Part shown: piece by piece, positions 1-64,000 of the stretch
Layout: the number at the start of each line of letters is the position of its first letter
Position numbering within the stretch: position 1 is the stretch's first letter
Assembly: GCF_020991365.1 (NCBI RefSeq)
Contig: NZ_JAJLRA010000003.1
Location: 248,001-312,000, forward strand
Direction of reading: 5' to 3'
Length of the DNA: 64,000 nt
Source: Streptacidiphilus sp. ASG 303
GTDB taxonomy: Bacteria > Actinomycetota > Actinomycetes > Streptomycetales > Streptomycetaceae
Notes under the pieces: model-generated
The model's database searches: none
Seen by the model: the letters and a program-made list of their open reading frames with translations, nothing else
Told to the model about the DNA's origin: nothing
Made by a program: the position numbers and the translations under genes

Positions 1-2
1 GC

Positions 3-416
3 ATCAAGGCGGGTTCGAGCGGCCTCGGCGAGATCCTGGTCCGCAACAAGTGCCGGGCCGTGTACCGGGCGACGTACATCACCAGGGACATCGCGGTGAC
101 CGTCGGCATCGTCGAGTTCGACACCCCCGAGCAGGCCCAGGCCGTCGCGAAGAAGCAGACCGGCAACATCTACTCGCTGTACCGGACCATCCGCCCGTTC
201 TGCCGCGACGTGAAGTGCGTGCTCACCTACGGGTCGGCGGGCCGGTACGCCTACCTCACCACGGGCGGCTACCGGAGCGGGAAGCCGGCGACCCAGAAGG
301 ACAAGGCCGTCGGGCGCGCCTCGGCGGACATCGCCCAGCTGGCCCGCTTCACGCTGCTCCAGCGCGGCCGGCTGACCGCCGCGCAGCGCACGGTCACCGT
401 CGCCCCGACGGGCTGA
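3..416 (+). CDS. C-terminal part of an unknown protein, cut by the left edge
   Basis: An open frame enters from the left edge and ends with TGA before a GC-rich spacer. About 137 residues are visible; the first in-window GTG at 60 is probably internal, because the frame is open upstream to base 3 with sensible codons. The fragment has a Cys pair (FCRDVKC), several Tyr-rich strands and a basic C-terminus; no membrane segment or catalytic motif that I recognise. It faces truA tail to tail. Codon use has the high GC3 of its neighbours, which supports a real gene. Function unknown; the missing N-terminus may hold the diagnostic domain. Confidence 0.6.
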   Translation: MKAGSSGLGEILVRNKCRAVYRATYITRDIAVTVGIVEFDTPEQAQAVAKKQTGNIYSLYRTIRPFCRDVKCVLTYGSAGRYAYLTTGGYRSGKPATQKDKAVGRASADIAQLARFTLLQRGRLTAAQRTVTVAPTG

Positions 417-464
417 CCGCCGCCGGCCCGCCGCGGCGGGCCGGCCGGCACCCCCGCGGGGGGC

Positions 465-1412
465 TCAGAGCCGCGGGGCGGGCCCGGCGGGGGCCGCGCC
501 CGGCAGGGTGCGCATCCGGCGGGCGGTGCGGTTGCGCTCCATCAGCAGGCCGTCGGCCGGGTAGCCGACCTCCTCCAGGGTCAGGCCGTGCGGCCGGACC
601 ACGTTGACCGCGGAGTTGCGCACCCGCCCGGCCAGCACCTCGCCGGGGAAGCCGACCGGCCGCCGCCCGTCGCCGACCAGCAGCATCGCGCCGACCAGGG
701 CGCGGACCATGTTGTGGCAGAAGGCGTCCGCGCGGACGGTGGCGACCACGAGGCCGGTGGCCGCGGGCCCCGCCGGGCCGGTGGCCGGCGAGGCGTGGGG
801 GTCGGCGGGCGTGCGCTCCCAGCCCAGCTCCAGCAGGGTGCGCACCGTGGTGGCGCCCTCCCGCTTCTTGCAGTACGCGGCGAAGTCGTGCTCGCCCAGC
901 AGCAGGGCGGCGGCCTCGTTCATGGCGTCGACGTCCAGCGGGCGGTCGTGCCACAGGACGTGCCCGCGCCGCAGCGGGTCGACCCCGCCCGGGTGGTCGG
1001 CGACCCGGTAGGCGTACCGGCGCCAGACCGCGGCGAAGCGGGCGTCGAAGCCGTGCGGCGCCTCGGTGAGGGACCAGACCCGGACGTCCGCGGGCAGCCG
1101 CCCGGCGAGCCGGCGGCGCAGCTTCTCCCGGTGCGCCTCCCACAGCTCCGCCGGGAGGTCGACGTGGGCCACCTGCCCGCGTGCGTGCACCCCGGCGTCG
1201 GTGCGGCCGGCGACCGTGAGCTCCACCGGCAGGCCGGTGCGGAGCACCGTGCGCAGGGCGTCCTCGACCTCGCCCTGCACGGTCCGCCGGCCGGGCTGCC
1301 GGGCCCAGCCGGAGAAGTCCGTCCCGTCGTACGCGAGGTCCAGCCGGACCCGGACGGCGCCGTCGGCCGGCCCGTCCGGCACGGCGGGCGTCTCGGCGCA
1401 CTCGTTCACCAC
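465..1412 (-). CDS. truA: tRNA pseudouridine(38-40) synthase TruA
   Basis: TruA isomerises uridines 38, 39 and 40 of the tRNA anticodon arm to pseudouridine in the cytoplasm. The N-terminal motif [10 protein letters not shown] (about residues 27-36) and the catalytic loop [13 protein letters not shown] with the nucleophile near Asp72 are clear. Counting from the first of two adjacent GTG codons (1412 or 1409) gives about 315 residues. I chose 1412 because an AGGGAG box lies 9 bases upstream; 1409 is possible. It is the last gene of the alpha-operon run, as in other actinomycetes, but a strong hairpin separates it from rplQ, so part of its expression may come from its own promoter. Confidence 0.95.
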
Positions 1413-1472
1413 TGCTCGACTCTCCCTGTACGGCGGTGTACGGCGGTCGGGGCACCGGGCCCCGATACGGCG

Positions 1473-1513
1473 GGACGGGCCCGCTCCCCCGGGTGGGGGG
1501 AACGGGCCCGTCC
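1473..1513 (-). terminator. Hairpin downstream of rplQ
   Basis: An 11-bp perfect outer stem (1473-1483 with 1503-1513) continues into a C-run/G-run inner stem. It starts 22 bases after the rplQ stop and lies before truA. No T-tract follows, so it may act as a partial terminator or an RNA 3' end stabiliser. Confidence 0.6.
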
Positions 1514-1534
1514 GCTGCGAACCCTGCGAGGGGC

Positions 1535-2062
1535 TCAGGCGTCCTTGGCGTCGCCCTCGGCCTGCTCCTTGGCCGAAGCCTCGGTGGCCTGCTCGGAGGT
1601 GGCGTCCTCGGAGCCCTCGGCCTTGGCGGCCTTGGCCTCGTCGGCCTCCTTGACGGCGCGCTTGGTGGCGGCCTCGGCCTCGCCCACCGCGTTCTGCGCG
1701 ACGGTCAGCGCCTCGACCAGCTCGATCACGGCCATCGGGGCGTTGTCGCCGCGACGGGGGCCGATCTTGGTGATGCGGGTGTAACCGCCGGGGCGGTTCT
1801 CGTAGCGCGGCGCGATCTCGGTGAAGAGGGTGTGCAGCACCGACACGTCGGTGATGGTCTGGCGCACCAGGCGACGGTTGTGCAGGTCGCCCTTCTTCGC
1901 CTTGGTGATCAGCTTCTCCGCCACCGGGCGCAGGCGGCGGGCCTTGGCCTCGGTGGTGGTGATGCGGCCGTACTGGAACAGCTCGCGGGCCAGACCGGCC
2001 AGCAGCAGGCGCTCGTGCGACGGACCGCCGCCGAGGCGGGCTCCCTTGGTGGGACGCGGCAT
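1535..2062 (-). CDS. rplQ: 50S ribosomal protein L17
   Basis: L17 sits near the peptide exit tunnel on the large subunit. The first 120 residues are the conserved core, starting [18 protein letters not shown]. The last 45 or so residues are a low-complexity acidic Ala/Glu/Lys tail, an extension common in actinobacterial L17 and absent from E. coli. Start: ATG at 2062, ten bases after a GAGGAG box, 175 residues; an upstream in-frame ATG would only add MRRSIP and lacks family support. It follows rpoA with a 146-base gap that carries two hairpins. Confidence 0.95.
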
Positions 2063-2116
2063 GGGGATCGATCTCCTCATATCTCCTGCTCCGGCCGTAC
2101 CAGGTACCGGAGAGGG

Positions 2117-2180
2117 CCTGCGGGCACGGTGCCCGCAGGACTTGGCTCAGGGGTGCCGGGCGGCGCGGACGCCGCCCGGC
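2117..2180 (-). terminator. Two hairpins between rpoA and rplQ
   Basis: Transcribed right to left: a 10-bp perfect stem (2155-2164 with 2171-2180, 6-base loop), then a 9-bp stem (2117-2125 with 2131-2139). Neither has a T-tract. They may attenuate rplQ or define an RNA processing point inside the operon. Confidence 0.5.
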
Positions 2181-2208
2181 GGGGTGGTGCTGCGTACGGA
2201 GCCGGGGC

Positions 2209-3231
2209 TCAGTACTGCTCGGTCTCCGCGTAGCCGGAGTCGTCGAGGTCGTCGGCGCCGAACGCGTCGGCGGCGGCGGTCGGGTCGAACCCGGGCGGGC
2301 TGTCCTTGAGGGCCAGGCCCATGCCGGCCAGCTTCGCCTTGACCTCGTCGATCGACTTCGCACCGAAGTTGCGGATGTCGAGCAGGTCGGCCTCCGAGCG
2401 GGCGACGAGCTCACCCACGGTGTGGATGCCCTCACGCTTGAGGCAGTTGTAGGAGCGGACCGTGAGCTCCAGCTCCTCGATCGGCAGCGCCAGGTCGGCG
2501 GCCAGGGCGGCGTCCGTGGGGGACGGGCCCATGTCGATGCCCTCGGCGTCGACGTTCAGCTCGCGGGCGAGGCCGAACAGCTCGACGAGGGTCTTGCCGG
2601 CCGAGGCCATGGCGTCGCGGGGGCGCATGGCGGGCTTGGTCTCGACGTCGACGATCAGCTTGTCGAAGTCGGTGCGCTGCTCGACACGGGTCGCCTCGAC
2701 CTTGTAGGTGACCTTCAGCACGGGGCTGTAGATCGAGTCGACCGGGATCCGGCCGATCTCCTGGCCGGACTGCTTGTTCTGCACGGCGGAGACGTAGCCG
2801 CGACCGCGCTCGACGGTCAGCTCCATCTCCAGCTTGCCCTTGCCGTTCAGGGTGGCGAGGACCAGCTCGGGGTTGTGCACCTCGACACCGGCCGGGGGCG
2901 CGATGTCGGCGGCGGTGACCACACCCGGGCCCTGCTTGCGCAGGTACATCACGACCGGCTCGTCGTGCTCCGAGGAGACGACCAGCTGCTTGATGTTGAG
3001 GATGAGGTCGGTGACGTCCTCCTTGACGCCCGGCACGGTGGTGAACTCGTGCAGGACGCCGTCGATCCGGATCGAGGTGACGGCGGCACCCGGGATCGAG
3101 GAGAGGAGCGTGCGGCGGAGCGAGTTGCCGAGGGTGTAGCCGAAGCCCGGCTCCAGCGGCTCGATCACGAACCGGGAGCGGAACTCGTCGACGACCTCTT
3201 CGGTCAACGAGGGACGCTGAGCGATCAGCAT
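2209..3231 (-). CDS. rpoA: DNA-directed RNA polymerase alpha subunit
   Basis: Alpha dimerises to nucleate RNA polymerase assembly and contacts UP elements and activators. The N-terminal domain (about 1-230) has the family motif [18 protein letters not shown]. The C-terminal domain (about 255-315) carries the helix-hairpin-helix region [17 protein letters not shown] and [13 protein letters not shown]. The length, 340 residues, is normal for Streptomyces. The ATG at 3231 follows GGAGGA by 9 bases; the longer frame adds a non-conserved decapeptide and was rejected. It sits between rpsK and rplQ, as in the alpha operon of most bacteria. Confidence 0.98.
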
Positions 3232-3289
3232 GAGAGGTGTTCCTCCAGTTGTCTTCGGCACCCGCTATTTGATGCCGATGGACTCAAGC

Positions 3290-3322
3290 GTACGGGCTCC
3301 CCCGGTGGAGGGGAGCCCGTAC
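3290..3322 (-). terminator. Hairpin between rpsK and rpoA
   Basis: A perfect 13-bp inverted repeat (3290-3302 with 3310-3322, 7-base loop) starting 32 bases after the rpsK stop. The position would allow partial termination that lowers or separates rpoA expression from the upstream ribosomal genes. No T-tract is seen. Confidence 0.55.
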
Positions 3323-3354
3323 GGGGTCGAGCGGACCCCGGTCCGACCGAAAGG

Positions 3355-3762
3355 TCAGACGCGGCGGCGCTTCGGCGGGCGGCAGCCGTTGTGCGGGGTC
3401 GGGGTGACGTCCTGGATCGAGCCGACCTCGAGGCCGGTGGCCTGGAGGGAGCGGATCGCGGTCTCACGGCCGGAGCCGGGGCCCTTGACGAAGACGTCGA
3501 CCTTGCGCATGCCGTGCTCCTGGGCGCGGCGGGCGGCGGCCTCGGCCGCCATCTGCGCGGCGAACGGCGTGGACTTGCGGGAGCCCTTGAAGCCGACGTG
3601 GCCGGCGGACGCCCACGAGATCACGTTGCCGGTCGGGTCGGTGATCGAGACGATCGTGTTGTTGAACGTGCTCTTGATGTGGGCGTGCCCGTGAGCGACG
3701 TTCTTCTTCTCCTTGCGGCGCACCTTCTTGGCGCCCGCAGCCTGACGGCCCTTCGGAGGCAT
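3355..3762 (-). CDS. rpsK: 30S ribosomal protein S11
   Basis: S11 lies on the small-subunit platform and helps shape the E site and mRNA exit. The whole 135-residue product matches the family: a basic N-terminus ([20 protein letters not shown]), the central [12 protein letters not shown] segment, and the C-terminal [16 protein letters not shown] signature. The ATG at 3762 gives the usual actinobacterial length. It is in the alpha operon between rpsM (74-base gap) and rpoA. Confidence 0.98.
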
Positions 3763-3836
3763 AAGTCTGAATCTCCTGATGAGGTGGTCGGTCCGCTACC
3801 AGCGGGCCGGATGGGAAGTCCGGTTCTGGGAGCGGA

Positions 3837-4217
3837 CTACTTCTTGCCCGGCTTCTTCTTGCCGGCGATGGCGCGACGCGGGCCCTTGCGGGTACGGGCG
3901 TTGGTGTGGGTGCGCTGACCGTGGACCGGGAGGCCGCGGCGGTGGCGCAGACCCTCGTAGCAGCCGATCTCGACCTTGCGGCGGATGTCGGCCTGGACCT
4001 CGCGGCGGAGGTCGCCCTCGATCTTGTAGTTGGCCTCGATCCAGTCGCGGAGCTTGACCAGGTCGTCCTCGGCGATGTCACGGACGCGGACGTCCGGGTT
4101 CACGCCGGTCTCGGCCAGCGTCTGCTGGGCACGGGTGCGGCCGATGCCGAAAATGTAGGTGAGGGCGATCTCGATCCGCTTCTCGCGGGGGAGGTCGACG
4201 CCGACAAGGCGTGCCAT
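3837..4217 (-). CDS. rpsM: 30S ribosomal protein S13
   Basis: S13 is in the head of the small subunit and forms bridges to the large subunit and P-site tRNA. The 126-residue product starts [21 protein letters not shown], has the [10 protein letters not shown] helix-turn region and the signature [22 protein letters not shown], and ends in a Lys-rich tail that reaches towards tRNA. First gene after rpmJ; the 164-base gap between them carries two hairpins. Confidence 0.98.
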
Positions 4218-4262
4218 GGAGTGGCTCCTGTGGTTCTTCGGAGGTTTGGCGCGGTGCCGCCT

Positions 4263-4299
4263 CTCCCGCTGCTGCGGGAGGCCCCGGCCTCCGCCGGGG
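4263..4299 (-). terminator. Tandem hairpins between rpmJ and rpsM
   Basis: Two adjacent perfect 7-bp stems with 4-base loops (4263-4269/4274-4280 and 4282-4288/4293-4299). They lie inside an operon with no T-tract, so attenuation or mRNA processing is more likely than full termination. Confidence 0.4.
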
Positions 4300-4381
4300 G
4301 TGGCGCCCCCGGGAGGGGACGGGCACCGCGTGGGAAATTCGCGTCGCGCGAAGAGTTACGGCAGGTGCAGAAGGGGGATGA

Positions 4382-4495
4382 TCAGCCCTGGCGCTGCTTG
4401 TGGCGCAGGTTCTCGCAGATCACCATGACCCGGCCGTGGCGGCGGATCACCTTGCACTTGTCGCAGATCTTCTTGACGCTCGGCTTGACCTTCAT
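4382..4495 (-). CDS. rpmJ: 50S ribosomal protein L36 (zinc-binding form)
   Basis: A 37-residue gene starting [19 protein letters not shown] and ending RHKQRQG, found by eye because of its size. Cys11, Cys14, Cys27 and His32 form the zinc ribbon of the C+ type of L36, which packs against 23S rRNA in the large subunit. Streptomycetes often carry a zinc-free second copy elsewhere under Zur control; only the zinc form is in this window. The ATG is at 4495. It lies between infA and rpsM, the standard place. Confidence 0.96.
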
Positions 4496-4582
4496 GGGAT
4501 TCAGGTTCTCCGGGTCGTGCGCCACGAGAGGGCCGCACCCCCTCGAGGGCGCGGCCGTCACGGCGCGAGATCTGTCTGGGTC

Positions 4583-4804
4583 CTACTTGTAGCGGTAGAC
4601 GATGCGCCCGCGGGTGAGGTCGTACGGGCTGAGCTCGACGACGACGCGGTCGTCCGGGAGGATGCGGATGTAGTGCATCCGCATCTTGCCGCTGATGTGC
4701 GCGAGGACCTTGTGCCCGTTCTGGAGCTCCACCTTGAACATCGCGTTCGGCAGAGACTCGATGACGGTGCCCTCGATCTCGATGGCCCCTTGCTTCTTGG
4801 GCAT
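4583..4804 (-). CDS. infA: Translation initiation factor IF-1
   Basis: IF-1 binds the A site of the 30S subunit during initiation. The 73-residue product is a single S1/OB fold: [20 protein letters not shown], then [20 protein letters not shown] and the C-terminal GRIVYRYK. Length and sequence are typical for actinobacteria. It is the first gene of the group infA-rpmJ-rpsM-rpsK-rpoA-rplQ. A -10-like TAGACT (4895-4900, minus strand) about 90 bases upstream could start this group, since a terminator separates it from map. Confidence 0.97.
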
Positions 4805-4894
4805 AAGGTTCGCTGATCGCCTTCCGGGCTCGACTACCGTGATCGTCTCATCCCGGGCACGGCCGTGCCGAAGCCAGGAATGAGCCGACGCGTC

Positions 4895-4900
4895 AGTCTA
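4895..4900 (-). promoter_or_regulatory. Possible -10 element for infA
   Basis: TAGACT on the minus strand, downstream of the map terminator and about 90 bases before infA. No good -35 is seen at 16-18 bases (only a weak TTCGCG at 18), so this is tentative. Confidence 0.3.
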
Positions 4901-4924
4901 CTTCAGGGGGCAACCAAACGCGAA

Positions 4925-4954
4925 ACCGGCCCGGACCGGCGGGTCCGGGCCGGT
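4925..4954 (-). terminator. Rho-independent-type terminator after map
   Basis: A perfect 13-bp stem (4925-4937 with 4942-4954, 4-base loop), 17 bases after the map stop. On the minus strand it is followed by a T-rich run (TTTCGCGTTTGG), which makes this one of the better intrinsic terminators in the window. Confidence 0.75.
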
Positions 4955-4971
4955 CGGGGCCGGCGGGAGGC

Positions 4972-5805
4972 TCAGCCCAGCGGGTCGGGGGCGGCGGTGA
5001 CGCCCAGCGCGGCGAGCTCCGCCCGGCCGCCGTCGAAGGCGGTGAGCACGAGCGGGCCCTGCTCGGTGAGCGCGACCGAGTGCTCCCAGTGCGCGGCCCA
5101 GGTGCCGTCGTTGGTCTTGACCGTCCAGTCGTCCTCGAGGACGTGGGTGTGCGGGGTCCCCAGGCTCACCATCGGCTCGATGGCGATGCAGAGGCCCTCC
5201 ACCAGCTTCGGGCCCCGGCCGCGGCCGCGGTCGACGTAGTTCAGCACGTGCGGGTCCATGTGCATGGCGGTGCCGATGCCGTGGCCGCCGTAGCCCTCGA
5301 CGATGCCGTACTTGCCCTTGGGCGGCAGCGGCTGGCGGCGGATGTACGACTCGATGGCGCGGCTCACGTCCTGGAGCCGGTTGCCCTTGCGCACCGCGGC
5401 GATGCCGGCCCACATCGAGGCCTCGGTGACGCGGCTCAGCTCGTGGAGCTCCTCGCCGTGGCCGTCGCCGACGAGCACGGTGATCGCGGCGTCGCCGTGC
5501 CAGCCGTCGACGATCGCGCCGCAGTCGATGGAGATGACGTCGCCGGACCGCAGCTCCAGGTCGCCCGGGATGCCGTGGACGACCACGTCGTTCACCGAGG
5601 AGCAGATGGTGCCGGTGAAGCCGTGGTAGCCGAGGAAGTTGGAGGTGGCGCCGTGGTCGGCGATCACCTTCGCCGCGACGGCGTCGAGCTCCTTCGTGGT
5701 GACGCCGGGGACGGCCGCCTCGCGGCACGCCTTCAGCGCCTCGGCGACGACCAGCCCGGCCTCACGCATCTTCGCGATCTGCTCGGGGGTCTTGATCTCT
5801 ACCAT
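4972..5805 (-). CDS. map: Type I methionine aminopeptidase
   Basis: Removes the initiator Met from nascent proteins with small second residues, a cytosolic two-metal hydrolase. The metal ligands are visible: Asp94 (ISIDCGA), Asp105 (WHGDAA), His175 (GGHGIG), Glu210 (AIEPM) and Glu241 (WEHS), with the substrate-site His77 (VVHGIP). The length, 277 residues, is normal for a type I enzyme without an N-terminal extension. The ATG at 5805 gives MVEIKTPEQI and has GGAAGG upstream. It follows adk, but a strong hairpin lies between them, so it probably has its own promoter; a TACCGT hexamer at 5879-5884 (minus strand) is a candidate -10. Confidence 0.97.
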   Translation of the reverse strand: MVEIKTPEQIAKMREAGLVVAEALKACREAAVPGVTTKELDAVAAKVIADHGATSNFLGYHGFTGTICSSVNDVVVHGIPGDLELRSGDVISIDCGAIVDGWHGDAAITVLVGDGHGEELHELSRVTEASMWAGIAAVRKGNRLQDVSRAIESYIRRQPLPPKGKYGIVEGYGGHGIGTAMHMDPHVLNYVDRGRGRGPKLVEGLCIAIEPMVSLGTPHTHVLEDDWTVKTNDGTWAAHWEHSVALTEQGPLVLTAFDGGRAELAALGVTAAPDPLG

Positions 5806-5910
5806 GCGGTCTCGCCTTCCCAGCACCACTGCGTGTTCTCCATGCCCTGGCCGGTCGGGCGGTCCGCCCGGCCCCTCCACGGTACGGCCTCGCCGCACCC
5901 GGGAAGCACA

Positions 5911-5948
5911 CCGGGCCGCGGCACCGCCCTGCGGCGGCCGCGGCCCGG
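5911..5948 (-). terminator. Hairpin after adk
   Basis: An 11-bp perfect outer stem (5911-5921 with 5938-5948) plus a 5-bp inner stem with loop CTGC, starting 15 bases after the adk stop. It likely ends the secY-adk transcript. Confidence 0.6.
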
Positions 5949-5963
5949 TCGTGCGTGCGTGCG

Positions 5964-6611
5964 CTACCTGCGGAGCGCCTCGATGGCGCGCTCCGTGACC
6001 TCGGAGACCCGGCCCAGTGCCGGGATGGTCACCAGCAGGCCCTGGTCCGCGTAGTAGCCGATGATCGGCTCGGTCTTGCTGTGGTACTCCTCGAGGCGGA
6101 CCCGGACGGCCTCCTCGGTGTCGTCCGTGCGCTGGTACAGCTCGCCGCCGCACTCGTCGCAGACGCCGTCCTGCGCCGGCGGGTTGTAGTCCACGTGGAA
6201 GACGTGGCTGCCGTTGTTGCGGCACAGCCGTCGGCCGGCGATGCGCTTGACGACCTCCTCCTCGGGGACCTCGAGGTCGAGCACGCCGTCCAGCGCTATC
6301 CCGGCGTCGGCCAGGATCTCGTCGAGCGCCTTGGCCTGGCCGAGGTTCCGCGGGAAGCCGTCCAGCAGGAAGCCCTTGGCGGCGTCCGGCTGGGTCATGC
6401 GGTCCTTGGCCATGCCGATGGTGATCTCGTCCGGCACCAGCTTGCCCGCGTCCATGTACGCCTTCGCCTCGAGCCCCAGCGGGGTGCCCTGGCTGATGTT
6501 GGCGCGGAACAGGTCGCCGGTGGAGATGTGCGGGATCGAGAGGGTCTTGGCCAGGAGATGGGCCTGGGTCCCCTTCCCGGCCCCGGGCGGTCCGACGAGG
6601 ACGATTCGCAT
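5964..6611 (-). CDS. adk: Adenylate kinase
   Basis: Interconverts ATP + AMP and 2 ADP, keeping adenylate balance. Residues 7-15 are the P-loop (GPPGAGKGT); the AMP site has STGDLFR, and the core has DGFPRN. This is the long form (215 residues) with a LID domain. The LID keeps Cys130, Cys151 and Cys154, but the expected second Cys (133) is Asn, with His136 nearby that might take its place. The ATG at 6611 shares one base with the secY stop (TGATG), which suggests translational coupling, as in many Gram-positive spc operons. Confidence 0.97.
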
Positions 6612-7924
6612 CAGCGGAGGAACCCTTCGTAGTTGCGCTGCTGGAGCTGGCTCTCGATCTGCTTGACAGTTTCGAGGCCGACACCCACGACGATGAGGAT
6701 GCTGGTGCCGCCGAACGGGAAGTTCTGGTTGGCCTTGAACGCCACCAGGGCGATCATCGGGATCAGCGCGATGATGCCCAGATAGAGGGAACCGGGCCAG
6801 GTGATCCTGGTGAGGACGTAGTTCAGGTACTCCGCGGTGGGGCGGCCTGCCCGGATGCCCGGGATGAAACCACCATACTTCTTCATGTTGTCGGCGACTT
6901 CCTCGGGGTTGAAGGAGATCGCGACGTAGAAGAAGGCGAAGAAGACGATCAGCACGAAGTAGACGACCATGTAGATCGGGTGGTCGCCGCGGGTGAAGTT
7001 GTCCTTGATCCAGACCGCCCACCCGGCGGTGCTCCCGGTCAGCTGGGCCGCCAGCGACGGGATGTAGAGCAGCGACGAGGCGAAGATGACCGGGATGACG
7101 CCGGCCTGGTTCACCTTGAGGGGGATGTAGGTCGAGGTGCCGCCGAAGGCGCGGCGCCCGATCATGCGCTTGGCGTACTGGACCGGGATCCGGCGCTGGG
7201 CCTGCTCGACGAAGATGACGAGCGCGACCACGACCAGGCCGATGGCGATGACGCTGAGGAACTCCACCCAGCCGCCGCCGATCTTGCCCTGGAGCTTGAT
7301 CGCCCACAGGGAGGTCGGGAAGCCGGCCGCGATCGAGGTGAAGATCAGGATCGACATGCCGTTGCCGATGCCGCGGTCGGTGATGAGCTCGCCGAGCCAC
7401 ATGATCACGGTGGTGCCGGCGGTCATGGTGATGACCATGGTGGCGATCCGGAAGACGCCGGTGTCCGGCACGATCTGGTTGCCCACCGAGCAGCCGCTGA
7501 AGAGCGCGCCGCTGGAGGCCGTCGCCACGATGCCGGTGCCCTGGAGCACGGCGAGGGCGATGGTGAGGTACCGGGTGTACTGGGTGATCTTCGCCGTGCC
7601 CGCCTGGCCCTCCTTCTTCAGCGCCTCCAGCCGCGGGATCACCACGGTGAGGAGCTGGAGGATGATGCTGGCGGTGATGTACGGCATGATGCCGAGGGCG
7701 AAGATCGTCAGCTGGAGCAGCGCACCGCCGCTGAACAGGTTCACCAGGCCGAACAGGCCCTGGCTGCCCTTGCTCTCGTCGATGCACGTCTGGACGTTCT
7801 CGAAGCTGACCCCCGGCACGGGTACGTGCGCGCCCATCCGGAACAGCACCATGATGCCCAGTGTGAACAGCAGCTTCTTGCGCAGGTCGGGCGTCTTGAA
7901 CGCCCGCGCGAACGCACTGAGCAC
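6611..7924 (-). CDS. secY: Protein translocase subunit SecY
   Basis: The channel subunit of the Sec translocon in the cytoplasmic membrane; it works with SecE (encoded at 48.6 kb), SecG and SecA. The 437-residue product has about ten hydrophobic helices; TM1 is followed by the [10 protein letters not shown] segment and the plug region. Later landmarks are [16 protein letters not shown], the C-terminal loop [21 protein letters not shown], which is highly conserved, and RPTAEYL. Start: GTG at 7924. A terminator sits just upstream after rplO, and a -10/-35 pair is present, so secY-adk appears to be its own unit. Confidence 0.98.
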
Positions 7925-7999
7925 GGGTGCCTCCTGCGCCTCCCGCGCGTCGTCGGCGGAAGGGTCGGTGATGAAGGGGCGTAAGGGTGGACTCCACGG

Positions 8000-8029
8000 A
8001 CTCTAACAGTGCGTGGCCACCCTGATGAA
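8000..8029 (-). promoter_or_regulatory. Candidate promoter for secY-adk
   Basis: TTCATC (8024-8029), 18-base spacer, TAGAGT (8000-8005), read on the minus strand. It lies between the rplO terminator and the secY start, with a predicted 5' UTR of about 70 bases. The -35 is a weak match. Confidence 0.4.
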
Positions 8030-8070
8030 GCGCGTGGCCCGCTCCGCGGCGGATGCCACCCGCAAATGGG

Positions 8071-8104
8071 ACGGGGCCGCCCCTCGGAGGAGGGACGGCC
8101 CCGT
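8071..8104 (-). terminator. Hairpin ending the S10/spc run after rplO
   Basis: A 9-bp outer stem (8071-8079 with 8096-8104), one mismatch, then a 5-bp inner stem (8081-8085 with 8090-8094), 23 bases after the rplO stop. Confidence 0.6.
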
Positions 8105-8127
8105 ACTCACTGCTTCCGGCCGAGGGC

Positions 8128-8580
8128 TCAGATGAGCTCGGTCACGGTACCGCCGGCGGCGGTGATCTTCTCCTTGGCGGAGCCGGAGACGGCGTCGACC
8201 GTCACCTGCAGCGCCACGGAGACCTCGCCGGTGCCGAGCACCTTGACGAGCTGGTTCTTGCGAACCGCGCCCTTCGCGACCAGGTCGGCCACGGTGACCT
8301 CGCCACCCTGCGGGTAGAGGGCCGCGAGCTTGTCCAGGTTCACGACCTGGAACTCGACCTTGAAGGGGTTCTTGAAGCCCTTCAGCTTCGGCAGGCGCAT
8401 GTGGAGGGGCATCTGGCCACCCTCGAAGCGCTGCGGAACCTGGTAGCGGGCCTTGGTGCCCTTGGTGCCACGACCGGCGGTCTTGCCCTTGGACGCCTCA
8501 CCACGACCCACGCGGGTCTTGGCGGTCTTGGCGCCCGGGGCGGGCCGCAGGTTGTGGATCTTGATCGGGTTGTCGCCCAT
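8128..8580 (-). CDS. rplO: 50S ribosomal protein L15
   Basis: L15 is a late assembly protein of the large subunit near the central protuberance. The 150-residue product has the Gly/Lys-rich N-terminal extension ([20 protein letters not shown] then [10 protein letters not shown]) and the family block [18 protein letters not shown]. The ATG at 8580 is one base after the rpmD stop. It is the last ribosomal gene of the spc part before the hairpin in front of secY. Confidence 0.97.
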
Positions 8581-8581
8581 G

Positions 8582-8764
8582 TCAGTCCACCTCCTCGACC
8601 GTGACGAGGTGACGCACGGTCTGGGCCATCCCGCGGATCTCGGGACGGTCCTCCTTCACGACCACATCGTGCATGCGCTTGAGACCCAGCGAGCGCAGCG
8701 TCTCGCGGTGGTTCTGCTTGCTGCCGATGTAGGACTTGGTCTGCGTGATCTTCAGGCGAGCCAT
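8582..8764 (-). CDS. rpmD: 50S ribosomal protein L30
   Basis: A 60-residue product, [20 protein letters not shown] onwards with the family [14 protein letters not shown] core and an acidic C-terminus (VTVEEVD). L30 binds domain II of 23S rRNA. The ATG at 8764 overlaps the rpsE stop by one base (TGATG), and its own stop lies one base before rplO, so the three genes are translationally linked. Confidence 0.96.
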
Positions 8765-9375
8765 CAGGCACTCGCCCCCGCAGCGCGCGCCCGCAGCAGT
8801 GCGGCGGGGGCGACGTCCTCGAGCGGCAGGCCGCGGCGGGCGGCGATCTCCTCGGGGCGGACGAGCCCCTTCAGAGCCTCCACCGTGGCGTGCACGATGT
8901 TGATGGCGTTGTCGGAGCCGAGCGACTTCGACAGGATGTCGTGGACGCCGGCGCACTCCAGGACGGCGCGCACCGGGCCGCCGGCGATGACGCCGGTACC
9001 GGGGGAGGCCGGCTTCAGCAGCACGACGCCCGCGGCCTTCTCACCCTGGATGGGGTGCGGGATGGTGCCCTGGATACGGGGGACCTTGAAGAAGTGCTTC
9101 TTGGCCTCCTCCACACCCTTGGCGATGGCGGCCGGCACCTCCTTGGCCTTGCCGTAGCCGACACCGACGGTGCCGTCGCCGTCGCCCACCACGACCAGCG
9201 CGGTGAAGCTGAAGCGACGACCACCCTTGACAACCTTGGCGACGCGGTTGATCGCGACGACGCGCTCGACGTAGGCGGTCTTCTCGGCGGCCTGGCCGCC
9301 GTCCCGACCGTCCCGCTTACGGTCACGCCGCTCGCCGCCACCGGCGCCGCCACCGCGGCGCTGGGGTCCAGCCAT
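8764..9375 (-). CDS. rpsE: 30S ribosomal protein S5
   Basis: S5 helps form the mRNA entry tunnel and controls decoding fidelity. The 203-residue product has a Gly/Arg-rich N-terminal extension (about 30 residues) common in actinobacteria. It is followed by the double-stranded RNA-binding domain ([19 protein letters not shown], with [12 protein letters not shown]) and the C-terminal fold ([17 protein letters not shown]). It is in the standard order rplR-rpsE-rpmD. Confidence 0.97.
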
Positions 9376-9421
9376 TGGAATTACCTCTCTCGTTTACGTC
9401 CGCTAGCTTGCGACGAACGGC

Positions 9422-9805
9422 TCAGAAGTCGAGCCCGGCCTCACGGGCCGCGTCCGCCAGGGCCGCGATGCGGCCGGCGTAGCGGTTGCCCGCGCGGTCG
9501 AAGACGACCTGCTCGATGCCGGCGGCCTTGGCACGCTCGGCGACCAGGGCTCCGACCTTCTTGGCCTGCTCGGTCTTGTCGCCCTCGTTGCCGCGGATCG
9601 ACACGTCGAGGGTGGACGCCGACGCCAGGGTGTGACCCTGGGCGTCGTCGATGACCTGGGCCACCATGTGGCGGTTCGAGCGGGTCACGACGAGGCGCGG
9701 ACGCACCTCGCTGCCGACGACGCGCTTGCGAACGCGGATGGCGCGGCGCTTGCGGGCGGTGCCCTTGTAGGCGTTGCCCTTGCCGATCTTCACACCGACT
9801 GCCAT
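9422..9805 (-). CDS. rplR: 50S ribosomal protein L18
   Basis: L18 binds 5S rRNA and docks it to the large subunit. The 127-residue product has a basic N-terminus ([11 protein letters not shown]), the [12 protein letters not shown] strand, and the C-terminal signature ending [29 protein letters not shown] at 9805, three bases before the rplF stop. Confidence 0.97.
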
Positions 9806-9808
9806 GGC

Positions 9809-10348
9809 TTACTTACCAGCCTTTCCGACCTTGCGGCGGATGACCTCGCCCGCGTACTTCACGCCCTTGGCCTTGTACGGGTCGGGCTTGCGCAGCTTGC
9901 GGATCTTCGCGGCGACCTCGCCGACCTTCTGCTTGTCGATGCCGTCCACGTGGAACTTGGTGGGCGACTCGACCTGGAAGGTGATGCCCTCAGGGGCCTC
10001 GACCAGGATCGGGTGGCTGTAGCCGAGGGAGAACTCCATCGAGGAGCCCTTCGCGGCCACGCGGTAACCGACACCGCTGATCTCGAGCGACTTGCGGTAG
10101 CCCGCGGTCACGCCGGTGATCATGTTCGCCACCAGCGTGCGGCTCAGGCCGTGCAGGGCCTTCGACTGACGCTCGTCGTTGGGACGCGTGACGACCAGGT
10201 TGCCGTCCTCGCCCTTGCCGATCTCGATCGGCGCAGCGACGGTGTGGGAGAGGGAACCCTTGGGGCCCTTCACCGAGACCGTCCGGCCATCGATGGTGAC
10301 GTCCACGCCGGCGGGAACCGGGATGGGCAGCCGTCCAATTCGCGACAT
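9809..10348 (-). CDS. rplF: 50S ribosomal protein L6
   Basis: L6 lies near the factor-binding site at the base of the L7/L12 stalk. The 179-residue product begins [20 protein letters not shown] and shows both halves of the duplicated L6 fold, with the C-terminal signature [20 protein letters not shown] chose the ATG at 10348; the longer frame adds 19 non-conserved residues. It follows rpsH with a 22-base gap. Confidence 0.97.
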
Positions 10349-10370
10349 GGCTATACCTCCGTTTCCCGAA

Positions 10371-10778
10371 TTACCAGACGTAGGCGAGGACTTCCCCGCC
10401 CACACCCTTCTTGGCGGCCTGCTGGCCCGTCAGGAGGCCCTGGGACGTCGAGATGATCGCGACACCCAGGCCACCGAGGACCTTCGGCAGGTTGGTGGAC
10501 TTTGCGTAGACCCGCAGGCCCGGCTTGCTGATGCGCTTGATGCCGGCGATCGAGCGCTCGCGGTTGGGGCCGAACTTGAGCTCGATGGTCAGCTTCTTGC
10601 CGACCTCGTTCTCCTGCGGCTCCTCGACCTTCCAGCCGGAGATGTAGCCCTCCTGCTGGAGGATCTCGGCGATGTGCGCCTTGATCTTGCTCGCCGGCAT
10701 GGCCACGGAGTCGTGGTAAGCCGAGTTCGCGTTCCGCAGACGCGTCAGCATGTCTGCGATCGGGTCGGTCATGGTCAT
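10371..10778 (-). CDS. rpsH: 30S ribosomal protein S8
   Basis: S8 is a primary 16S rRNA binder and, in E. coli, the translational repressor of the spc operon. The 135-residue product starts [20 protein letters not shown] and ends in the conserved [26 protein letters not shown]. It is preceded by an unusually long 188-base gap after the S14 gene that carries a nested hairpin and a second small hairpin, which could be a site of S8 or S14 control here; this is inference. Confidence 0.97.
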
Positions 10779-10824
10779 GATGGCCTTAGGCCTCTCTCAC
10801 CGCGGTTTCCGACAGCGCGCAGCC

Positions 10825-10840
10825 CGCCCCGCGAGGGGCG
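10825..10840 (-). promoter_or_regulatory. Small hairpin in the rpsH leader
   Basis: A 6-bp perfect stem with a 4-base loop (10825-10830 with 10835-10840), about 46 bases upstream of the rpsH start. Part of the structured S14-S8 intergenic region. Confidence 0.4.
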
Positions 10841-10891
10841 CGATAGGCGCGGCAGGGACCTACGGTGTAGTAAGACGAATTCCGGGCAGCA

Positions 10892-10960
10892 GGGCGCCCG
10901 ACCCCAACACTTTACGGGACTGTGCTACGGAGTCCCAAACGCGTCGGGGTCGGGGCGCCC
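10892..10960 (-). promoter_or_regulatory. Nested hairpin between the S14 and S8 genes
   Basis: An outer stem of 14 pairs with one bulged base (10892-10905 with 10946-10960) encloses a 6-bp inner stem (10916-10921 with 10931-10936, 9-base loop) across an internal loop. It begins 6 bases after the rpsN stop. No T-tract follows, so it is unlikely to be a simple terminator. It resembles a ribosomal-protein RNA control element or a processing site; which is not shown by the sequence. Confidence 0.5.
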
Positions 10961-10966
10961 CGGGTG

Positions 10967-11152
10967 CTACCAGGAGCTCTTGGTCACGCCCGGCAGCTCG
11001 CCGCGGTGGGCCATCTCACGAAGGCACACACGGCAGAGGCCGAACTTGCGGTACACGGAGTGCGGGCGGCCGCAGCGCTGGCAGCGGGTGTAGCCGCGGA
11101 CAGCGAACTTCGGCTTGCGCTCCGACTTCGCGATGAGGGACTTCTTCGCCAC
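10967..11152 (-). CDS. rpsN: 30S ribosomal protein S14, zinc-binding (type Z)
   Basis: The short 61-residue form of S14 with a zinc ribbon: CQRCG then [22 protein letters not shown]. It binds the 30S head. The type Z protein is the zinc-replete version; actinomycetes often keep a zinc-free form elsewhere. The ATG at 11152 lies two bases after the rplE stop. Often named rpsZ in Streptomyces. Confidence 0.97.
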
Positions 11153-11154
11153 GG

Positions 11155-11724
11155 TCAGTTCTCCTTGAACGGGAAGCCGAGGGCGCGCAGCAGCGCCCGG
11201 CCCTCGTCGTCAGTCTGGGCGGTGGTGACAACGGTGATGTCCATGCCCCGCTGACGGTCGACCTTGTCCTGGTCGATCTCGTGGAACATGACCTGCTCGG
11301 TCAGACCGAACGTGTAGTTGCCACGGCCGTCGAACTGCTTCGGCGACAGACCGCGGAAGTCGCGGATGCGCGGGAGCGCCAGCGACACCAGACGGTCCAC
11401 GAACTCCCACATGCGGTCGCCCCGGAGGGTGACGTGGGTGCCGATCGGCTGGCCCTCGCGCAGCTTGAACTGCGCGATGGACTTGCGGGCCTTCGTGACA
11501 GCCGGCTTCTGGCCGGTGATCGCGGTGAGGTCGCGGATGGCGCCCTCGATCAGCTTGCTGTCACGGGCGGCCTCGCCGACACCCATGTTGACGACGACCT
11601 TGACCAGGCCGGGGATCAGCATGGGGTTCTCGTACGAGAACTGCTCCTGCAGCTGGCCCTTGATCTCAGCGCGGTACCGCTCCTTGAGGCGCGGCTGCAC
11701 CTTCTCGACAGTGGTCTCGCTCAT
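11155..11724 (-). CDS. rplE: 50S ribosomal protein L5
   Basis: L5 binds 5S rRNA and contacts the P-site tRNA and the 30S head. The 189-residue product contains [40 protein letters not shown] and the C-terminal [20 protein letters not shown]. The ATG at 11724 shares one base with the rplX stop (TGATG). Confidence 0.97.
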
Positions 11725-12059
11725 CAGATGTCCTCACCGGTCCGCTTGGCAACGCGGATCTTGTTGCCCTCGTCGTCGAAGCGGTAGCCGACGCGGGTGA
11801 CGACCTTCTTGCCGTCCTTCTCCACGACCAGCTGAACGTTGCTGACGTGGACGGGGGCCTCGGTGGTCACGATGCCGCCGGTCTGGGAACCACGGGCGGT
11901 CTGGCCGACCTTGGTGTGCTTCTTGACCCGGTTGACACCCTCGACCAGGACGCGCTGCTCGGCGGGGAAGGCCTGGATGACCTTGCCCTGCTTGCCCTTG
12001 TCCTTGCCGGTGATGACCTGGACCAGGTCACCCTTCTTGATCTTCATGCTGTCAGCCAT
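11724..12059 (-). CDS. rplX: 50S ribosomal protein L24
   Basis: L24 is an assembly initiator of the large subunit with a KOW fold ([20 protein letters not shown]) and the segment [14 protein letters not shown] give the start at 12059 because GGAGG lies 11 bases upstream; the family start MKIKKGD at 12047 would give 107 residues and is also possible. Follows rplN by 3 bases. Confidence 0.95.
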
Positions 12060-12062
12060 CGG

Positions 12063-12431
12063 TTAGAGCACCTCCGGCGCGAGCGAGATGATCTTCATGA
12101 ACTTCTTCTCGCGCAGCTCACGGCCCACGGGGCCGAAGATGCGGGTACCACGGGGGTCACCGTCGTTCTTGAGGACGACCGCGGCGTTCTCGTCGAAGCG
12201 GATGTAGGAACCGTCGGGACGACGGCGCTCCTTCACGGTCCGCACGACGACGGCCTTGACGACGTCGCCCTTCTTCACGTTGCCACCGGGGATCGCGTCC
12301 TTGACGGTAGCCACGATGACGTCCCCGATGCCCGCGTAGCGCCGGCCGGAGCCACCGAGAACGCGGATGCAGAGGATCTCCTTGGCACCCGTGTTGTCGG
12401 CGACTCGCAGTCGCGACTCCTGCTGGATCAC
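12063..12431 (-). CDS. rplN: 50S ribosomal protein L14
   Basis: L14 forms bridge B8 to the small subunit. The 122-residue product has the classic start [20 protein letters not shown], the block [20 protein letters not shown] and ends [18 protein letters not shown] start at 12431. A 99-base gap separates it from rpsQ, the border between the S10 and spc parts; no convincing promoter is seen in the gap. Confidence 0.98.
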
Positions 12432-12530
12432 GTCTTTCTCCTGATCGTCAACGATCGGGACCGGGCCGGCCGCTGCTCACCCGGTCGCCTGACGGCACCG
12501 GGCACATACGGCCGCACCCAATCGCGTTCG

Positions 12531-12809
12531 TTACTTGGCCTTCTCGAGGATCTCGACGACGCGCCAGCGCTTCGTCGCGGACAGCGGCCGGGTCTCCATG
12601 AGGAGGACGCGGTCGCCGACGCCACAGGCGTTCTGCTCGTCGTGCGCCTTCAGCTTGTTCGTACGGCGGATGACCTTGCCGTACAGCGCGTGCTTGACGC
12701 GGTCCTCAACGGCGACGACGACGGTCTTGTCCATCTTGTCGCTGACGACCAGACCCTCGCGGGTCTTGCGGAAGCCGCGTGCCTCGGTGTTCTTCTCGTT
12801 CTCAGTCAT
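12531..12809 (-). CDS. rpsQ: 30S ribosomal protein S17
   Basis: S17 is a primary 16S rRNA binder with an OB fold. The 92-residue product has a short charged N-terminal extension, then [54 protein letters not shown]. Its ATG overlaps the rpmC stop by one base (TGATG). Confidence 0.97.
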
Positions 12810-13033
12810 CAGGCGTTCTCCACCGTCTCGATGCCCAGCTCGCGCTCGCGCATCAGGGTGTAGATCCGCGCGATGTCCTTCCGGACGGCGCGAAGCCGAC
12901 CGTGGTTCTCGAGCTGCCCGGTCGCCGCCTGGAAGCGGAGGTTGAACAGCTCCTCCTTGGCCTCACGGAGCTTGCCGACGAGCTCGTCGTCGGCCAGACC
13001 GCGAAGCTCAGCAGCCTTGGTGCCGGCCGACAT
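12809..13033 (-). CDS. rpmC: 50S ribosomal protein L29
   Basis: L29 is an all-helical protein at the exit tunnel rim, near the docking site for SRP and trigger factor. The 74-residue product has [20 protein letters not shown] and [19 protein letters not shown]. It overlaps rplP by one base at its start and rpsQ by one base at its end, so coupling is likely. Confidence 0.96.
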
Positions 13034-13452
13034 CAGCTCTCACCTGCCTCGCGCCGGACAATCCGGCACTTCATCGGGAGCTTGTGAGCAGCGCGGGTCA
13101 GCGCCTCACGAGCCACCTTCTCGTTGGGGTAGGACAGCTCGAACATCACCCGTCCCGGGTGGACGTTCGCAACCCACCACTCCGGCGAGCCCTTGCCGGA
13201 ACCCATGCGGGTCTCGGCGGGCTTCTTCGTGAGCGGGCGGTCCGGGTAGATGTTGATCCAGACCTTGCCGCCACGGCGGATGTGACGGGTGATGGCGATA
13301 CGAGCGGACTCGATCTGCCGGTTCGTCACGTAGGCCGGGGTGACGGCCTGGATGCCGTACTCGCCGAACGCGAGCTCAGTGCCGCCCTTGGCAGCGCCAC
13401 GCCGCTTGGGGTGGTGCTGCTTGCGGTGCTTGACCCTGCGAGGGATCAGCAT
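13033..13452 (-). CDS. rplP: 50S ribosomal protein L16
   Basis: L16 organises the A-site region of the large subunit. The 139-residue product begins [20 protein letters not shown] and includes [41 protein letters not shown]. The ATG at 13452 is set by the family start; the longer open frame upstream is a shadow of rpsC. Confidence 0.97.
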
Positions 13453-13456
13453 TGGG

Positions 13457-14299
13457 TCAGGCCTCCGTTCCAGCGTTGTTGGAAGCCGGCGCCTCGGCGG
13501 CCGGCGTCTCGGCGGGGGCGGTCGAGGCCTGGGCCTCGGCACCCTGCTGCGGACGGCGGCCACCGCGGCCACCGCGCTCGCCACCGCGGCCGCCACGGGC
13601 CGGACGGTCGGCGGCGCCGCGGGCCGGGCGGTTGCCGGCGCGGGCGGCGGCGTTCTCGGCGCGGACCTCGGCGATGTTCTTGACGTCGCCCTTGTAGATC
13701 CAGACCTTCACACCGATGCGGCCGAAGGTGGTACGGGCCTCGAAGAAGCCGTAGTCCACGTTGGCGCGCAGGGTGTGCAGCGGCACGCGACCCTCGCGGT
13801 AGAACTCCGAGCGGGACATCTCGGCACCGCCGAGACGGCCGGAGCACTGGACCTTGATGCCCTTGGCGCCCGACTTCATGGTGCCCTGCATCGACTTGCG
13901 CATGGCACGACGGAAGGACACGCGGGAGGAGAGCTGCTCGGCGACGCCCTGGGCGACCAGCTGAGCGTCCATCTCGGGGTTCTTGACCTCGAGGATGTTC
14001 AGCTGCACCTGCTTGCCGGTGAGCTTCTCCAGGTCGCCGCGGATGCGGTCGGCCTCCGCGCCGCGGCGGCCGATGACGATGCCCGGCCGGGCGGTGTGGA
14101 TGTCGACGCGGACGCGGTCGCGGGTGCGCTCGATCTCCACCTTGGAGATGCCGGCCCGCTCCATGCCCTTCGTCATCATCCGGCGGATGGCGACGTCTTC
14201 CTTGACGTAGTCCTTGTACAGCTTGTCGGCGTACCAGCGGGACTTGAAGTCCGTGGTGATGCCGAGCCGGAACCCGTGCGGGTTAACCTTCTGGCCCAT
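13457..14299 (-). CDS. rpsC: 30S ribosomal protein S3 with RG-rich tail
   Basis: S3 lies at the mRNA entry site and contributes to helicase activity. The core (about 1-215) starts [20 protein letters not shown], has the KH motif [13 protein letters not shown] and the C-terminal domain. The remaining 65 residues are an RG-rich and then Ala/Pro/Glu-rich tail ([20 protein letters not shown]), longer than in E. coli and typical of actinobacteria; it may be disordered. The ATG at 14299 shares a base with the rplV stop (TAATG). Confidence 0.97.
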
Positions 14300-14646
14300 T
14301 ACCGGGTCCCTTCCTTGCTGCTGACGACCACGGTGATGTGGCTGGTCCGCTTGCGGATCCGGTAGGCGCGGCCCTGGGCGCGCGGCCGGAACCGCTTCAG
14401 GGTCGGGCCCTCGTCGACGTACGCCTCGGAGACGTAGAGGTCGTCCACGTTGTTGTGGTTGTAGTTGTGCACGGCGTTGGCGATGGCGCTGTCCAGCACC
14501 TTGCCGACCGGCACGGTCGCGGCCTGCGGAGCGAAACGCAGGACCGCCTGGGCCTCCGTGGCACTCATGCCACGGATGAGGTCCACCACGCGGCGGGCCT
14601 TCATGGGCGTGACGCGGATGTACCGCGCCTGGGCCCTGGCTTCCAT
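14299..14646 (-). CDS. rplV: 50S ribosomal protein L22
   Basis: L22 lines the peptide exit tunnel with a long beta hairpin, where macrolide resistance changes can arise. The 115-residue product starts [20 protein letters not shown] and ends [19 protein letters not shown] chose ATG 14646, six bases after AAGGGG; an ATG ten codons upstream has no ribosome binding site. Confidence 0.97.
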
Positions 14647-14698
14647 GGTTGTCCCCTTGTTGATGGTGTCAGTCATCGGTCTTCGCTATTTCCGCAGA

Positions 14699-14980
14699 TC
14701 AGCGACGACGCGACTTGCGGTCGTCCTTCTCGTGGCCGCGGAAGGTGCGGGTCGGCGCGAACTCACCGAGCTTGTGGCCGACCATCGACTCGGTGACGAA
14801 CACCGGGACGTGCTTGCGGCCGTCGTGCACCGCGATCGTGTGCCCGAGCATGGACGGCACGATCATGGAGCGCCGGGACCAGGTCTTGATGACGTTCTGG
14901 GTACCCGCTTCGTTCTGGGCGTCCACCTTCTTGGCGAGGTGGTCGTCGATGAAGGGGCCCTTCTTGAGGCTGCGCGGCAT
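14699..14980 (-). CDS. rpsS: 30S ribosomal protein S19
   Basis: S19 is in the 30S head with S13 and contacts the P-site tRNA region. The 93-residue product begins [20 protein letters not shown], has [20 protein letters not shown] and ends with a basic tail. The start at 14980 is 11 bases after the rplB stop; the longer frame upstream is a shadow of rplB. Confidence 0.97.
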
Positions 14981-14991
14981 CGAACCTGCTC

Positions 14992-15828
14992 CTAGCGCTT
15001 CTTGTTGGTCTTGCGGCGGCGCACGATGAGCTTGTCCGAGGCCTTGTTCGGGCGACGGGTACGGCCCTCGGGCTTGCCCCACGGCGAGACCGGGTGGCGA
15101 CCACCGGAGGTCTTGCCCTCACCACCACCGTGCGGGTGGTCGATCGGGTTCATGGCCACACCGCGGACGGTCGGGCGGACGCCCTTCCAGCGCATACGGC
15201 CGGCCTTGCCCCAGTTGATGTTCGACTGCTCGGCGTTGCCGACCTCGCCGACGGTGGCGCGGCAGCGCACGTCGACCTGGCGGATCTCACCCGACGGCAT
15301 GCGGAGGGTCGCGAAGCGGCCCTCCTTCGCCAGCAGCTGGATGCTGGCGCCGGCGGAGCGGCCCATCTTGGCGCCGCCGCCCGGACGCAGCTCCACGGCG
15401 TGCACGACGGTGCCGACCGGGATGTTGCGGAGCGAGAGGTTGTTGCCCGGCTTGATGTCGGCGCCGGGGCCGTTCTCGACCCGGTCGCCCTGCTGCAGCT
15501 TGGCCGGGGCCAGGATGTAGCGCTTCTCGCCGTCCGCGTAGTGGAGCAGCGCGATGCGGGCGGTGCGGTTGGGGTCGTACTCGATGTGCGCGACCTTGGC
15601 CGGCACGCCGTCCTTGTCGTGGCGACGGAAGTCGATCACGCGGTAGGCGCGCTTGTGTCCGCCACCCTGGTGGCGAGCGGTGATACGACCGGCGTTGTTA
15701 CGGCCGCCCTTGCTGTGCAGGGGGCGAACCAGCGACTTCTCCGGCGTGGACCGCGTGATCTCGACGAAGTCGGCGACGCTGGAACCACGACGGCCCGGGG
15801 TCGTCGGCTTGTACTTGCGGATGCCCAT
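14992..15828 (-). CDS. rplB: 50S ribosomal protein L2
   Basis: L2 is needed for subunit joining and peptidyl transferase assembly. The 278-residue product begins [20 protein letters not shown], and the C-terminal signature [20 protein letters not shown] is present, with the conserved His near the catalytic centre. 42 bases separate it from rplW. Confidence 0.98.
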
Positions 15829-15870
15829 GGCTTCTTTCGTCCTCGTCCGTATCGACGATCCGATGCTCCG

Positions 15871-16191
15871 TTAGGAGACCGGACCACCGAAGATGTCGAT
15901 GCGGCTGCCCTCGGCCAGGGTCACGACGGCGCGCTTGGTGTCCTTGCGCTTGCCGAAACCGGTCTTGGAGCGCTTGCGCTTCCCCTGCCGGTTGATCGTG
16001 TTGACCGCGGTGACCTTGACCGAGAAGACGGACTCGACCGCCTGCTTGATCTGGGTCTTGTTCGCGCCCGGCGACACGATGAACGTGTACTTGTTCTCGT
16101 CGAGGAGGCTGTAGCTCTTCTCGGAGATGACCGGCTTCACCAGGACGTCACGGGGGTCCGTGAAGGTCTTGGAGGTGATCTGCTCGCTCAT
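15871..16191 (-). CDS. rplW: 50S ribosomal protein L23
   Basis: L23 lies at the exit tunnel and is the main docking site for trigger factor and SRP. The 106-residue product has [41 protein letters not shown] and the Lys/Arg-rich [17 protein letters not shown] loop. It overlaps rplD by one base (TGATG). Confidence 0.97.
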
Positions 16192-16868
16192 CAGGCGGCG
16201 CTCCCTTCGAGCTCGCCCTCGGACGCGACGGCCTTGGCGGACGCGGCCGGACCGGCCACGAAGCGCTCGAAGGCGGCCTGGGTGAAGACCACATCGTCGG
16301 AGACGAGCACGTCGTACGTGTTCAGCTGGCCCGCGTCCAGGATGTGCACCGACGGCAGGTTGCGAGCCGACTTGATCGCCAGCTCGTCGTCGCGCTCGAC
16401 GACGAGGAGGACGTTCTTGCGCTCGCTGATCTTGCCGAACAGCTCACGGACAGCCTTGGTGGAGGGCTGCTCGGTCGCGACCACACCGGTGACGACGTGG
16501 ATGCGGTTGTGGCGGGCCCGGTCGGTGAGGGCACCGCGCAGGGCGGCGGCCTTCATCTTCTTCGGGGTCCGCTGCGAGTAGTCGCGCGGCACGGGACCGT
16601 GCACGACGCCACCACCGGCGAACTGCGGCGCGCGGGTCGAGCCCTGACGGGCGCGGCCGGTGCCCTTCTGGCGGTACGGCTTCTTGCCGCCGCCGCGGAC
16701 CTCGCCGCGGGTCTTCGTCTTGTGGGTGCCCTGGCGGGCAGCGGCCAGCTGGGCGACGACGACCTGGTGGATCAGCGGAATGCTGACCTTGGCGTCGAAG
16801 ATCTCGGCGGGCAGCTCGACGGAGCCGGCCTTCTCGCCCACGGGCGAGAGGATGTCAATGGTGCTCAT
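16191..16868 (-). CDS. rplD: 50S ribosomal protein L4
   Basis: L4 reaches into the exit tunnel; in E. coli it also represses the S10 operon. The 225-residue product has the tunnel loop [46 protein letters not shown]. Whether L4 represses this operon is unknown; a long, structured rpsJ leader is present. Confidence 0.97.
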
Positions 16869-16873
16869 CTGCT

Positions 16874-17518
16874 TCAGGCCCCCTTGGCCGCGGTGCGGAC
16901 CAGGACGAGGCCGCCGTTCGGACCAGGGATTGCGCCCTTGATGAGCAGCAGGCCCTTCTCCGCGTCAACGGCGTGAACGGTCAGGTTCTGGGTGGTCACA
17001 CGCTCGTTGCCCATGCGGCCCGCCATACGGAGGCCCTTGAACACGCGGCCCGGGGTGGCGCAGCCACCGATGGAGCCGGGCGAGCGGTGCTTGCGCTGCG
17101 TGCCGTGTCCGGCGCCCAGGCCCTTGAAGCCGTGGCGCTTCATGACACCGGCGGTGCCCTTGCCCTTGCTGGTGCCGGTCACGTCGACCTTGACACCGGC
17201 GTCGAACACCTCGGCGGTGATCTCCTGGCCCAGGGTGTACTCGGACGCGTCAGCGGTGCGCAGCTCGACCAGGTGGCGGCGGGGAGTGACGCCGGCCTTG
17301 GAGAAGTGGCCCTGGAGGGGCTTGTTCACCTTGCGCGGGTCGATCTCGCCGAAGCCGATCTGCACCGAGTCGTAGCCGGTGGTGTCAGCGGTGTGGACCT
17401 GGGTCACGACATTCGGCCCGGCCTTGACGACGGTGACCGGAACGATCCGGTTGTTCTCGTCCCAGACCTGGGTCATGCCGAGCTTCTCGCCCAGGATGCC
17501 CTTAATCTGCTTAGCCAT
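16874..17518 (-). CDS. rplC: 50S ribosomal protein L3
   Basis: L3 nucleates large-subunit assembly and approaches the peptidyl transferase centre. The 214-residue product starts [20 protein letters not shown]. It includes [20 protein letters not shown], the signature [20 protein letters not shown] and [10 protein letters not shown]. It is second in the S10 operon, 14 bases after rpsJ. Confidence 0.98.
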
Positions 17519-17532
17519 CTTCGGTGCGCCTC

Positions 17533-17841
17533 TCAGAGCTTGATCTCGATGTCGACACCGGCCGGCAGGTCGAGACGCATCAGCGAGTCAACCGTCTTCG
17601 GGGTGGGGTCGAGGATGTCGATCAGGCGCTTGTGCGTACGCATCTCGAAGTGCTCGCGCGAGTCCTTGTACTTGTGCGGCGAGCGGATGACGCAGTACAC
17701 GTTCTTCTCAGTGGGCAGCGGCACCGGGCCCGCGACCTGCGCACCAGTACGGGTGACGGTCTCGACGATCTTCTTCGCCGAGGAGTCGATCACCTCGTGG
17801 TCGTAGGCCTTGAGCCGGATGCGGATCTTCTGTCCCGCCAT
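17533..17841 (-). CDS. rpsJ: 30S ribosomal protein S10 / NusE
   Basis: S10 is a 30S head protein and, as NusE, links the ribosome to NusG and antitermination complexes. The 102-residue product begins [20 protein letters not shown] and has [23 protein letters not shown]. The family start is ATG 17841; the frame open upstream is not conserved. First gene of the S10 operon, with a 360-base leader. Confidence 0.98.
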
Positions 17842-18206
17842 GGCTACTTCGTAGTCCTTGTCTGTCGTCTTGCCACTACGGCGCCCGATCGGCCGCTTGT
17901 CCGACCCACGCGGTCGGGTGTGTCGCACTCCCGCTCGCAGTAAACCCTTGAAAGAATCCCCAGGAGGCTTCTGCTCCGGGCCGCGGACGGCCTTCAGGCG
18001 CCGGGTCGAGGCCCCGCCCACGCTTCCCGGAAGATTCCCGTACGTCCGCCCTCGCAGCTACTGCAACAGCAGGCATCACGGGGGCGACGAGTACTGTGGG
18101 ACTCGCTTCCGGTCCTCCCGGCGGGAGGCGCGCAGCATCGGCACTCAACCGAGCAACTCGGACAGTGTGCCACACCGGGCGCGCCGGGGGCCAATCGGAG
18201 CGCATG
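17842..18206 (-). promoter_or_regulatory. Long structured leader of the S10 operon
   Basis: No gene is seen here. If transcription starts just downstream of the promoter at 18207-18234, the leader is about 360 bases long. It contains hairpins at 18114-18128 (6-bp stem) and 17901-17917 (6-bp stem, 5-base loop). I cannot identify an L4-type E. coli leader in it. Confidence 0.45.
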
Positions 18207-18234
18207 ACACTACCCGCACGGTGCCGACTGTCAA
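18207..18234 (-). promoter_or_regulatory. Promoter of the S10 operon
   Basis: TTGACA (18229-18234), 16-base spacer, TAGTGT (18207-18212) on the minus strand. The -35 is a perfect match to the vegetative (HrdB-type) consensus. It is upstream of rpsJ and divergent from the kinase gene. Confidence 0.6.
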
Positions 18235-18395
18235 ACCCCCGGCGTACCGCGGCTCCTCCCGCGCCCCCTCGCCTCCCCCGCCGCCTCCCCACCGTCCCGG
18301 CCCCCGCCTCCTCTCCGCGCCCTCCCGCCCGCGCCGCCGCGGCGGCGTCCGCACGCCCCCGGCCCCCGCCGGGGCCGCGCGCAACCGGCGGACGC

Positions 18396-18424
18396 TTGAC
18401 GGCAGTCCTCACCGGCGGTACTGA
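18396..18424 (+). promoter_or_regulatory. Candidate promoter of the PD40 kinase gene
   Basis: TTGACG (18396-18401), 17-base spacer, TACTGA (18419-18424). Predicted 5' UTR about 40 bases. The stretch 18235-18395 before it is C-rich with no gene. Confidence 0.45.
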
Positions 18425-18470
18425 GAGACGTCACCGCGCGCAGGCGGTGCGGACCGATGGGGACGGGACC

Positions 18471-20804
18471 ATGAAGCCGCTTCAGGCAGGCGACCCGGAG
18501 ACGGTGGGCGGGGGAAGGTACCGGATCACCGCCCGGCTGGGCAGCGGCGGCATGGGGGTGGTCTACCTCGGGCGGTCCCCCTCCGGACGGACGGTCGCCG
18601 TCAAGGTCGTGCGGCCGCAGCTCGCCGAGGACCGCGGCTTCCGGCGGCGGTTCGCCCAGGAGGTCGCGGCGGCACGGCGGGTCGGCGGCTTCCACACCGC
18701 GCCCGTCGTGGACGCGGACCCCGACGGCGACCCGCCGTGGCTGGTCACCGCGTACGTGCCGGGACCCTCCCTGCACGAGGTGGTGGGCCGGTGCGGCCCG
18801 CTGCCGGCCGACACGCTGACCGTGCTCGCCGCCGGACTGGCCGAGGCCCTGGAGGCGGTCCACGGGGCCGGCGTCGTGCACCGCGACCTCAAGCCCGCCA
18901 ACATCATCGTGGCCGACGACGGCCCGCGCGTCATCGACTTCGGGATCGCCCGCGCCCTGGACCACACCTCGCTCACCCTGACCGGCCTCCAGGTCGGCAC
19001 CCCCGGCTTCCTCGCGCCCGAGCAGCTCACCGGCGGCGCCGTGAGCCCCGCCGTGGACGTCTTCGCCCTCGGCGTCGTGCTCTGCCGCGCGGCGGGCGCC
19101 CTGCCCTTCGGTGACGGCCCGTCGGCCTCCGTGCTGTACCGGATCGTCCACGAGGAGCCCGACCTCCGGGCCGTGCCGGAGGGGCTGCGCGGGACCGTCG
19201 CCGCCTGCCTGGCCAAGGACCCCGCGGCGCGGCCGTCGCCGCGGGCCCTGCTGGACCGGCTGGTGGTGCCGGACCGCGACGACGAGGGCGATTGGCTGCC
19301 CGAGGACGTCCGGGCCCTCCTCGCCGAGCACGCGGCGCGGGTCCCGGGCGCCCGCCGCCCGGCCGGGACCGGGGCGGGGTCGGGGGCCGGGGCGGGGTCG
19401 GGGGCCGGCGCGGGGTCGGGGGCCGGGGCGCCGGCGGAGGCCGCCCCCGCGGCGGCACCGGGAGCGGGTCCCGGGCCGGGAGCGGTACCGGCCCTGCTAC
19501 CGACGGCGGATCGGGCGGCGGACCCGACGGCGCGTCAGGCGGCCGAGCGGGCGGCAGGCCCGGCGGTGGCGGCGACGCCCACGGCGCCGTCGCTCCCGGC
19601 GCCCCCTCGGCCGACCGCCGCCGACCGGGGCACCCCGCAGCCGGTCCCCGGCGGCGGCGCACGGCCGATTCCCGGCGGGGCGGACGCCCCGCCGCCAGGA
19701 GGGTCCGCCCCCGGCGGGGCCGCCGGGCCGGGTGCCGGGCCGGGTGCCGCCGCCGCGCCGTCACAGGCCGCGACCGCCCCGTGGAGCCCCGCTCCCCCGC
19801 CGCCGGGCCGCACCCGGCGGCGGCTGCCCCTGGCGGCGGCCGCCGTCGCGGTCCTGGCCGCCGCCTCCGCCGTCCCCATGGCCCTCGACCAGTTCGGCGG
19901 CGGGAAGGGGAAGGACGCGGGCCCCGGGACCCCGTCACCGGGGGCCTCCGCCTCCGCCCCGGCGGGGCCGCCCGACGCGCAGCTGCTGATCCGGCTGGAC
20001 CTGCCCGGCAACGTCCTCGGGAAGCACTGCCGCTCCGTGATCGGCACGCGGCCCACCGGGCGGGACGCCCCGTCCCCGCTCGTCCGGGACGGCAGCTGCG
20101 ACAGCCTCCCCCAGTGGGCGCCCGACGGGCGGTCCTTCGCCTTCACCCGCACCGACGGCGACAGCTCGGCGGTGTGGACCGCCCGCAGGGACGGCACCGG
20201 CGCGCGGAGGATCGCGCCCATCGCGAAGGGCAGCCGGGTCTCCTGGTCGCCGGACGGGACGCGGCTCGCCGCCCTGCAGGTCGTGGAGGGCGTGCAGCAG
20301 CTGGTGGTGGTGACGGTCTCCGACGGGAGCAGCCGGCCGCTCACCACCGGCACGGAGAGGATCGAGGACCCCGCCTGGTCCCCCGACGGGAGGTCCGTCG
20401 CCTTCTGCACGCAGCGCAGCGGCACCTGGCAGGTCTACCTGACGGACCCGTACACGCAGGACGGCGCCCGCCGCCAGGTGACGCACGCGCCCGTACGGGC
20501 CCTGGACCCCGCGTGGTCGCCGGACGGCAGGCGGATCGCGTACACCAGCGGCAGCACCACCAGCGGGCCGGGCAAGGGGGACATCCACGTCGTGGGTGCG
20601 GACGGCCGGGGCGACCGGACCGTGGCGGCGAGCGCCGACCACGAGATGGACCCGTCCTGGTCGGCCGACGGCGCGTGGATCGCCTACGTCCGCGGGCCGA
20701 TCCCCGAGCCCCGGATCTGGGCGGTCCGCGCCGACGGCACCGGCGCGCGGGAGCTCACCACCGGCGCATCCTGGGAGAGCCACCCCGCCTGGCCCCGCCG
20801 CTGA
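18471..20804 (+). CDS. Transmembrane Ser/Thr protein kinase with PD40 beta-propeller sensor
   Basis: A Hanks-type kinase of 777 residues. The kinase domain is near 16-270: glycine loop LGSGGMGVV (23-31), catalytic Lys45, HRDLKPAN (137-144), DFG (156-158) and the APE-like FLAPEQ. A long Ala/Gly/Pro-rich linker (about 300-445) includes a GAGSGA repeat. One membrane segment follows at about 450-475 (LPLAAAAVAVLAAASAV). The outside part has five PD40/TolB-type blades marked by WAPDGRS, WSPDGTR, WSPDGRS, WSPDGRR and WSADGAW. It probably senses a cell-wall or envelope ligand and phosphorylates cytosolic targets. I set the start at MKPLQAGDPE, typical of streptomycete kinases; GTG 18447 is an alternative. 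It diverges from rpsJ and converges on tuf. Confidence 0.92.
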   Translation: MKPLQAGDPETVGGGRYRITARLGSGGMGVVYLGRSPSGRTVAVKVVRPQLAEDRGFRRRFAQEVAAARRVGGFHTAPVVDADPDGDPPWLVTAYVPGPSLHEVVGRCGPLPADTLTVLAAGLAEALEAVHGAGVVHRDLKPANIIVADDGPRVIDFGIARALDHTSLTLTGLQVGTPGFLAPEQLTGGAVSPAVDVFALGVVLCRAAGALPFGDGPSASVLYRIVHEEPDLRAVPEGLRGTVAACLAKDPAARPSPRALLDRLVVPDRDDEGDWLPEDVRALLAEHAARVPGARRPAGTGAGSGAGAGSGAGAGSGAGAPAEAAPAAAPGAGPGPGAVPALLPTADRAADPTARQAAERAAGPAVAATPTAPSLPAPPRPTAADRGTPQPVPGGGARPIPGGADAPPPGGSAPGGAAGPGAGPGAAAAPSQAATAPWSPAPPPPGRTRRRLPLAAAAVAVLAAASAVPMALDQFGGGKGKDAGPGTPSPGASASAPAGPPDAQLLIRLDLPGNVLGKHCRSVIGTRPTGRDAPSPLVRDGSCDSLPQWAPDGRSFAFTRTDGDSSAVWTARRDGTGARRIAPIAKGSRVSWSPDGTRLAALQVVEGVQQLVVVTVSDGSSRPLTTGTERIEDPAWSPDGRSVAFCTQRSGTWQVYLTDPYTQDGARRQVTHAPVRALDPAWSPDGRRIAYTSGSTTSGPGKGDIHVVGADGRGDRTVAASADHEMDPSWSADGAWIAYVRGPIPEPRIWAVRADGTGARELTTGASWESHPAWPRR
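19371..19430 (+). repeat. 18-bp tandem repeat in the kinase linker
   Basis: Three and a third copies of an 18-bp GC-only unit that encodes GAGSGA. It lies in the flexible segment between the kinase domain and the membrane helix. Such in-frame repeats can vary in copy number between strains. Confidence 0.8.
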
Positions 20805-20892
20805 GCGGGCGGGGCCGGAAGGGGGCCGTCCCGCGCGCGGGGCCGGGGTCCGGGCGGCAGGCCCGGGCGGGGGCGTCCTCCGCACGGAAAAG

Positions 20893-20943
20893 CCCGAGGG
20901 CCCCGCACCGCCGTCCTCACGGACGGGGTGCGGGGCCCTCGGG
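20893..20943. terminator. Bidirectional terminator between the kinase and tuf
   Basis: A 17-bp perfect stem (20893-20909 with 20927-20943), a bulged G, then a 6-bp stem (20911-20916 with 20921-20926) and loop TCAC: 23 pairs in all. On the minus strand it is followed by CTTTTCC, so it is a good terminator for tuf; it can also serve the converging kinase gene. Confidence 0.8.
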
Positions 20944-20977
20944 GTGTGCCTGACGGGCAGGCAGGTCCCTCAGGTCG

Positions 20978-22171
<1,194 letters not shown>

Positions 22172-22288
22172 TGGGGTCCTCCTGTGGGACTGGTTCTGTA
22201 CGCCGTACGACGTCAGTTGGTCTTGGTCGGGACGGCTCCGGACGCTGGTCTGCGAACGGACCCGGCCCGCGGGTGGGGGCCGGAGGCC

Positions 22289-22325
22289 CCCCGGCACCCG
22301 TCCCCCTGGGAGGGGGGTGCCGGGG
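22289..22325 (-). terminator. Hairpin between fusA and tuf
   Basis: An 11-bp perfect stem (22289-22299 with 22315-22325) with a C-run/G-run inner part, 50 bases after the fusA stop. It may lower readthrough into tuf or stabilise the upstream mRNA. Confidence 0.55.
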
Positions 22326-22375
22326 ATGCCTCCTTACAGCCTAAGGCTTGCGGTTGGTCCGGAAAATCCGGATCG

Positions 22376-24481
<2,106 letters not shown>

Positions 24482-24523
24482 GGTGGCTCGTCTTCTCTCT
24501 CGTTTGCGTCGTAGGCGGGTCGA

Positions 24524-24994
24524 CTACCAGCGGTAGTGCGCGAAGGCCTTGTTGGACTCGGCCATCTTGTGGGTGTCCTCGCGGCGCTTCACGGAGGCGC
24601 CGAGGCCGTTGGAGGCGTCGAGGATCTCGTTGAGCAGGCGCTCGGTCATGGTCTTCTCGCGGCGGGCGCGGGAGTAGCCGACCAGCCAGCGCAGCGCCAG
24701 GGTGGTGGAGCGGCCCGGGCGGACCTCGACCGGCACCTGGTAGGTGGCGCCGCCGACGCGGCGGGAGCGGACCTCGAGGGTCGGCTTCACGTTCTCCAGG
24801 GCGCGCTTGAGGGTGACGACCGGGTCGTTGCCGCTCTTCTCACGGATGCCCTCGAGGGCGCCGTACACGATGCGCTCGGCGGTGGAGCGCTTGCCGTGCA
24901 GGAGGACCTTGTTGACGAGCGAGGTCACCAGGGGGGAGTTGTAGACCGGGTCGATGATGACCGGGCGCTTCGGGGCGGGGCCCTTGCGAGGCAT
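24524..24994 (-). CDS. rpsG: 30S ribosomal protein S7
   Basis: S7 nucleates assembly of the 30S head and contacts E-site mRNA; in E. coli it represses the str operon. The 156-residue product begins [20 protein letters not shown] and has [20 protein letters not shown] and [20 protein letters not shown]. Start ATG 24994, two bases after the rpsL stop; the longer frame upstream is a shadow of rpsL. Confidence 0.98.
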
Positions 24995-24996
24995 TC

Positions 24997-25368
24997 TTAC
25001 TTCTCCTTCTTGGCGCCGTAGCGGCTGCGGGCCTGCTTGCGGTTCTTGACACCCTGGGTGTCGAGGGAGCCGCGGATGATCTTGTAGCGCACACCCGGCA
25101 GGTCCTTCACACGACCGCCGCGCACGAGCACGATGGAGTGCTCCTGCAGGTTGTGGCCCTCGCCCGGGATGTAGGCGGTGACCTCGATCCCGCTGGTGAG
25201 GCGCACACGGGCGACCTTGCGGAGAGCCGAGTTGGGCTTCTTCGGGGTGGTCGTGTACACACGCGTGCAGACGCCGCGGCGCTGGGGCGAACCCTTCAGT
25301 GCGGGCGTCTTGTTCTTCTCGACCTTGTCCTGCCGGCCCTTTCGGACCAGCTGCTGGATCGTAGGCAC
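24997..25368 (-). CDS. rpsL: 30S ribosomal protein S12
   Basis: S12 controls decoding and is the classic streptomycin target. The 123-residue product begins with GTG 25368 ([20 protein letters not shown]) and has [20 protein letters not shown] and [14 protein letters not shown]. Lys43 and Lys88, the positions changed in streptomycin-resistant mutants, are wild type, as is the neighbouring Asp89 that is methylthiolated in some bacteria. First gene of the str operon. Confidence 0.98.
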
Positions 25369-25633
25369 CGTTTCTCCGTTTTCTGTGTGCCAAGGCTTGG
25401 TGGAACTAACCTGGCGCTCCCGCCCCGTCCGACCCACGAGGTCGGGCGTGTCGGGCCTCTTCCGATCCTGTGGCCCGCGACTGCGGGCTCGGGACGAGGA
25501 ATCACGGAATCCCAAGGTGCGGTGTGCCGCCGCCGCGCCCGCTCGGGCGGACCCGCGGGGCGGTTCCGGCCGCGCGGCGGCCGGTGTGCATGCACGCACA
25601 AGAGACCCGGGGACACCCCAGGCACAAGGTCAG

Positions 25634-25662
25634 AGCGTACCTACCGCATGGGCGCGGGTCAA
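25634..25662 (-). promoter_or_regulatory. Promoter of the str operon
   Basis: TTGACC (25657-25662), 17-base spacer, TACGCT (25634-25639), minus strand: a good vegetative-type promoter. The transcript start would be near 25627, giving an rpsL leader of about 260 bases (25369-25627). That leader shows no gene. Confidence 0.7.
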
Positions 25663-25840
25663 AACAAATGGGCAGCCGCAGGTCGCGGGGCGTCGCCGGG
25701 CACGGGCCGGGTCCGGGGCGGCACGGCGCGGTCCGCCGGACCGGCCGCCGCGGCGGGTTCCGGGCAGGCCCACGGTAACCCGGTGCGGCGCGGTGCGAAA
25801 CCCCTCCCGACCGGCCCCGGTCCGACCGGCGGCGGTGCGG

Positions 25841-25882
25841 CCGGTCCGGCGGGCGCCTGCCCGGCGGGCACGGCCGGACCGG
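25841..25882 (-). terminator. Terminator after the DUF1707 gene
   Basis: A 10-bp perfect outer stem (25841-25850 with 25873-25882) with a 5-bp inner stem, starting 9 bases after the DUF1707 gene stop. Together with the str promoter it explains much of 25369-25891; I see no gene in that stretch. Confidence 0.55.
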
Positions 25883-25891
25883 GCCCGCGCC

Positions 25892-26470
25892 TCAGGCGGC
25901 CGTGGAGAAGAGGAGGACGAGCGCCCAGAACGCGGTGCCGATCCAGCCCAGCACCAGGCCGGCCGTGGCCATGCCGTCCCCCTGCTCCCCCGACTCCCGG
26001 ATCCGGGCCCGGGCGACGTGCCCGAGCACCGCCGCCGGCAGGGAGGCGAGGCCGAACGGCATGAAGCCGAGCAGGCCCAGCACCATCGAGGCCGCCGCCA
26101 TGCCGTTGGTCGGCGGCGCGGGCCGGTACGGCGGGACGAAGACGTACGGCTGGGGGTGGACGAGGGGCTGCGGCGGCCCGAAGGCCGCGGGCACCATGCC
26201 CCCCGGCACGCCCATCGGACCGGTGGGCAGGTCCGCGACCAGCGCGGTGAGCTCACCGTACGTCAGCGCGCGGTAGGCGGCCTCGACCCGCTGGCCGTAC
26301 TCGTCGGGCGTCAGCCTGCCCTCGGCGTAGGAGGCCTTGAGCACGTCGACGGTGCGCTCGCGGTCGGCGTGCGCCGCGCGCATCACCGCCTGCGGCGACT
26401 GGACGGACTGCTGGGCTGGCTGCCAGGGCCCCCACGGCTGAGGGGCGCCCCGCCCCGGCTGAACGGCCAT
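25892..26470 (-). CDS. DUF1707/DUF4190 small membrane protein
   Basis: A 192-residue protein with two parts. Residues 31-83 look like a DUF1707 (SHOCT-like) domain: MRAAHADRERTVDVLKASYA then EGRLTPDEYGQRVEAAYRAL and LVADLPTGP. A Pro-rich segment follows. The last 70 residues form two membrane helices of the DUF4190 type (MVLGLLGFMPFGLASLPAAV and GLVLGWIGTAFWALVLLF) with a Gly/Arg-rich loop between. The ATG at 26470 has a strong GGAGGTGA box. Function unknown; such proteins are common in actinobacteria and probably act at the membrane. Divergent from the ABC genes. Confidence 0.85.
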   Translation of the reverse strand: MAVQPGRGAPQPWGPWQPAQQSVQSPQAVMRAAHADRERTVDVLKASYAEGRLTPDEYGQRVEAAYRALTYGELTALVADLPTGPMGVPGGMVPAAFGPPQPLVHPQPYVFVPPYRPAPPTNGMAAASMVLGLLGFMPFGLASLPAAVLGHVARARIRESGEQGDGMATAGLVLGWIGTAFWALVLLFSTAA

Positions 26471-26658
26471 CGGTCACCTCCGGATCCCGCCCCAGTGTCC
26501 TCCTCATAGTGGACGACGGGGCGCCGCCGCGCGTTCCCGCCGCGGAAACCGTCGAGGACCTGTGACACGCGGCGGCGCCCGGCGGGTGGGCCGTTCGGGA
26601 AGGATGACGGCCGACGGCCCGTCAGCGGGCGTCGGGGACGAGGGCGAAGGGGCGGCAC

Positions 26659-27447
26659 ATGGACGCAGCACCACCGGTCGCGGTGGGGATACGCGGCCTC
26701 TGGAAGAGGTTCGGGCAGCAGGTCGCCGTGGCGGGCGTCGACCTGGAGATCCCCGCCGGCAGCTTCTTCGGCCTGGTGGGGCCGAACGGCGCGGGCAAGA
26801 CCACCACGCTGTCGATGGCCACCGGACTGCTGCGGCCCGACCACGGCACGGTCCTGGTCCACGGCGCCGACGTGTGGCGCGACCCCGTCGCGGTCAAGGC
26901 GGGGATCGGGATCCTCCCCGAGGGGCTGCGGATGTTCGAGCGGCTGAGCGGGCGGGAGCTGCTGCAGTACGGCGGGCGGCTGCGGGGGCTGCCCGCGGCG
27001 GAGGTGGACCGGCGCGCCGACGAGCTGCTGCGGGTCCTCGACCTGGACGGCGCCGGGGGCAGGCTGGTCGCGGACTACTCCACGGGCATGCGGAAGAAGG
27101 CCGGGCTGGCGGCGGCGCTGCTGCACAACCCGCGGGTGCTCTTCCTGGACGAGCCCTTCGAGGGCGTGGACCCGGTCTCCGCCCAGACCGTCCGGGGCGT
27201 GCTGAAGCGGTACGCGGCGTCCGGCGGCACCGTGGTCCTCTCCAGCCACGTCATGGAGCTGGTGGAGCAGCTCTGCGACCGGGTGGCGGTGATGAACGCC
27301 GGACGGGTGGTCGCCCGGGGGCCGCTGGACGAGGTGCGCGGCGGCCGCAGCCTGCACGAGGCGTTCCTCGACCTGGTCGGGGCGCGCGACGACGGCGCCG
27401 GCGCCTCGCTGGGCTGGCTCGGCGCACGCCCCGGGGACGCCCGGTGA
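26659..27447 (+). CDS. ABC transporter ATP-binding protein
   Basis: A 262-residue ATPase of the export (ABC-2-like) type. Walker A GPNGAGKTT (41-49), signature YSTGMRKK (140-147, a degenerate LSGGQ common in ABC-2 exporters), Walker B LFLDEP (161-166) and switch His197 (SSHVMEL). In place of the usual Q-loop Gln the segment reads ILPEGLRMF. The start ATG follows GAAGGGG. Its stop overlaps the permease start by four bases (GTGA), so the two form one exporter. Substrate unknown. Confidence 0.92.
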   Translation: MDAAPPVAVGIRGLWKRFGQQVAVAGVDLEIPAGSFFGLVGPNGAGKTTTLSMATGLLRPDHGTVLVHGADVWRDPVAVKAGIGILPEGLRMFERLSGRELLQYGGRLRGLPAAEVDRRADELLRVLDLDGAGGRLVADYSTGMRKKAGLAAALLHNPRVLFLDEPFEGVDPVSAQTVRGVLKRYAASGGTVVLSSHVMELVEQLCDRVAVMNAGRVVARGPLDEVRGGRSLHEAFLDLVGARDDGAGASLGWLGARPGDAR

Positions 27448-29135
27448 CCGCCGCGGACACGTCCGCCGGGGACACGCCGGCCGGGGGCGCCTCCGCCGGG
27501 GTCGCGGCACCCGCCCGGGGGGCGGCCGCCGACCGGGACGTGGTGCGGGCGGTGGTCTCACTGAAGGTGCGGCTGCTCCGCAACGGCCTGCGGCGCAACG
27601 GCGGCCGGGCCGTCGCCTACGTCGTCGGCTCCGCCCTGGGCCTGCTGCTGGCGTCCGGGACCGCGGTCGCGCTGGCCGCCCTGCACGGCCACCGGGGCGC
27701 GGGCGACGCGGCGGTGGTCGTCGCCACCGGGCTGGCGCTGGGCTGGGCGGGCGTGCCGCTCTTCCTCTTCGCCGGCGACGAGAGCGCCGACCCCACCCGC
27801 CTGACGATGCTGCCGCTGCGGCCGTCGCCCCTGCTGCGGGGGATGCTGCTGGCGGCGCTCGTCGGCCCGGGCCCGCTGCTGAGCGCGGTGGTGCTGGGCG
27901 GTGCGGCGGCGGCCGCGGCGGCCGGGGCGGCCGGGGCCGCGACGGCGGTGGCGGCGGTGCCGCTGGCGGTGCTCACCCTGGTGGTGCTGTCCCGCGCGGT
28001 GGCGGCGGGCAACGCCCGGATGCTCTCCAGCCGGCGCGGCCGCGACCTCGCCGTCTTCGGCGGCCTGCTGTTCGCGGTGCTGATCCAGAGCGCCAACATC
28101 GCCTTCCAGGGCGTCCTCGGCAGGCCGGGCACGGGAGGCGTCGACCTCTCGGCGCTGGAGCCGGCGGGCGCCGTGCTGCGCTGGGTGCCGCCGGTGAGCG
28201 CGCTCGGCGCGGTCCGCTCGGCGGGCGACGGCGCGTGGGCGGCGGCCGCGGTGCAGCTGGCGGCGGCCGCGGGCCTGCTGGTGCTGCTGCTCCGCTGGTG
28301 GCGGGCCTCCCTGCAGCGGCTCATGGTCACCGCGGACTCCTCCACGCTCGCCGCCGCCCCCGAGGTCCGCGAGGCGCGGCGCGGCGGGGGCCTCTCCTCG
28401 CGGCTGCTGCCCGCGGACCGGTCCGGGGCGGCCCTGCAGCGGCAGCTGCGCTACGTCCGGCGGGAGCCACGGGCGAGGGCGGCCGTGTTCAGCGGCATCG
28501 GCATGATGGCCGCCCTGTCCGTGCTCGCCGCGGTGCAGGGCGGCATGAGCGTGTACACGGTGGCGTTCGGCGGCCTGGTGCTGGGGCTGCAGACGCTCAA
28601 CCTGTTCGGCATGGACGGGTCCGCGTTCTGGATGGTGGCGGCCACGATCGCCGGTCCGGCGGACGCCAGGGCCGAACTGCGCGGACGGGTCCGGGCGGTG
28701 GCCGCGTACGCCGTGCCGTCCACGGCGCTGCTGGGGGCGGTGCTGGCCGCGTTCGGCGGGGGCTGGGCGGACCTCCCGGAGGCGCTGGGGCTCACCTGGG
28801 GCCTGCTGGGCGGCGGCGCGGGCGTCGGCGCGGTGCTGAGCGTGCTGCTGCCGTACGCCATGCCGGCGGGCGGCAACCCCATGCAGAACGCCGCCCCCGG
28901 GCAGGCCGGGCTGGTCCTGGGCAACATGTTCGGGTCCATGCTCGGGGTGGTGGTGCTGACGGTGCCGCTGGGCGTGGCGGCGTTGGCCCTGCACCTGGCG
29001 GACGGGCCGACCTGGACCGTGCTCCCGGCCGGTGCGCTCTACGGCGCCGGGATGGCGGCGCTCGGCGTCCGGCTGGCGGGCCGGCTGCTGCCCCGGCGGC
29101 TGCCGGAGGTGCTGGCCGCCGTGGTGGAGCGCTGA
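27444..29135 (+). CDS. ABC transporter permease (multi-spanning)
   Basis: A 563-residue membrane protein rich in Ala/Leu/Gly/Val with about ten or more hydrophobic stretches, for example GSALGLLLASGTAVALAAL, GLALGWAGVPLFLF and VYTVAFGGLVLGLQTLNLFG. A hydrophilic centre (about 290-350) contains RREPRARAAVF. It starts at GTG 27444, overlapping the ATPase stop by 4 bases, so coupling is expected. The partner ATPase indicates an exporter; I cannot name a substrate. The first 40 or so residues are Ala/Gly-rich and probably cytosolic. Confidence 0.85.
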   Translation: MTAADTSAGDTPAGGASAGVAAPARGAAADRDVVRAVVSLKVRLLRNGLRRNGGRAVAYVVGSALGLLLASGTAVALAALHGHRGAGDAAVVVATGLALGWAGVPLFLFAGDESADPTRLTMLPLRPSPLLRGMLLAALVGPGPLLSAVVLGGAAAAAAAGAAGAATAVAAVPLAVLTLVVLSRAVAAGNARMLSSRRGRDLAVFGGLLFAVLIQSANIAFQGVLGRPGTGGVDLSALEPAGAVLRWVPPVSALGAVRSAGDGAWAAAAVQLAAAAGLLVLLLRWWRASLQRLMVTADSSTLAAAPEVREARRGGGLSSRLLPADRSGAALQRQLRYVRREPRARAAVFSGIGMMAALSVLAAVQGGMSVYTVAFGGLVLGLQTLNLFGMDGSAFWMVAATIAGPADARAELRGRVRAVAAYAVPSTALLGAVLAAFGGGWADLPEALGLTWGLLGGGAGVGAVLSVLLPYAMPAGGNPMQNAAPGQAGLVLGNMFGSMLGVVVLTVPLGVAALALHLADGPTWTVLPAGALYGAGMAALGVRLAGRLLPRRLPEVLAAVVER

Positions 29136-29175
29136 GCAGCGCCGTACCGGGGCGGCCGGGCGCCCGGGCCGTCCG

Positions 29176-29826
29176 TCAGCGCACCGCGTCGAGGTGCGCC
29201 AGGACGGCCTGGACCCGGCGGTTCGCGTCGTCGGTGGGGGCCAGCCCCAGCTTGGCGAAGATGTTGGCGATGTGCTTGGCGACGGCGCCGTCGCTGACGG
29301 TCAGCCGGGCGGCGATCGCCGAGTTGGAGCAGCCCTCCGCCATCAGCTCCAGCACCTCCCGCTCGCGGGGCGTGAGCCGGCCCACCGGCCGGGAGCGCTC
29401 CCCGCGCTCCAGCAGCCGGGCGATGACGTCGGGGTCCATGGCGGTGCCGCCGGCCGCCACCCGGCGCACGGCGTCGACGAACTGGCCGGCGTTGAAGACC
29501 CGGTCCTTGAGCAGGTAGCCGACACCGCCGGTGCCGTCCGCCAGCAGCTCGCGGGCGTACAGCTGCTGCACGTGCTGGGAGAGGACGAGCACCGGCAGGC
29601 CCGGGATCTCCCGGCGCGCGGCCAGCGCCGCCTGGAGGCCCTCGTCGGTGAGGGTGGGCGGCAGCCGGACGTCCACCACGGCGACGTCCGGCCGCTGCTC
29701 CAGGAGCGCGGCCAGCAGGTCGGGGCCGGTCTCCACGGCGGCCACGACGGTGAAGCCGTGGGCCTCCAGCAGCCGGGTCAGGCCTTCCCGGAGGAGGTAG
29801 AGGTCCTCGGCGAGGACGACGCGCAC
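29176..29826 (-). CDS. NarL/LuxR-family response regulator
   Basis: A 216-residue regulator. The receiver domain has Glu7/Asp8, phosphoacceptor Asp52 (VVDVRLPP), Ser83 and Lys107 (LLKDR). The C-terminal LuxR HTH starts LTPREREVLELMAEGCSNSA and has IAARLTVSDGAVAKHIANIF. The GTG at 29826 lies inside the 3' end of the kinase gene (49-base overlap) with GGAGCTGCC before it, so the two are co-translated. It converges on the ABC permease, 40 bases away, which suggests but does not prove that it controls that exporter. Confidence 0.95.
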   Translation of the reverse strand: MRVVLAEDLYLLREGLTRLLEAHGFTVVAAVETGPDLLAALLEQRPDVAVVDVRLPPTLTDEGLQAALAARREIPGLPVLVLSQHVQQLYARELLADGTGGVGYLLKDRVFNAGQFVDAVRRVAAGGTAMDPDVIARLLERGERSRPVGRLTPREREVLELMAEGCSNSAIAARLTVSDGAVAKHIANIFAKLGLAPTDDANRRVQAVLAHLDAVR

Positions 29827-31187
29827 GGCAGCTCCATGGTCACGGTGGTCGGGCCGCCCGGCGGGCTGCTCAGGGCGAGGACTCCGTCGAAGGTACCGAG
29901 CCGGCGCCCGATCCCGCGCAGCCCGCTGCCGCGCGCCGGGTCGGCGCCGCCGCGCCCGTCGTCGGTCACGGTGATCCGCAGGGACCCGGCGCGGTGGAGC
30001 AGGTCCACCCAGACCTGGCGGGCGCCGGAGTGCTTGGCCGCGTTGGCCAGCAGCTCGCAGACGCAGAAGTAGGCGGCGGCCTCCACCGGGGCCGGCGGGC
30101 GCTCCGGCAGGTCCGCGCAGACCTCCACGGGCAGCGGGCTGTCCAGCGCCAGGGCGCGGACGGCGTCGGCGAGGCCGCGCTCGGCCAGGACCGGCGGGTG
30201 GATGCCCCGCACCAGGTCCCGCAGCTCCTGCAGGGCCTTGTGGGACGCCTGCCGGGCGTCGGCGAGCAGGGCGCGGGCGGCGGGCGCGTCGGTGTCCATC
30301 AGGTGCTCGATGGTGCCCAGCGTCATGCCGATGGCCACCAGGCGGGCCTGGGCGCCGTCGTGCAGGTCGCGCTCGATGCGCCGCAGCTCGGCGGCCTGGT
30401 CGCCGACGGCGTCGGCACGGCTGGCGGTGAGGTGCTGCACCCGCTCGGCGAGCTCCGCGCGGGTGGCGCCGTCCTCGGGGTCGAGGAAGTGCCGCATCCA
30501 GCGGGTGTGCAGGCGCAGCGCGTACGGGGCCAGCACCAGGCCCGCGGCCGCGGCGGCCAGGCCCAGGAGCAGGGCCTGGGCGATCCCCGGCTTCTCGAAG
30601 GGGTAGCTGTCCAGGAGGTTCACGAAGGCCAGTCCGGTGACCGGGACGCCCGCCGCGAACAGGCCGGCGGCCACCCCGGCGGTCAGTCCGGCGGCCACCG
30701 GGTTGGCGAGCAGCCACGCCTGGTCGCGCCAGGTGCCCGGGTCGCGCAGCGCCCGGTGGACGTGCCGGGAGACCTGCGCGGTCCAGCGGCGGCGGTGGTA
30801 GGCGTGGCCGCTCCACCAGTGGCCGCGGTCGCCCTGCTCCAGCGGGGGCAGCGGGTCGTAGGACTCGGGGAGGCGGACGCCGAACCACTGCGCGGCCTGC
30901 CGCCGGGACCACCGGGCGTTGCGCCGGCCGAGGCCGAAGGCGGCGGCCGCCAGGGCGCAGCCTCCGGCCGCGAGGTACGGCAGGACGGTGAGGCGGCCCA
31001 CGACGCCCTGGACGGCGAACGCCAGCAGGACGGCGAGGACCGCCAGCAGGACCGCCGGTCCGAGGAACGCCCGGAGGCAGAGCAGGGCGCACCGCCACAG
31101 CGCCGTCAGCCGCTCCGCCGTCCACACCCGGACCCGCTCCAGCTCGGCCCTCGGGCCCTCCCCCGCCACCGGCTCCCCCACGCTCAT
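29778..31187 (-). CDS. HisKA_3-type sensor histidine kinase
   Basis: A 469-residue membrane kinase, partner of the overlapping response regulator. Hydrophobic helices lie near 40-62, 65-87, 160-190 and 200-225. Cytosolic loops include a Trp/His-rich segment (RGHWWSGHAYHRRRW, 121-135). The dimerisation/phosphorylation motif is RRIERDLHDGAQARL with His276. The ATPase N box is LLANAAKHSG (Asn382), and the G box begins TDDGRGG (408-414). There is no large extracellular sensor domain, so it may sense membrane stress, as LiaS-like kinases do. ATG 31187 with GGGGAG upstream. Confidence 0.94.
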   Translation of the reverse strand: MSVGEPVAGEGPRAELERVRVWTAERLTALWRCALLCLRAFLGPAVLLAVLAVLLAFAVQGVVGRLTVLPYLAAGGCALAAAAFGLGRRNARWSRRQAAQWFGVRLPESYDPLPPLEQGDRGHWWSGHAYHRRRWTAQVSRHVHRALRDPGTWRDQAWLLANPVAAGLTAGVAAGLFAAGVPVTGLAFVNLLDSYPFEKPGIAQALLLGLAAAAAGLVLAPYALRLHTRWMRHFLDPEDGATRAELAERVQHLTASRADAVGDQAAELRRIERDLHDGAQARLVAIGMTLGTIEHLMDTDAPAARALLADARQASHKALQELRDLVRGIHPPVLAERGLADAVRALALDSPLPVEVCADLPERPPAPVEAAAYFCVCELLANAAKHSGARQVWVDLLHRAGSLRITVTDDGRGGADPARGSGLRGIGRRLGTFDGVLALSSPPGGPTTVTMELPCASSSPRTSTSSGKA

Positions 31188-31357
31188 GCACCGCTCCCCG
31201 TCCGTACGCCCGTCCCTGCCGCTGTCGCACGCCAGTCTGCCGCGCCCGCCCCCGCCGGGTCACTGGCCCTGGGACCCCTCGGCGGGGGTGGTGCCAGCAC
31301 CACCCCCGCCGGTGCGGCCGCCGCCGGGAAGCGGCACTCCGGCGGCCTCGCCAGGCC

Positions 31358-31363
31358 TAGGGT
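31358..31363 (+). promoter_or_regulatory. -10-like element just before the helicase-C gene
   Basis: TAGGGT followed by exactly 6 bases and then the ATG at 31370. No ribosome binding site is seen. This spacing places transcription start at or next to the start codon (leaderless mRNA). No clear -35. Confidence 0.45.
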
Positions 31364-31369
31364 CGTGCC

Positions 31370-33709
31370 ATGCACAGAAGCGCCGCCGCCCTCACGTCCT
31401 GGCTCGCCGACCGCACTCCCGACCAGCTCACCGTCCTGCTGCGGGAGCGTGGACTGCCCGCGGCGGCCGCGTACGAGCCGCAGGCGCTCGGCAGCCTCCG
31501 GGGGCTCGCCGCCCACCTGCTAGGCGACCACTCCACGGCCGCGGCCCTCGGCCTGCTCACCCTGCCGGAGCTGCAGGTGCTCACGGCCGCGGCGGGGCTG
31601 GCCGACCGGCGGTACGGGCCGTGGGACGCGAGCGGCACCGACCCCGCGGAGCGGGCCGTCCCCCGTGCCGCACTGCTGGACGCCCTGGCCCGGGACAGGC
31701 CCTCCCGGCAGGCCGCGGAGGAGTGCCTCGACCGCCTGGCGGCGCGGGCGCTCGTCCTGCCGCCGCACGGCGCCGACGTGGCGGTGCCCGCGCTGGTGCA
31801 CCGCCGGTCCGCGCGGCTGCGGGGACTCGGCAGGCCGGCCGCCGCCCTGCTGGGCGATGCCTTCAACGCGGGCGAGATCCACGCGATCGCGGCCGAACTG
31901 GGGCTGCCGAAGGCCCGCAACCGGGACGAGGCGCAGCGGGCGGTCGCGGCGGTGCTCGGCGACCGGACGGCGGTGCGGGCGCTCGTCTCCGAGGCGCCGC
32001 AGGAGGCGCTGGACCTGCTGGAGCGGCTGGTGCCCGGGCCGCCGGCGCTGCTGACCCGCTGCTTCACGGCGCAGTACGGCTACTACGTCGCGGGCCGCAC
32101 GAAGTTCGCGTTCCGGCCCGGCGGGTCCGGCGACCCGGGCACGGACTGGCTGGCGGCACGGGGCATGGTGGTCCCCGTCGGCACCGACCTGGTGGAGCTG
32201 GTGCGCGAGGTCGCCGAGGCGCTGCGCGAGGACGGGGACGCCTGGACGTTCGACGCCCTTCCGCCCCGGGCGGCCGGGCTGGTGCCGCTGCCCGCGCGGG
32301 CCGCGGACGAGGCACAGGCCGCCGCAGCCGCGGCGGCCGCCCGGGCGGAGCTGCTCCTGCGGGCGGTGGCGGAGCAGCCGCCCTCGCTACGGAAGGCGGG
32401 CGGGATCGCGGTGCGGGACACCCGGCGGCTGGCGAAGGCGGCCGGCGTCCCCGAGGAGCAGGCGAGGCTGTGGCTGGACCTGGCGGCCAACGCCGACCTG
32501 CTGGCCCCCGTGGAGGAGGAGCCGCCGCCGAGGACCCGCGGCCGCCGGTCCGCGCCGCCGCCGCAGCCTGCGGCCCGGCTGCTGCCGACCGCGCGGTACG
32601 ACGCGTGGCTGGCGGAGCCGCCCGCCGGGCGGCTGCTGCCGCTGCTGGCGACCTGGGCGGTGGTGCCGGAGGTCTTCACCCACTGGCCGGAGGAGGACGG
32701 TACCCCGGTGGCGCTGTTCGGCCCGCAGGACCCGGGCGCGGTGACCGTGCGCAGGGTGCTGCTGGACGCCCTGGCCGACCTCCCCGGCGGCCGCGGACTG
32801 GGACCGGCGGGGGCGGACTCCCTGCGGGACGCGGTGGCGTGGCGGCGACCGCTGGAGTTCGCCGGGGCCTTCCCGGAGGAGCGGGCGCGGGCGACCCTCG
32901 CCGAGGCGGAGCTGCTGGGCGTGGTCGCCCACGGGGCGCTCACCCCGGTCGGGCACGCCGTGCGCGGGCTGCTGGACTCCGGCGCGGACCGGTGGTTCCC
33001 CGCCGTCCCCGGTGCCGGGCCCCGGCTGGACTCGGAGCCGGCGGTCGACGCCGCGGTGCGGCGGCTCTCCGGGGCGCTCGCGGAGCTGCTGCCCACGCCG
33101 CAGACCACGGCGCGCTTCCAGGCGGACCTGACGGCCGTCGTTGCGGGGGCCGCCTCCCCCGAGCTGACCGACCTGCTCTCCTCCTGCGCGGTCCGCGAGT
33201 CGGAGGGCCACGCCATGGTGTGGCGGATCAGCGCCGCCTCGGTGCGCCGTGCCCTGGACGGCGGCCTCGACGCGGCCGACCTGCTGGAGCGGCTCGCGGC
33301 GGCCTCCGCCGACGGGCGGGCGCTGCCGCAGCCGCTGGAGTACCTGGTCAAGGACGCCGCCCGCACCCACGGCCGGATGCGGGTGGTCCGCTCCGCCTGC
33401 TGCGTCCGGTCCGACGACGAAGCGCTGGTGCTGGAGCTGTCCCGCTCCCGCGTCCTCGCGAGGCTGGGCCTGCGCCGGATCGCCCCGACCGTTCTGGTCA
33501 GCGCCGCCGAGCCGGACGCCGCACTGGCCGCCCTGCGGGCCGCCGGGTACGCCCCGGTGCTGGAGGCGGCGTCGGGCACCACCGTGGTGGAGCGGGTGCC
33601 CGGGCAACGCGCCCCCTCCACCATGCCGCCGCTCTCCCGCGCGGTGCGGCGCGGCGGCCCCGGCCCGCACAGCGCCGAGGCCCTGGCGGCGAAGCTGCTG
33701 GGCCGCTGA
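31370..33709 (+). CDS. Helicase-C-like DNA-binding protein
   Basis: A 779-residue protein that resembles the actinobacterial 'helicase C-terminal domain' family (Helicase_C_3, related to the N-terminal part of XPB/Ssl2). The N-terminal half has repeated winged-helix-like segments (LTSWLADRTPDQLTVLLRER, LPELQVLTAAAGLADRRYG, GLPKARNRDEAQRAVAAVLG). The C-terminal region has FQADLTAVVAGAASPEL and an RISAASVRRALDGGLDAADL LERL block, then KDAARTHGRMRVV, which are the family hallmarks. No Walker A motif is present, so it is not itself an ATPase. Likely a DNA repair or nucleic-acid accessory factor; role unproven. Confidence 0.85.
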   Translation: MHRSAAALTSWLADRTPDQLTVLLRERGLPAAAAYEPQALGSLRGLAAHLLGDHSTAAALGLLTLPELQVLTAAAGLADRRYGPWDASGTDPAERAVPRAALLDALARDRPSRQAAEECLDRLAARALVLPPHGADVAVPALVHRRSARLRGLGRPAAALLGDAFNAGEIHAIAAELGLPKARNRDEAQRAVAAVLGDRTAVRALVSEAPQEALDLLERLVPGPPALLTRCFTAQYGYYVAGRTKFAFRPGGSGDPGTDWLAARGMVVPVGTDLVELVREVAEALREDGDAWTFDALPPRAAGLVPLPARAADEAQAAAAAAAARAELLLRAVAEQPPSLRKAGGIAVRDTRRLAKAAGVPEEQARLWLDLAANADLLAPVEEEPPPRTRGRRSAPPPQPAARLLPTARYDAWLAEPPAGRLLPLLATWAVVPEVFTHWPEEDGTPVALFGPQDPGAVTVRRVLLDALADLPGGRGLGPAGADSLRDAVAWRRPLEFAGAFPEERARATLAEAELLGVVAHGALTPVGHAVRGLLDSGADRWFPAVPGAGPRLDSEPAVDAAVRRLSGALAELLPTPQTTARFQADLTAVVAGAASPELTDLLSSCAVRESEGHAMVWRISAASVRRALDGGLDAADLLERLAAASADGRALPQPLEYLVKDAARTHGRMRVVRSACCVRSDDEALVLELSRSRVLARLGLRRIAPTVLVSAAEPDAALAALRAAGYAPVLEAASGTTVVERVPGQRAPSTMPPLSRAVRRGGPGPHSAEALAAKLLGR

Positions 33710-33757
33710 GACCGGGAGGCCGGGTGCTCCGGCGGGCGGACGGGCCGGTGCTCGGGG

Positions 33758-33958
33758 TCACCGACCGGCCAGTCTCCGCAGCAGCTCCCCGTCCTCCGCC
33801 GTGATCCGGTCCAGTGCCTCGGTGAAGCGCTCGGGCCGCCGGGCCGGGTGGCGGGGGACGGCCTCGGCGGCGGCCTCCTCCCCGGAGCGCCGTTCCGGGG
33901 CCGCCCGCTCGATGGGGAGCCTGTCGTCGGCCTCATCGGGCCGGGGGGTCGTCTCCAT
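33758..33958 (-). CDS. Small charged hypothetical protein
   Basis: A 66-residue frame, METTPRPDEADDRLPIERAA onwards, rich in Arg, Glu and Ala, ending ALDRITAEDGELLRRLAGR. Most codons end in G or C, as in genuine genes here. It has no classical ribosome binding site, but CATCAT lies 6 bases before the ATG, so it might be leaderless. A longer frame (to 34018) adds a basic stretch I do not believe. No recognised domain; it could be a small helical regulator. It converges on the helicase-C gene. Confidence 0.5.
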   Translation of the reverse strand: METTPRPDEADDRLPIERAAPERRSGEEAAAEAVPRHPARRPERFTEALDRITAEDGELLRRLAGR

Positions 33959-34021
33959 GACCCGATGATGGCGCCCGCGACCGCGCGGTGCCACACGGTG
34001 CCGGTGAGGTCCCCGCACATG

Positions 34022-34065
34022 CCGCGAGGGCGGCCGCCCCCTCTCGGGAGCGGCCGCCCTCGCGG
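34022..34065 (-). terminator. Terminator after rpoC
   Basis: A perfect 16-bp stem (34022-34037 with 34050-34065, 12-base loop), 22 bases after the rpoC stop. No T-tract. It lies between rpoC and the 66-residue gene. Confidence 0.65.
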
Positions 34066-34087
34066 TCGTGCGGTGCTGTCGGGCGAC

Positions 34088-37981
<3,894 letters not shown>

Positions 37982-38044
37982 TTTTCGTCAAGCCCTCTTT
38001 CAGGGGTCGAGTCTTTCGTCTGGTCTGATGGGGGCCTTGGGGGT

Positions 38045-38074
38045 GGCGGGGCCTCGCCGGGGCGGGGCCCCGCC
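38045..38074 (-). terminator. Hairpin between rpoB and rpoC
   Basis: A 9-bp perfect stem (38045-38053 with 38066-38074, 12-base loop), 8 bases after the rpoB stop. Probably a modest attenuator or RNA stabiliser, since rpoB and rpoC are expected to be co-transcribed. Confidence 0.4.
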
Positions 38075-38082
38075 GACCTCCG

Positions 38083-41559
<3,477 letters not shown>

Positions 41560-41981
41560 GAGGGGGTCCTTCCGAGGGCTCGGACTCACTACGCGCGTAC
41601 CGGGCCCGACCTTCCCAGGACCGGCCCCCGACCTCGCGGACCCCTCACCACCAGGAGGTTTCTCCTGGTCGGGAAGAGTTTCGGTCGGGATGCCACCCCT
41701 GTTCAGGGCAGTGCGAACTCCGGGCGACGAGTCACGGAGCAGCTAACAGGCAGCGCAAAGGGACAGTGTAGCCGTTCGGCACACTGCTGTCCAGCTCTGA
41801 TCCGGAGGCCGAATCGGAGACTCCCTCCCTCGTGCCGACCGCCCCCGTCGGGGCGGTCTGCAGGGCGGTTCCTGCCTGTCGTACGGCCCCTCGGAAAGGC
41901 CGTACATCTCACGCCGTGTTCACTTCCCGTCACGGGCCCGGTTCATGCACGCCGGACCGGACGGAGTGACCGCGCGTCCTG
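41560..41981 (-). promoter_or_regulatory. Structured leader of rpoBC
   Basis: About 420 bases from the candidate promoter to rpoB with no gene. Four hairpins are visible in order of transcription: 41881-41905 (8-bp perfect stem), 41837-41858 (9-bp perfect stem), 41764-41786 (6 + 3 bp) and 41650-41669 (8-bp perfect stem, 4-base loop). Such a chain may serve attenuation or mRNA stability; no known leader family was identified by eye. Confidence 0.5.
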
Positions 41982-42010
41982 AGAATCGCGCGCGGCGTGC
42001 GGTTCGTCAA
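41982..42010 (-). promoter_or_regulatory. Candidate promoter of rpoBC
   Basis: TTGACG (42005-42010), 17-base spacer, GATTCT (41982-41987), minus strand. The -35 is good; the -10 is a half match. Confidence 0.4.
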
Positions 42011-42410
42011 GGGCCGGACGCTGCGGGGATCGCCGCGGGCGCCGGTCGGCGGTGCCCCCGTGCCGACGGAGAACCCGTGGTGGGGGCGGTGCGGCCGTGA
42101 CTGCGCTCACCATACCGGGCGGCACCGACGGAGGCGGGGACGGCGGGCCGGGGCACCGGGACGGAACCGGGACGGGGCCGCCCCCCGGTGGCCGCCGGGG
42201 GCGCACGGGGCGTGGGGCGGGCCCGGAGGGCGGGAGGGGCCGGGAGGGGCGCGGCGGTCCGGGAAGGGGCCCGCCGCGGGCCGTCAGGGCCGCAGGAGGG
42301 CCCGCGGGGCCGGGCGGCGGGGAAAAGCAGGGCCCGCGCCCCCGGGGCGCCGGAGGGCGGCGGTGCGGGGCGGCGGGAGCGGGCGGGCCGGCGGGGCCGG
42401 GCACAGGGGC
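42011..42410. other. GC-rich gene-free stretch between rplL and rpoB
   Basis: Purine-rich G-runs on the plus strand from about 42120 on. The open frames here are biased shadows (Gly/Arg or Pro/Ala runs) without family features. I see no gene. Confidence 0.5.
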
Positions 42411-42470
42411 GGCCGGGGCACGCAGAAGGCCGGGGCACGCAGAAGGCCGGGGCACGCAGAAGGCCGGGGC
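42411..42470. repeat. 17-bp tandem repeat between rplL and rpoB
   Basis: Three perfect copies of GGCCGGGGCACGCAGAA (42411-42427, 42428-42444, 42445-42461) followed by a partial fourth. It ends where the rplL terminator stem starts. Non-coding by position. Confidence 0.9.
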
Positions 42471-42497
42471 GGCCACCCCGGAGGGTGGCCGCCCCGG
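42464..42497 (-). terminator. Terminator after rplJ-rplL
   Basis: A perfect 15-bp stem with loop CGGA (42464-42478 with 42483-42497), 52 bases after the rplL stop. A second 7-bp hairpin lies closer to the gene (42517-42533). Together they separate rplJL from rpoBC. Confidence 0.75.
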
Positions 42498-42549
42498 CCC
42501 GCCCCGCGAGGGGGCTGCAGTCCGCGGGACTGCGGTCAGGAGACCGAGG

Positions 42550-42933
42550 TCACTTGACGGTGACCTTGGCGCCGGCGCCCTCGAGGGCGGCCTTCGCCTT
42601 CTCGGCGTCCTCCTTCTTGACCTTCTCCAGGACCGGCTTCGGGGTGCCGTCGACCAGGTCCTTGGCCTCCTTCAGGCCGAGGGAGGTCAGGGCGCGGACC
42701 TCCTTGATGACCTGGATCTTCTTGTCACCGGCGGACTCGAGGATGACGTCGAACTCGTCCTGCTCCTCGACGGCCTCGGCGGCGGCGGCCGGACCGGCGA
42801 CACCGGCGACGGCGACCGGGGCGGCAGCCTCGACGTCGAACTTCTCCTCGAAGGCCTTCACGAACTCGGAGAGCTCGATGAGGGTCATCTCGCCGAAGAC
42901 CTCGAGCAGCTCGTCCTGCGACAGCTTCGCCAT
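42550..42933 (-). CDS. rplL: 50S ribosomal protein L7/L12
   Basis: The flexible stalk protein that recruits translation factors. The 127-residue product has an N-terminal dimer domain ([20 protein letters not shown]), an Ala/Val-rich hinge ([20 protein letters not shown]) and the C-terminal domain ([31 protein letters not shown]). 87 bases after rplJ. Confidence 0.98.
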
Positions 42934-43020
42934 GATTGGCGTCCTTCCACTAATTCGGCTGGTGCCGGATGTACATAACGGCGGGCGTACGGGCCCGCTG
43001 CGAGGGCGTGAGCCCGCCGA

Positions 43021-43584
43021 TTACTCGGCGGCCTCCTCCTCGGCGGCGGGAGCCGGCGTACCGGCACCGCCCTGCTCGACCTTGCTGCGAAGGGCGTCCG
43101 CGGTGCGGACGAACTTCGAGAGCGGGGCCTGGAAGGTCGCCGCGGCCTTGGCCATGGACGCCTTCATGCCACCGGCAAGCTTGGCGAGCAGCACCTCGCG
43201 GGACTCGAGGTCCGCGAGCTTCTTGATCTCATCGGCGGACAGCGCCTTGCCGTCAAGGACACCGCCCTTGATGATGAGAGCGGGGTTCTCCTTGGCGAAG
43301 TCACGCAGACCCTTCGCCGACTCCACCGGGTCACCGGTGACGAAGGCGACAGCCGTCGGACCCGCGAACAGGTCGTCCAGCTCGGTGATCCCGGCCTCGT
43401 TGGCAGCGATCTTGGTCAGCGTGTTCTTCACCACGGCGTACTGGGCGTTCGCGCCCAGCGAGCGGCGCAGCGTCTTGAGCTGCCCCACGGTCAGACCGCG
43501 GTACTCGGTCAGCACGGCCGCGTTGGAGGTGCGGAACTTGTCCGTCAGCTCCGCGACGTCGGCAGCCTTGTCGGGCCTCGCCAT
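43021..43584 (-). CDS. rplJ: 50S ribosomal protein L10
   Basis: L10 anchors the L7/L12 dimers at the stalk base, and the L10-L7/L12 complex represses its own mRNA through a leader. The 187-residue product begins [20 protein letters not shown], has [19 protein letters not shown] and the KNTLTKIA segment, and ends in an acidic Ala/Glu tail. ATG at 43584 with GGAGG upstream. It has a 265-base leader with an attenuator-like hairpin. Confidence 0.97.
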
Positions 43585-43682
43585 AGGCTTACGCCTCCTT
43601 CCGTGATGTCGATGCTCGGCCGACCGTTCGGGAGTCGACCTGGTGCGCCGGTTCCGCGGGAAGGGGGCTGGGAGAACGAGAA

Positions 43683-43711
43683 GAGCCCCGGCGCGCAGGC
43701 GCACGGGGCTC
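43683..43711 (-). terminator. Attenuator-like hairpin in the rplJ leader
   Basis: An 8-bp stem (43683-43690 with 43704-43711) extended by a 4-bp inner stem (one bulged base). On the minus strand it is followed by TTCTCGTTCTC, a T-rich tail. It lies about 100 bases upstream of rplJ inside the leader, as expected of a transcription attenuator. Confidence 0.6.
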
Positions 43712-43849
43712 GCATGACCTCGACGGCCCCGCGGGGCCGGAGATCGAACTCCAATCGCACCTGCGCGGGCCGTCTGCACTTCGTTCGCAGATCCTTCGGC
43801 CGTCGTGCGGTCCTTGCGGGCGCACGCCGACAACCAGCGGTCTTTGGCA
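43712..43849 (-). ncRNA. Ribosomal protein L10 leader (putative)
   Basis: The 5' half of the rplJ leader, from just after the promoter to the attenuator. It contains the segment CCAAAGACCGCTGGTTGTCG and a self-complementary CGGCCCCGCGGGGCCG stem (43724-43739). L10 leaders bind the L10-L7/L12 complex. The assignment rests on position and general layout; a covariance-model search (Rfam L10 leader) would decide it. Confidence 0.55.
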
Positions 43850-43855
43850 ACGCCC

Positions 43856-43885
43856 ACAGTAGGCGACGGGGGCGGCCCCGGGCAA
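43856..43885 (-). promoter_or_regulatory. Candidate promoter of rplJ-rplL
   Basis: TTGCCC (43880-43885), 18-base spacer, TACTGT (43856-43861), minus strand. The -35 lies at the loop of the terminator of the preceding lipoprotein gene. The predicted transcript begins near the L10 leader. Confidence 0.5.
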
Positions 43886-43910
43886 ATCGCCTCCCGGGGC
43901 CGCCCCCGTC
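43865..43910 (-). terminator. Terminator after the first lipoprotein gene
   Basis: A perfect 18-bp stem (43865-43882 with 43893-43910, 10-base loop), 49 bases after the lipoprotein stop. It overlaps the rplJ promoter. Confidence 0.7.
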
Positions 43911-43959
43911 ACGCCGGTGGGCGGGCCGACCGCTGCTCAGGACCGCTTCCCGCGACCGC

Positions 43960-44820
43960 TCAGGCCTGCTTCTTGATCTTCTTCAGCAGGCCGGCGAGGT
44001 CCGCGGTGTCGGACGCGGGCGGGACGGCGACGTCCAGCGGCGCCCCGTAGTCGGAGAAGTCGGCCTTCACCGTGATGGTGCCGCGCTTGGTCGGCATCGA
44101 CTGGTTGATCCGGACCGGCAGCCGCTTCGCGTCCACCCAGACGTCGATGGTGGTCCGCTCGATGCCCGCCGCGGCGAGGGCCTTGAGCTGCTGCTGCCGC
44201 TGGGCCGCGGTCATCCCGGTGCGGGCGGCGACGAGCTTCTGCGCCGCGACCGTGCCGGAGAGGTGGGTGGTCTCGGCGCCGGCGATGGTCTCCTTGCCGA
44301 CCTCCTTGAGGCCCCCGGCGTCGGTGAGCGCCCGCGCGGACGCGGAGGGGTCCTGGTAGAGCTGGCCGTCGGAGCCCGCGCCCGCCGCCCCGGCCAGGGC
44401 CGACATGTCGAACTTCATCCAGTGCTTGCCGCCGAAGCGGGAGATCGCGGGCCCGTGCAGCTCGTAGTAGATCACCGGGCCCTTGCCGAGGGCGTGCACC
44501 GAGCCGTCGGGGTCCAGGCCCTTCAGGGCGTCGTTGCCCGAGTACTGGATGTCCATCCCGGCCTTGGAGCCCCAGCCCATGACGCCGTCGGCGGTCACCG
44601 CGCCCGCCATGCCCGGCATCCTCATGGTCATGGAGACGCGGGCGGTGCCGGCGCTGCCGGCGTTGCGGCCGGCCAGGTCCAGCAGGGCGGCCGGGGCCAG
44701 CTGCGCGGCCTTCTGCGTCGTCTTCTCCGCGACGGTGGAGCACGCCGCGGTGGCGGCCAGCGCGGCGACCGCGAGGCCGGCGGCTATCGGACGGACGTGC
44801 TTCGGACGGATGTGCTTCAA
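43960..44820 (-). CDS. LppX/LprG-like lipoprotein
   Basis: A secreted lipoprotein of 286 residues. It starts at TTG 44820, six bases after AGGGGGA. The N-terminus is basic (MKHIRPKHVRP) followed by a hydrophobic core and a lipobox ending TAAC with Cys27 as the likely lipidated residue. The mature part has an LppX/LprG-type half-barrel pattern (ARVSMTMRMPGMAGAVTADG, KFDMSALAG, IDVWVDAKRLPVRINQ, ADFSDYGAPLDVAVPPASDT). In mycobacteria this fold carries lipids; here a lipid-binding or cell-wall role is inferred. A similar gene lies upstream. Confidence 0.82.
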   Translation of the reverse strand: MKHIRPKHVRPIAAGLAVAALAATAACSTVAEKTTQKAAQLAPAALLDLAGRNAGSAGTARVSMTMRMPGMAGAVTADGVMGWGSKAGMDIQYSGNDALKGLDPDGSVHALGKGPVIYYELHGPAISRFGGKHWMKFDMSALAGAAGAGSDGQLYQDPSASARALTDAGGLKEVGKETIAGAETTHLSGTVAAQKLVAARTGMTAAQRQQQLKALAAAGIERTTIDVWVDAKRLPVRINQSMPTKRGTITVKADFSDYGAPLDVAVPPASDTADLAGLLKKIKKQA

Positions 44821-44986
44821 AGGGATCCCCCTGGGTCTGCCTGCTCGGCTGCTGCTCGTCGGGTCGCTGTCTGTCCGCCGCCGTCCGCCGTCCGCCGGCA
44901 GGGCCGCCGGTCCGGCGGACCGGCCGCACGGGCTCCTGCCCGCCGTGGCCGTTCGGCCACCCGTCCTTTCAGGACACGCTCCGGGC

Positions 44987-45775
44987 TCATCCGGTTGCGT
45001 CCTTCTCCGCCTTCGCGGCGTCGACGGTCTCGCCGGGGAGCGGGGCCTGGATGTCCACCTCGGTGCCGAGGTCCGTGTAGCGGGTGGTGGTCGTCGCCGC
45101 GCCGCGGGGCATCCGCCAGGTCTTGCGCTCCTGGACGACCTCGTCGCGGCCGTTGATCCAGACGTCGGCGGTGATGCCGGTCGCCCCCTGCCTGAGGTAC
45201 GCGCCGAGGACGGAGACCCGCTGCGCGGCCGGGAGGCCGCCGGAGGCGCCCACGAGGGCCCTCACCGTGGCGGTGCCCCGGTAGTGGACGGCGTCGTCGC
45301 CGCCCACCCGCTCCGTGCCGATCCGCTCCAGCGTCCCCACCTCGGCCAGCGCCTCCAGGTCGGCGACCGGGTCGAGCTGCTCGCTCCAGGTGGAGTACAC
45401 GGCGGCCGCCGCCGCGCCGGGCCCGCCGGCCGCGGGGTCCTCCGGGTCGTACTCCGTCCAGTCGCCGCCGTCCGGGCCGAGGTGGACGGTGCCGTCGAGG
45501 GTCCGGACCTCGGTGGTGCCCGAGGGGCCGCGCAGCACGAGGTCCATCGCGGGCCTGCCGCCCCAGGAGAGCACCCCGCGGCCACCCACCGCGCCCTGCC
45601 CCGGGTCCTGCCGCTGCAGGGCCACCCGGGCGGCGCCGGCCTTCCGCATGACCCGGGAGGCCGCCAGGAACGCCTCCGCGGGGGTCCGCTCCCGGTGGTC
45701 CCCGCACGCCGCGGCACCGGCCAGCACCGCGGCGGCGGTGGCGGCCGCGGCGGCGGTGCGGAGGAGGGCGCGCAT
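44987..45775 (-). CDS. LppX/LprG-like lipoprotein, second copy
   Basis: A 262-residue lipoprotein with signal peptide MRALLRTAAAAATAAAVLAG and lipobox ending in Cys24 (GAAAC). The mature part shares the pattern of the downstream protein (GVLSWGGRPAMDLVLRG, DWTEYDP, ADVWINGRDEV and a terminal YTDLGTEVDIQAPLPGETVD). The two are 166 bases apart and probably arose by duplication, with strong divergence. Likely envelope lipid or precursor binding; not proven. Between rplA and rplJ, an unusual place that breaks the usual rplKA-rplJL order. Confidence 0.8.
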   Translation of the reverse strand: MRALLRTAAAAATAAAVLAGAAACGDHRERTPAEAFLAASRVMRKAGAARVALQRQDPGQGAVGGRGVLSWGGRPAMDLVLRGPSGTTEVRTLDGTVHLGPDGGDWTEYDPEDPAAGGPGAAAAAVYSTWSEQLDPVADLEALAEVGTLERIGTERVGGDDAVHYRGTATVRALVGASGGLPAAQRVSVLGAYLRQGATGITADVWINGRDEVVQERKTWRMPRGAATTTTRYTDLGTEVDIQAPLPGETVDAAKAEKDATG

Positions 45776-45805
45776 GGCCCGGGACTCTACCGACCCGGGG
45801 ACGGC

Positions 45806-45846
45806 GGCGGGCCCGCACCCCTGTCGACCAGGGGTGCGGGCCCGCC
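45806..45846 (-). terminator. Terminator after rplK-rplA
   Basis: A perfect 18-bp stem with a 5-base loop (45806-45823 with 45829-45846), 33 bases after the rplA stop. It separates rplKA from the lipoprotein genes. Confidence 0.75.
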
Positions 45847-45879
45847 GTACTGCGCTGCCGCGATGGCGCCTCGGGGGCG

Positions 45880-46602
45880 TCAGACCGCCGCGGGGTCCTC
45901 CTCGACGAGGAGGTTGCGGGTGCGGTTCGGGTCGACCGGGACGCCGGGGCCCATGGTGGTCGACACGGTGGTCTTCTTGATGTAGCGGCCCTTGGCGGCG
46001 GACGGCTTGGCCCGCAGCACCTCGTCGAGGGCAGCCGCGTAGTTCTCGACGAGCTGCTCGTCGGAGAAGGACGACTTGCCGATGATGAAGTGCAGGTTCG
46101 AGTGCTTGTCGACGCGGAACTCGATCTTGCCGCCCTTGATCTCGGTCACGGCCTTGGCCACGTCCGGGGTCACGGTGCCGGTCTTCGGGTTCGGCATGAG
46201 GCCACGGGGACCGAGCACGCGGCCCAGGCGGCCGACCTTGCCCATGAGGTCCGGGGTGGCGACGACGGCGTCGAAGTCCAGACGGCCCTTCGACACCTCG
46301 TCGATCAGCTCGTCGGCACCGACGATGTCGGCGCCCGCAGCCTCCGCGGCCGCCGCACGCTCACCGGTCGCGAAGACCAGGACCCGAGCGGTCTTGCCGG
46401 TGCCGTGCGGCAGGTTCACGGTGCTGCGGACCATCTGGTCGGCCTTGCGCGGGTCGACACCCAGGCGCATGGCGACCTCGACGGTCGAGTCGAACTTGGT
46501 GGTGGAGGTCGCCTTGGCCAGGCGGATGGCCTCCAGGGGGGCGTAGAGACGCTCGCGGTCGACCTTGCCGGCCGCGGCAGTCAGAGCCTTGCTGCGCTTC
46601 AC
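45880..46602 (-). CDS. rplA: 50S ribosomal protein L1
   Basis: L1 forms the mobile stalk at the E site and in many bacteria represses the L11-L1 mRNA. The 240-residue product starts at GTG 46602 ([20 protein letters not shown]), ten bases after AGGAG. It has [37 protein letters not shown] and [20 protein letters not shown]. 83 bases after rplK. Confidence 0.97.
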
Positions 46603-46685
46603 TGCTGCTCCTGAGTGATCTGTGTGGAGTCGTGGTGGCGACGGGCCAGCGCCTGGCCCTACCACTGCGAGAACCGGAAGGGTTC

Positions 46686-47120
46686 TCAGCCCTCGACGGT
46701 GATGCCCATCGACCGGGCGGTGCCGGCGATGATCTTCTCGGCCTGGTCCAGGTCGTTGGCGTTGAGGTCGGGCATCTTGGTGGTGGCGATCTCGCGGACC
46801 TGGTCGCGGGTGATCTTCGCGACCTTGGTCTTGTGCGGCTCGCCGGAGCCCTTCTCCACGCCCGCGGCCTTCAGGATGAGGCGCGCGGCCGGCGGAGTCT
46901 TGGTGACGAAGGTGAAGGTGCGGTCCTCATAGACCGTGATCTCCACCGGCACCACCATGCCGCGCTGCGACTCGGTGGCGGCGTTGTACGCCTTGCAGAA
47001 CTCCATGATGTTGACGCCGTGCTGGCCCAGGGCGGGGCCGACCGGCGGCGCGGGGTTGGCCGCGCCTGCGTTGATCTGGAGCTTGATGAGCCCCGTGACC
47101 TTCTTCTTCTTGGGAGGCAT
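46686..47120 (-). CDS. rplK: 50S ribosomal protein L11
   Basis: L11 with its rRNA forms the GTPase-associated centre, the target of thiostrepton. The 144-residue product begins [20 protein letters not shown], has [20 protein letters not shown] and the C-terminal [25 protein letters not shown]. It has its own promoter and a leader of about 135 bases. Confidence 0.98.
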
Positions 47121-47261
47121 GTCTCTCCGGGTCCTTCTGAGAGGTGTTTCCCGACGGACGAGACCGGACGCGCGAGGCGTCGCGGACGGCCGTCAGGGCC
47201 TTGAGTGGCAGCGTGTGCGGGGTACCGGGCGGCGCCCGGGGTCACGCACACACATCGGACC

Positions 47262-47290
47262 ACGGTAACGCGAACCGGCCCCCGCACCAA
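47262..47290 (-). promoter_or_regulatory. Promoter of rplK-rplA
   Basis: TTGGTG (47285-47290), 17-base spacer, TACCGT (47262-47267), minus strand. It lies between the nusG terminators and rplK, giving a leader of about 135 bases. Confidence 0.6.
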
Positions 47291-47349
47291 AAACGGATTC
47301 CCCGGCCCGGCGCCCGGCCGCCCCGCGCACGCCCCGGGACGCGGGGTGC

Positions 47350-47432
47350 GGGGCGCCGCCGCCGGGCGTGCGGCGGCGCCCCGCCCGGAACGCGGAGGCC
47401 CCCGCCGGGCGGTCTTCCGCCGGACGGGGGCC
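47350..47432 (-). terminator. Dual terminators after secE-nusG
   Basis: First hairpin: 8-bp outer stem (47397-47404 with 47425-47432) with an inner stem, 17 bases after nusG. Second: a perfect 12-bp stem (47350-47361 with 47371-47382, 9-base loop). With the rplK promoter they account for most of the stretch 47121-47449, where I see no gene. Confidence 0.7.
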
Positions 47433-47449
47433 TTGCGCGGGGATCCGCG

Positions 47450-48409
47450 TCAGTTCTTCTGGATCTGGTCGAAGGAGAGCTCGACCGGGGTCTCCCGGCC
47501 GAAGATCTCGACCAGGCCCTTGACCTTCTTCGAGTCGGGGTTGATCTCGTTGATGGTCGCCTGGAGGGTGGCGAAGGGGCCGTCGGTGACGGTGACCGAG
47601 TCGCCGACCTCGAAGTCGAGCACCTGGACCTCGACCGGGCGGGACACCGAGGGCTTGCCGGCCTCCTTGGCCGCGGCGCGCTCCACGTCGGGGGCGAGCA
47701 TCTTGACGACCTCGTCCAGGGTCAGCGGGTACGGGTCGTAGGCGTTGCCCACGAAGCCGGTGACGCCGGGCGTGTTGCGGACGACGCCCCAGGACTCGTT
47801 GGTGAGGTCCATGCGCACCAGGACGTAGCCGGGGAGCTTGTTCTGGCGGATGGTCTTGCGGTCGCCGTTCTTGATCTGGACGACCTCTTCCTGGGGCACC
47901 TCGGCCTGGTAGATGTAGTCCTCGACGTTGAGCGAGACGGCGCGCTGCTCCAGGTTGGCCTTCACGCGGTTCTCGTAGCCCGCGTAGGTGTGGATGACGT
48001 ACCACTCGCCGGGGGCGAGCCGCAGCTCCTCGCGGAACTTGGCGACGGGGTCCACGTCCTCGGCCTCGGACTCGTCTGCCTCCGCGTCGCCGGCCTCCGC
48101 GTCGGCGGCCTCGGCGTCATCCTCGGACCCGGCGGCCCCGGACTCGCCGGCCTCCGCGTCGTGGCCCTCGTCGAAGGCCTCCTCGGCCTCGGTCTCGGCG
48201 TCGCCGGCGACGTGCAGGGCGGCCTCCTCGGCCGGGGCGCCGGCCTCGGCCTCGGCAGCCTCGACCTCGTCCGCGTCCGCGTCGGCCGCGTCGACGACCT
48301 GCTCCGCGGTGTCGCCCTCGGCCTCGGCCGAGCCGGCCGCGTCGCGCTCCACGGCGTCGTCCGCCTCGCGGACGGTCTCGTCGGCGTCGTACAGGGGGGA
48401 CTCAGACAC
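47450..48409 (-). CDS. nusG: Transcription factor NusG with acidic N-terminal extension
   Basis: NusG binds RNA polymerase and couples it to the ribosome (through S10) or to Rho. GTG 48409 gives 319 residues. The first 125 or so are an Asp/Glu/Ala-rich low-complexity extension, common in actinobacteria but longer than the E. coli protein (181 residues). The NGN domain follows ([47 protein letters not shown]) and then the KOW domain ([39 protein letters not shown]). Downstream of secE with a 189-base gap. Confidence 0.97.
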
Positions 48410-48472
48410 GGTGGCTGCTTCTTTCCTGGAGAGAGATGGAACGGTTCCGCGCCGTTGCCTTCTCCTGTCCAG

Positions 48473-48498
48473 TCCTCGAATCGGATCCTCGAATCAGA
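48473..48498. repeat. 13-bp tandem repeat upstream of nusG
   Basis: Two tandem copies, TCCTCGAATCGGA and TCCTCGAATCAGA, 12 of 13 identical. It lies in the secE-nusG gap, about 65 bases before the nusG start, and could be part of the nusG leader. Confidence 0.6.
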
Positions 48499-48598
48499 TC
48501 GATGCGAACAGCGTCCGTGTACGGCTCGGAAACTCAACAGTACCGAGTCAACGGTAGCGGGATTGTCCGATCGGTGCCGACGGCGCGGTCGTGGCAGG

Positions 48599-48898
48599 TC
48601 AGCCGAAGATCCAGAAGCTGAGCTTCGCGAAGCTCCAGTCGAGGCCCGAGACGAGCAGCATGATGACCACCACGAACGCGATCACGACGGTGGTGTAGGT
48701 CACCAGGTCGTTGCGGGTGGGCCAGACGACCTTGCGCAGCTCGGCGATGATCTGGCGGTAGAAGAGGGCGAGACGGGCGAAGAGGCCCTTCTTCTGCTTC
48801 GAGGCGCGCTTGCGGTCGCGGCGCGAGGGCAGCTCGCTCTGCTCTTCCCCGGGACGGCCGCGCTCAGGCGTCGCGGTGGAGCCCGTGGTCTCCGTCAC
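48599..48898 (-). CDS. secE: Preprotein translocase subunit SecE
   Basis: The essential clamp of SecY in the translocon. The 99-residue product has a charged cytosolic N-terminus (about 1-40) and the conserved LFYRQIIAELRKVVWPTRND. A single membrane helix follows (VTYTTVVIAFVVVIMLLVSG) and a short C-terminal end. This is the short one-helix form typical of Gram-positives. GTG start at 48898. It follows tRNA-Trp. Confidence 0.97.
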   Translation of the reverse strand: MTETTGSTATPERGRPGEEQSELPSRRDRKRASKQKKGLFARLALFYRQIIAELRKVVWPTRNDLVTYTTVVIAFVVVIMLLVSGLDWSFAKLSFWIFG

Positions 48899-48996
48899 TC
48901 GTCCTCACCTGAATCCGGTCGCAGTGCTGTCGGGGCCATCTCCGCGGCGAGCCCGCACGCTCGGTGGAGCGGGCGGGCTCGGCGCGGATCCAGCTG

Positions 48997-49069
48997 CAGG
49001 GCCAGAGGGACTCGAACCCCCAACCGCTGGTTTTGGAGACCAGTGCTCTACCAATTGAGCTATAGCCCT
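48997..49069 (-). tRNA. tRNA-Trp (CCA)
   Basis: A 73-base cloverleaf with a 7-bp acceptor (AGGGCTA/TGGCCCT, one G-T pair), D arm AGCTCAATTGGTAGAGC, anticodon loop CTCCAAA (anticodon CCA) and T arm GGGGGTTCGAGTCCCTC. The 3' CCA is not encoded. It is just upstream of secE, the common actinobacterial arrangement trpT-secE-nusG. Confidence 0.95.
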
Positions 49070-49350
49070 TCGGAGCCTCGCGGCGCCGAGATGCCTCCCA
49101 ACCTACCGCATCCTCACCGCTGCGTGGTGTACGCCGGCCGGTTGCATGTGACGGGGTGCCATCGAGCGACGAGTGTACGGGGTCCGGGCCGCCGCGTCGA
49201 ACCTGTTCCCGACGGCCGCGCGTCGGGATGCCTGCTCACGGGCGCGCGGGGCCTCCCGCGCGCCGCCCGTCCGGCCGGCCGTTCACCCGCCCGTGGACGC
49301 ATGGTGGAACGGCCGTGCCCGGCCGGGGGCGGTTCTGCGACGATGCAGGC
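49070..49350. promoter_or_regulatory. Divergent intergenic region tRNA-Trp / aspartate aminotransferase
   Basis: No gene seen. A TAGGTT (49100-49105, minus strand) is a candidate -10 for tRNA-Trp, without a clear -35. For the plus strand, GACGAT (49339-49344) lies 6 bases before the aminotransferase ATG. Confidence 0.35.
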
Positions 49351-50610
49351 ATGAGCGCTGCTTCCCCCCACCCTGCTCCTCAGCCCGACCCCGCCGCGCG
49401 GCCCGCCGACCGCCGGGTGTCGGCCCGCATCGGCGCCATCGCGGAGTCCGCGACCCTCGCCGTGGACGCCAAGGCCAAGGCCCTCAAGGCGGCCGGACGC
49501 CCGGTGATCGGCTTCGGCGCCGGCGAGCCGGACTTCCCCACCCCGGACTACATCGTCGAGGCGGCGGCACAGGCCTGCCGCGACCCGCGGTACCACCGCT
49601 ACACGCCGGCGGGCGGCCTGCCCGAGCTGAAGAAGGCGATCGCGGAGAAGACCCTCCGCGACTCGGGGTGGCGGGTGGACCCCTCGCAGGTCCTGGTGAC
49701 CAACGGCGGCAAGCAGGCCATCTACGAGGCGTTCGCCGCGATCCTCGACCCGGGCGACGAGGTGATCGTCCCCGCGCCGTACTGGACCACCTACCCGGAG
49801 TCGATCCGGCTGGCGGGCGGCGTGCCGGTGGAGGTCGTCGCCGACGAGACCACCGGCTACAAGGTCTCCGTGGAGCAGCTGGAGGCCGCGCGCACCGCGG
49901 ACACCAAGGTGCTGCTCTTCGTCTCCCCGTCCAACCCGACGGGCGCCGTCTACACCCGCGCCGAGGCCGAGGCGGTCGGCCGCTGGGCGGCGGAGCACGG
50001 CCTGTGGGTGCTCACCGACGAGATCTACGAGCACCTCGTCTACGGCGAGGCGGAGTTCCACAGCCTGCCGGTGCTGGTGCCCGAGCTCGCCGACAAGTGC
50101 ATCGTCGTCAACGGCGTGGCGAAGACCTACGCCATGACCGGCTGGCGCGTGGGGTGGCTGATCGGCCCGCAGGACGTCGTCAGGGCGGCCACCAACCTCC
50201 AGTCGCACGCCACCTCCAACGTGGGCAACGTGGCCCAGGTGGCCGCGCTCGCCGCGGTGAGCGGCGACCTGTCCGCGGTGGACGAGATGAAGACCGCCTT
50301 CGACCGCCGCCGCCGCACCATCGTGCGGATGCTCAACGAGATCGACGGCGTGGAGTGCCCCGAGCCCGAGGGCGCCTTCTACGCCTACCCGTCGGTGAAG
50401 GCGCTGCTGGGGAAGGAGATCCGCGGGAAGCGGCCGCGGACCTCCGTGGAGCTGGCGGCCCTGATCCTGGACGAGGCCGAGGTCGCGGTGGTCCCGGGCG
50501 AGGCGTTCGGCACCCCCGGCTACCTGCGCCTGTCGTACGCGCTGGGCGACGACGACCTGGTCGAGGGCGTCTCGCGGCTGCAGAAGCTGCTGGCCGAGGC
50601 GCGCGACTGA
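49351..50610 (+). CDS. Aspartate aminotransferase (class I/II)
   Basis: A PLP enzyme that transfers the amino group between aspartate and 2-oxoglutarate. The 419-residue product has [14 protein letters not shown], the PLP phosphate-site segment [31 protein letters not shown], the Asp of [11 protein letters not shown] and the PLP Lys258 ([14 protein letters not shown]). The C-terminal RLSYAL Arg binds substrate carboxylate. This is the type Ib group seen in Gram-positives and streptomycetes. The ATG at 49351 has no good ribosome binding site. It diverges from tRNA-Trp; the same order (aminotransferase, adenosine deaminase, murB) is known from streptomycetes. Confidence 0.93.
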
Positions 50611-50626
50611 CGCGCCCGCGTCCGCA

Positions 50627-50660
50627 GGGGGCCCGCCGTCCTCCGGGGCGGCGGGCCCCC
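50627..50660 (+). terminator. Terminator after the aminotransferase gene
   Basis: A perfect 12-bp stem (50627-50638 with 50649-50660, 10-base loop), 16 bases after the stop. No T-tract. Confidence 0.65.
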
Positions 50661-50715
50661 GCCGTTCCCGGGCCCGCCCTTCCGGGGCCCGCCGTTCCCG
50701 GGCCCGCCGTTCCCG
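50659..50715. repeat. 15-bp tandem repeat after the aminotransferase gene
   Basis: About 3.8 copies of GGCCCGCCGTTCCCG with small variations (50671-50685, 50686-50700, 50701-50715, plus a partial first copy). Non-coding; directly after the terminator. Confidence 0.85.
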
Positions 50716-50794
50716 TGCCCCGGACGCGGCGCCGGACCCCCGGTTTTCGGGCGGTCGGTGTCCGCGGGGGCCTCCGGCACGGCAGAATCTCCCA

Positions 50795-51835
50795 ATGGAC
50801 CACCTGCACTCCTCCCCCGCGCCCGGGCGTGACGTACGGCTCCTCCCCAAGGCCCACCTCCACCTGCACTTCACCGGATCCATGCGGCCGACGACGCTGC
50901 TGGAGCTGGCCGACAAGCACGGCGTGCACCTCCCGGAGGCGCTGAGCTCGGGCGAGCCGCCGAGGCTGCGGGCCACCGACGAGCGCGGCTGGTTCCGCTT
51001 CCAGCGGCTGTACGACATGGCGCGCTCGGTGCTGCGCGACGAGGAGGACATCCGCCGGCTGGTCCGCGAGACGGCGGAGGACGAGCGGGCGGACGGCTCG
51101 GCCTGGCTGGAGATCCAGGTGGACCCCACGTCGTACGCGCCGCGGCTGGGCGGCCTGATCCCGGCGCTGGAGCTGATCCTGGACGCCGTCCGGGAGGCGT
51201 CGGACGCGACCGGCGTGCACATCCGGGTGCTGGTGGCCGCCAACCGCATGAAGAGCCCGATGGACGCCCGGACGCTCGCCCGGCTCGCGGTCCGCTACAC
51301 CGACCGGGGGGTCGTCGGCTTCGGCCTCTCCAACGACGAGCGGCGCGGACTGGCCCGCGACTTCGACCGGGCCTTCGACATCGCCCGGCGCGGCGGGCTG
51401 CTGGCGGCCCCGCACGGCGGCGAGCTGTCCGGCCCGGAGAGCGTCCGGGACTGCCTGGACGACCTGGGGGCGGCGCGCATCGGGCACGGCGTGCGGGCGG
51501 CCGAGGACGACCGGCTGATGCGGCGGCTGGCGGACCGGCAGGTCACCTGCGAGGTGTGCCCGGCCTCCAACGTGGCGCTGGGCGTGTACGAGAAGCCGGA
51601 GGACGTGCCGCTGCGGCGGCTCTTCGAGGCGGGCGTGCCGATGGCGCTGGGGGCGGACGACCCGCTGCTGTTCGGCTCGCGGCTGGCGGCCCAGTACGAC
51701 CTCGCGCGGGAGGCGCACGGCTTCACCGACGCGGAGCTGGCCGAACTGGCCCGGCAGTCGCTGCGGGCGAGCACGGCGCCGGACGACGTGCGGGCCCGGC
51801 TGCTGGCCGGGGTGGACGCCTGGCTGACGTCCTGA
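50795..51835 (+). CDS. Adenosine deaminase family protein
   Basis: A zinc hydrolase of the ADA/AMP deaminase fold, 346 residues. Active-site residues are visible: HLHLHFTG (zinc His pair), PHGGE (His and catalytic Glu), RIGHGVR (His), CEVCPASN and GADDPLLFGS (zinc and catalytic Asp). It likely deaminates adenosine or a related purine nucleoside to the inosine form; the HFTG segment replaces the usual HLDG, so the exact substrate is open. The ATG lies 6 bases after CAGAAT without a ribosome binding site, which hints at a leaderless mRNA. It converges on murB. Confidence 0.9.
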   Translation: MDHLHSSPAPGRDVRLLPKAHLHLHFTGSMRPTTLLELADKHGVHLPEALSSGEPPRLRATDERGWFRFQRLYDMARSVLRDEEDIRRLVRETAEDERADGSAWLEIQVDPTSYAPRLGGLIPALELILDAVREASDATGVHIRVLVAANRMKSPMDARTLARLAVRYTDRGVVGFGLSNDERRGLARDFDRAFDIARRGGLLAAPHGGELSGPESVRDCLDDLGAARIGHGVRAAEDDRLMRRLADRQVTCEVCPASNVALGVYEKPEDVPLRRLFEAGVPMALGADDPLLFGSRLAAQYDLAREAHGFTDAELAELARQSLRASTAPDDVRARLLAGVDAWLTS

Positions 51836-51882
51836 CCGGCCGCGGACGCGGCCGGTCCCGGCCGGGCCCCCAGGGCCCGGCC
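51836..51882. terminator. Two hairpins between converging adenosine deaminase and murB genes
   Basis: An 8-bp stem with a 4-base loop (51836-51843 with 51848-51855), then a 10-bp stem with a 3-base loop (51860-51869 with 51873-51882). They fill the gap and probably serve both directions. Confidence 0.65.
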
Positions 51883-51889
51883 CCGGACC

Positions 51890-52945
51890 TCAGAGCTCCA
51901 CGCCGACCATCACCGGCTCGTTGACCAGTTCCACGCCGAACGCGGCGCGGACGCCGTCGCGCACCTCGCGGGCGAGGGCCAGCAGGTCCTCGGTGGTGGC
52001 GTCGCCGCGGTTGGTGAGGGCGAGGGTGTGCTTGGTGGAGATGCGGGCCGGGCCGGCGCCCCAGCCCTTGGTGAAGCCGGCCCGGTCGATCAGCCAGGCG
52101 GCGGAGGTCTTCACGTGCCCGTCCCCGGCCGGGTAGGCGGGGGGCGCGGTGTCGGGGCCGAGGCGGTCGCGGACCCGGTCGAGGAAGGCGGCGTGGGCGG
52201 CCGCGTCGAGGATCGGGTTGGTGAAGAAGGAGCCTGCGGACCAGGTGTCGTGGTCGTCGGGGTCGAGCACCATGCCCTTGCCGGCGCGCAGCGCCAGCAC
52301 GGTGTCGCGGGCGGTGGCGAGCGGCACCCGCTCGCCCTGCTCCACGCCGAGGGCGCGGGCGACCTCGGCGTACTTCACGGGCGTGGAGAGGCCGCCGGCG
52401 TCCTCCAGCGCGAAGCGGACGCGCAGCACGACGTACCGCTCCGGGTCGGCCTTGAAGCGGCTGTGCCGGTAGGCGAAGCCGCACTCCGCACCGGGGATCG
52501 CGACGGTCCCGCCGAGGCGCCGGTCGTAGGCGGTGACCTCGGTGACGGTGGCGGAGACCTCCTGGCCGTACGCGCCGACGTTCTGCACGGGGGTCGCGCC
52601 GGCGGAGCCGGGGATGCCGGCCAGGAACTCGATCCCGGCGAGCCCCAGCCCGACGGTGCGGGCGACGGCGTCGGTCCACACCTCGCCGGCGGCGAGCTCC
52701 AGCACGCCGTCGCGGAGCTCGAAGCCGGTGGTGGCGATCCGCAGCGCGGTGCCGTCGAAGCCCTTGTCGCCGATGACGAGGTTGGAGCCGCCGCCGAGGA
52801 GCAGCAGCGGCTCGCCGGCGCGGTCGGCGGCCCGCACGGCCTCGACGACCTCGGCGTCGGTGGTGGCGGTGACCAGCCGGCGGGCCGGGCCGCCGAGGCG
52901 GAAGGTGGTCAGCGGGGCGAGCGGGGCGTCGTGGAGTACCTGCAC
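51890..52945 (-). CDS. murB: UDP-N-acetylenolpyruvoylglucosamine reductase
   Basis: Reduces the enolpyruvyl group with NADPH and FAD to form UDP-MurNAc, the second committed step of peptidoglycan synthesis. The 351-residue product has the FAD motifs LLLLGGGSNLVIGD and FLAGIPGSAGATPVQNVGAY GQE, Arg160 (FAYRHSRFK) and the catalytic Ser239 (AGSFFTNPIL). The best start is GTG 52945. No ribosome binding site is seen, but TACGCT lies exactly 6 bases upstream, so the mRNA may be leaderless. Confidence 0.94.
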   Translation of the reverse strand: MQVLHDAPLAPLTTFRLGGPARRLVTATTDAEVVEAVRAADRAGEPLLLLGGGSNLVIGDKGFDGTALRIATTGFELRDGVLELAAGEVWTDAVARTVGLGLAGIEFLAGIPGSAGATPVQNVGAYGQEVSATVTEVTAYDRRLGGTVAIPGAECGFAYRHSRFKADPERYVVLRVRFALEDAGGLSTPVKYAEVARALGVEQGERVPLATARDTVLALRAGKGMVLDPDDHDTWSAGSFFTNPILDAAAHAAFLDRVRDRLGPDTAPPAYPAGDGHVKTSAAWLIDRAGFTKGWGAGPARISTKHTLALTNRGDATTEDLLALAREVRDGVRAAFGVELVNEPVMVGVEL

Positions 52946-52951
52946 GGGAAC

Positions 52952-52957
52952 AGCGTA
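52952..52957 (-). promoter_or_regulatory. -10-like element directly before murB
   Basis: TACGCT on the minus strand, 6 bases before the GTG start, identical to the -10 of the str operon promoter. No clear -35; the preceding terminator stem occupies that place. Confidence 0.4.
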
Positions 52958-52968
52958 CGGGCACGCCG

Positions 52969-52997
52969 CGCCCCCGCTCCGGGACGGAGCGGGGGCG
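52969..52997 (-). terminator. Terminator after the MFS gene
   Basis: A perfect 12-bp stem with a 5-base loop (52969-52980 with 52986-52997), 82 bases after the MFS stop and just before the murB -10 element. Confidence 0.65.
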
Positions 52998-53079
52998 GGT
53001 CGGGGGCGGTCGGGCGGGGGGTGCCGGGGCACCGGCCCACCGCCCGGCGGCCCGGGGCGGCCGGGCCGCCCGGGGCCGT

Positions 53080-54486
53080 TCAGGCGACCGGCTGGGGCAC
53101 CGCCGCCGCCTCGGCCGGGGCGGGGGCGGTGCGGCGCCGGCCGGGCACCAGCAGGGCGGCGACGGCGGCCAGGGCGATGGCGCCGGAGCCGGTCCACAGG
53201 GCAGGGACGAGGCCGTCGGTGAAGGCCTGCGGCGAGGTGTAGCCGCCGCGGGCGGAGAAGACGGCGGAGAGCACGGCCACGCCGAGGGCGCCGCCGAGTT
53301 CGCGCAGGGCGTTGTTGGCGCCGGAGGCGATGCCCTGCTCGTGGGGGCGGACGCTGGCCATCACCAGGTTGGCGGTGGGGGCGAAGAAGAGCGCCATGCC
53401 GACGCCGCAGACGACCAGCGCGGGGACCTCGGCGGCGTAGGAGACGTCCGGGGCGGCGATCAGGGCGAACATCGCCAGGCCCGCCGCCTGGAGCGCCAGG
53501 CCCGCGGCGACCACGGGGCGGCCGCCGACGCGGTCGCTGAGGACGCCGGCGACCGGCGCGACGAGCATCGGCATGCCGGTCCACGGCAGCATGCGCACGC
53601 CGGCCTCCATCGGGGAGTAGCCGCCGACGCCCTGCAGGAACTGGCTGAGCAGGAAGATGGACCCGAACATGCCGAGGAACATCAGCAGGCTCGCGGCGTT
53701 GACGGCGCTGAAGGCGCGGCTGCGGAAGAGCCGCATCGGCAGCATCGGGGCGGGGGACCGCAGCTCCCAGCCGACGAAGGCGGCGACCAGCGCGGACCCG
53801 GCGAGCAGGCCGGTGAGGACCGGCCCGCTGGTCCAGCCGTCGGCGTTGCCGCGGACGAGGGCGTAGACGATGCCGAAGAGGCCCGCGCTGGCGAGGACGG
53901 TTCCGGGGATGTCGAGGCGGCCGGCGGGGCCGCGGCTCTCGGCGAGGCGGAACCGCGCGAAGGGCAGCAGGAGCAGGCCGACGGGGACGTTCAGCCAGAA
54001 GATCCACTGCCAGGAGATGTGCTCGACCACGGTGCCGCCGATGAGCGGGCCGGTGGCGACGGCGAGGCCGTTGACGGCGCCCCAGATGCCGAAGGCGAGG
54101 CCGCGGCGGCCCTCGGGGACGGCCGCGGTGAGCAGGGTGAGGGTGAGGGGCATCAGGACGGCGGCGCCGACGCCCTGGACGGCGCGGGCGGCGATGAGCT
54201 CGCCCATGCCGGGGGCGAGGGCGGCGGCCGCGGAGCCGAGGGTGAAGACGGCGGTGCCGGCGAGGAACATGCGGCGGCGGCCGAAGCGGTCGCCGAGGGC
54301 CGCGCCGGTCATCAGCAGCACGGCGAAGGTGAGGGTGTAGGCGCTGACCGTCCACTCGAGGTCCGTCAGACCGCCGCCGAGGTCCTGGCGGATGGCCGGG
54401 AGGGCGGTGGTGACGACGAGGTTGTCCAGGGCGGCCATGAAGCCGGCGACGCTGGTGATGACCAGCGCCCAGACCATGGAGCGCAT
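53080..54486 (-). CDS. MFS drug exporter (DHA2, 14-helix type)
   Basis: A 468-residue transporter of the EmrB/QacA type, which exports drugs with proton antiport. Motif A GDRFGRRRMF follows TM2, D1-type residues VTTALPAIRQDLG lie in TM1, and motif C-like GPLIGGTVVEHISWQWIFWL NVPVG is present. About 14 hydrophobic helices can be counted. It lies 77 bases downstream of the tetR gene in the same direction, with an operator-like palindrome in the gap, so TetR most likely represses it. Substrate unknown. Confidence 0.93.
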   Translation of the reverse strand: MRSMVWALVITSVAGFMAALDNLVVTTALPAIRQDLGGGLTDLEWTVSAYTLTFAVLLMTGAALGDRFGRRRMFLAGTAVFTLGSAAAALAPGMGELIAARAVQGVGAAVLMPLTLTLLTAAVPEGRRGLAFGIWGAVNGLAVATGPLIGGTVVEHISWQWIFWLNVPVGLLLLPFARFRLAESRGPAGRLDIPGTVLASAGLFGIVYALVRGNADGWTSGPVLTGLLAGSALVAAFVGWELRSPAPMLPMRLFRSRAFSAVNAASLLMFLGMFGSIFLLSQFLQGVGGYSPMEAGVRMLPWTGMPMLVAPVAGVLSDRVGGRPVVAAGLALQAAGLAMFALIAAPDVSYAAEVPALVVCGVGMALFFAPTANLVMASVRPHEQGIASGANNALRELGGALGVAVLSAVFSARGGYTSPQAFTDGLVPALWTGSGAIALAAVAALLVPGRRRTAPAPAEAAAVPQPVA

Positions 54487-54504
54487 CGCGGTTCTCCCTT
54501 GCTT

Positions 54505-54522
54505 AGTTATTGATCAATAACT
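54505..54522 (-). promoter_or_regulatory. Operator-like palindrome before the MFS gene
   Basis: A perfect 18-bp palindrome, AGTTATTGATCAATAACT. The same half-site, AGTTATTG, occurs before tetR. It is the AT-richest spot in the neighbourhood and lies 18 bases upstream of the MFS start. Confidence 0.8.
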
Positions 54523-54540
54523 TTCGGGGGCGTGCGGAAC

Positions 54541-54559
54541 GCGCCTCGCGCGGAGGCGC
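54541..54559 (-). terminator. Short hairpin after tetR
   Basis: A 7-bp stem with a 5-base loop (54541-54547 with 54553-54559), directly after the tetR stop. Termination here would be partial. Confidence 0.4.
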
Positions 54560-54563
54560 GCGG

Positions 54564-55121
54564 TCAGAGGCAGTCGGGGCCGAAGCCGGCCCACACGCGG
54601 TGGTCCGGCGGGAAGCCCATGGCGAGCAGGACGTTGATCAGCATGCCGTGGGCCATGAAGTCGGTGGCGGCGCCCGGCTCGGCGCCCAGCCGGAGGTTCA
54701 CCCAGTCCCACAGCTCCGCCCAGCCGGCCCGGACGGCCTCGCCCACCTCGGGCTCCCCCGCCGCGTCGCCGGTGGCGGCCGCCACGTACATCTGCATCTG
54801 CATCAGCAGGACCTCGCGGTCGGCGATCAGCTGCGTGTACGCGGCGCCCATGGCCTCGGCGACCCGGTCGTCCGGGACGCCCTCGGCCGCCTCCTCGAAG
54901 GCGCGCCGGGTCCGCTCCATGCAGAGGCGGGAGGCGGCCAGGAAGATCGCCTGCTTGTTGGGGAAGAGGCGGAACAGGTACGGCTGGGAGACGCCGACCC
55001 GGCGGGCGATGGCCTCGGTGGAGGTGCCGAGGTAGCCGCCGCGGGCGAACTCGGTCATCGCCGCGCGGACGACGCTCTCGCGCCGCTCCTCGGCCGACAT
55101 CCGGGTGGTGGTCCTCGCCAT
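54564..55121 (-). CDS. TetR-family repressor
   Basis: A 185-residue regulator. The N-terminal HTH reads SVVRAAMTEFARGGYLGTST EAIARRVGVSQPYLFRLFPN KQAIFLAA, the classic TetR pattern. The rest is a helical ligand-binding domain with a Met-rich segment (LLMQMQMYVAAA). The gene has its own promoter with an embedded operator, and a matching palindrome lies before the downstream MFS gene; auto-repression and repression of the exporter are inferred. The ATG follows the -10 by 6 bases, so the mRNA is probably leaderless. Confidence 0.93.
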   Translation of the reverse strand: MARTTTRMSAEERRESVVRAAMTEFARGGYLGTSTEAIARRVGVSQPYLFRLFPNKQAIFLAASRLCMERTRRAFEEAAEGVPDDRVAEAMGAAYTQLIADREVLLMQMQMYVAAATGDAAGEPEVGEAVRAGWAELWDWVNLRLGAEPGAATDFMAHGMLINVLLAMGFPPDHRVWAGFGPDCL

Positions 55122-55127
55122 GCACCT

Positions 55128-55157
55128 AAGTTATTGGCCAATCACTAACGACGTCAA
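55128..55157 (-). promoter_or_regulatory. tetR promoter with operator in the spacer
   Basis: TTGACG (55152-55157), 18-base spacer, TAACTT (55128-55133), minus strand. The spacer and -10 are covered by an 18-bp near-palindrome, AGTTATTGGCCAATCACT (55129-55146), one mismatch, that matches the operator before the MFS gene. Confidence 0.65.
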
Positions 55158-55176
55158 GGGGAGGGGCGGAACGGAC

Positions 55177-55211
55177 GCGGGGGAGGGGCCGCCGTCCGGC
55201 CCCTCCCCCGC
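55177..55211 (-). terminator. Terminator after the hadAB-like pair
   Basis: A perfect 15-bp stem (55177-55191 with 55197-55211, 5-base loop), 35 bases after the HadB-like gene stop and upstream of the tetR promoter. Confidence 0.65.
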
Positions 55212-55246
55212 GGCGCCCCGACATCCGGAGCCTGCGCGCCCGGCCC

Positions 55247-55675
55247 TCAGGCCAGCTGCACCACGGCCCGGGACATGCCCAGCACCTTCTGGCCCGCACT
55301 GGTCGCGGTGAGGTCCACCCGCACCCGGCGGCCGTCCAGCTTGGCGGCGACCTTCCCGGACACCTCCACCACCGCGCCGGCGCCGTCGTCGGGCACCACC
55401 ACGGGCTTGGTGAAGCGCACGCCGTACTCGACGACCGCACCCGGGTCGCCCGCCCAGTCGGTGACCACTCGGGCCGCCTCGGCCATGGTGAACATGCCGT
55501 GGGCGATGACGTCGGGCAGGCCCACCTCGCGGGCGAACCGCTCGTTCCAGTGGATCGGGTTGAAGTCGCCCGAGGCCCCCGCGTACCGGACCAGGTCGGC
55601 CCGGGTCACCGGGAAGGACCGCGCCGGCAGCTCGGTGCCGACCTCGACCTCGTCGTAGCTGATGCTCGTCGCCAC
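55247..55675 (-). CDS. HadB-like MaoC (R)-3-hydroxyacyl dehydratase subunit
   Basis: A 142-residue hot-dog fold protein with the hydratase 2 motif YAGASGDFNPIHWNERFA; Asp37 and His42 are the catalytic pair. In mycobacteria HadB is the catalytic half of HadAB, which removes water from 3-hydroxyacyl-ACP in fatty-acid elongation. The start is GTG 55675 (VATSISYDEVEVG), after GGGGAG; GTG 55687, which overlaps the upstream stop by 4 bases, is an alternative. Paired with the HadA-like gene. Confidence 0.9.
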   Translation of the reverse strand: MATSISYDEVEVGTELPARSFPVTRADLVRYAGASGDFNPIHWNERFAREVGLPDVIAHGMFTMAEAARVVTDWAGDPGAVVEYGVRFTKPVVVPDDGAGAVVEVSGKVAAKLDGRRVRVDLTATSAGQKVLGMSRAVVQLA

Positions 55676-55683
55676 TGCTCCGC

Positions 55684-56136
55684 TCACTCCCCTGCCGTAC
55701 CGCGCGCCACCAGCGTCATCCACGCCGTCACCACGTGCTCGCCGGAGGCCTCGTGGACCTCGCCGCGCACCGAGAGGATGTCGTTGCCCGCCAGGGACTT
55801 GATCGAGTCGATGGAGACCGTCACCGACAGCCGGTCGCCCGCCCGCACCGGGCGGGTGTAGGCGAACCGCTGGTCGCCGTGGACCACCCGGGTGAAGTCG
55901 AGCCCCAGCTCGGGGTCCTCGACCACCTGGGCGGCGGCCCGGTAGGTGACCAGGAACGGGAAGGTGGGCGGCGCGACCACGTCCGCGTGGCCGAGGGCCT
56001 TGGCGGCCTCCGGGTCGCGGTAGGCGGGGTTGGCGTCCCCGACCGCGTCGGCGAACTCGCGGATCTTCTCGCGGCCCACCTCGTACGGCGCGGTGGGCGG
56101 GTAGGACCGCCCGATGAAGGAGGGGTCCAGCGGCAT
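55684..56136 (-). CDS. HadA-like MaoC-type dehydratase subunit (UPF0336 family)
   Basis: A 150-residue hot-dog protein with MPLDPSFIGRSYPPTAPYEV, then VGDANPAYRDPEAAKALGHA, FTRVVHGDQRFAYTRPVRAG and GNDILSVRGEVHEASGEHVV. Its GDANPAY segment lacks the catalytic His of the hydratase motif, as in mycobacterial HadA, which stabilises substrate binding while HadB does the chemistry. ATG 56136 with GGGAG upstream. The gene is directly upstream of the HadB-like gene (8-11 bases, or overlapping). Confidence 0.9.
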   Translation of the reverse strand: MPLDPSFIGRSYPPTAPYEVGREKIREFADAVGDANPAYRDPEAAKALGHADVVAPPTFPFLVTYRAAAQVVEDPELGLDFTRVVHGDQRFAYTRPVRAGDRLSVTVSIDSIKSLAGNDILSVRGEVHEASGEHVVTAWMTLVARGTAGE

Positions 56137-56325
56137 GGGCAGCTCCCTTGGCTGTGGACTGCGGTGCGACGGCCGCGGCGGCTGCGGCACGGCGCCTGCG
56201 GCGTGACGGCTGCGGCACCGCGGTCCGCGCCGCCGGGGACACGGCCCCGGCGCCCGGATCACGCGGCACCCGGGGCCGAGGCTATCGGGCCGGGGCGCAC
56301 CGGTACGGACGCGGGCGCACCAAAC

Positions 56326-56364
56326 GGCTCCAGACCGTCCCCGCACGGGGGACGGCCTGGAGCC
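56326..56364 (-). terminator. Terminator after rpmG
   Basis: An 8-bp outer stem (56326-56333 with 56357-56364), one mismatch, then an 8-bp inner stem and a 5-base loop, 18 bases after the rpmG stop. On the minus strand GTTTGG follows, a short T-run. Confidence 0.65.
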
Positions 56365-56382
56365 TTGGGCCTGACGCTGGGG

Positions 56383-56547
56383 TCAGCGGGTCTCGCGGTG
56401 CGCGGTGTGCGCGTTGCAGCGGGGGCAGTGCTTCTTCATCTCAAGACGGTCCGGGTCGTTGCGCCGGTTCTTCTTGGTGATGTAGTTCCGCTCCTTGCAC
56501 TCCACGCAGGCCAGCGTGATCTTCGGGCGGACGTCGGTGGCAGCCAC
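56383..56547 (-). CDS. rpmG: 50S ribosomal protein L33 (zinc-binding form)
   Basis: A 54-residue product starting at GTG 56547 ([20 protein letters not shown]). Cys14/Cys17 and Cys41/Cys44 form the zinc ribbon, so this is a C+ L33. L33 lies at the E-site region of the large subunit. The ribosome binding site is GGAAGG, 7 bases upstream. It follows tRNA-Met, matching the mycobacterial order thrT-metT-rpmG2. Confidence 0.96.
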
Positions 56548-56631
56548 AGGAGTGCCTTCCTCGGAACAGACGGATGAACGCAACAAGAGTAGCCGATCGG
56601 GAGTGCGATCCCCCCGACCGGCTACGCGGGG

Positions 56632-56704
56632 TAGCGGTGACCGGACTTGAACCGGTGACACAGCGATTATGAGCCGCTTGCTCTACCGACTGAGCTACAC
56701 CGCT
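56632..56704 (-). tRNA. tRNA-Met (CAT, elongator type)
   Basis: A 73-base cloverleaf: acceptor AGCGGTG/CACCGCT fully paired, which is unlike an initiator; D arm AGCTCAGTCGGTAGAGC; anticodon loop CTCATAA (CAT); T arm CCGGTTCAAGTCCGG; discriminator A. CCA not encoded. A CAT anticodon could also mark a tRNA-Ile modified to lysidine, but the position next to tRNA-Thr and rpmG favours tRNA-Met. Confidence 0.9.
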
Positions 56705-56733
56705 TTGATGGCCAGGAAGGACCTGGTCACCAG

Positions 56734-56806
56734 AGCCCCAATACGGAATCGAACCGTAGACCTTCTCCTTACCATGGAGACGCTCTGCCGACTGAGCTAT
56801 TGGGGC
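56734..56806 (-). tRNA. tRNA-Thr (GGT)
   Basis: A 73-base cloverleaf: acceptor GCCCCAA/TTGGGGC, D arm AGCTCAGTCGGCAGAGC, anticodon loop ATGGTAA (GGT), T arm ACGGTTCGATTCCGT, discriminator T. CCA not encoded. First gene of the thrT-metT-rpmG group. Confidence 0.94.
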
Positions 56807-56820
56807 GGGCCGAGGAAGAG

Positions 56821-56848
56821 ATTACACGGTTCCGGGCCGAAGGTGAAA
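56821..56848 (-). promoter_or_regulatory. Promoter of tRNA-Thr/tRNA-Met
   Basis: TTTCAC (56843-56848), 16-base spacer, TGTAAT (56821-56826), minus strand. The -10 matches consensus at 5 of 6 positions. It lies 15 bases before tRNA-Thr. Confidence 0.5.
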
Positions 56849-57038
56849 TCCGTATCCGGCCCGCAGGTTCCCAGGCCAGGACGGTGCCGCCGGGCCCGGG
56901 CGCCCCGTACCGGTACGACTAATGCCCGCCTCCCGCCGGTTGCGCACCCCGCGGCCTACGCTCGCCCCATCGATCTTCCGGCCGGCCCCTCCCGGGGCCC
57001 GCCGGCCGGTCACCGGTGGACGGCGGAAGGAGCCGCGC

Positions 57039-58307
57039 ATGACGGCGGACGGCGCGCCGCACACCCTGCTGCTGAGCGGTGCCCGGCTGCTGGACGGCCG
57101 GGTGGTGGACGTCAGGATCAGCGGCGACCGGATCCAGGCGGTGGGCACGGCCGGGAGCCTCGGCCCCGCGCCCGCCGGGCCGGGCGTGCCGCGCACCCTG
57201 CGCGTCGCCCTCGACGGCTACCTGCTGCTCCCCGCCCCCGCCGAGCCGCACGCCCACCTGGACGCGGCCTACTCCGCGGCCCACGCCGGCCCGCCCCCCG
57301 ACGACGGCCAGGACCTGCTCCGCCGGGTCACCGAGGCGGCGCTCACCGCGCTCGGGTACGGCGCCACCGCCCAGCGCACCCACGTCCGGATCGGCGACGT
57401 GCACGGCCTGGCTCGGCTGGAGGCCGTCCTCCAGGCCCGCCGGGCGCTGCGCGGCCTGGTGGACCTCCAGGCGGTGGCGATGCCCCGGCTGCTGACCGGC
57501 GCGGCGGGCGCGGCGGAGCGCGAGATGCTGCGGGAGGCGCTCAAGCTGGGCGCGCACGCCGTGGGCGGCTGCCCCGACCTGGACCCGGACCCCACCGGGT
57601 ACGTCGAGGAGCTGGCCGGCATCGCGGCCGAGTTCGGCTGCCCGGTCGACCTGCACACCGACGGCGGCGACCCGGCGCGCCTCGCCCGGCTGGCGGGCGT
57701 CCTGGGCTCGGTGCGGCCGCGCGCCGTCATCGGGCCCTGCACGCGGCTCGGCCTGCTCCCCGACGAGGCCGCCACCCGCTGCGCCGACCGGCTGGCCGCC
57801 GCCGGGGTGGCCGTGGTCTGCCTGCCGCAGAGCGGCACCTGCACCGGGTCCGGCGGACCGCCCGCGCCCGCCCGGCCGCCGTTCCCGTTCCCCTCCCCCA
57901 CCCGGGTGCTGCGCCGCTCCGGCGTGGCGGTGGCCGCGGGCAGCGGGGCACTGCGCGACTCCAGCAACCCGGTGGGGCGCGCCGACCCACTGGAGGCGGC
58001 GTTCCTGCTGTCGGCCGCGGGCGGGCTGGACGCGGTGGCGGCGTACGAGACGGTGAGCACGGGGGCCCGGGCGGTCCTGGGGCTGCCGGAGGTGCGGGTG
58101 GAGGCCGGGTTCCCGGCGGAGCTGCTGGCGGTGCGCGGGGACAGCCTGCCGGGGGTGCTGGCGGGCGGCCACAGCCGCCTGGTGGTGCACGGCGGGCGGG
58201 TGGCGAGCCGGACGAGCGCGGTCCGGGAGTTCGCCGACACGACCGCCCTCGCCCTCCCGAGGCAGACCCGCGCCGTGCCGCCGGAGTGGACGCCGCCGGA
58301 CCGCTGA
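57039..58307 (+). CDS. Amidohydrolase-family protein with incomplete active site
   Basis: A 422-residue protein of the cytosine deaminase-like amidohydrolase fold. The first metal motif EPHAHLDAA is present, and the beta strand VDLHTDGGD keeps the His. The catalytic Glu expected three residues after that His is Gly; the usual SHA segment is IGPCTRLG, and the usual Asp-containing segment reads GSGALRDSSNP. It may be a non-hydrolytic or altered-function member. ATG 57039 after GGAAGGAG. A TACGCT (56957-56962) upstream is a candidate -10. No neighbours suggest a substrate. Confidence 0.75.
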   Translation: MTADGAPHTLLLSGARLLDGRVVDVRISGDRIQAVGTAGSLGPAPAGPGVPRTLRVALDGYLLLPAPAEPHAHLDAAYSAAHAGPPPDDGQDLLRRVTEAALTALGYGATAQRTHVRIGDVHGLARLEAVLQARRALRGLVDLQAVAMPRLLTGAAGAAEREMLREALKLGAHAVGGCPDLDPDPTGYVEELAGIAAEFGCPVDLHTDGGDPARLARLAGVLGSVRPRAVIGPCTRLGLLPDEAATRCADRLAAAGVAVVCLPQSGTCTGSGGPPAPARPPFPFPSPTRVLRRSGVAVAAGSGALRDSSNPVGRADPLEAAFLLSAAGGLDAVAAYETVSTGARAVLGLPEVRVEAGFPAELLAVRGDSLPGVLAGGHSRLVVHGGRVASRTSAVREFADTTALALPRQTRAVPPEWTPPDR

Positions 58308-58487
58308 GCCGGGACCGCAGGTCGGGGCGGCGGATCGGGACGCCGGGCCGGGACGCCGGGCCGGGGCGGCGGGCCCCGGCGGGCGCTCCTCGGGGCGCGG
58401 GGTGGCGCGACGGGGTGCGGAGGGGGGCGACGCGCCGGGCGGACGCGGCGCACGGCGGCGCGCAGGCCCCACGCATAGGCTCGCCCC

Positions 58488-59153
58488 ATGCGCATCGTCA
58501 TCGCCGGCGGACACGGCCAGATCGCCCTGCGCCTGGAGCGGATCCTCTCCGGGCGCGGCGACTCGGTGGCCGGGATCGTCCGCAACCCGCAGCACGCCGA
58601 CGACCTCCGCGCCGCGGGGGCCGAACCGCTCGTCCTGGACCTCGAGCAGGCCTCCGCCGACGAGGTGGCCGCCCTGCTGGAGGGGGCGGACGCGGTGGTC
58701 TTCGCCGCGGGCGCCGGCCCCGGCAGCGGGACGGCCCGCAAGGAGACGGTCGACCGGGCCGCCGCGGTGCTGCTCGCGGACGCCGCCGAACAGGCCGGGG
58801 TGCGCCGGTACCTGATGGTCTCCTCGATGGGCGCCGACGCGGCGGCCCCCGACGGCCGGGACCCGGTATTCGGCGCCTACCTGCGCGCCAAGGGCGCCGC
58901 CGACGACGCGGTGCGGGGCCGGGAGGCGCTGGACTGGACGGTGCTGCGGCCGGGGCGGCTGACGGACGGTCCGGGGACCGGGCGGGTGCGGCTGGCCGGG
59001 TCCACGGGGCGCGGCGAGGTGGACCGGGAGGACGTCGCCGCGGTGCTGGCGGCGCTCCTGGACGAGCCGGGCACGGCCGGGCTGACGCTGGAACTGGTGG
59101 GCGGGGACGTGCCCGTCGCGGAGGCGGTGGCGGCGGTCGCGGAACACGGGTGA
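58488..59153 (+). CDS. NAD(P)H-binding SDR-type protein
   Basis: A 221-residue Rossmann protein of the atypical SDR group (NAD_binding_10 type). The nucleotide motif is IVIAGGHGQIALRLERIL; VVFAAGAGPGSGTARKETVD and YLMVSSMGADAA match the family, and the YLRAKGAADDAV segment has the usual YxxxK-like spacing. Such proteins act as NAD(P)H-dependent reductases or epimerases with unknown substrates. The ATG is 6 bases after TAGGCT (58476-58481), and no ribosome binding site is visible, so a leaderless mRNA is likely. It converges on the GNAT gene. Confidence 0.85.
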   Translation: MRIVIAGGHGQIALRLERILSGRGDSVAGIVRNPQHADDLRAAGAEPLVLDLEQASADEVAALLEGADAVVFAAGAGPGSGTARKETVDRAAAVLLADAAEQAGVRRYLMVSSMGADAAAPDGRDPVFGAYLRAKGAADDAVRGREALDWTVLRPGRLTDGPGTGRVRLAGSTGRGEVDREDVAAVLAALLDEPGTAGLTLELVGGDVPVAEAVAAVAEHG

Positions 59154-59197
59154 GCCGACGGGGCCCGGCCGCGCGGCCGTCCGTCCGGGCCGTCCGC

Positions 59198-59758
59198 TCA
59201 GCCGGGCGGGCGGGGTGCGAGGTCGCGCCGGTACTGGACCACGAGCTCGCCCCAGTCGTCGATGCGGGCGCGTCCGGTGCGGCGGAAGCCGACCGCCCGG
59301 TACAGGCGGTTGGCGCGGGTGCTGTCGGCGTGCGCCCACAGCTGGGCCTGGCGGTAGCCGCGGACCGCGGCGCGGGCGAGCATCGCCTCGACGAGCAGCC
59401 GTCCCACGTGCCGCCCCCACTGGTCGGGGTGGACGGACACCAGCGCGATGTGCAGCAGGCCGGGTACCGGCCCGCCCGCCCCGTCGTCCTCGCGGGCGGG
59501 CTCGCCGAGGATGGATCCGACGATCGGGGGCGGCCCGGCGGCCGCGGGGTCCTGCGGGGCCGGCCGGTACGGGACACCGAGGTCCTCCGCGATCAGCAGG
59601 AGGCAGCCGGGGTCCGCCATCCGGCCCTGGGCCAGTTCGTGCCGCTCCTCGGGTAACGCCCGGCCACCTCGGCGCACCTGGTGGGAGGCGTACCAGAGGT
59701 CGGCGGCGGCGGCCACGTCGGCGGGCCCGGCCTGCCGCACCACGACGGTCTCCCCCAT
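59198..59758 (-). CDS. GNAT-family N-acetyltransferase
   Basis: A 186-residue acetyltransferase. Motif A is ALVSVHPDQWGRHVGRLLVE (acetyl-CoA pyrophosphate site QWGRHVG), and the last part has LWAHADSTRANRLYRAVGFR RTGRARI, motif B. I chose ATG 59758 (MGETVVVRQAGPADV) with GGAGGGGAGG upstream; ATG 59779 and a longer frame to 59824 are possible. Substrate unknown. Confidence 0.85.
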   Translation of the reverse strand: MGETVVVRQAGPADVAAAADLWYASHQVRRGGRALPEERHELAQGRMADPGCLLLIAEDLGVPYRPAPQDPAAAGPPPIVGSILGEPAREDDGAGGPVPGLLHIALVSVHPDQWGRHVGRLLVEAMLARAAVRGYRQAQLWAHADSTRANRLYRAVGFRRTGRARIDDWGELVVQYRRDLAPRPPG

Positions 59759-59881
59759 CCCGGCCTCCCCTCCGAGCATGCGCCTTCCCCGCGTGCGGTG
59801 CTTTCTACCATGCGGCACCGTCATATGCCCTGGGAACGTTTATTTCTGATGATTAGTCAGTAGGCGTGCCGCGCGGGAGGG

Positions 59882-59918
59882 CCACGGCCACCGTACCCGC
59901 CGGAGGCCGCGGCCGTGG
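59882..59918 (-). terminator. Hairpin after the NicO gene
   Basis: An 8-bp stem (59882-59889 with 59911-59918), 57 bases after the NicO stop, in the 217-base gap before the GNAT gene. No T-tract. Confidence 0.35.
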
Positions 59919-59975
59919 GGCGGCCGGCGGATCGGCGGGGGGCGGACCGGAGCAGCGGGGCGGCGCGGACAGCGG

Positions 59976-61568
59976 TCACCCGACGGCGGCGGCCACCCCC
60001 CGCAGCACCAGACCGCAGCCCAGCGCCAGGACCAGCCCCGCCGTGCCCACCGGGACCAGACGGGAGGCGGCCCCCAGCAGACGGGCGCGGCCGGGGGCGC
60101 GCGTCCGGACGTGCGCCCAGCGCGTGAGGCGGTGCCCCGCGCGGACGGCCAGCAGGCCGACGCCGATGAGGGTGAGCGCCAGTCCGGCGCCGTAGGCGAG
60201 GACCAGCAGTCCGCCGAACCACGCCTGCCCGAGGGCGGCCGCGCCCACCAGCACGACGACGGCGGACGGGCTGGGCACCATGCCGCCGGCCAGCCCCATC
60301 ACCACGACACCGCGCAGGGACCGGCTGCCGCCCAGGACCCGGTGGCCGTGGTCGTGGCCGTGGCCGTCGTGGTCATGGCCGTCGTGGTCATGACCGTCAT
60401 GGGTGTGGCCGTCATGGGTGTGGCCGTCGTGGTCGTGGTCGTGATGCCCGTGCCCGTGCCCGTGGCCGCCGTCCCGCAGCGCGGTGCGGAGCAGGGTGAA
60501 CCCGGCGGCGGTGACCAGGAGTCCGCTCGCCACGCCCAGCCACGACAGCACCGACGGCGCGGCGGCCGAGCCGGCGGCCACCAGCAGGCCCAGGCCGAGC
60601 ACCCCCAGGGTGTGGGTGAGGGTGACCGTGAGGCCCAGGGCCGACACGTCGCGCAGGGTCCGCCGCCGCCCCCGGCCCGCGACCGCCGCCGCAGCCATGA
60701 TCGTCTTGCCGTGCCCGGGGGCGAGCGCGTGGAGCGCGCCCAGGACCAGGGCGGCGCCCAGCGCGAGCAGGGCGAACCCGGGCGTGAGGCGGTGCCGGGC
60801 CACCAGCCCGGTCAGCGCCTCCGACAGCCGGTCGGCGCCGCGCGGCAGGATGCCGGCCGGTGCTGCGGCGGGGGCTCCGGGCTGTGCGAGCGCCGGTCCG
60901 CCGGGGCGGACCCGGAGCGTCGCGCCGGTGGCGTCCGCCGGCGAGGAGAGGGCGTCGCGGGGGTAGGCGGTGAGCCGGGCGGTGCGGGAGGCGGAGGGGA
61001 CGTCCGAGGCGGTGAGCGTGGTGCGGTCGCCGCGGGCGGTGACCTCGTGCCAGCCGGGCGCGCCGTCGCCGCGGGCGGCGGTGAACACCAGCGCACGCTC
61101 CGCATCCGGCGCGTCGGGTGTCCCGGACGGGGTGGGCACGGCGGGCAGGGCGGCGGTGAGCAGGCACTCGACGCGCAGCGTGCGGAGTCCGGCCTGCCCG
61201 GGACGCGGCTCGGCAGCGGACCGGGCCACGGCGACCGGCCCGGTCCGGCGGCCGTCGACGGCCACGGCCGAGCCGCGGGCCGCCGCGGCGCAGCGCGTCC
61301 GCGCCCAGGAGGCGAGCTCCGCCGGCGCCGCGGTGCCGTCGTGGTCGGCGTCGACGTCGGGCAGGACCTGGGCGGCGGGGATCTCGGCGAGGTCCTCGAC
61401 GTGGTCGACGAGCAGCTGCCGGGCCCCGACGGCCAGGCCGTCGTAGCGGTTGACGGTGAAGTTGCCCAGGGGGTGGGCGGCGGCGGGTGCCGCGCCCGCG
61501 ACCGTGAGCACGGCCGCCGCCGCGGCGGCACCGGCGAGCCGCAGCGCGCGTGCCGCGGCCCTCCTCAC
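59976..61568 (-). CDS. NicO-type nickel/cobalt transporter with N-terminal extracellular domain and His-rich loop
   Basis: A 530-residue membrane protein. It has a signal peptide (VRRAAARALRLAG then a hydrophobic core ending PAAAHPLGNFTVN), so a mature His lies at the exported N-terminus. A 220-residue extracellular domain follows. The NicO/RcnA-like domain has six helices with the signature LHALAPGHGKT (about 278-288). A His/Asp-rich loop (about 364-408) is made of HGH, HDHD and GHTHD repeats and probably binds metal in the cytosol. GTG 61568 overlaps the TPR stop by 4 bases, so it is co-translated. Probably exports or imports Ni/Co; the direction is not clear. Confidence 0.85.
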   Translation of the reverse strand: MRRAAARALRLAGAAAAAAVLTVAGAAPAAAHPLGNFTVNRYDGLAVGARQLLVDHVEDLAEIPAAQVLPDVDADHDGTAAPAELASWARTRCAAAARGSAVAVDGRRTGPVAVARSAAEPRPGQAGLRTLRVECLLTAALPAVPTPSGTPDAPDAERALVFTAARGDGAPGWHEVTARGDRTTLTASDVPSASRTARLTAYPRDALSSPADATGATLRVRPGGPALAQPGAPAAAPAGILPRGADRLSEALTGLVARHRLTPGFALLALGAALVLGALHALAPGHGKTIMAAAAVAGRGRRRTLRDVSALGLTVTLTHTLGVLGLGLLVAAGSAAAPSVLSWLGVASGLLVTAAGFTLLRTALRDGGHGHGHGHHDHDHDGHTHDGHTHDGHDHDGHDHDGHGHDHGHRVLGGSRSLRGVVVMGLAGGMVPSPSAVVVLVGAAALGQAWFGGLLVLAYGAGLALTLIGVGLLAVRAGHRLTRWAHVRTRAPGRARLLGAASRLVPVGTAGLVLALGCGLVLRGVAAAVG

Positions 61569-63094
61569 CGCGTCCTCCCCTCGGCGGGACGGCCCGGGCC
61601 GGCGCCCCTCGGCCCGGCGCCCTCCGGCCCGGCGCCGTCCGGCCCGGCGCCGTCCGGCCCGGCGCCGCCCAGCGCGGCGAGGGCCGCCCGGGCGCGCGGT
61701 GCGTCCAGGGGGGCGAAGCCGGGGTCGAGCGAGAGGGCGGCGCGCAGGCTGCGGCGGGCGTCGGCGTCGCGGCCGAGCGCCTTCTCGATGATCCCCCGGT
61801 GGTAGAGGAAGAGGGCGTTGCGGTACCCGGTGGCCGTGGCGCGGCGGGCCAGGTCCAGGGCGCGGCGGTCGTCGCCGGCCCGGTGGAGGGCCCAGGCGTA
61901 GGCGTCCGCCACGTGGATGCCGTGCCGCCGCCCCCACTCGGCGCGGGCGGCCCGCACGGCGTCCGCCGGGTCGCCGTGGTCGGCGGCCACCAGGGCCGTC
62001 TCCAGGTCGGTGGCGACGCCGCCGGCCCGGGCGAGCGCGGTCCAGGCGCCGGTGACGGCGTACTGGCGGCGGGCCTGCTCCCGGTCGCCGAGGGCGGTGT
62101 CCAGGTCCCCGAGGAAGGCCAGCTTGTCGGGCAGCGGGAAGCGCCGCACGACGGCGGCCATGTCGGCGGCGGCCGCCCTCAGGTCCCCCTGTGCGGCGCG
62201 GGTGCGGGCCCGGCCCTCCAGGGCGGCGAGGTTGCCGGGGTCGGCGCGGAGCGCCTCGGCGTACCGGCGCAGCGCCTCCCGGTGGTCCCCCCGGCTGCGG
62301 GCGAGTTCGCCGAGGGCCGTCGCGGTGTACGCGACGTCGGACGGCGCGGTGGCCGCCGCGCGGGCCCGCAGCAGGACGCGGCGGGCTCCCGCGGTGTCGC
62401 CGCGCAGCTCCAGCACGTACGCGCAGCGGGTGAAGACGGGGATGCCGGGGCGGCGGCGGTCGGCCTCCTCGGCGGCGCGGCGGGCGTCCTCGTACCGGCC
62501 GAGCTCGACCAGGGCGTCGATGCGGACGGCGAGGGCGCGCTCCCCGTACGGGTTGAGGGCCAGCGCCCGGTCGGCCTCGGTCAGGGCGCGGGCGAAGTCG
62601 TGGCGGGCCGCGGCGAGGGAGGCGAGGCCGGCCACCGCGGCGTCGTTGCCCTGCGGGCGCAGCCGCAGGGAGGTGCGCAGGGCGCGCTCGGCCTGCGGGT
62701 AGCGGGCGGGGTCGGCGGTGGTGCGGGCCTGCTCGACGTACGCCTGGCCGAGGGCGGCCCAGGAGGCGTCGTCGCGGGGCCGGGCCCGGAGGCGGGCCTG
62801 CAGGGCGGCGATGCCCCGGGCCAGGTCACCCGTGCCGAGGCGGTCCAGGGGGGCCGCGGCGGGCGCGACACGGACGGGTACGGGCGGACGGACGGCCTGC
62901 GGCCGCGGAGCGGGCGCGGGACCGAGGACGACGGCGGCCACGGAGGCCGCCGCGGCGATGCCCGCGGCCGCGAGGGCTAAGGCGGTGGCGCGGCGGTCGG
63001 CGTCCTGCAGGACGGCGGCGCGGCGGACGGAGGCTTGGCGGACGGAGGCGCACAGGGCGGCGGCGCGGCGGACGGAGGCGGCGCGGGGCGGCAT
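61565..63094 (-). CDS. Membrane-anchored TPR protein
   Basis: A 509-residue protein. One membrane helix near 38-59 follows a basic N-terminus with SVRRAA repeats. The rest consists of about eight TPR-like helix pairs (WAALGQAYVEQA, YPQAERALRTSLRLRPQGND, HDFARALTEADRALALNPYG, YEDARRAAEEADRRRPGIPV, HREALRRYAEALRADPGNLA, RALDLARRATATGYRNALFL). The C-terminus is a Gly/Ala/Pro repeat (DGAGP type, encoded by a 15-bp tandem repeat at 61609-61668). It sits between the DUF4331 gene and the NicO gene and overlaps NicO by four bases. Likely a scaffold for the two partners. Confidence 0.85.
   Translation of the reverse strand: MPPRAASVRRAAALCASVRQASVRRAAVLQDADRRATALALAAAGIAAAASVAAVVLGPAPAPRPQAVRPPVPVRVAPAAAPLDRLGTGDLARGIAALQARLRARPRDDASWAALGQAYVEQARTTADPARYPQAERALRTSLRLRPQGNDAAVAGLASLAAARHDFARALTEADRALALNPYGERALAVRIDALVELGRYEDARRAAEEADRRRPGIPVFTRCAYVLELRGDTAGARRVLLRARAAATAPSDVAYTATALGELARSRGDHREALRRYAEALRADPGNLAALEGRARTRAAQGDLRAAAADMAAVVRRFPLPDKLAFLGDLDTALGDREQARRQYAVTGAWTALARAGGVATDLETALVAADHGDPADAVRAARAEWGRRHGIHVADAYAWALHRAGDDRRALDLARRATATGYRNALFLYHRGIIEKALGRDADARRSLRAALSLDPGFAPLDAPRARAALAALGGAGPDGAGPDGAGPEGAGPRGAGPGRPAEGRTR
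61609..61668 (-). repeat. 15-bp tandem repeat at the end of the TPR gene
   Basis: About four near-identical 15-bp GC-only units encoding GAGPD/GAGPE/GAGPR in the C-terminal tail of the TPR protein. Confidence 0.8.
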
Positions 63095-63208
63095 GCGGGG
63101 TCTCCTCCCGGTGCTGCTCCGCACGGGGCGGGCAGCCGGGGCTCGGCGGGCGGACGGGGCCCGGCGGGGGACGAGGACAGGGCGGGGGCCGACGGGCCCG
63201 GGCGGGAG

Positions 63209-63258
63209 GCGGGTGCGGCGGTCCGGGCAGCGCGGGTCGGCGGTCCGGCCGCACCCGC
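63209..63258 (-). terminator. Hairpin after the DUF4331 gene
   Basis: A 10-bp perfect stem (63209-63218 with 63249-63258) in the 241-base gap between the DUF4331 gene and the TPR gene. Long loop, no T-tract; weak evidence. No gene is seen in the gap. Confidence 0.35.
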
Positions 63259-63335
63259 GCCGCCCGGGCCCGTCACCGGGTCGGCGGACCTCACCGCGTC
63301 GGCGGACAGTCACCGGGCAACGGGGCGCCACCGGG

Positions 63336-64000
63336 TCAGCGGGCGTGCGCGCCGCTGCGGCGGCGCCTGCGGCGCCCCACGAGGAGCCCGGCGAGGAGCA
63401 CCGCGCCCACGGCGCCGCCCAGCCCGATGCCGACGGCCATCCCGTTGCCGCCGCTGCCTCCGGCCAGGGCGGCGAGGCCGCTCTCGGGGGCGGCCGCCTG
63501 CCCGTACGCGCCGGCCTGCGGGGCCCCGCCCGCCGACGCGCCCCTGGCCCCGGGGGCGTCGGAGCCCGCGTGCGGGAGGGCGACGTACGGGAACGCCTTC
63601 TCGAAGTCGACGTCGTTGGCGTCGACCGCGTCGCCCAGGTCGCTCCTGGCGCCCCTGAGCTCGCCGGTCACCGCCTGCAGGGCGATGTCGACCACGTCGT
63701 CGGTGAGCCGCCGCCCGTTGGGGAAGCCGGCCGTGTCGCCGTCCAGCACGCCGAGCCGCTTGGGCTCGGCGGCGGGCCTGACCGCGGTGTTGAGCCGCAG
63801 CACCTCGGACGGCCTGCCGCCCACGACCTCGTTGAGCTTCGGGACGCCGGTGAGGAAGACCTGCACCAGGTCGTCGCGGGGCTCGGCGGGCGCCGGGATC
63901 CTGTGGACGGCCTCCAGCAGCTTCGGCAGCTCGGGATTGGTGACCCGGCGCAGGAACTGCGCGTCGTCCCTCGGCTTGGAGGCGTTGAACCGGTCCTTCT
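63336..64000 (-). CDS. DUF4331-type surface protein, C-terminal part
   Basis: The frame runs off the right edge, so only the last 220 residues are seen. The region has VTNPELPKLLEAVHRIPAPA, FLTGVPKLNEVVGGRPSEVL RLNT, LDGDTAGFPNGRRLTDDVVD IAL and FPYVALPHAGS, a pattern I recognise from DUF4331 proteins (predicted beta-rich, metal-associated, function unknown). A Gly/Ala-rich linker follows, then a membrane helix (MAVGIGLGGAVGAVLLAGLL) with an Arg-rich cytosolic tail: a C-terminal anchor without an LAXTG sortase motif. Upstream of the TPR and NicO genes, same direction. Confidence 0.8.
   Translation of the reverse strand, partial: KDRFNASKPRDDAQFLRRVTNPELPKLLEAVHRIPAPAEPRDDLVQVFLTGVPKLNEVVGGRPSEVLRLNTAVRPAAEPKRLGVLDGDTAGFPNGRRLTDDVVDIALQAVTGELRGARSDLGDAVDANDVDFEKAFPYVALPHAGSDAPGARGASAGGAPQAGAYGQAAAPESGLAALAGGSGGNGMAVGIGLGGAVGAVLLAGLLVGRRRRRRSGAHAR

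Follow-up and report, generated by a model that had tools for sequence, protein, structure and literature searches.

A recurrent DUF4331-TPR-NicO gene set in Actinomycetota with candidate metal-binding residues at the mature N-termini of two of its products

The NiCoT and HupE permease families are known for uptake. A free terminal amine together with an N-terminal histidine serves as metal ligand in ATCUN proteins, with Gly-Gly-His as the textbook ATCUN peptide, and in the N-terminal metal loop of NikM/CbiM; to our knowledge, none of these cases is related in sequence to DUF4331. The closest described His1 domains are those of the anglerases Ang-1 and Ang-2 on HupE/UreJ-2, in which a signal peptide, His1, an outer beta-sandwich domain and a Ni-type permease occur in one chain (PMC12537917). 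RbAng-1a binds Cu with a Kd of 73.6 nM and Ni with a Kd of 220 nM, the Cu ion in the Ang-1 crystal (PDB 9GCE) is held by His1 and Asn41, and uptake has been proposed for these domains (PMC12537917). The main text of that paper names no DUF4331, TPR or NicO; it reports functionally uncharacterized proteins as the commonest anglerase neighbours, and DUF4331 could be among them.

We analysed a window of 64,000 nucleotides from Streptacidiphilus sp. ASG 303 (contig NZ_JAJLRA010000003.1, positions 248,001 to 312,000), in which a sequence-only reading had placed three adjoining same-strand genes for an anchored DUF4331 surface protein, an anchored TPR protein and a NicO transporter. All three genes, and all features given below, do lie on the minus strand. 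The DUF4331 gene is inside the window with its 3' part (63336..64000, the C-terminal 220 codons); position 64000 is the edge of the window and not the end of the gene, since the whole gene of 537 aa reaches 64949 (63336..64949; L005:7337-8950). The C-terminal anchor was recovered as the hydrophobic segment MAVGIGLGGAVGAVLLAGLLVG (63375..63440), which is followed by RRRRRR. The TPR protein (61565..63094, 509 aa) has its likely ATG at 63094, preceded by GGGAGGAG with a GGAGG-type ribosome site, and a less likely alternative start would extend the open reading frame to 63331. With the ATG at 63094, the gap between the DUF4331 and TPR genes is 241 nt. The proposed membrane anchoring of the TPR protein agrees with its one hydrophobic segment, close to the N-terminus (62921..62989). 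The NicO-type permease (59976..61568, 530 aa) starts with a GTG that overlaps the TPR stop codon in GTGA (61568-61565), precisely the four-base overlap that had been described. A consensus scan found no terminator-like sites between the genes of the trio on their strand, and a promoter scan at the trio found none, as expected. Inspection by eye and rule placed the predicted mature N-terminus of NicO, HPLGNF, at 61458..61475 (A-A-A|H), which makes histidine its first residue. The exported N-domain that had been claimed for NicO is present, has about 200 residues and carries an EF-hand-like loop, DADHDGTAAPAE (61317..61352), and the permease core shows the motif HALAPGHGKT (60702..60731). The His/Asp-rich loop (60342..60470; 19 His, 10 Asp) has 43 residues rather than the 45 given earlier, and would face the cytoplasm provided that it comes after three helices and that the N-domain lies outside.

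With regard to family assignment, DUF4331 matched PF14224 over profile positions 1-421 of 421 (524.7 bits, cut-off 27), and the TPR protein matched several TPR models of Pfam. The NicO protein scored 23.6 bits against PF03824 in a single-protein scan and 27.7 bits in a genome search that included neighbours in the frame (cut-off 27.7), and reached 93.4 bits, below the cut-off of 195, against PRK10019, the NCBIfam RcnA subfamily (E 1.4e-26, residues 385-614 of the 653-aa ORF). The name NicO rests on the borderline PF03824 score and this match below the cut-off. The protein has its permease core and the presence of a His-rich loop in common with the Ni/Co efflux transporter RcnA; it differs from RcnA in scoring below the family cut-off and in its exported N-domain. 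The uptake permeases of the NiCoT type (HoxN/NixA) belong to the same Pfam family, at a borderline score for our protein; the NiCoT protein of locus L225 shows RHAFDADH, versus HALAPGHGKT here. The order of predicted signal peptide, His1, outer domain (a candidate beta-sandwich, judged from a marginal model match) and Ni-type permease in one chain is that of the anglerases (PMC12537917). Unlike the anglerases, however, the window protein has a NicO/RcnA-like core, a His-rich loop, and DUF4331 and TPR partners, and the PF13795 fusion that is an anglerase trait was absent from it (no match at E 0.01).

The marginal match came from VIA, in which the best hit of the NicO model was 9gce, the Cu-bound Ang-1 domain, at the edge of the tool's meaningful range (Z 8.1, rmsd 3.5, 136 aligned); the next rows were zinc-binding ZrgA (7.4 and 7.1) and an unrelated chain at 7.0. 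The His1 site could not be read from the model because residues 1-5 had a pLDDT below 50. Foldseek gave no match to the model at E 0.001. When the N-domain alignments were compared with 9gce by sequence, neither matched; most of the rows returned were calcium-binding loops or matches by chance. Comparing the N-domain profiles of NicO and HupE_UreJ_2 gave no more than a suggestive result (probability 41.8, E 0.00027).

The trio is a real, recurrent linked set, as judged from sequence. Of 198 Actinomycetota genomes, 38 contained DUF4331. All three genes were present in 69 of the 73 loci of named genomes that were not cut by contig ends, and they lay together on one strand in 68 of all 80 named loci, which supports the earlier proposal of one system. 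That proposal had been made dependent on DUF4331 and NicO genes not usually being found apart, and for exported DUF4331 they were not: among the 33 full-length loci of the 198-genome draw, TPR adjoined in 28 and the NicO N-domain also in 20 (the count includes L050, L067 and L068, which are truncated at contig ends, and omits one gene located on a contig end, G149). Conversely, 21 of 26 NicO N-domain matches in the 198 genomes adjoined DUF4331 and TPR. Strong PF03824 permeases (at least 290 bits) lay within 5 kb of a full-length DUF4331 gene in 4 of 41 cases among 38 genomes, compared with a rough chance expectation of 0.04. The model for the permease census was built from cassette members (A1), which favours such members. 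Start overlap of the TPR-NicO type could occur at 55 of 61 loci. Gene order is largely conserved in Actinomycetota and Pseudomonadota, with exceptions such as L045, L065, L157 and L178, where genes are turned or rotated. In L038 and L064, what looked like fusions of TPR with NicO and of DUF4331 with TPR was rejected, as the tblastn pieces cross a stop or a frame change. An Rfam scan of 18 loci showed no metal riboswitch, only tRNAs and two xanthine riboswitches (L177).

Co-occurrence also extends to other phyla; the sequence-only reading had named repeated co-occurrence across distant phyla as support for a single system. Outside Actinomycetota the evidence comes from plasmid records, covering 14 of 20 full-length Pseudomonadota matches (H10-H29) and 3 of 7 short-type Hyphomicrobiales. 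On the Pseudomonadota plasmids, a HupE_UreJ_2 permease takes the place of NicO in 10 of the 14 full-length loci read. These proteins have the same architecture as the anglerases (PF13795, His1), PF13795 having been found by scan in four of them and in the others by annotation or tblastn. In four Rhodobacterales, DUF4331 lies within a type II secretion cluster with no permease, and the one Bacteroidota strain (two records) has DUF4331-TPR only. Beside short DUF4331 genes we found HupE_UreJ in L174 and HoxN/HupN/NixA in L188.

The predicted ends of the mature chains showed a regular pattern. For the window DUF4331, the predicted cut (...TPAAA|SSHREAP), which lies beyond the window edge, gives a mature N-terminus of S-S-H-R-E-A-P. 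Histidine occupied position 3 in all 158 full-length DUF4331 proteins with an intact start, following a signal peptide in 144 and standing in an SSH directly after an ATG, GTG or TTG in 14. The motif [SA]SHREA was carried by 155 frames (161 full-length loci), and a check of eight loci lacking it yielded three more intact full-length genes, all with His3. L223 and L224 have a signal peptide followed by Gly-Gly-His, L247 has a start codon followed by SSH with no SHREA motif, and L060 and L238 are without an N-terminus owing to contig ends. In short DUF4331, the start codon directly preceded [SA]-X-His in 45 of 47 loci; the motif followed a leader in L073 and was absent in L199. No alternative start codon is available in 14 of these 45 loci or in full-length L061.

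In an alignment of 92 DUF4331 proteins, position 3 was the sole column with at least 40% His, and no Cys or Met column reached 60%; since this set was picked by the motif, the alignment is informative only in showing no further conserved ligands. Separate alignments gave other columns with at least 40% His at 2, 49, 327 and 343 in the short proteins and at 62 (44%) in the full-length ones, none of them invariant. The stricter filter behind these alignments missed 12 of the 47 short loci, all of which are included in the start-codon counts, and L061 was omitted from alignment A2 as its stretch contained a stop. Many acidic residues are invariant. On the permease side, A-x-A preceded HPLG[NKQR]F in 92 of 99 NicO frames, some loci having been fetched twice, and the HupE_UreJ_2 partners showed A|H-x-x-S in 10 of 10.

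After the predicted cuts, exported DUF4331 thus starts with Ser-Ser-His and NicO with His. X-X-His at the predicted free N-terminus of DUF4331 matches by sequence the ATCUN motif, a Cu(II)/Ni(II) site composed of a free amine and a His at position 3, which suggests that DUF4331 holds metal at the extreme end of its chain. In DUF4331 and NicO alike, metal probably binds at the mature N-terminus. The His3 pattern appears to be a new observation. We give an even chance to the wider proposal that DUF4331 is an undescribed metalloprotein family whose active part is X-X-His at a free N-terminus (in most cases Ser-Ser-His, Ser-His-His or Ser-Asn-His). Signal peptidase would expose this end in exported members and excision of Met would do so in cytosolic ones, in which the start lies exactly three codons before the His. 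The partners of exported members would be a TPR scaffold and a permease showing an N-terminal His, so that metal would be transferred between two chain ends.

Our preferred reading, which we hold to be somewhat better than evenly supported, is that DUF4331, TPR and NicO form one extracytoplasmic unit for transition metal (Ni/Co/Cu), with metal bound at the N-terminal sites and movement probably inward. Outside the membrane, the free amine and His3 of DUF4331 would bind a divalent metal in ATCUN geometry, and the free amine and His1 of the NicO N-domain would do so in an anglerase-like mono-histidine brace. The anchored TPR protein would hold the two together, and for capture and uptake DUF4331 would exchange metal with NicO, through the N-domain and the channel of the latter. 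The inward direction seems probable because bona fide NiCoT, HupE and HupE_UreJ_2 permeases replace or adjoin NicO elsewhere.

The nearness of the NicO core to the RcnA efflux subfamily, although below the cut-off, argues for export, and is in keeping with an outward delivery in which metal leaves the cell through NicO and is loaded with the help of TPR into an exported DUF4331, a metalloenzyme or redox protein that uses its N-terminal site. Cytosolic DUF4331 would then find its metal inside and need no partners. TPR and NicO genes were not seen at any of the 14 full-length loci that lack a signal peptide, while exported DUF4331 usually comes with TPR. The protein also exists in solitary form, suggesting a job of its own: TPR, NicO, NiCoT and HupE_UreJ_2 queries had no match at 33 Actinomycetota short-DUF4331 loci (L189-L221), and a TPR or NicO match was absent at 14 of 27 full-length loci in the neighbourhood search, so DUF4331 can evidently act without the unit. 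The many invariant acidic residues would likewise suit such an enzyme. However, the cytosolic and solitary pattern is also expected under uptake, permeases of the uptake families NiCoT and HupE replace or adjoin the permease at other loci, and for the closest described His1 domain a role in uptake has been put forward (PMC12537917). We regard outward delivery as unlikely, if still a serious contender. Less likely again is an RcnA-kind resistance pump, with DUF4331 at the surface as a buffer in which expelled metal is caught. The PRK10019 match and the RcnA-like loop would fit such a pump, as would an ArsR/SmtB-type metalloregulator gene near DUF4331 in L183 and RND efflux genes just downstream at all three Pseudoalteromonas loci read. 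NiCoT-type permeases share some of the loci, however, the ArsR/SmtB gene, about 3.6 kb upstream with other genes between, was seen at one annotated cassette read, and the RND genes face the opposite way.

Two further explanations were rejected, and we attach hardly any weight to either. Most DUF4331 sequences have Ser at position 1, and the N-terminus apparently has to be free, as in an Ntn-hydrolase-like enzyme with a Ser nucleophile and the conserved His as catalytic base instead of metal ligand. Natural members with Ala1 (ADH in 4 of 35 short proteins; ASHREAP in 2 of 128 full-length frames) or Gly1 (L223 and L224) disallow such a nucleophile, and the repeated pairing with Ni/Co permeases would be left unexplained. 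Neighbourhood by descent or chance, with no joint work, could draw on the 241-nt gap, which leaves room for a separate promoter; it conflicts with the largely conserved order in two phyla, the different permease families found in the same place and the frequency of possible TPR-NicO overlap.

DUF4331 occurs in Actinomycetota and on Pseudomonadota and Bacteroidota plasmids, yet our literature search found no paper naming it. The N-terminal pattern turns this domain into a question of one mutation and one assay, namely whether the native N-terminus binds Cu or Ni. If the preferred reading is true, the recently described concept of metal capture by anglerases would gain a further type of permease and two partner proteins. 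A sequence search found no solved structure for DUF4331, and Foldseek gave no match to its AlphaFold2 model at E 0.001. The model (20 related rows) has a mean pLDDT of 60 and is usable only to about residue 245, a part that we read as a beta-rich domain; its best VIA match was Sas6 (7uww; Z 8.2, rmsd 4.0, 174 aligned), followed by antibody domains near Z 6.

The DUF4331 gene (63336-64949, only its last 220 codons inside the window), a TPR protein gene (61565-63094) and a NicO-type permease gene (59976-61568) are consecutive and all lie on the minus strand, as the sequence-only reading had described, and the four-base GTGA overlap that it reported between the TPR and NicO genes is found at 61568-61565. 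The DUF4331 protein scored 524.7 bits against PF14224; the permease scored borderline against PF03824 and under the cut-off for the RcnA subfamily. For DUF4331, which continues beyond the window, both a signal peptide and the previously claimed C-terminal anchor are predicted, and the TPR protein has a single N-terminal hydrophobic segment. In the inferred topology, NicO has a signal peptide and exports a domain of roughly 200 residues, besides which it contains helices and a His/Asp loop; the exported domain and the loop had both been recognised before, but the loop has 43 residues rather than 45. All three proteins are thus predicted to face outside. DUF4331 was absent from the two genus mates G198 and G199, so the trio does not belong to the core functions of the genus. 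Two tRNA genes (56632-56806, minus strand) lie near the trio.

DUF4331 was present in 38 genomes of a draw of 198 Actinomycetota. A NicO N-domain model (A1), which is biased toward cassette members since it was built from 18 of them, gave 26 matches, spread over 25 genomes of this draw, and 21 of the 26 shared a locus with DUF4331 and TPR genes. Usual separation of DUF4331 and NicO, named earlier as fatal to a common system, does not apply to exported DUF4331. At one of these 21 loci (L073) DUF4331 is of the short type. Among the other five matches, DUF4331 sits on a contig end in two genomes (G149, G189) and on a different contig in two (G084, G022), and one match (G017) lies close to where a contig begins, its genome having no DUF4331. 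The 33 full-length-type DUF4331 loci fetched from this draw, three of them truncated at contig ends (L050, L067, L068), did not include the G149 gene; 28 had a TPR gene and 20 the NicO N-domain as well. In a set of named genomes (the best 80 of 583 confirmed loci, mostly Streptomyces, with Actinomadura, Nocardioides, Actinoplanes, Pseudofrankia and others), 68 loci carried all three genes on one strand and L157 carried all three with DUF4331 divergent; the remaining loci were cut by contig ends (7), had TPR without a NicO match (3) or had DUF4331 alone (1). A window-like ATGA or GTGA start within the NicO signal-peptide region was possible at 55 of 61 loci.

The neighbourhood was also followed across phyla, as the sequence-only reading had proposed, and it recurs with other permeases. 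A protein search of plasmid records for DUF4331 returned 45 records. Of 20 full-length Pseudomonadota matches, 14 loci were read, and ten (L167, L168, L169, L170, L176, L177, L178, L185, L186, L187) have a HupE_UreJ_2 permease beside DUF4331 and an adjoining TPR-like or unnamed gene. PF13795 was confirmed in four of these permeases, the other six being assigned by annotation or tblastn, and the TPR match exceeded the Pfam cut-off in L169 only, was weak in L167, L168 and L170 and rested on tblastn at most in the others. The other four loci, all from Rhodobacterales, hold DUF4331 within a type II secretion gene cluster with no permease. On these four plasmids (L171, L179, L180, L181) DUF4331 has a prepilin peptidase gene on one side and one of gspK type on the other, a placement which suggests that it may be cargo of this secretion system. 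Bacteroidota yielded DUF4331-TPR without the permease, on two plasmids of one strain. Of three Hyphomicrobiales records read with short DUF4331, one has an adjoining HupE_UreJ gene, one a HoxN/HupN/NixA gene and the third neither of these nearby. Four Actinomycetota clusters (L225, L229, L230, L231) have a strong NiCoT gene besides the NicO N-domain; the 38 genomes concerned, selected for short DUF4331, contain 41 strong NicO genes, of which these clusters hold 4 against roughly 0.04 expected by chance. The clusters span three genera. By eye, L055 has another NiCoT-like gene (RHGIDLDH) after TPR. Permeases of four Ni/Co-type kinds thus occur beside DUF4331.

The best-conserved stretch of full-length DUF4331, ASSHREAP, lies directly behind the signal peptide. 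The motif [SA]SHREA was found in 128 frames from 127 of 139 loci examined, the exceptions being 11 short-type loci and L060, whose gene is cut by a contig end. Signal peptidase should cut immediately ahead of S-S-H, since the residue before the motif is Ala in 124 of the 128 frames and the one at -3 is Ala, Ser or Gly in 122. A wider list of 161 loci gave 155 motif frames, 142 with a hydrophobic leader and 13 without, and in all 13 the start codon (10 ATG, 2 TTG, 1 GTG) abuts SSHREA. Eight of the 161 loci lacked the motif, including L060 and L238, which begin at contig ends, L226, an empty stretch, and the short-type L173 and L174. The remaining three follow the rule with different residues: at L247 an ATG abuts SSHKEA, while L223 and L224, two divergent exported DUF4331 proteins accompanied by TPR genes, are predicted to start with Gly-Gly-His rather than Ser-Ser-His once the signal peptide is removed. 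Position 3 was His in all 158 full-length proteins with an intact start.

The short family mostly lacks signal peptides. Among 47 short loci collected by similarity, with no motif filter, the start codon abuts [SA]-[HND]-His in 45; L073 instead encodes a signal peptide and then A-D-H, and for L199, whose alignment begins inside the domain, no start before X-X-His was seen. Of the 45, 14 have no alternative start codon in the open frame, as is also true of the full-length L061; the other 31 have upstream starts as well. An initiator Met ahead of Ser or Ala is normally removed, so signal peptide cleavage and Met removal would both yield NH2-X-X-His. An ATCUN copper/nickel site needs His at position 3 and leaves positions 1 and 2 free to vary, which is the pattern of DUF4331, with variation at the first two positions and a constant third. 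An alignment of 92 motif-picked proteins contained no further column in which His reached 40% and none in which Cys or Met reached 60%; when the families were aligned apart, His columns 2, 49, 327 and 343 (short) and His 62 and Met 144 (full-length) appeared, none invariant.

DUF4331 also occurs without partners. Among loci hand-picked, non-randomly, from DUF4331 matches, none of 33 Actinomycetota short-form loci (L189-L221) matched the partner queries used, and 14 of 27 accompanying full-length loci had no TPR or NicO match. No TPR or NicO gene was found at any of the 14 leaderless full-length loci. A second full-length group, mostly SSHREAPE, is solitary (L212, L228, L236-L247); of its 14 loci, the 13 with an intact start encode no signal peptide. 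The window's genome carries two more short genes on contig 33 (L006, L007; starts MSHHL and MSNHF), with no TPR or NicO match nearby.

The permease N-terminus is likewise conserved: NicO starts with HPLGNF behind A-x-A in 92 of 99 frames, and the HupE_UreJ_2 partners with H-x-x-S behind Ala in 10 of 10. Both N-domains have a similarly placed EF-hand-like loop (strict pattern in 11/18 NicO rows and 5/10 HupE_UreJ_2 partners, loose pattern in 14/18 and 10/10), at which a profile comparison aligns them weakly. When NicO was modelled with AlphaFold2 (mean pLDDT 75.6; residues 1-5 below 50), its best structural match was 9gce (Z 8.1, rmsd 3.5, 136 aligned), in which the Ang-1 domain from a HupE/UreJ-2 protein has copper bound, and zinc-binding ZrgA came next. 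As the structure tool itself notes a best Z of typically 7 to 8 for models without a clear match, this likeness supports kinship with Ang-1 without proving it. The study that describes 9GCE (PMC12537917) shows that Ang-1 binds copper and nickel and proposes that anglerase domains catch metal and pass it to the permease; its main text makes no mention of DUF4331, TPR or NicO.

The linkage of the genes, the exchange of one permease family for another and the N-terminal pattern are shown by the sequences. We infer that exported DUF4331 would display its N-terminal metal site at the cell surface, that TPR would keep it beside NicO, and that the NicO domain starting with His1 would take or hand over the ion, which the NicO core would transport and the His-rich loop buffer inside. 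Uptake is the favoured direction because NiCoT and HupE permeases recur beside DUF4331. Outward delivery of metal is a live alternative, to which the resemblance of the NicO core to RcnA and the split between exported and solitary DUF4331 both point.

With regard to regulation, 57 of the 80 named loci (best 80 of 583) have an ECF sigma gene no more than 1.6 kb from where DUF4331 starts, in divergent orientation at 54, and an RskA-like anti-sigma gene is present at 53. The genes diverging from DUF4331 at most of the named loci (L087-L164, e.g. L092:7293-8716) we take to be a SigK-like ECF and RskA-like pair. No ECF/RskA pair was detected by tblastn at the window's own locus, where a STAS gene stands upstream of DUF4331 in its place. 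At the three Pseudoalteromonas loci read, genes for a sigma and an anti-sigma factor immediately precede DUF4331 and an RND efflux operon lies downstream of it; in L183 the gene of an ArsR/SmtB-type regulator stands 3.6 kb upstream. A sortase-like gene lies between DUF4331 and TPR in L046, L183 (annotated class F sortase), L225, L227, L229, L230 and L235. At six of these seven loci a DUF4331 C-terminus carries GG[VI][GA]AG-x-GG ahead of the membrane anchor, a possible new sorting signal, which occurred in none of 129 other DUF4331 frames, including the second copy of L225 and the oddly framed one of L230. Finally, several Gram-negative loci, with and without a permease, have, 3' of DUF4331, a small gene whose lipoprotein-like product has a Cys lipobox (L167:9499-9804, L169:9431-9676, L179:8498-8710, L180:8542-8772 and L181:8570-8794).
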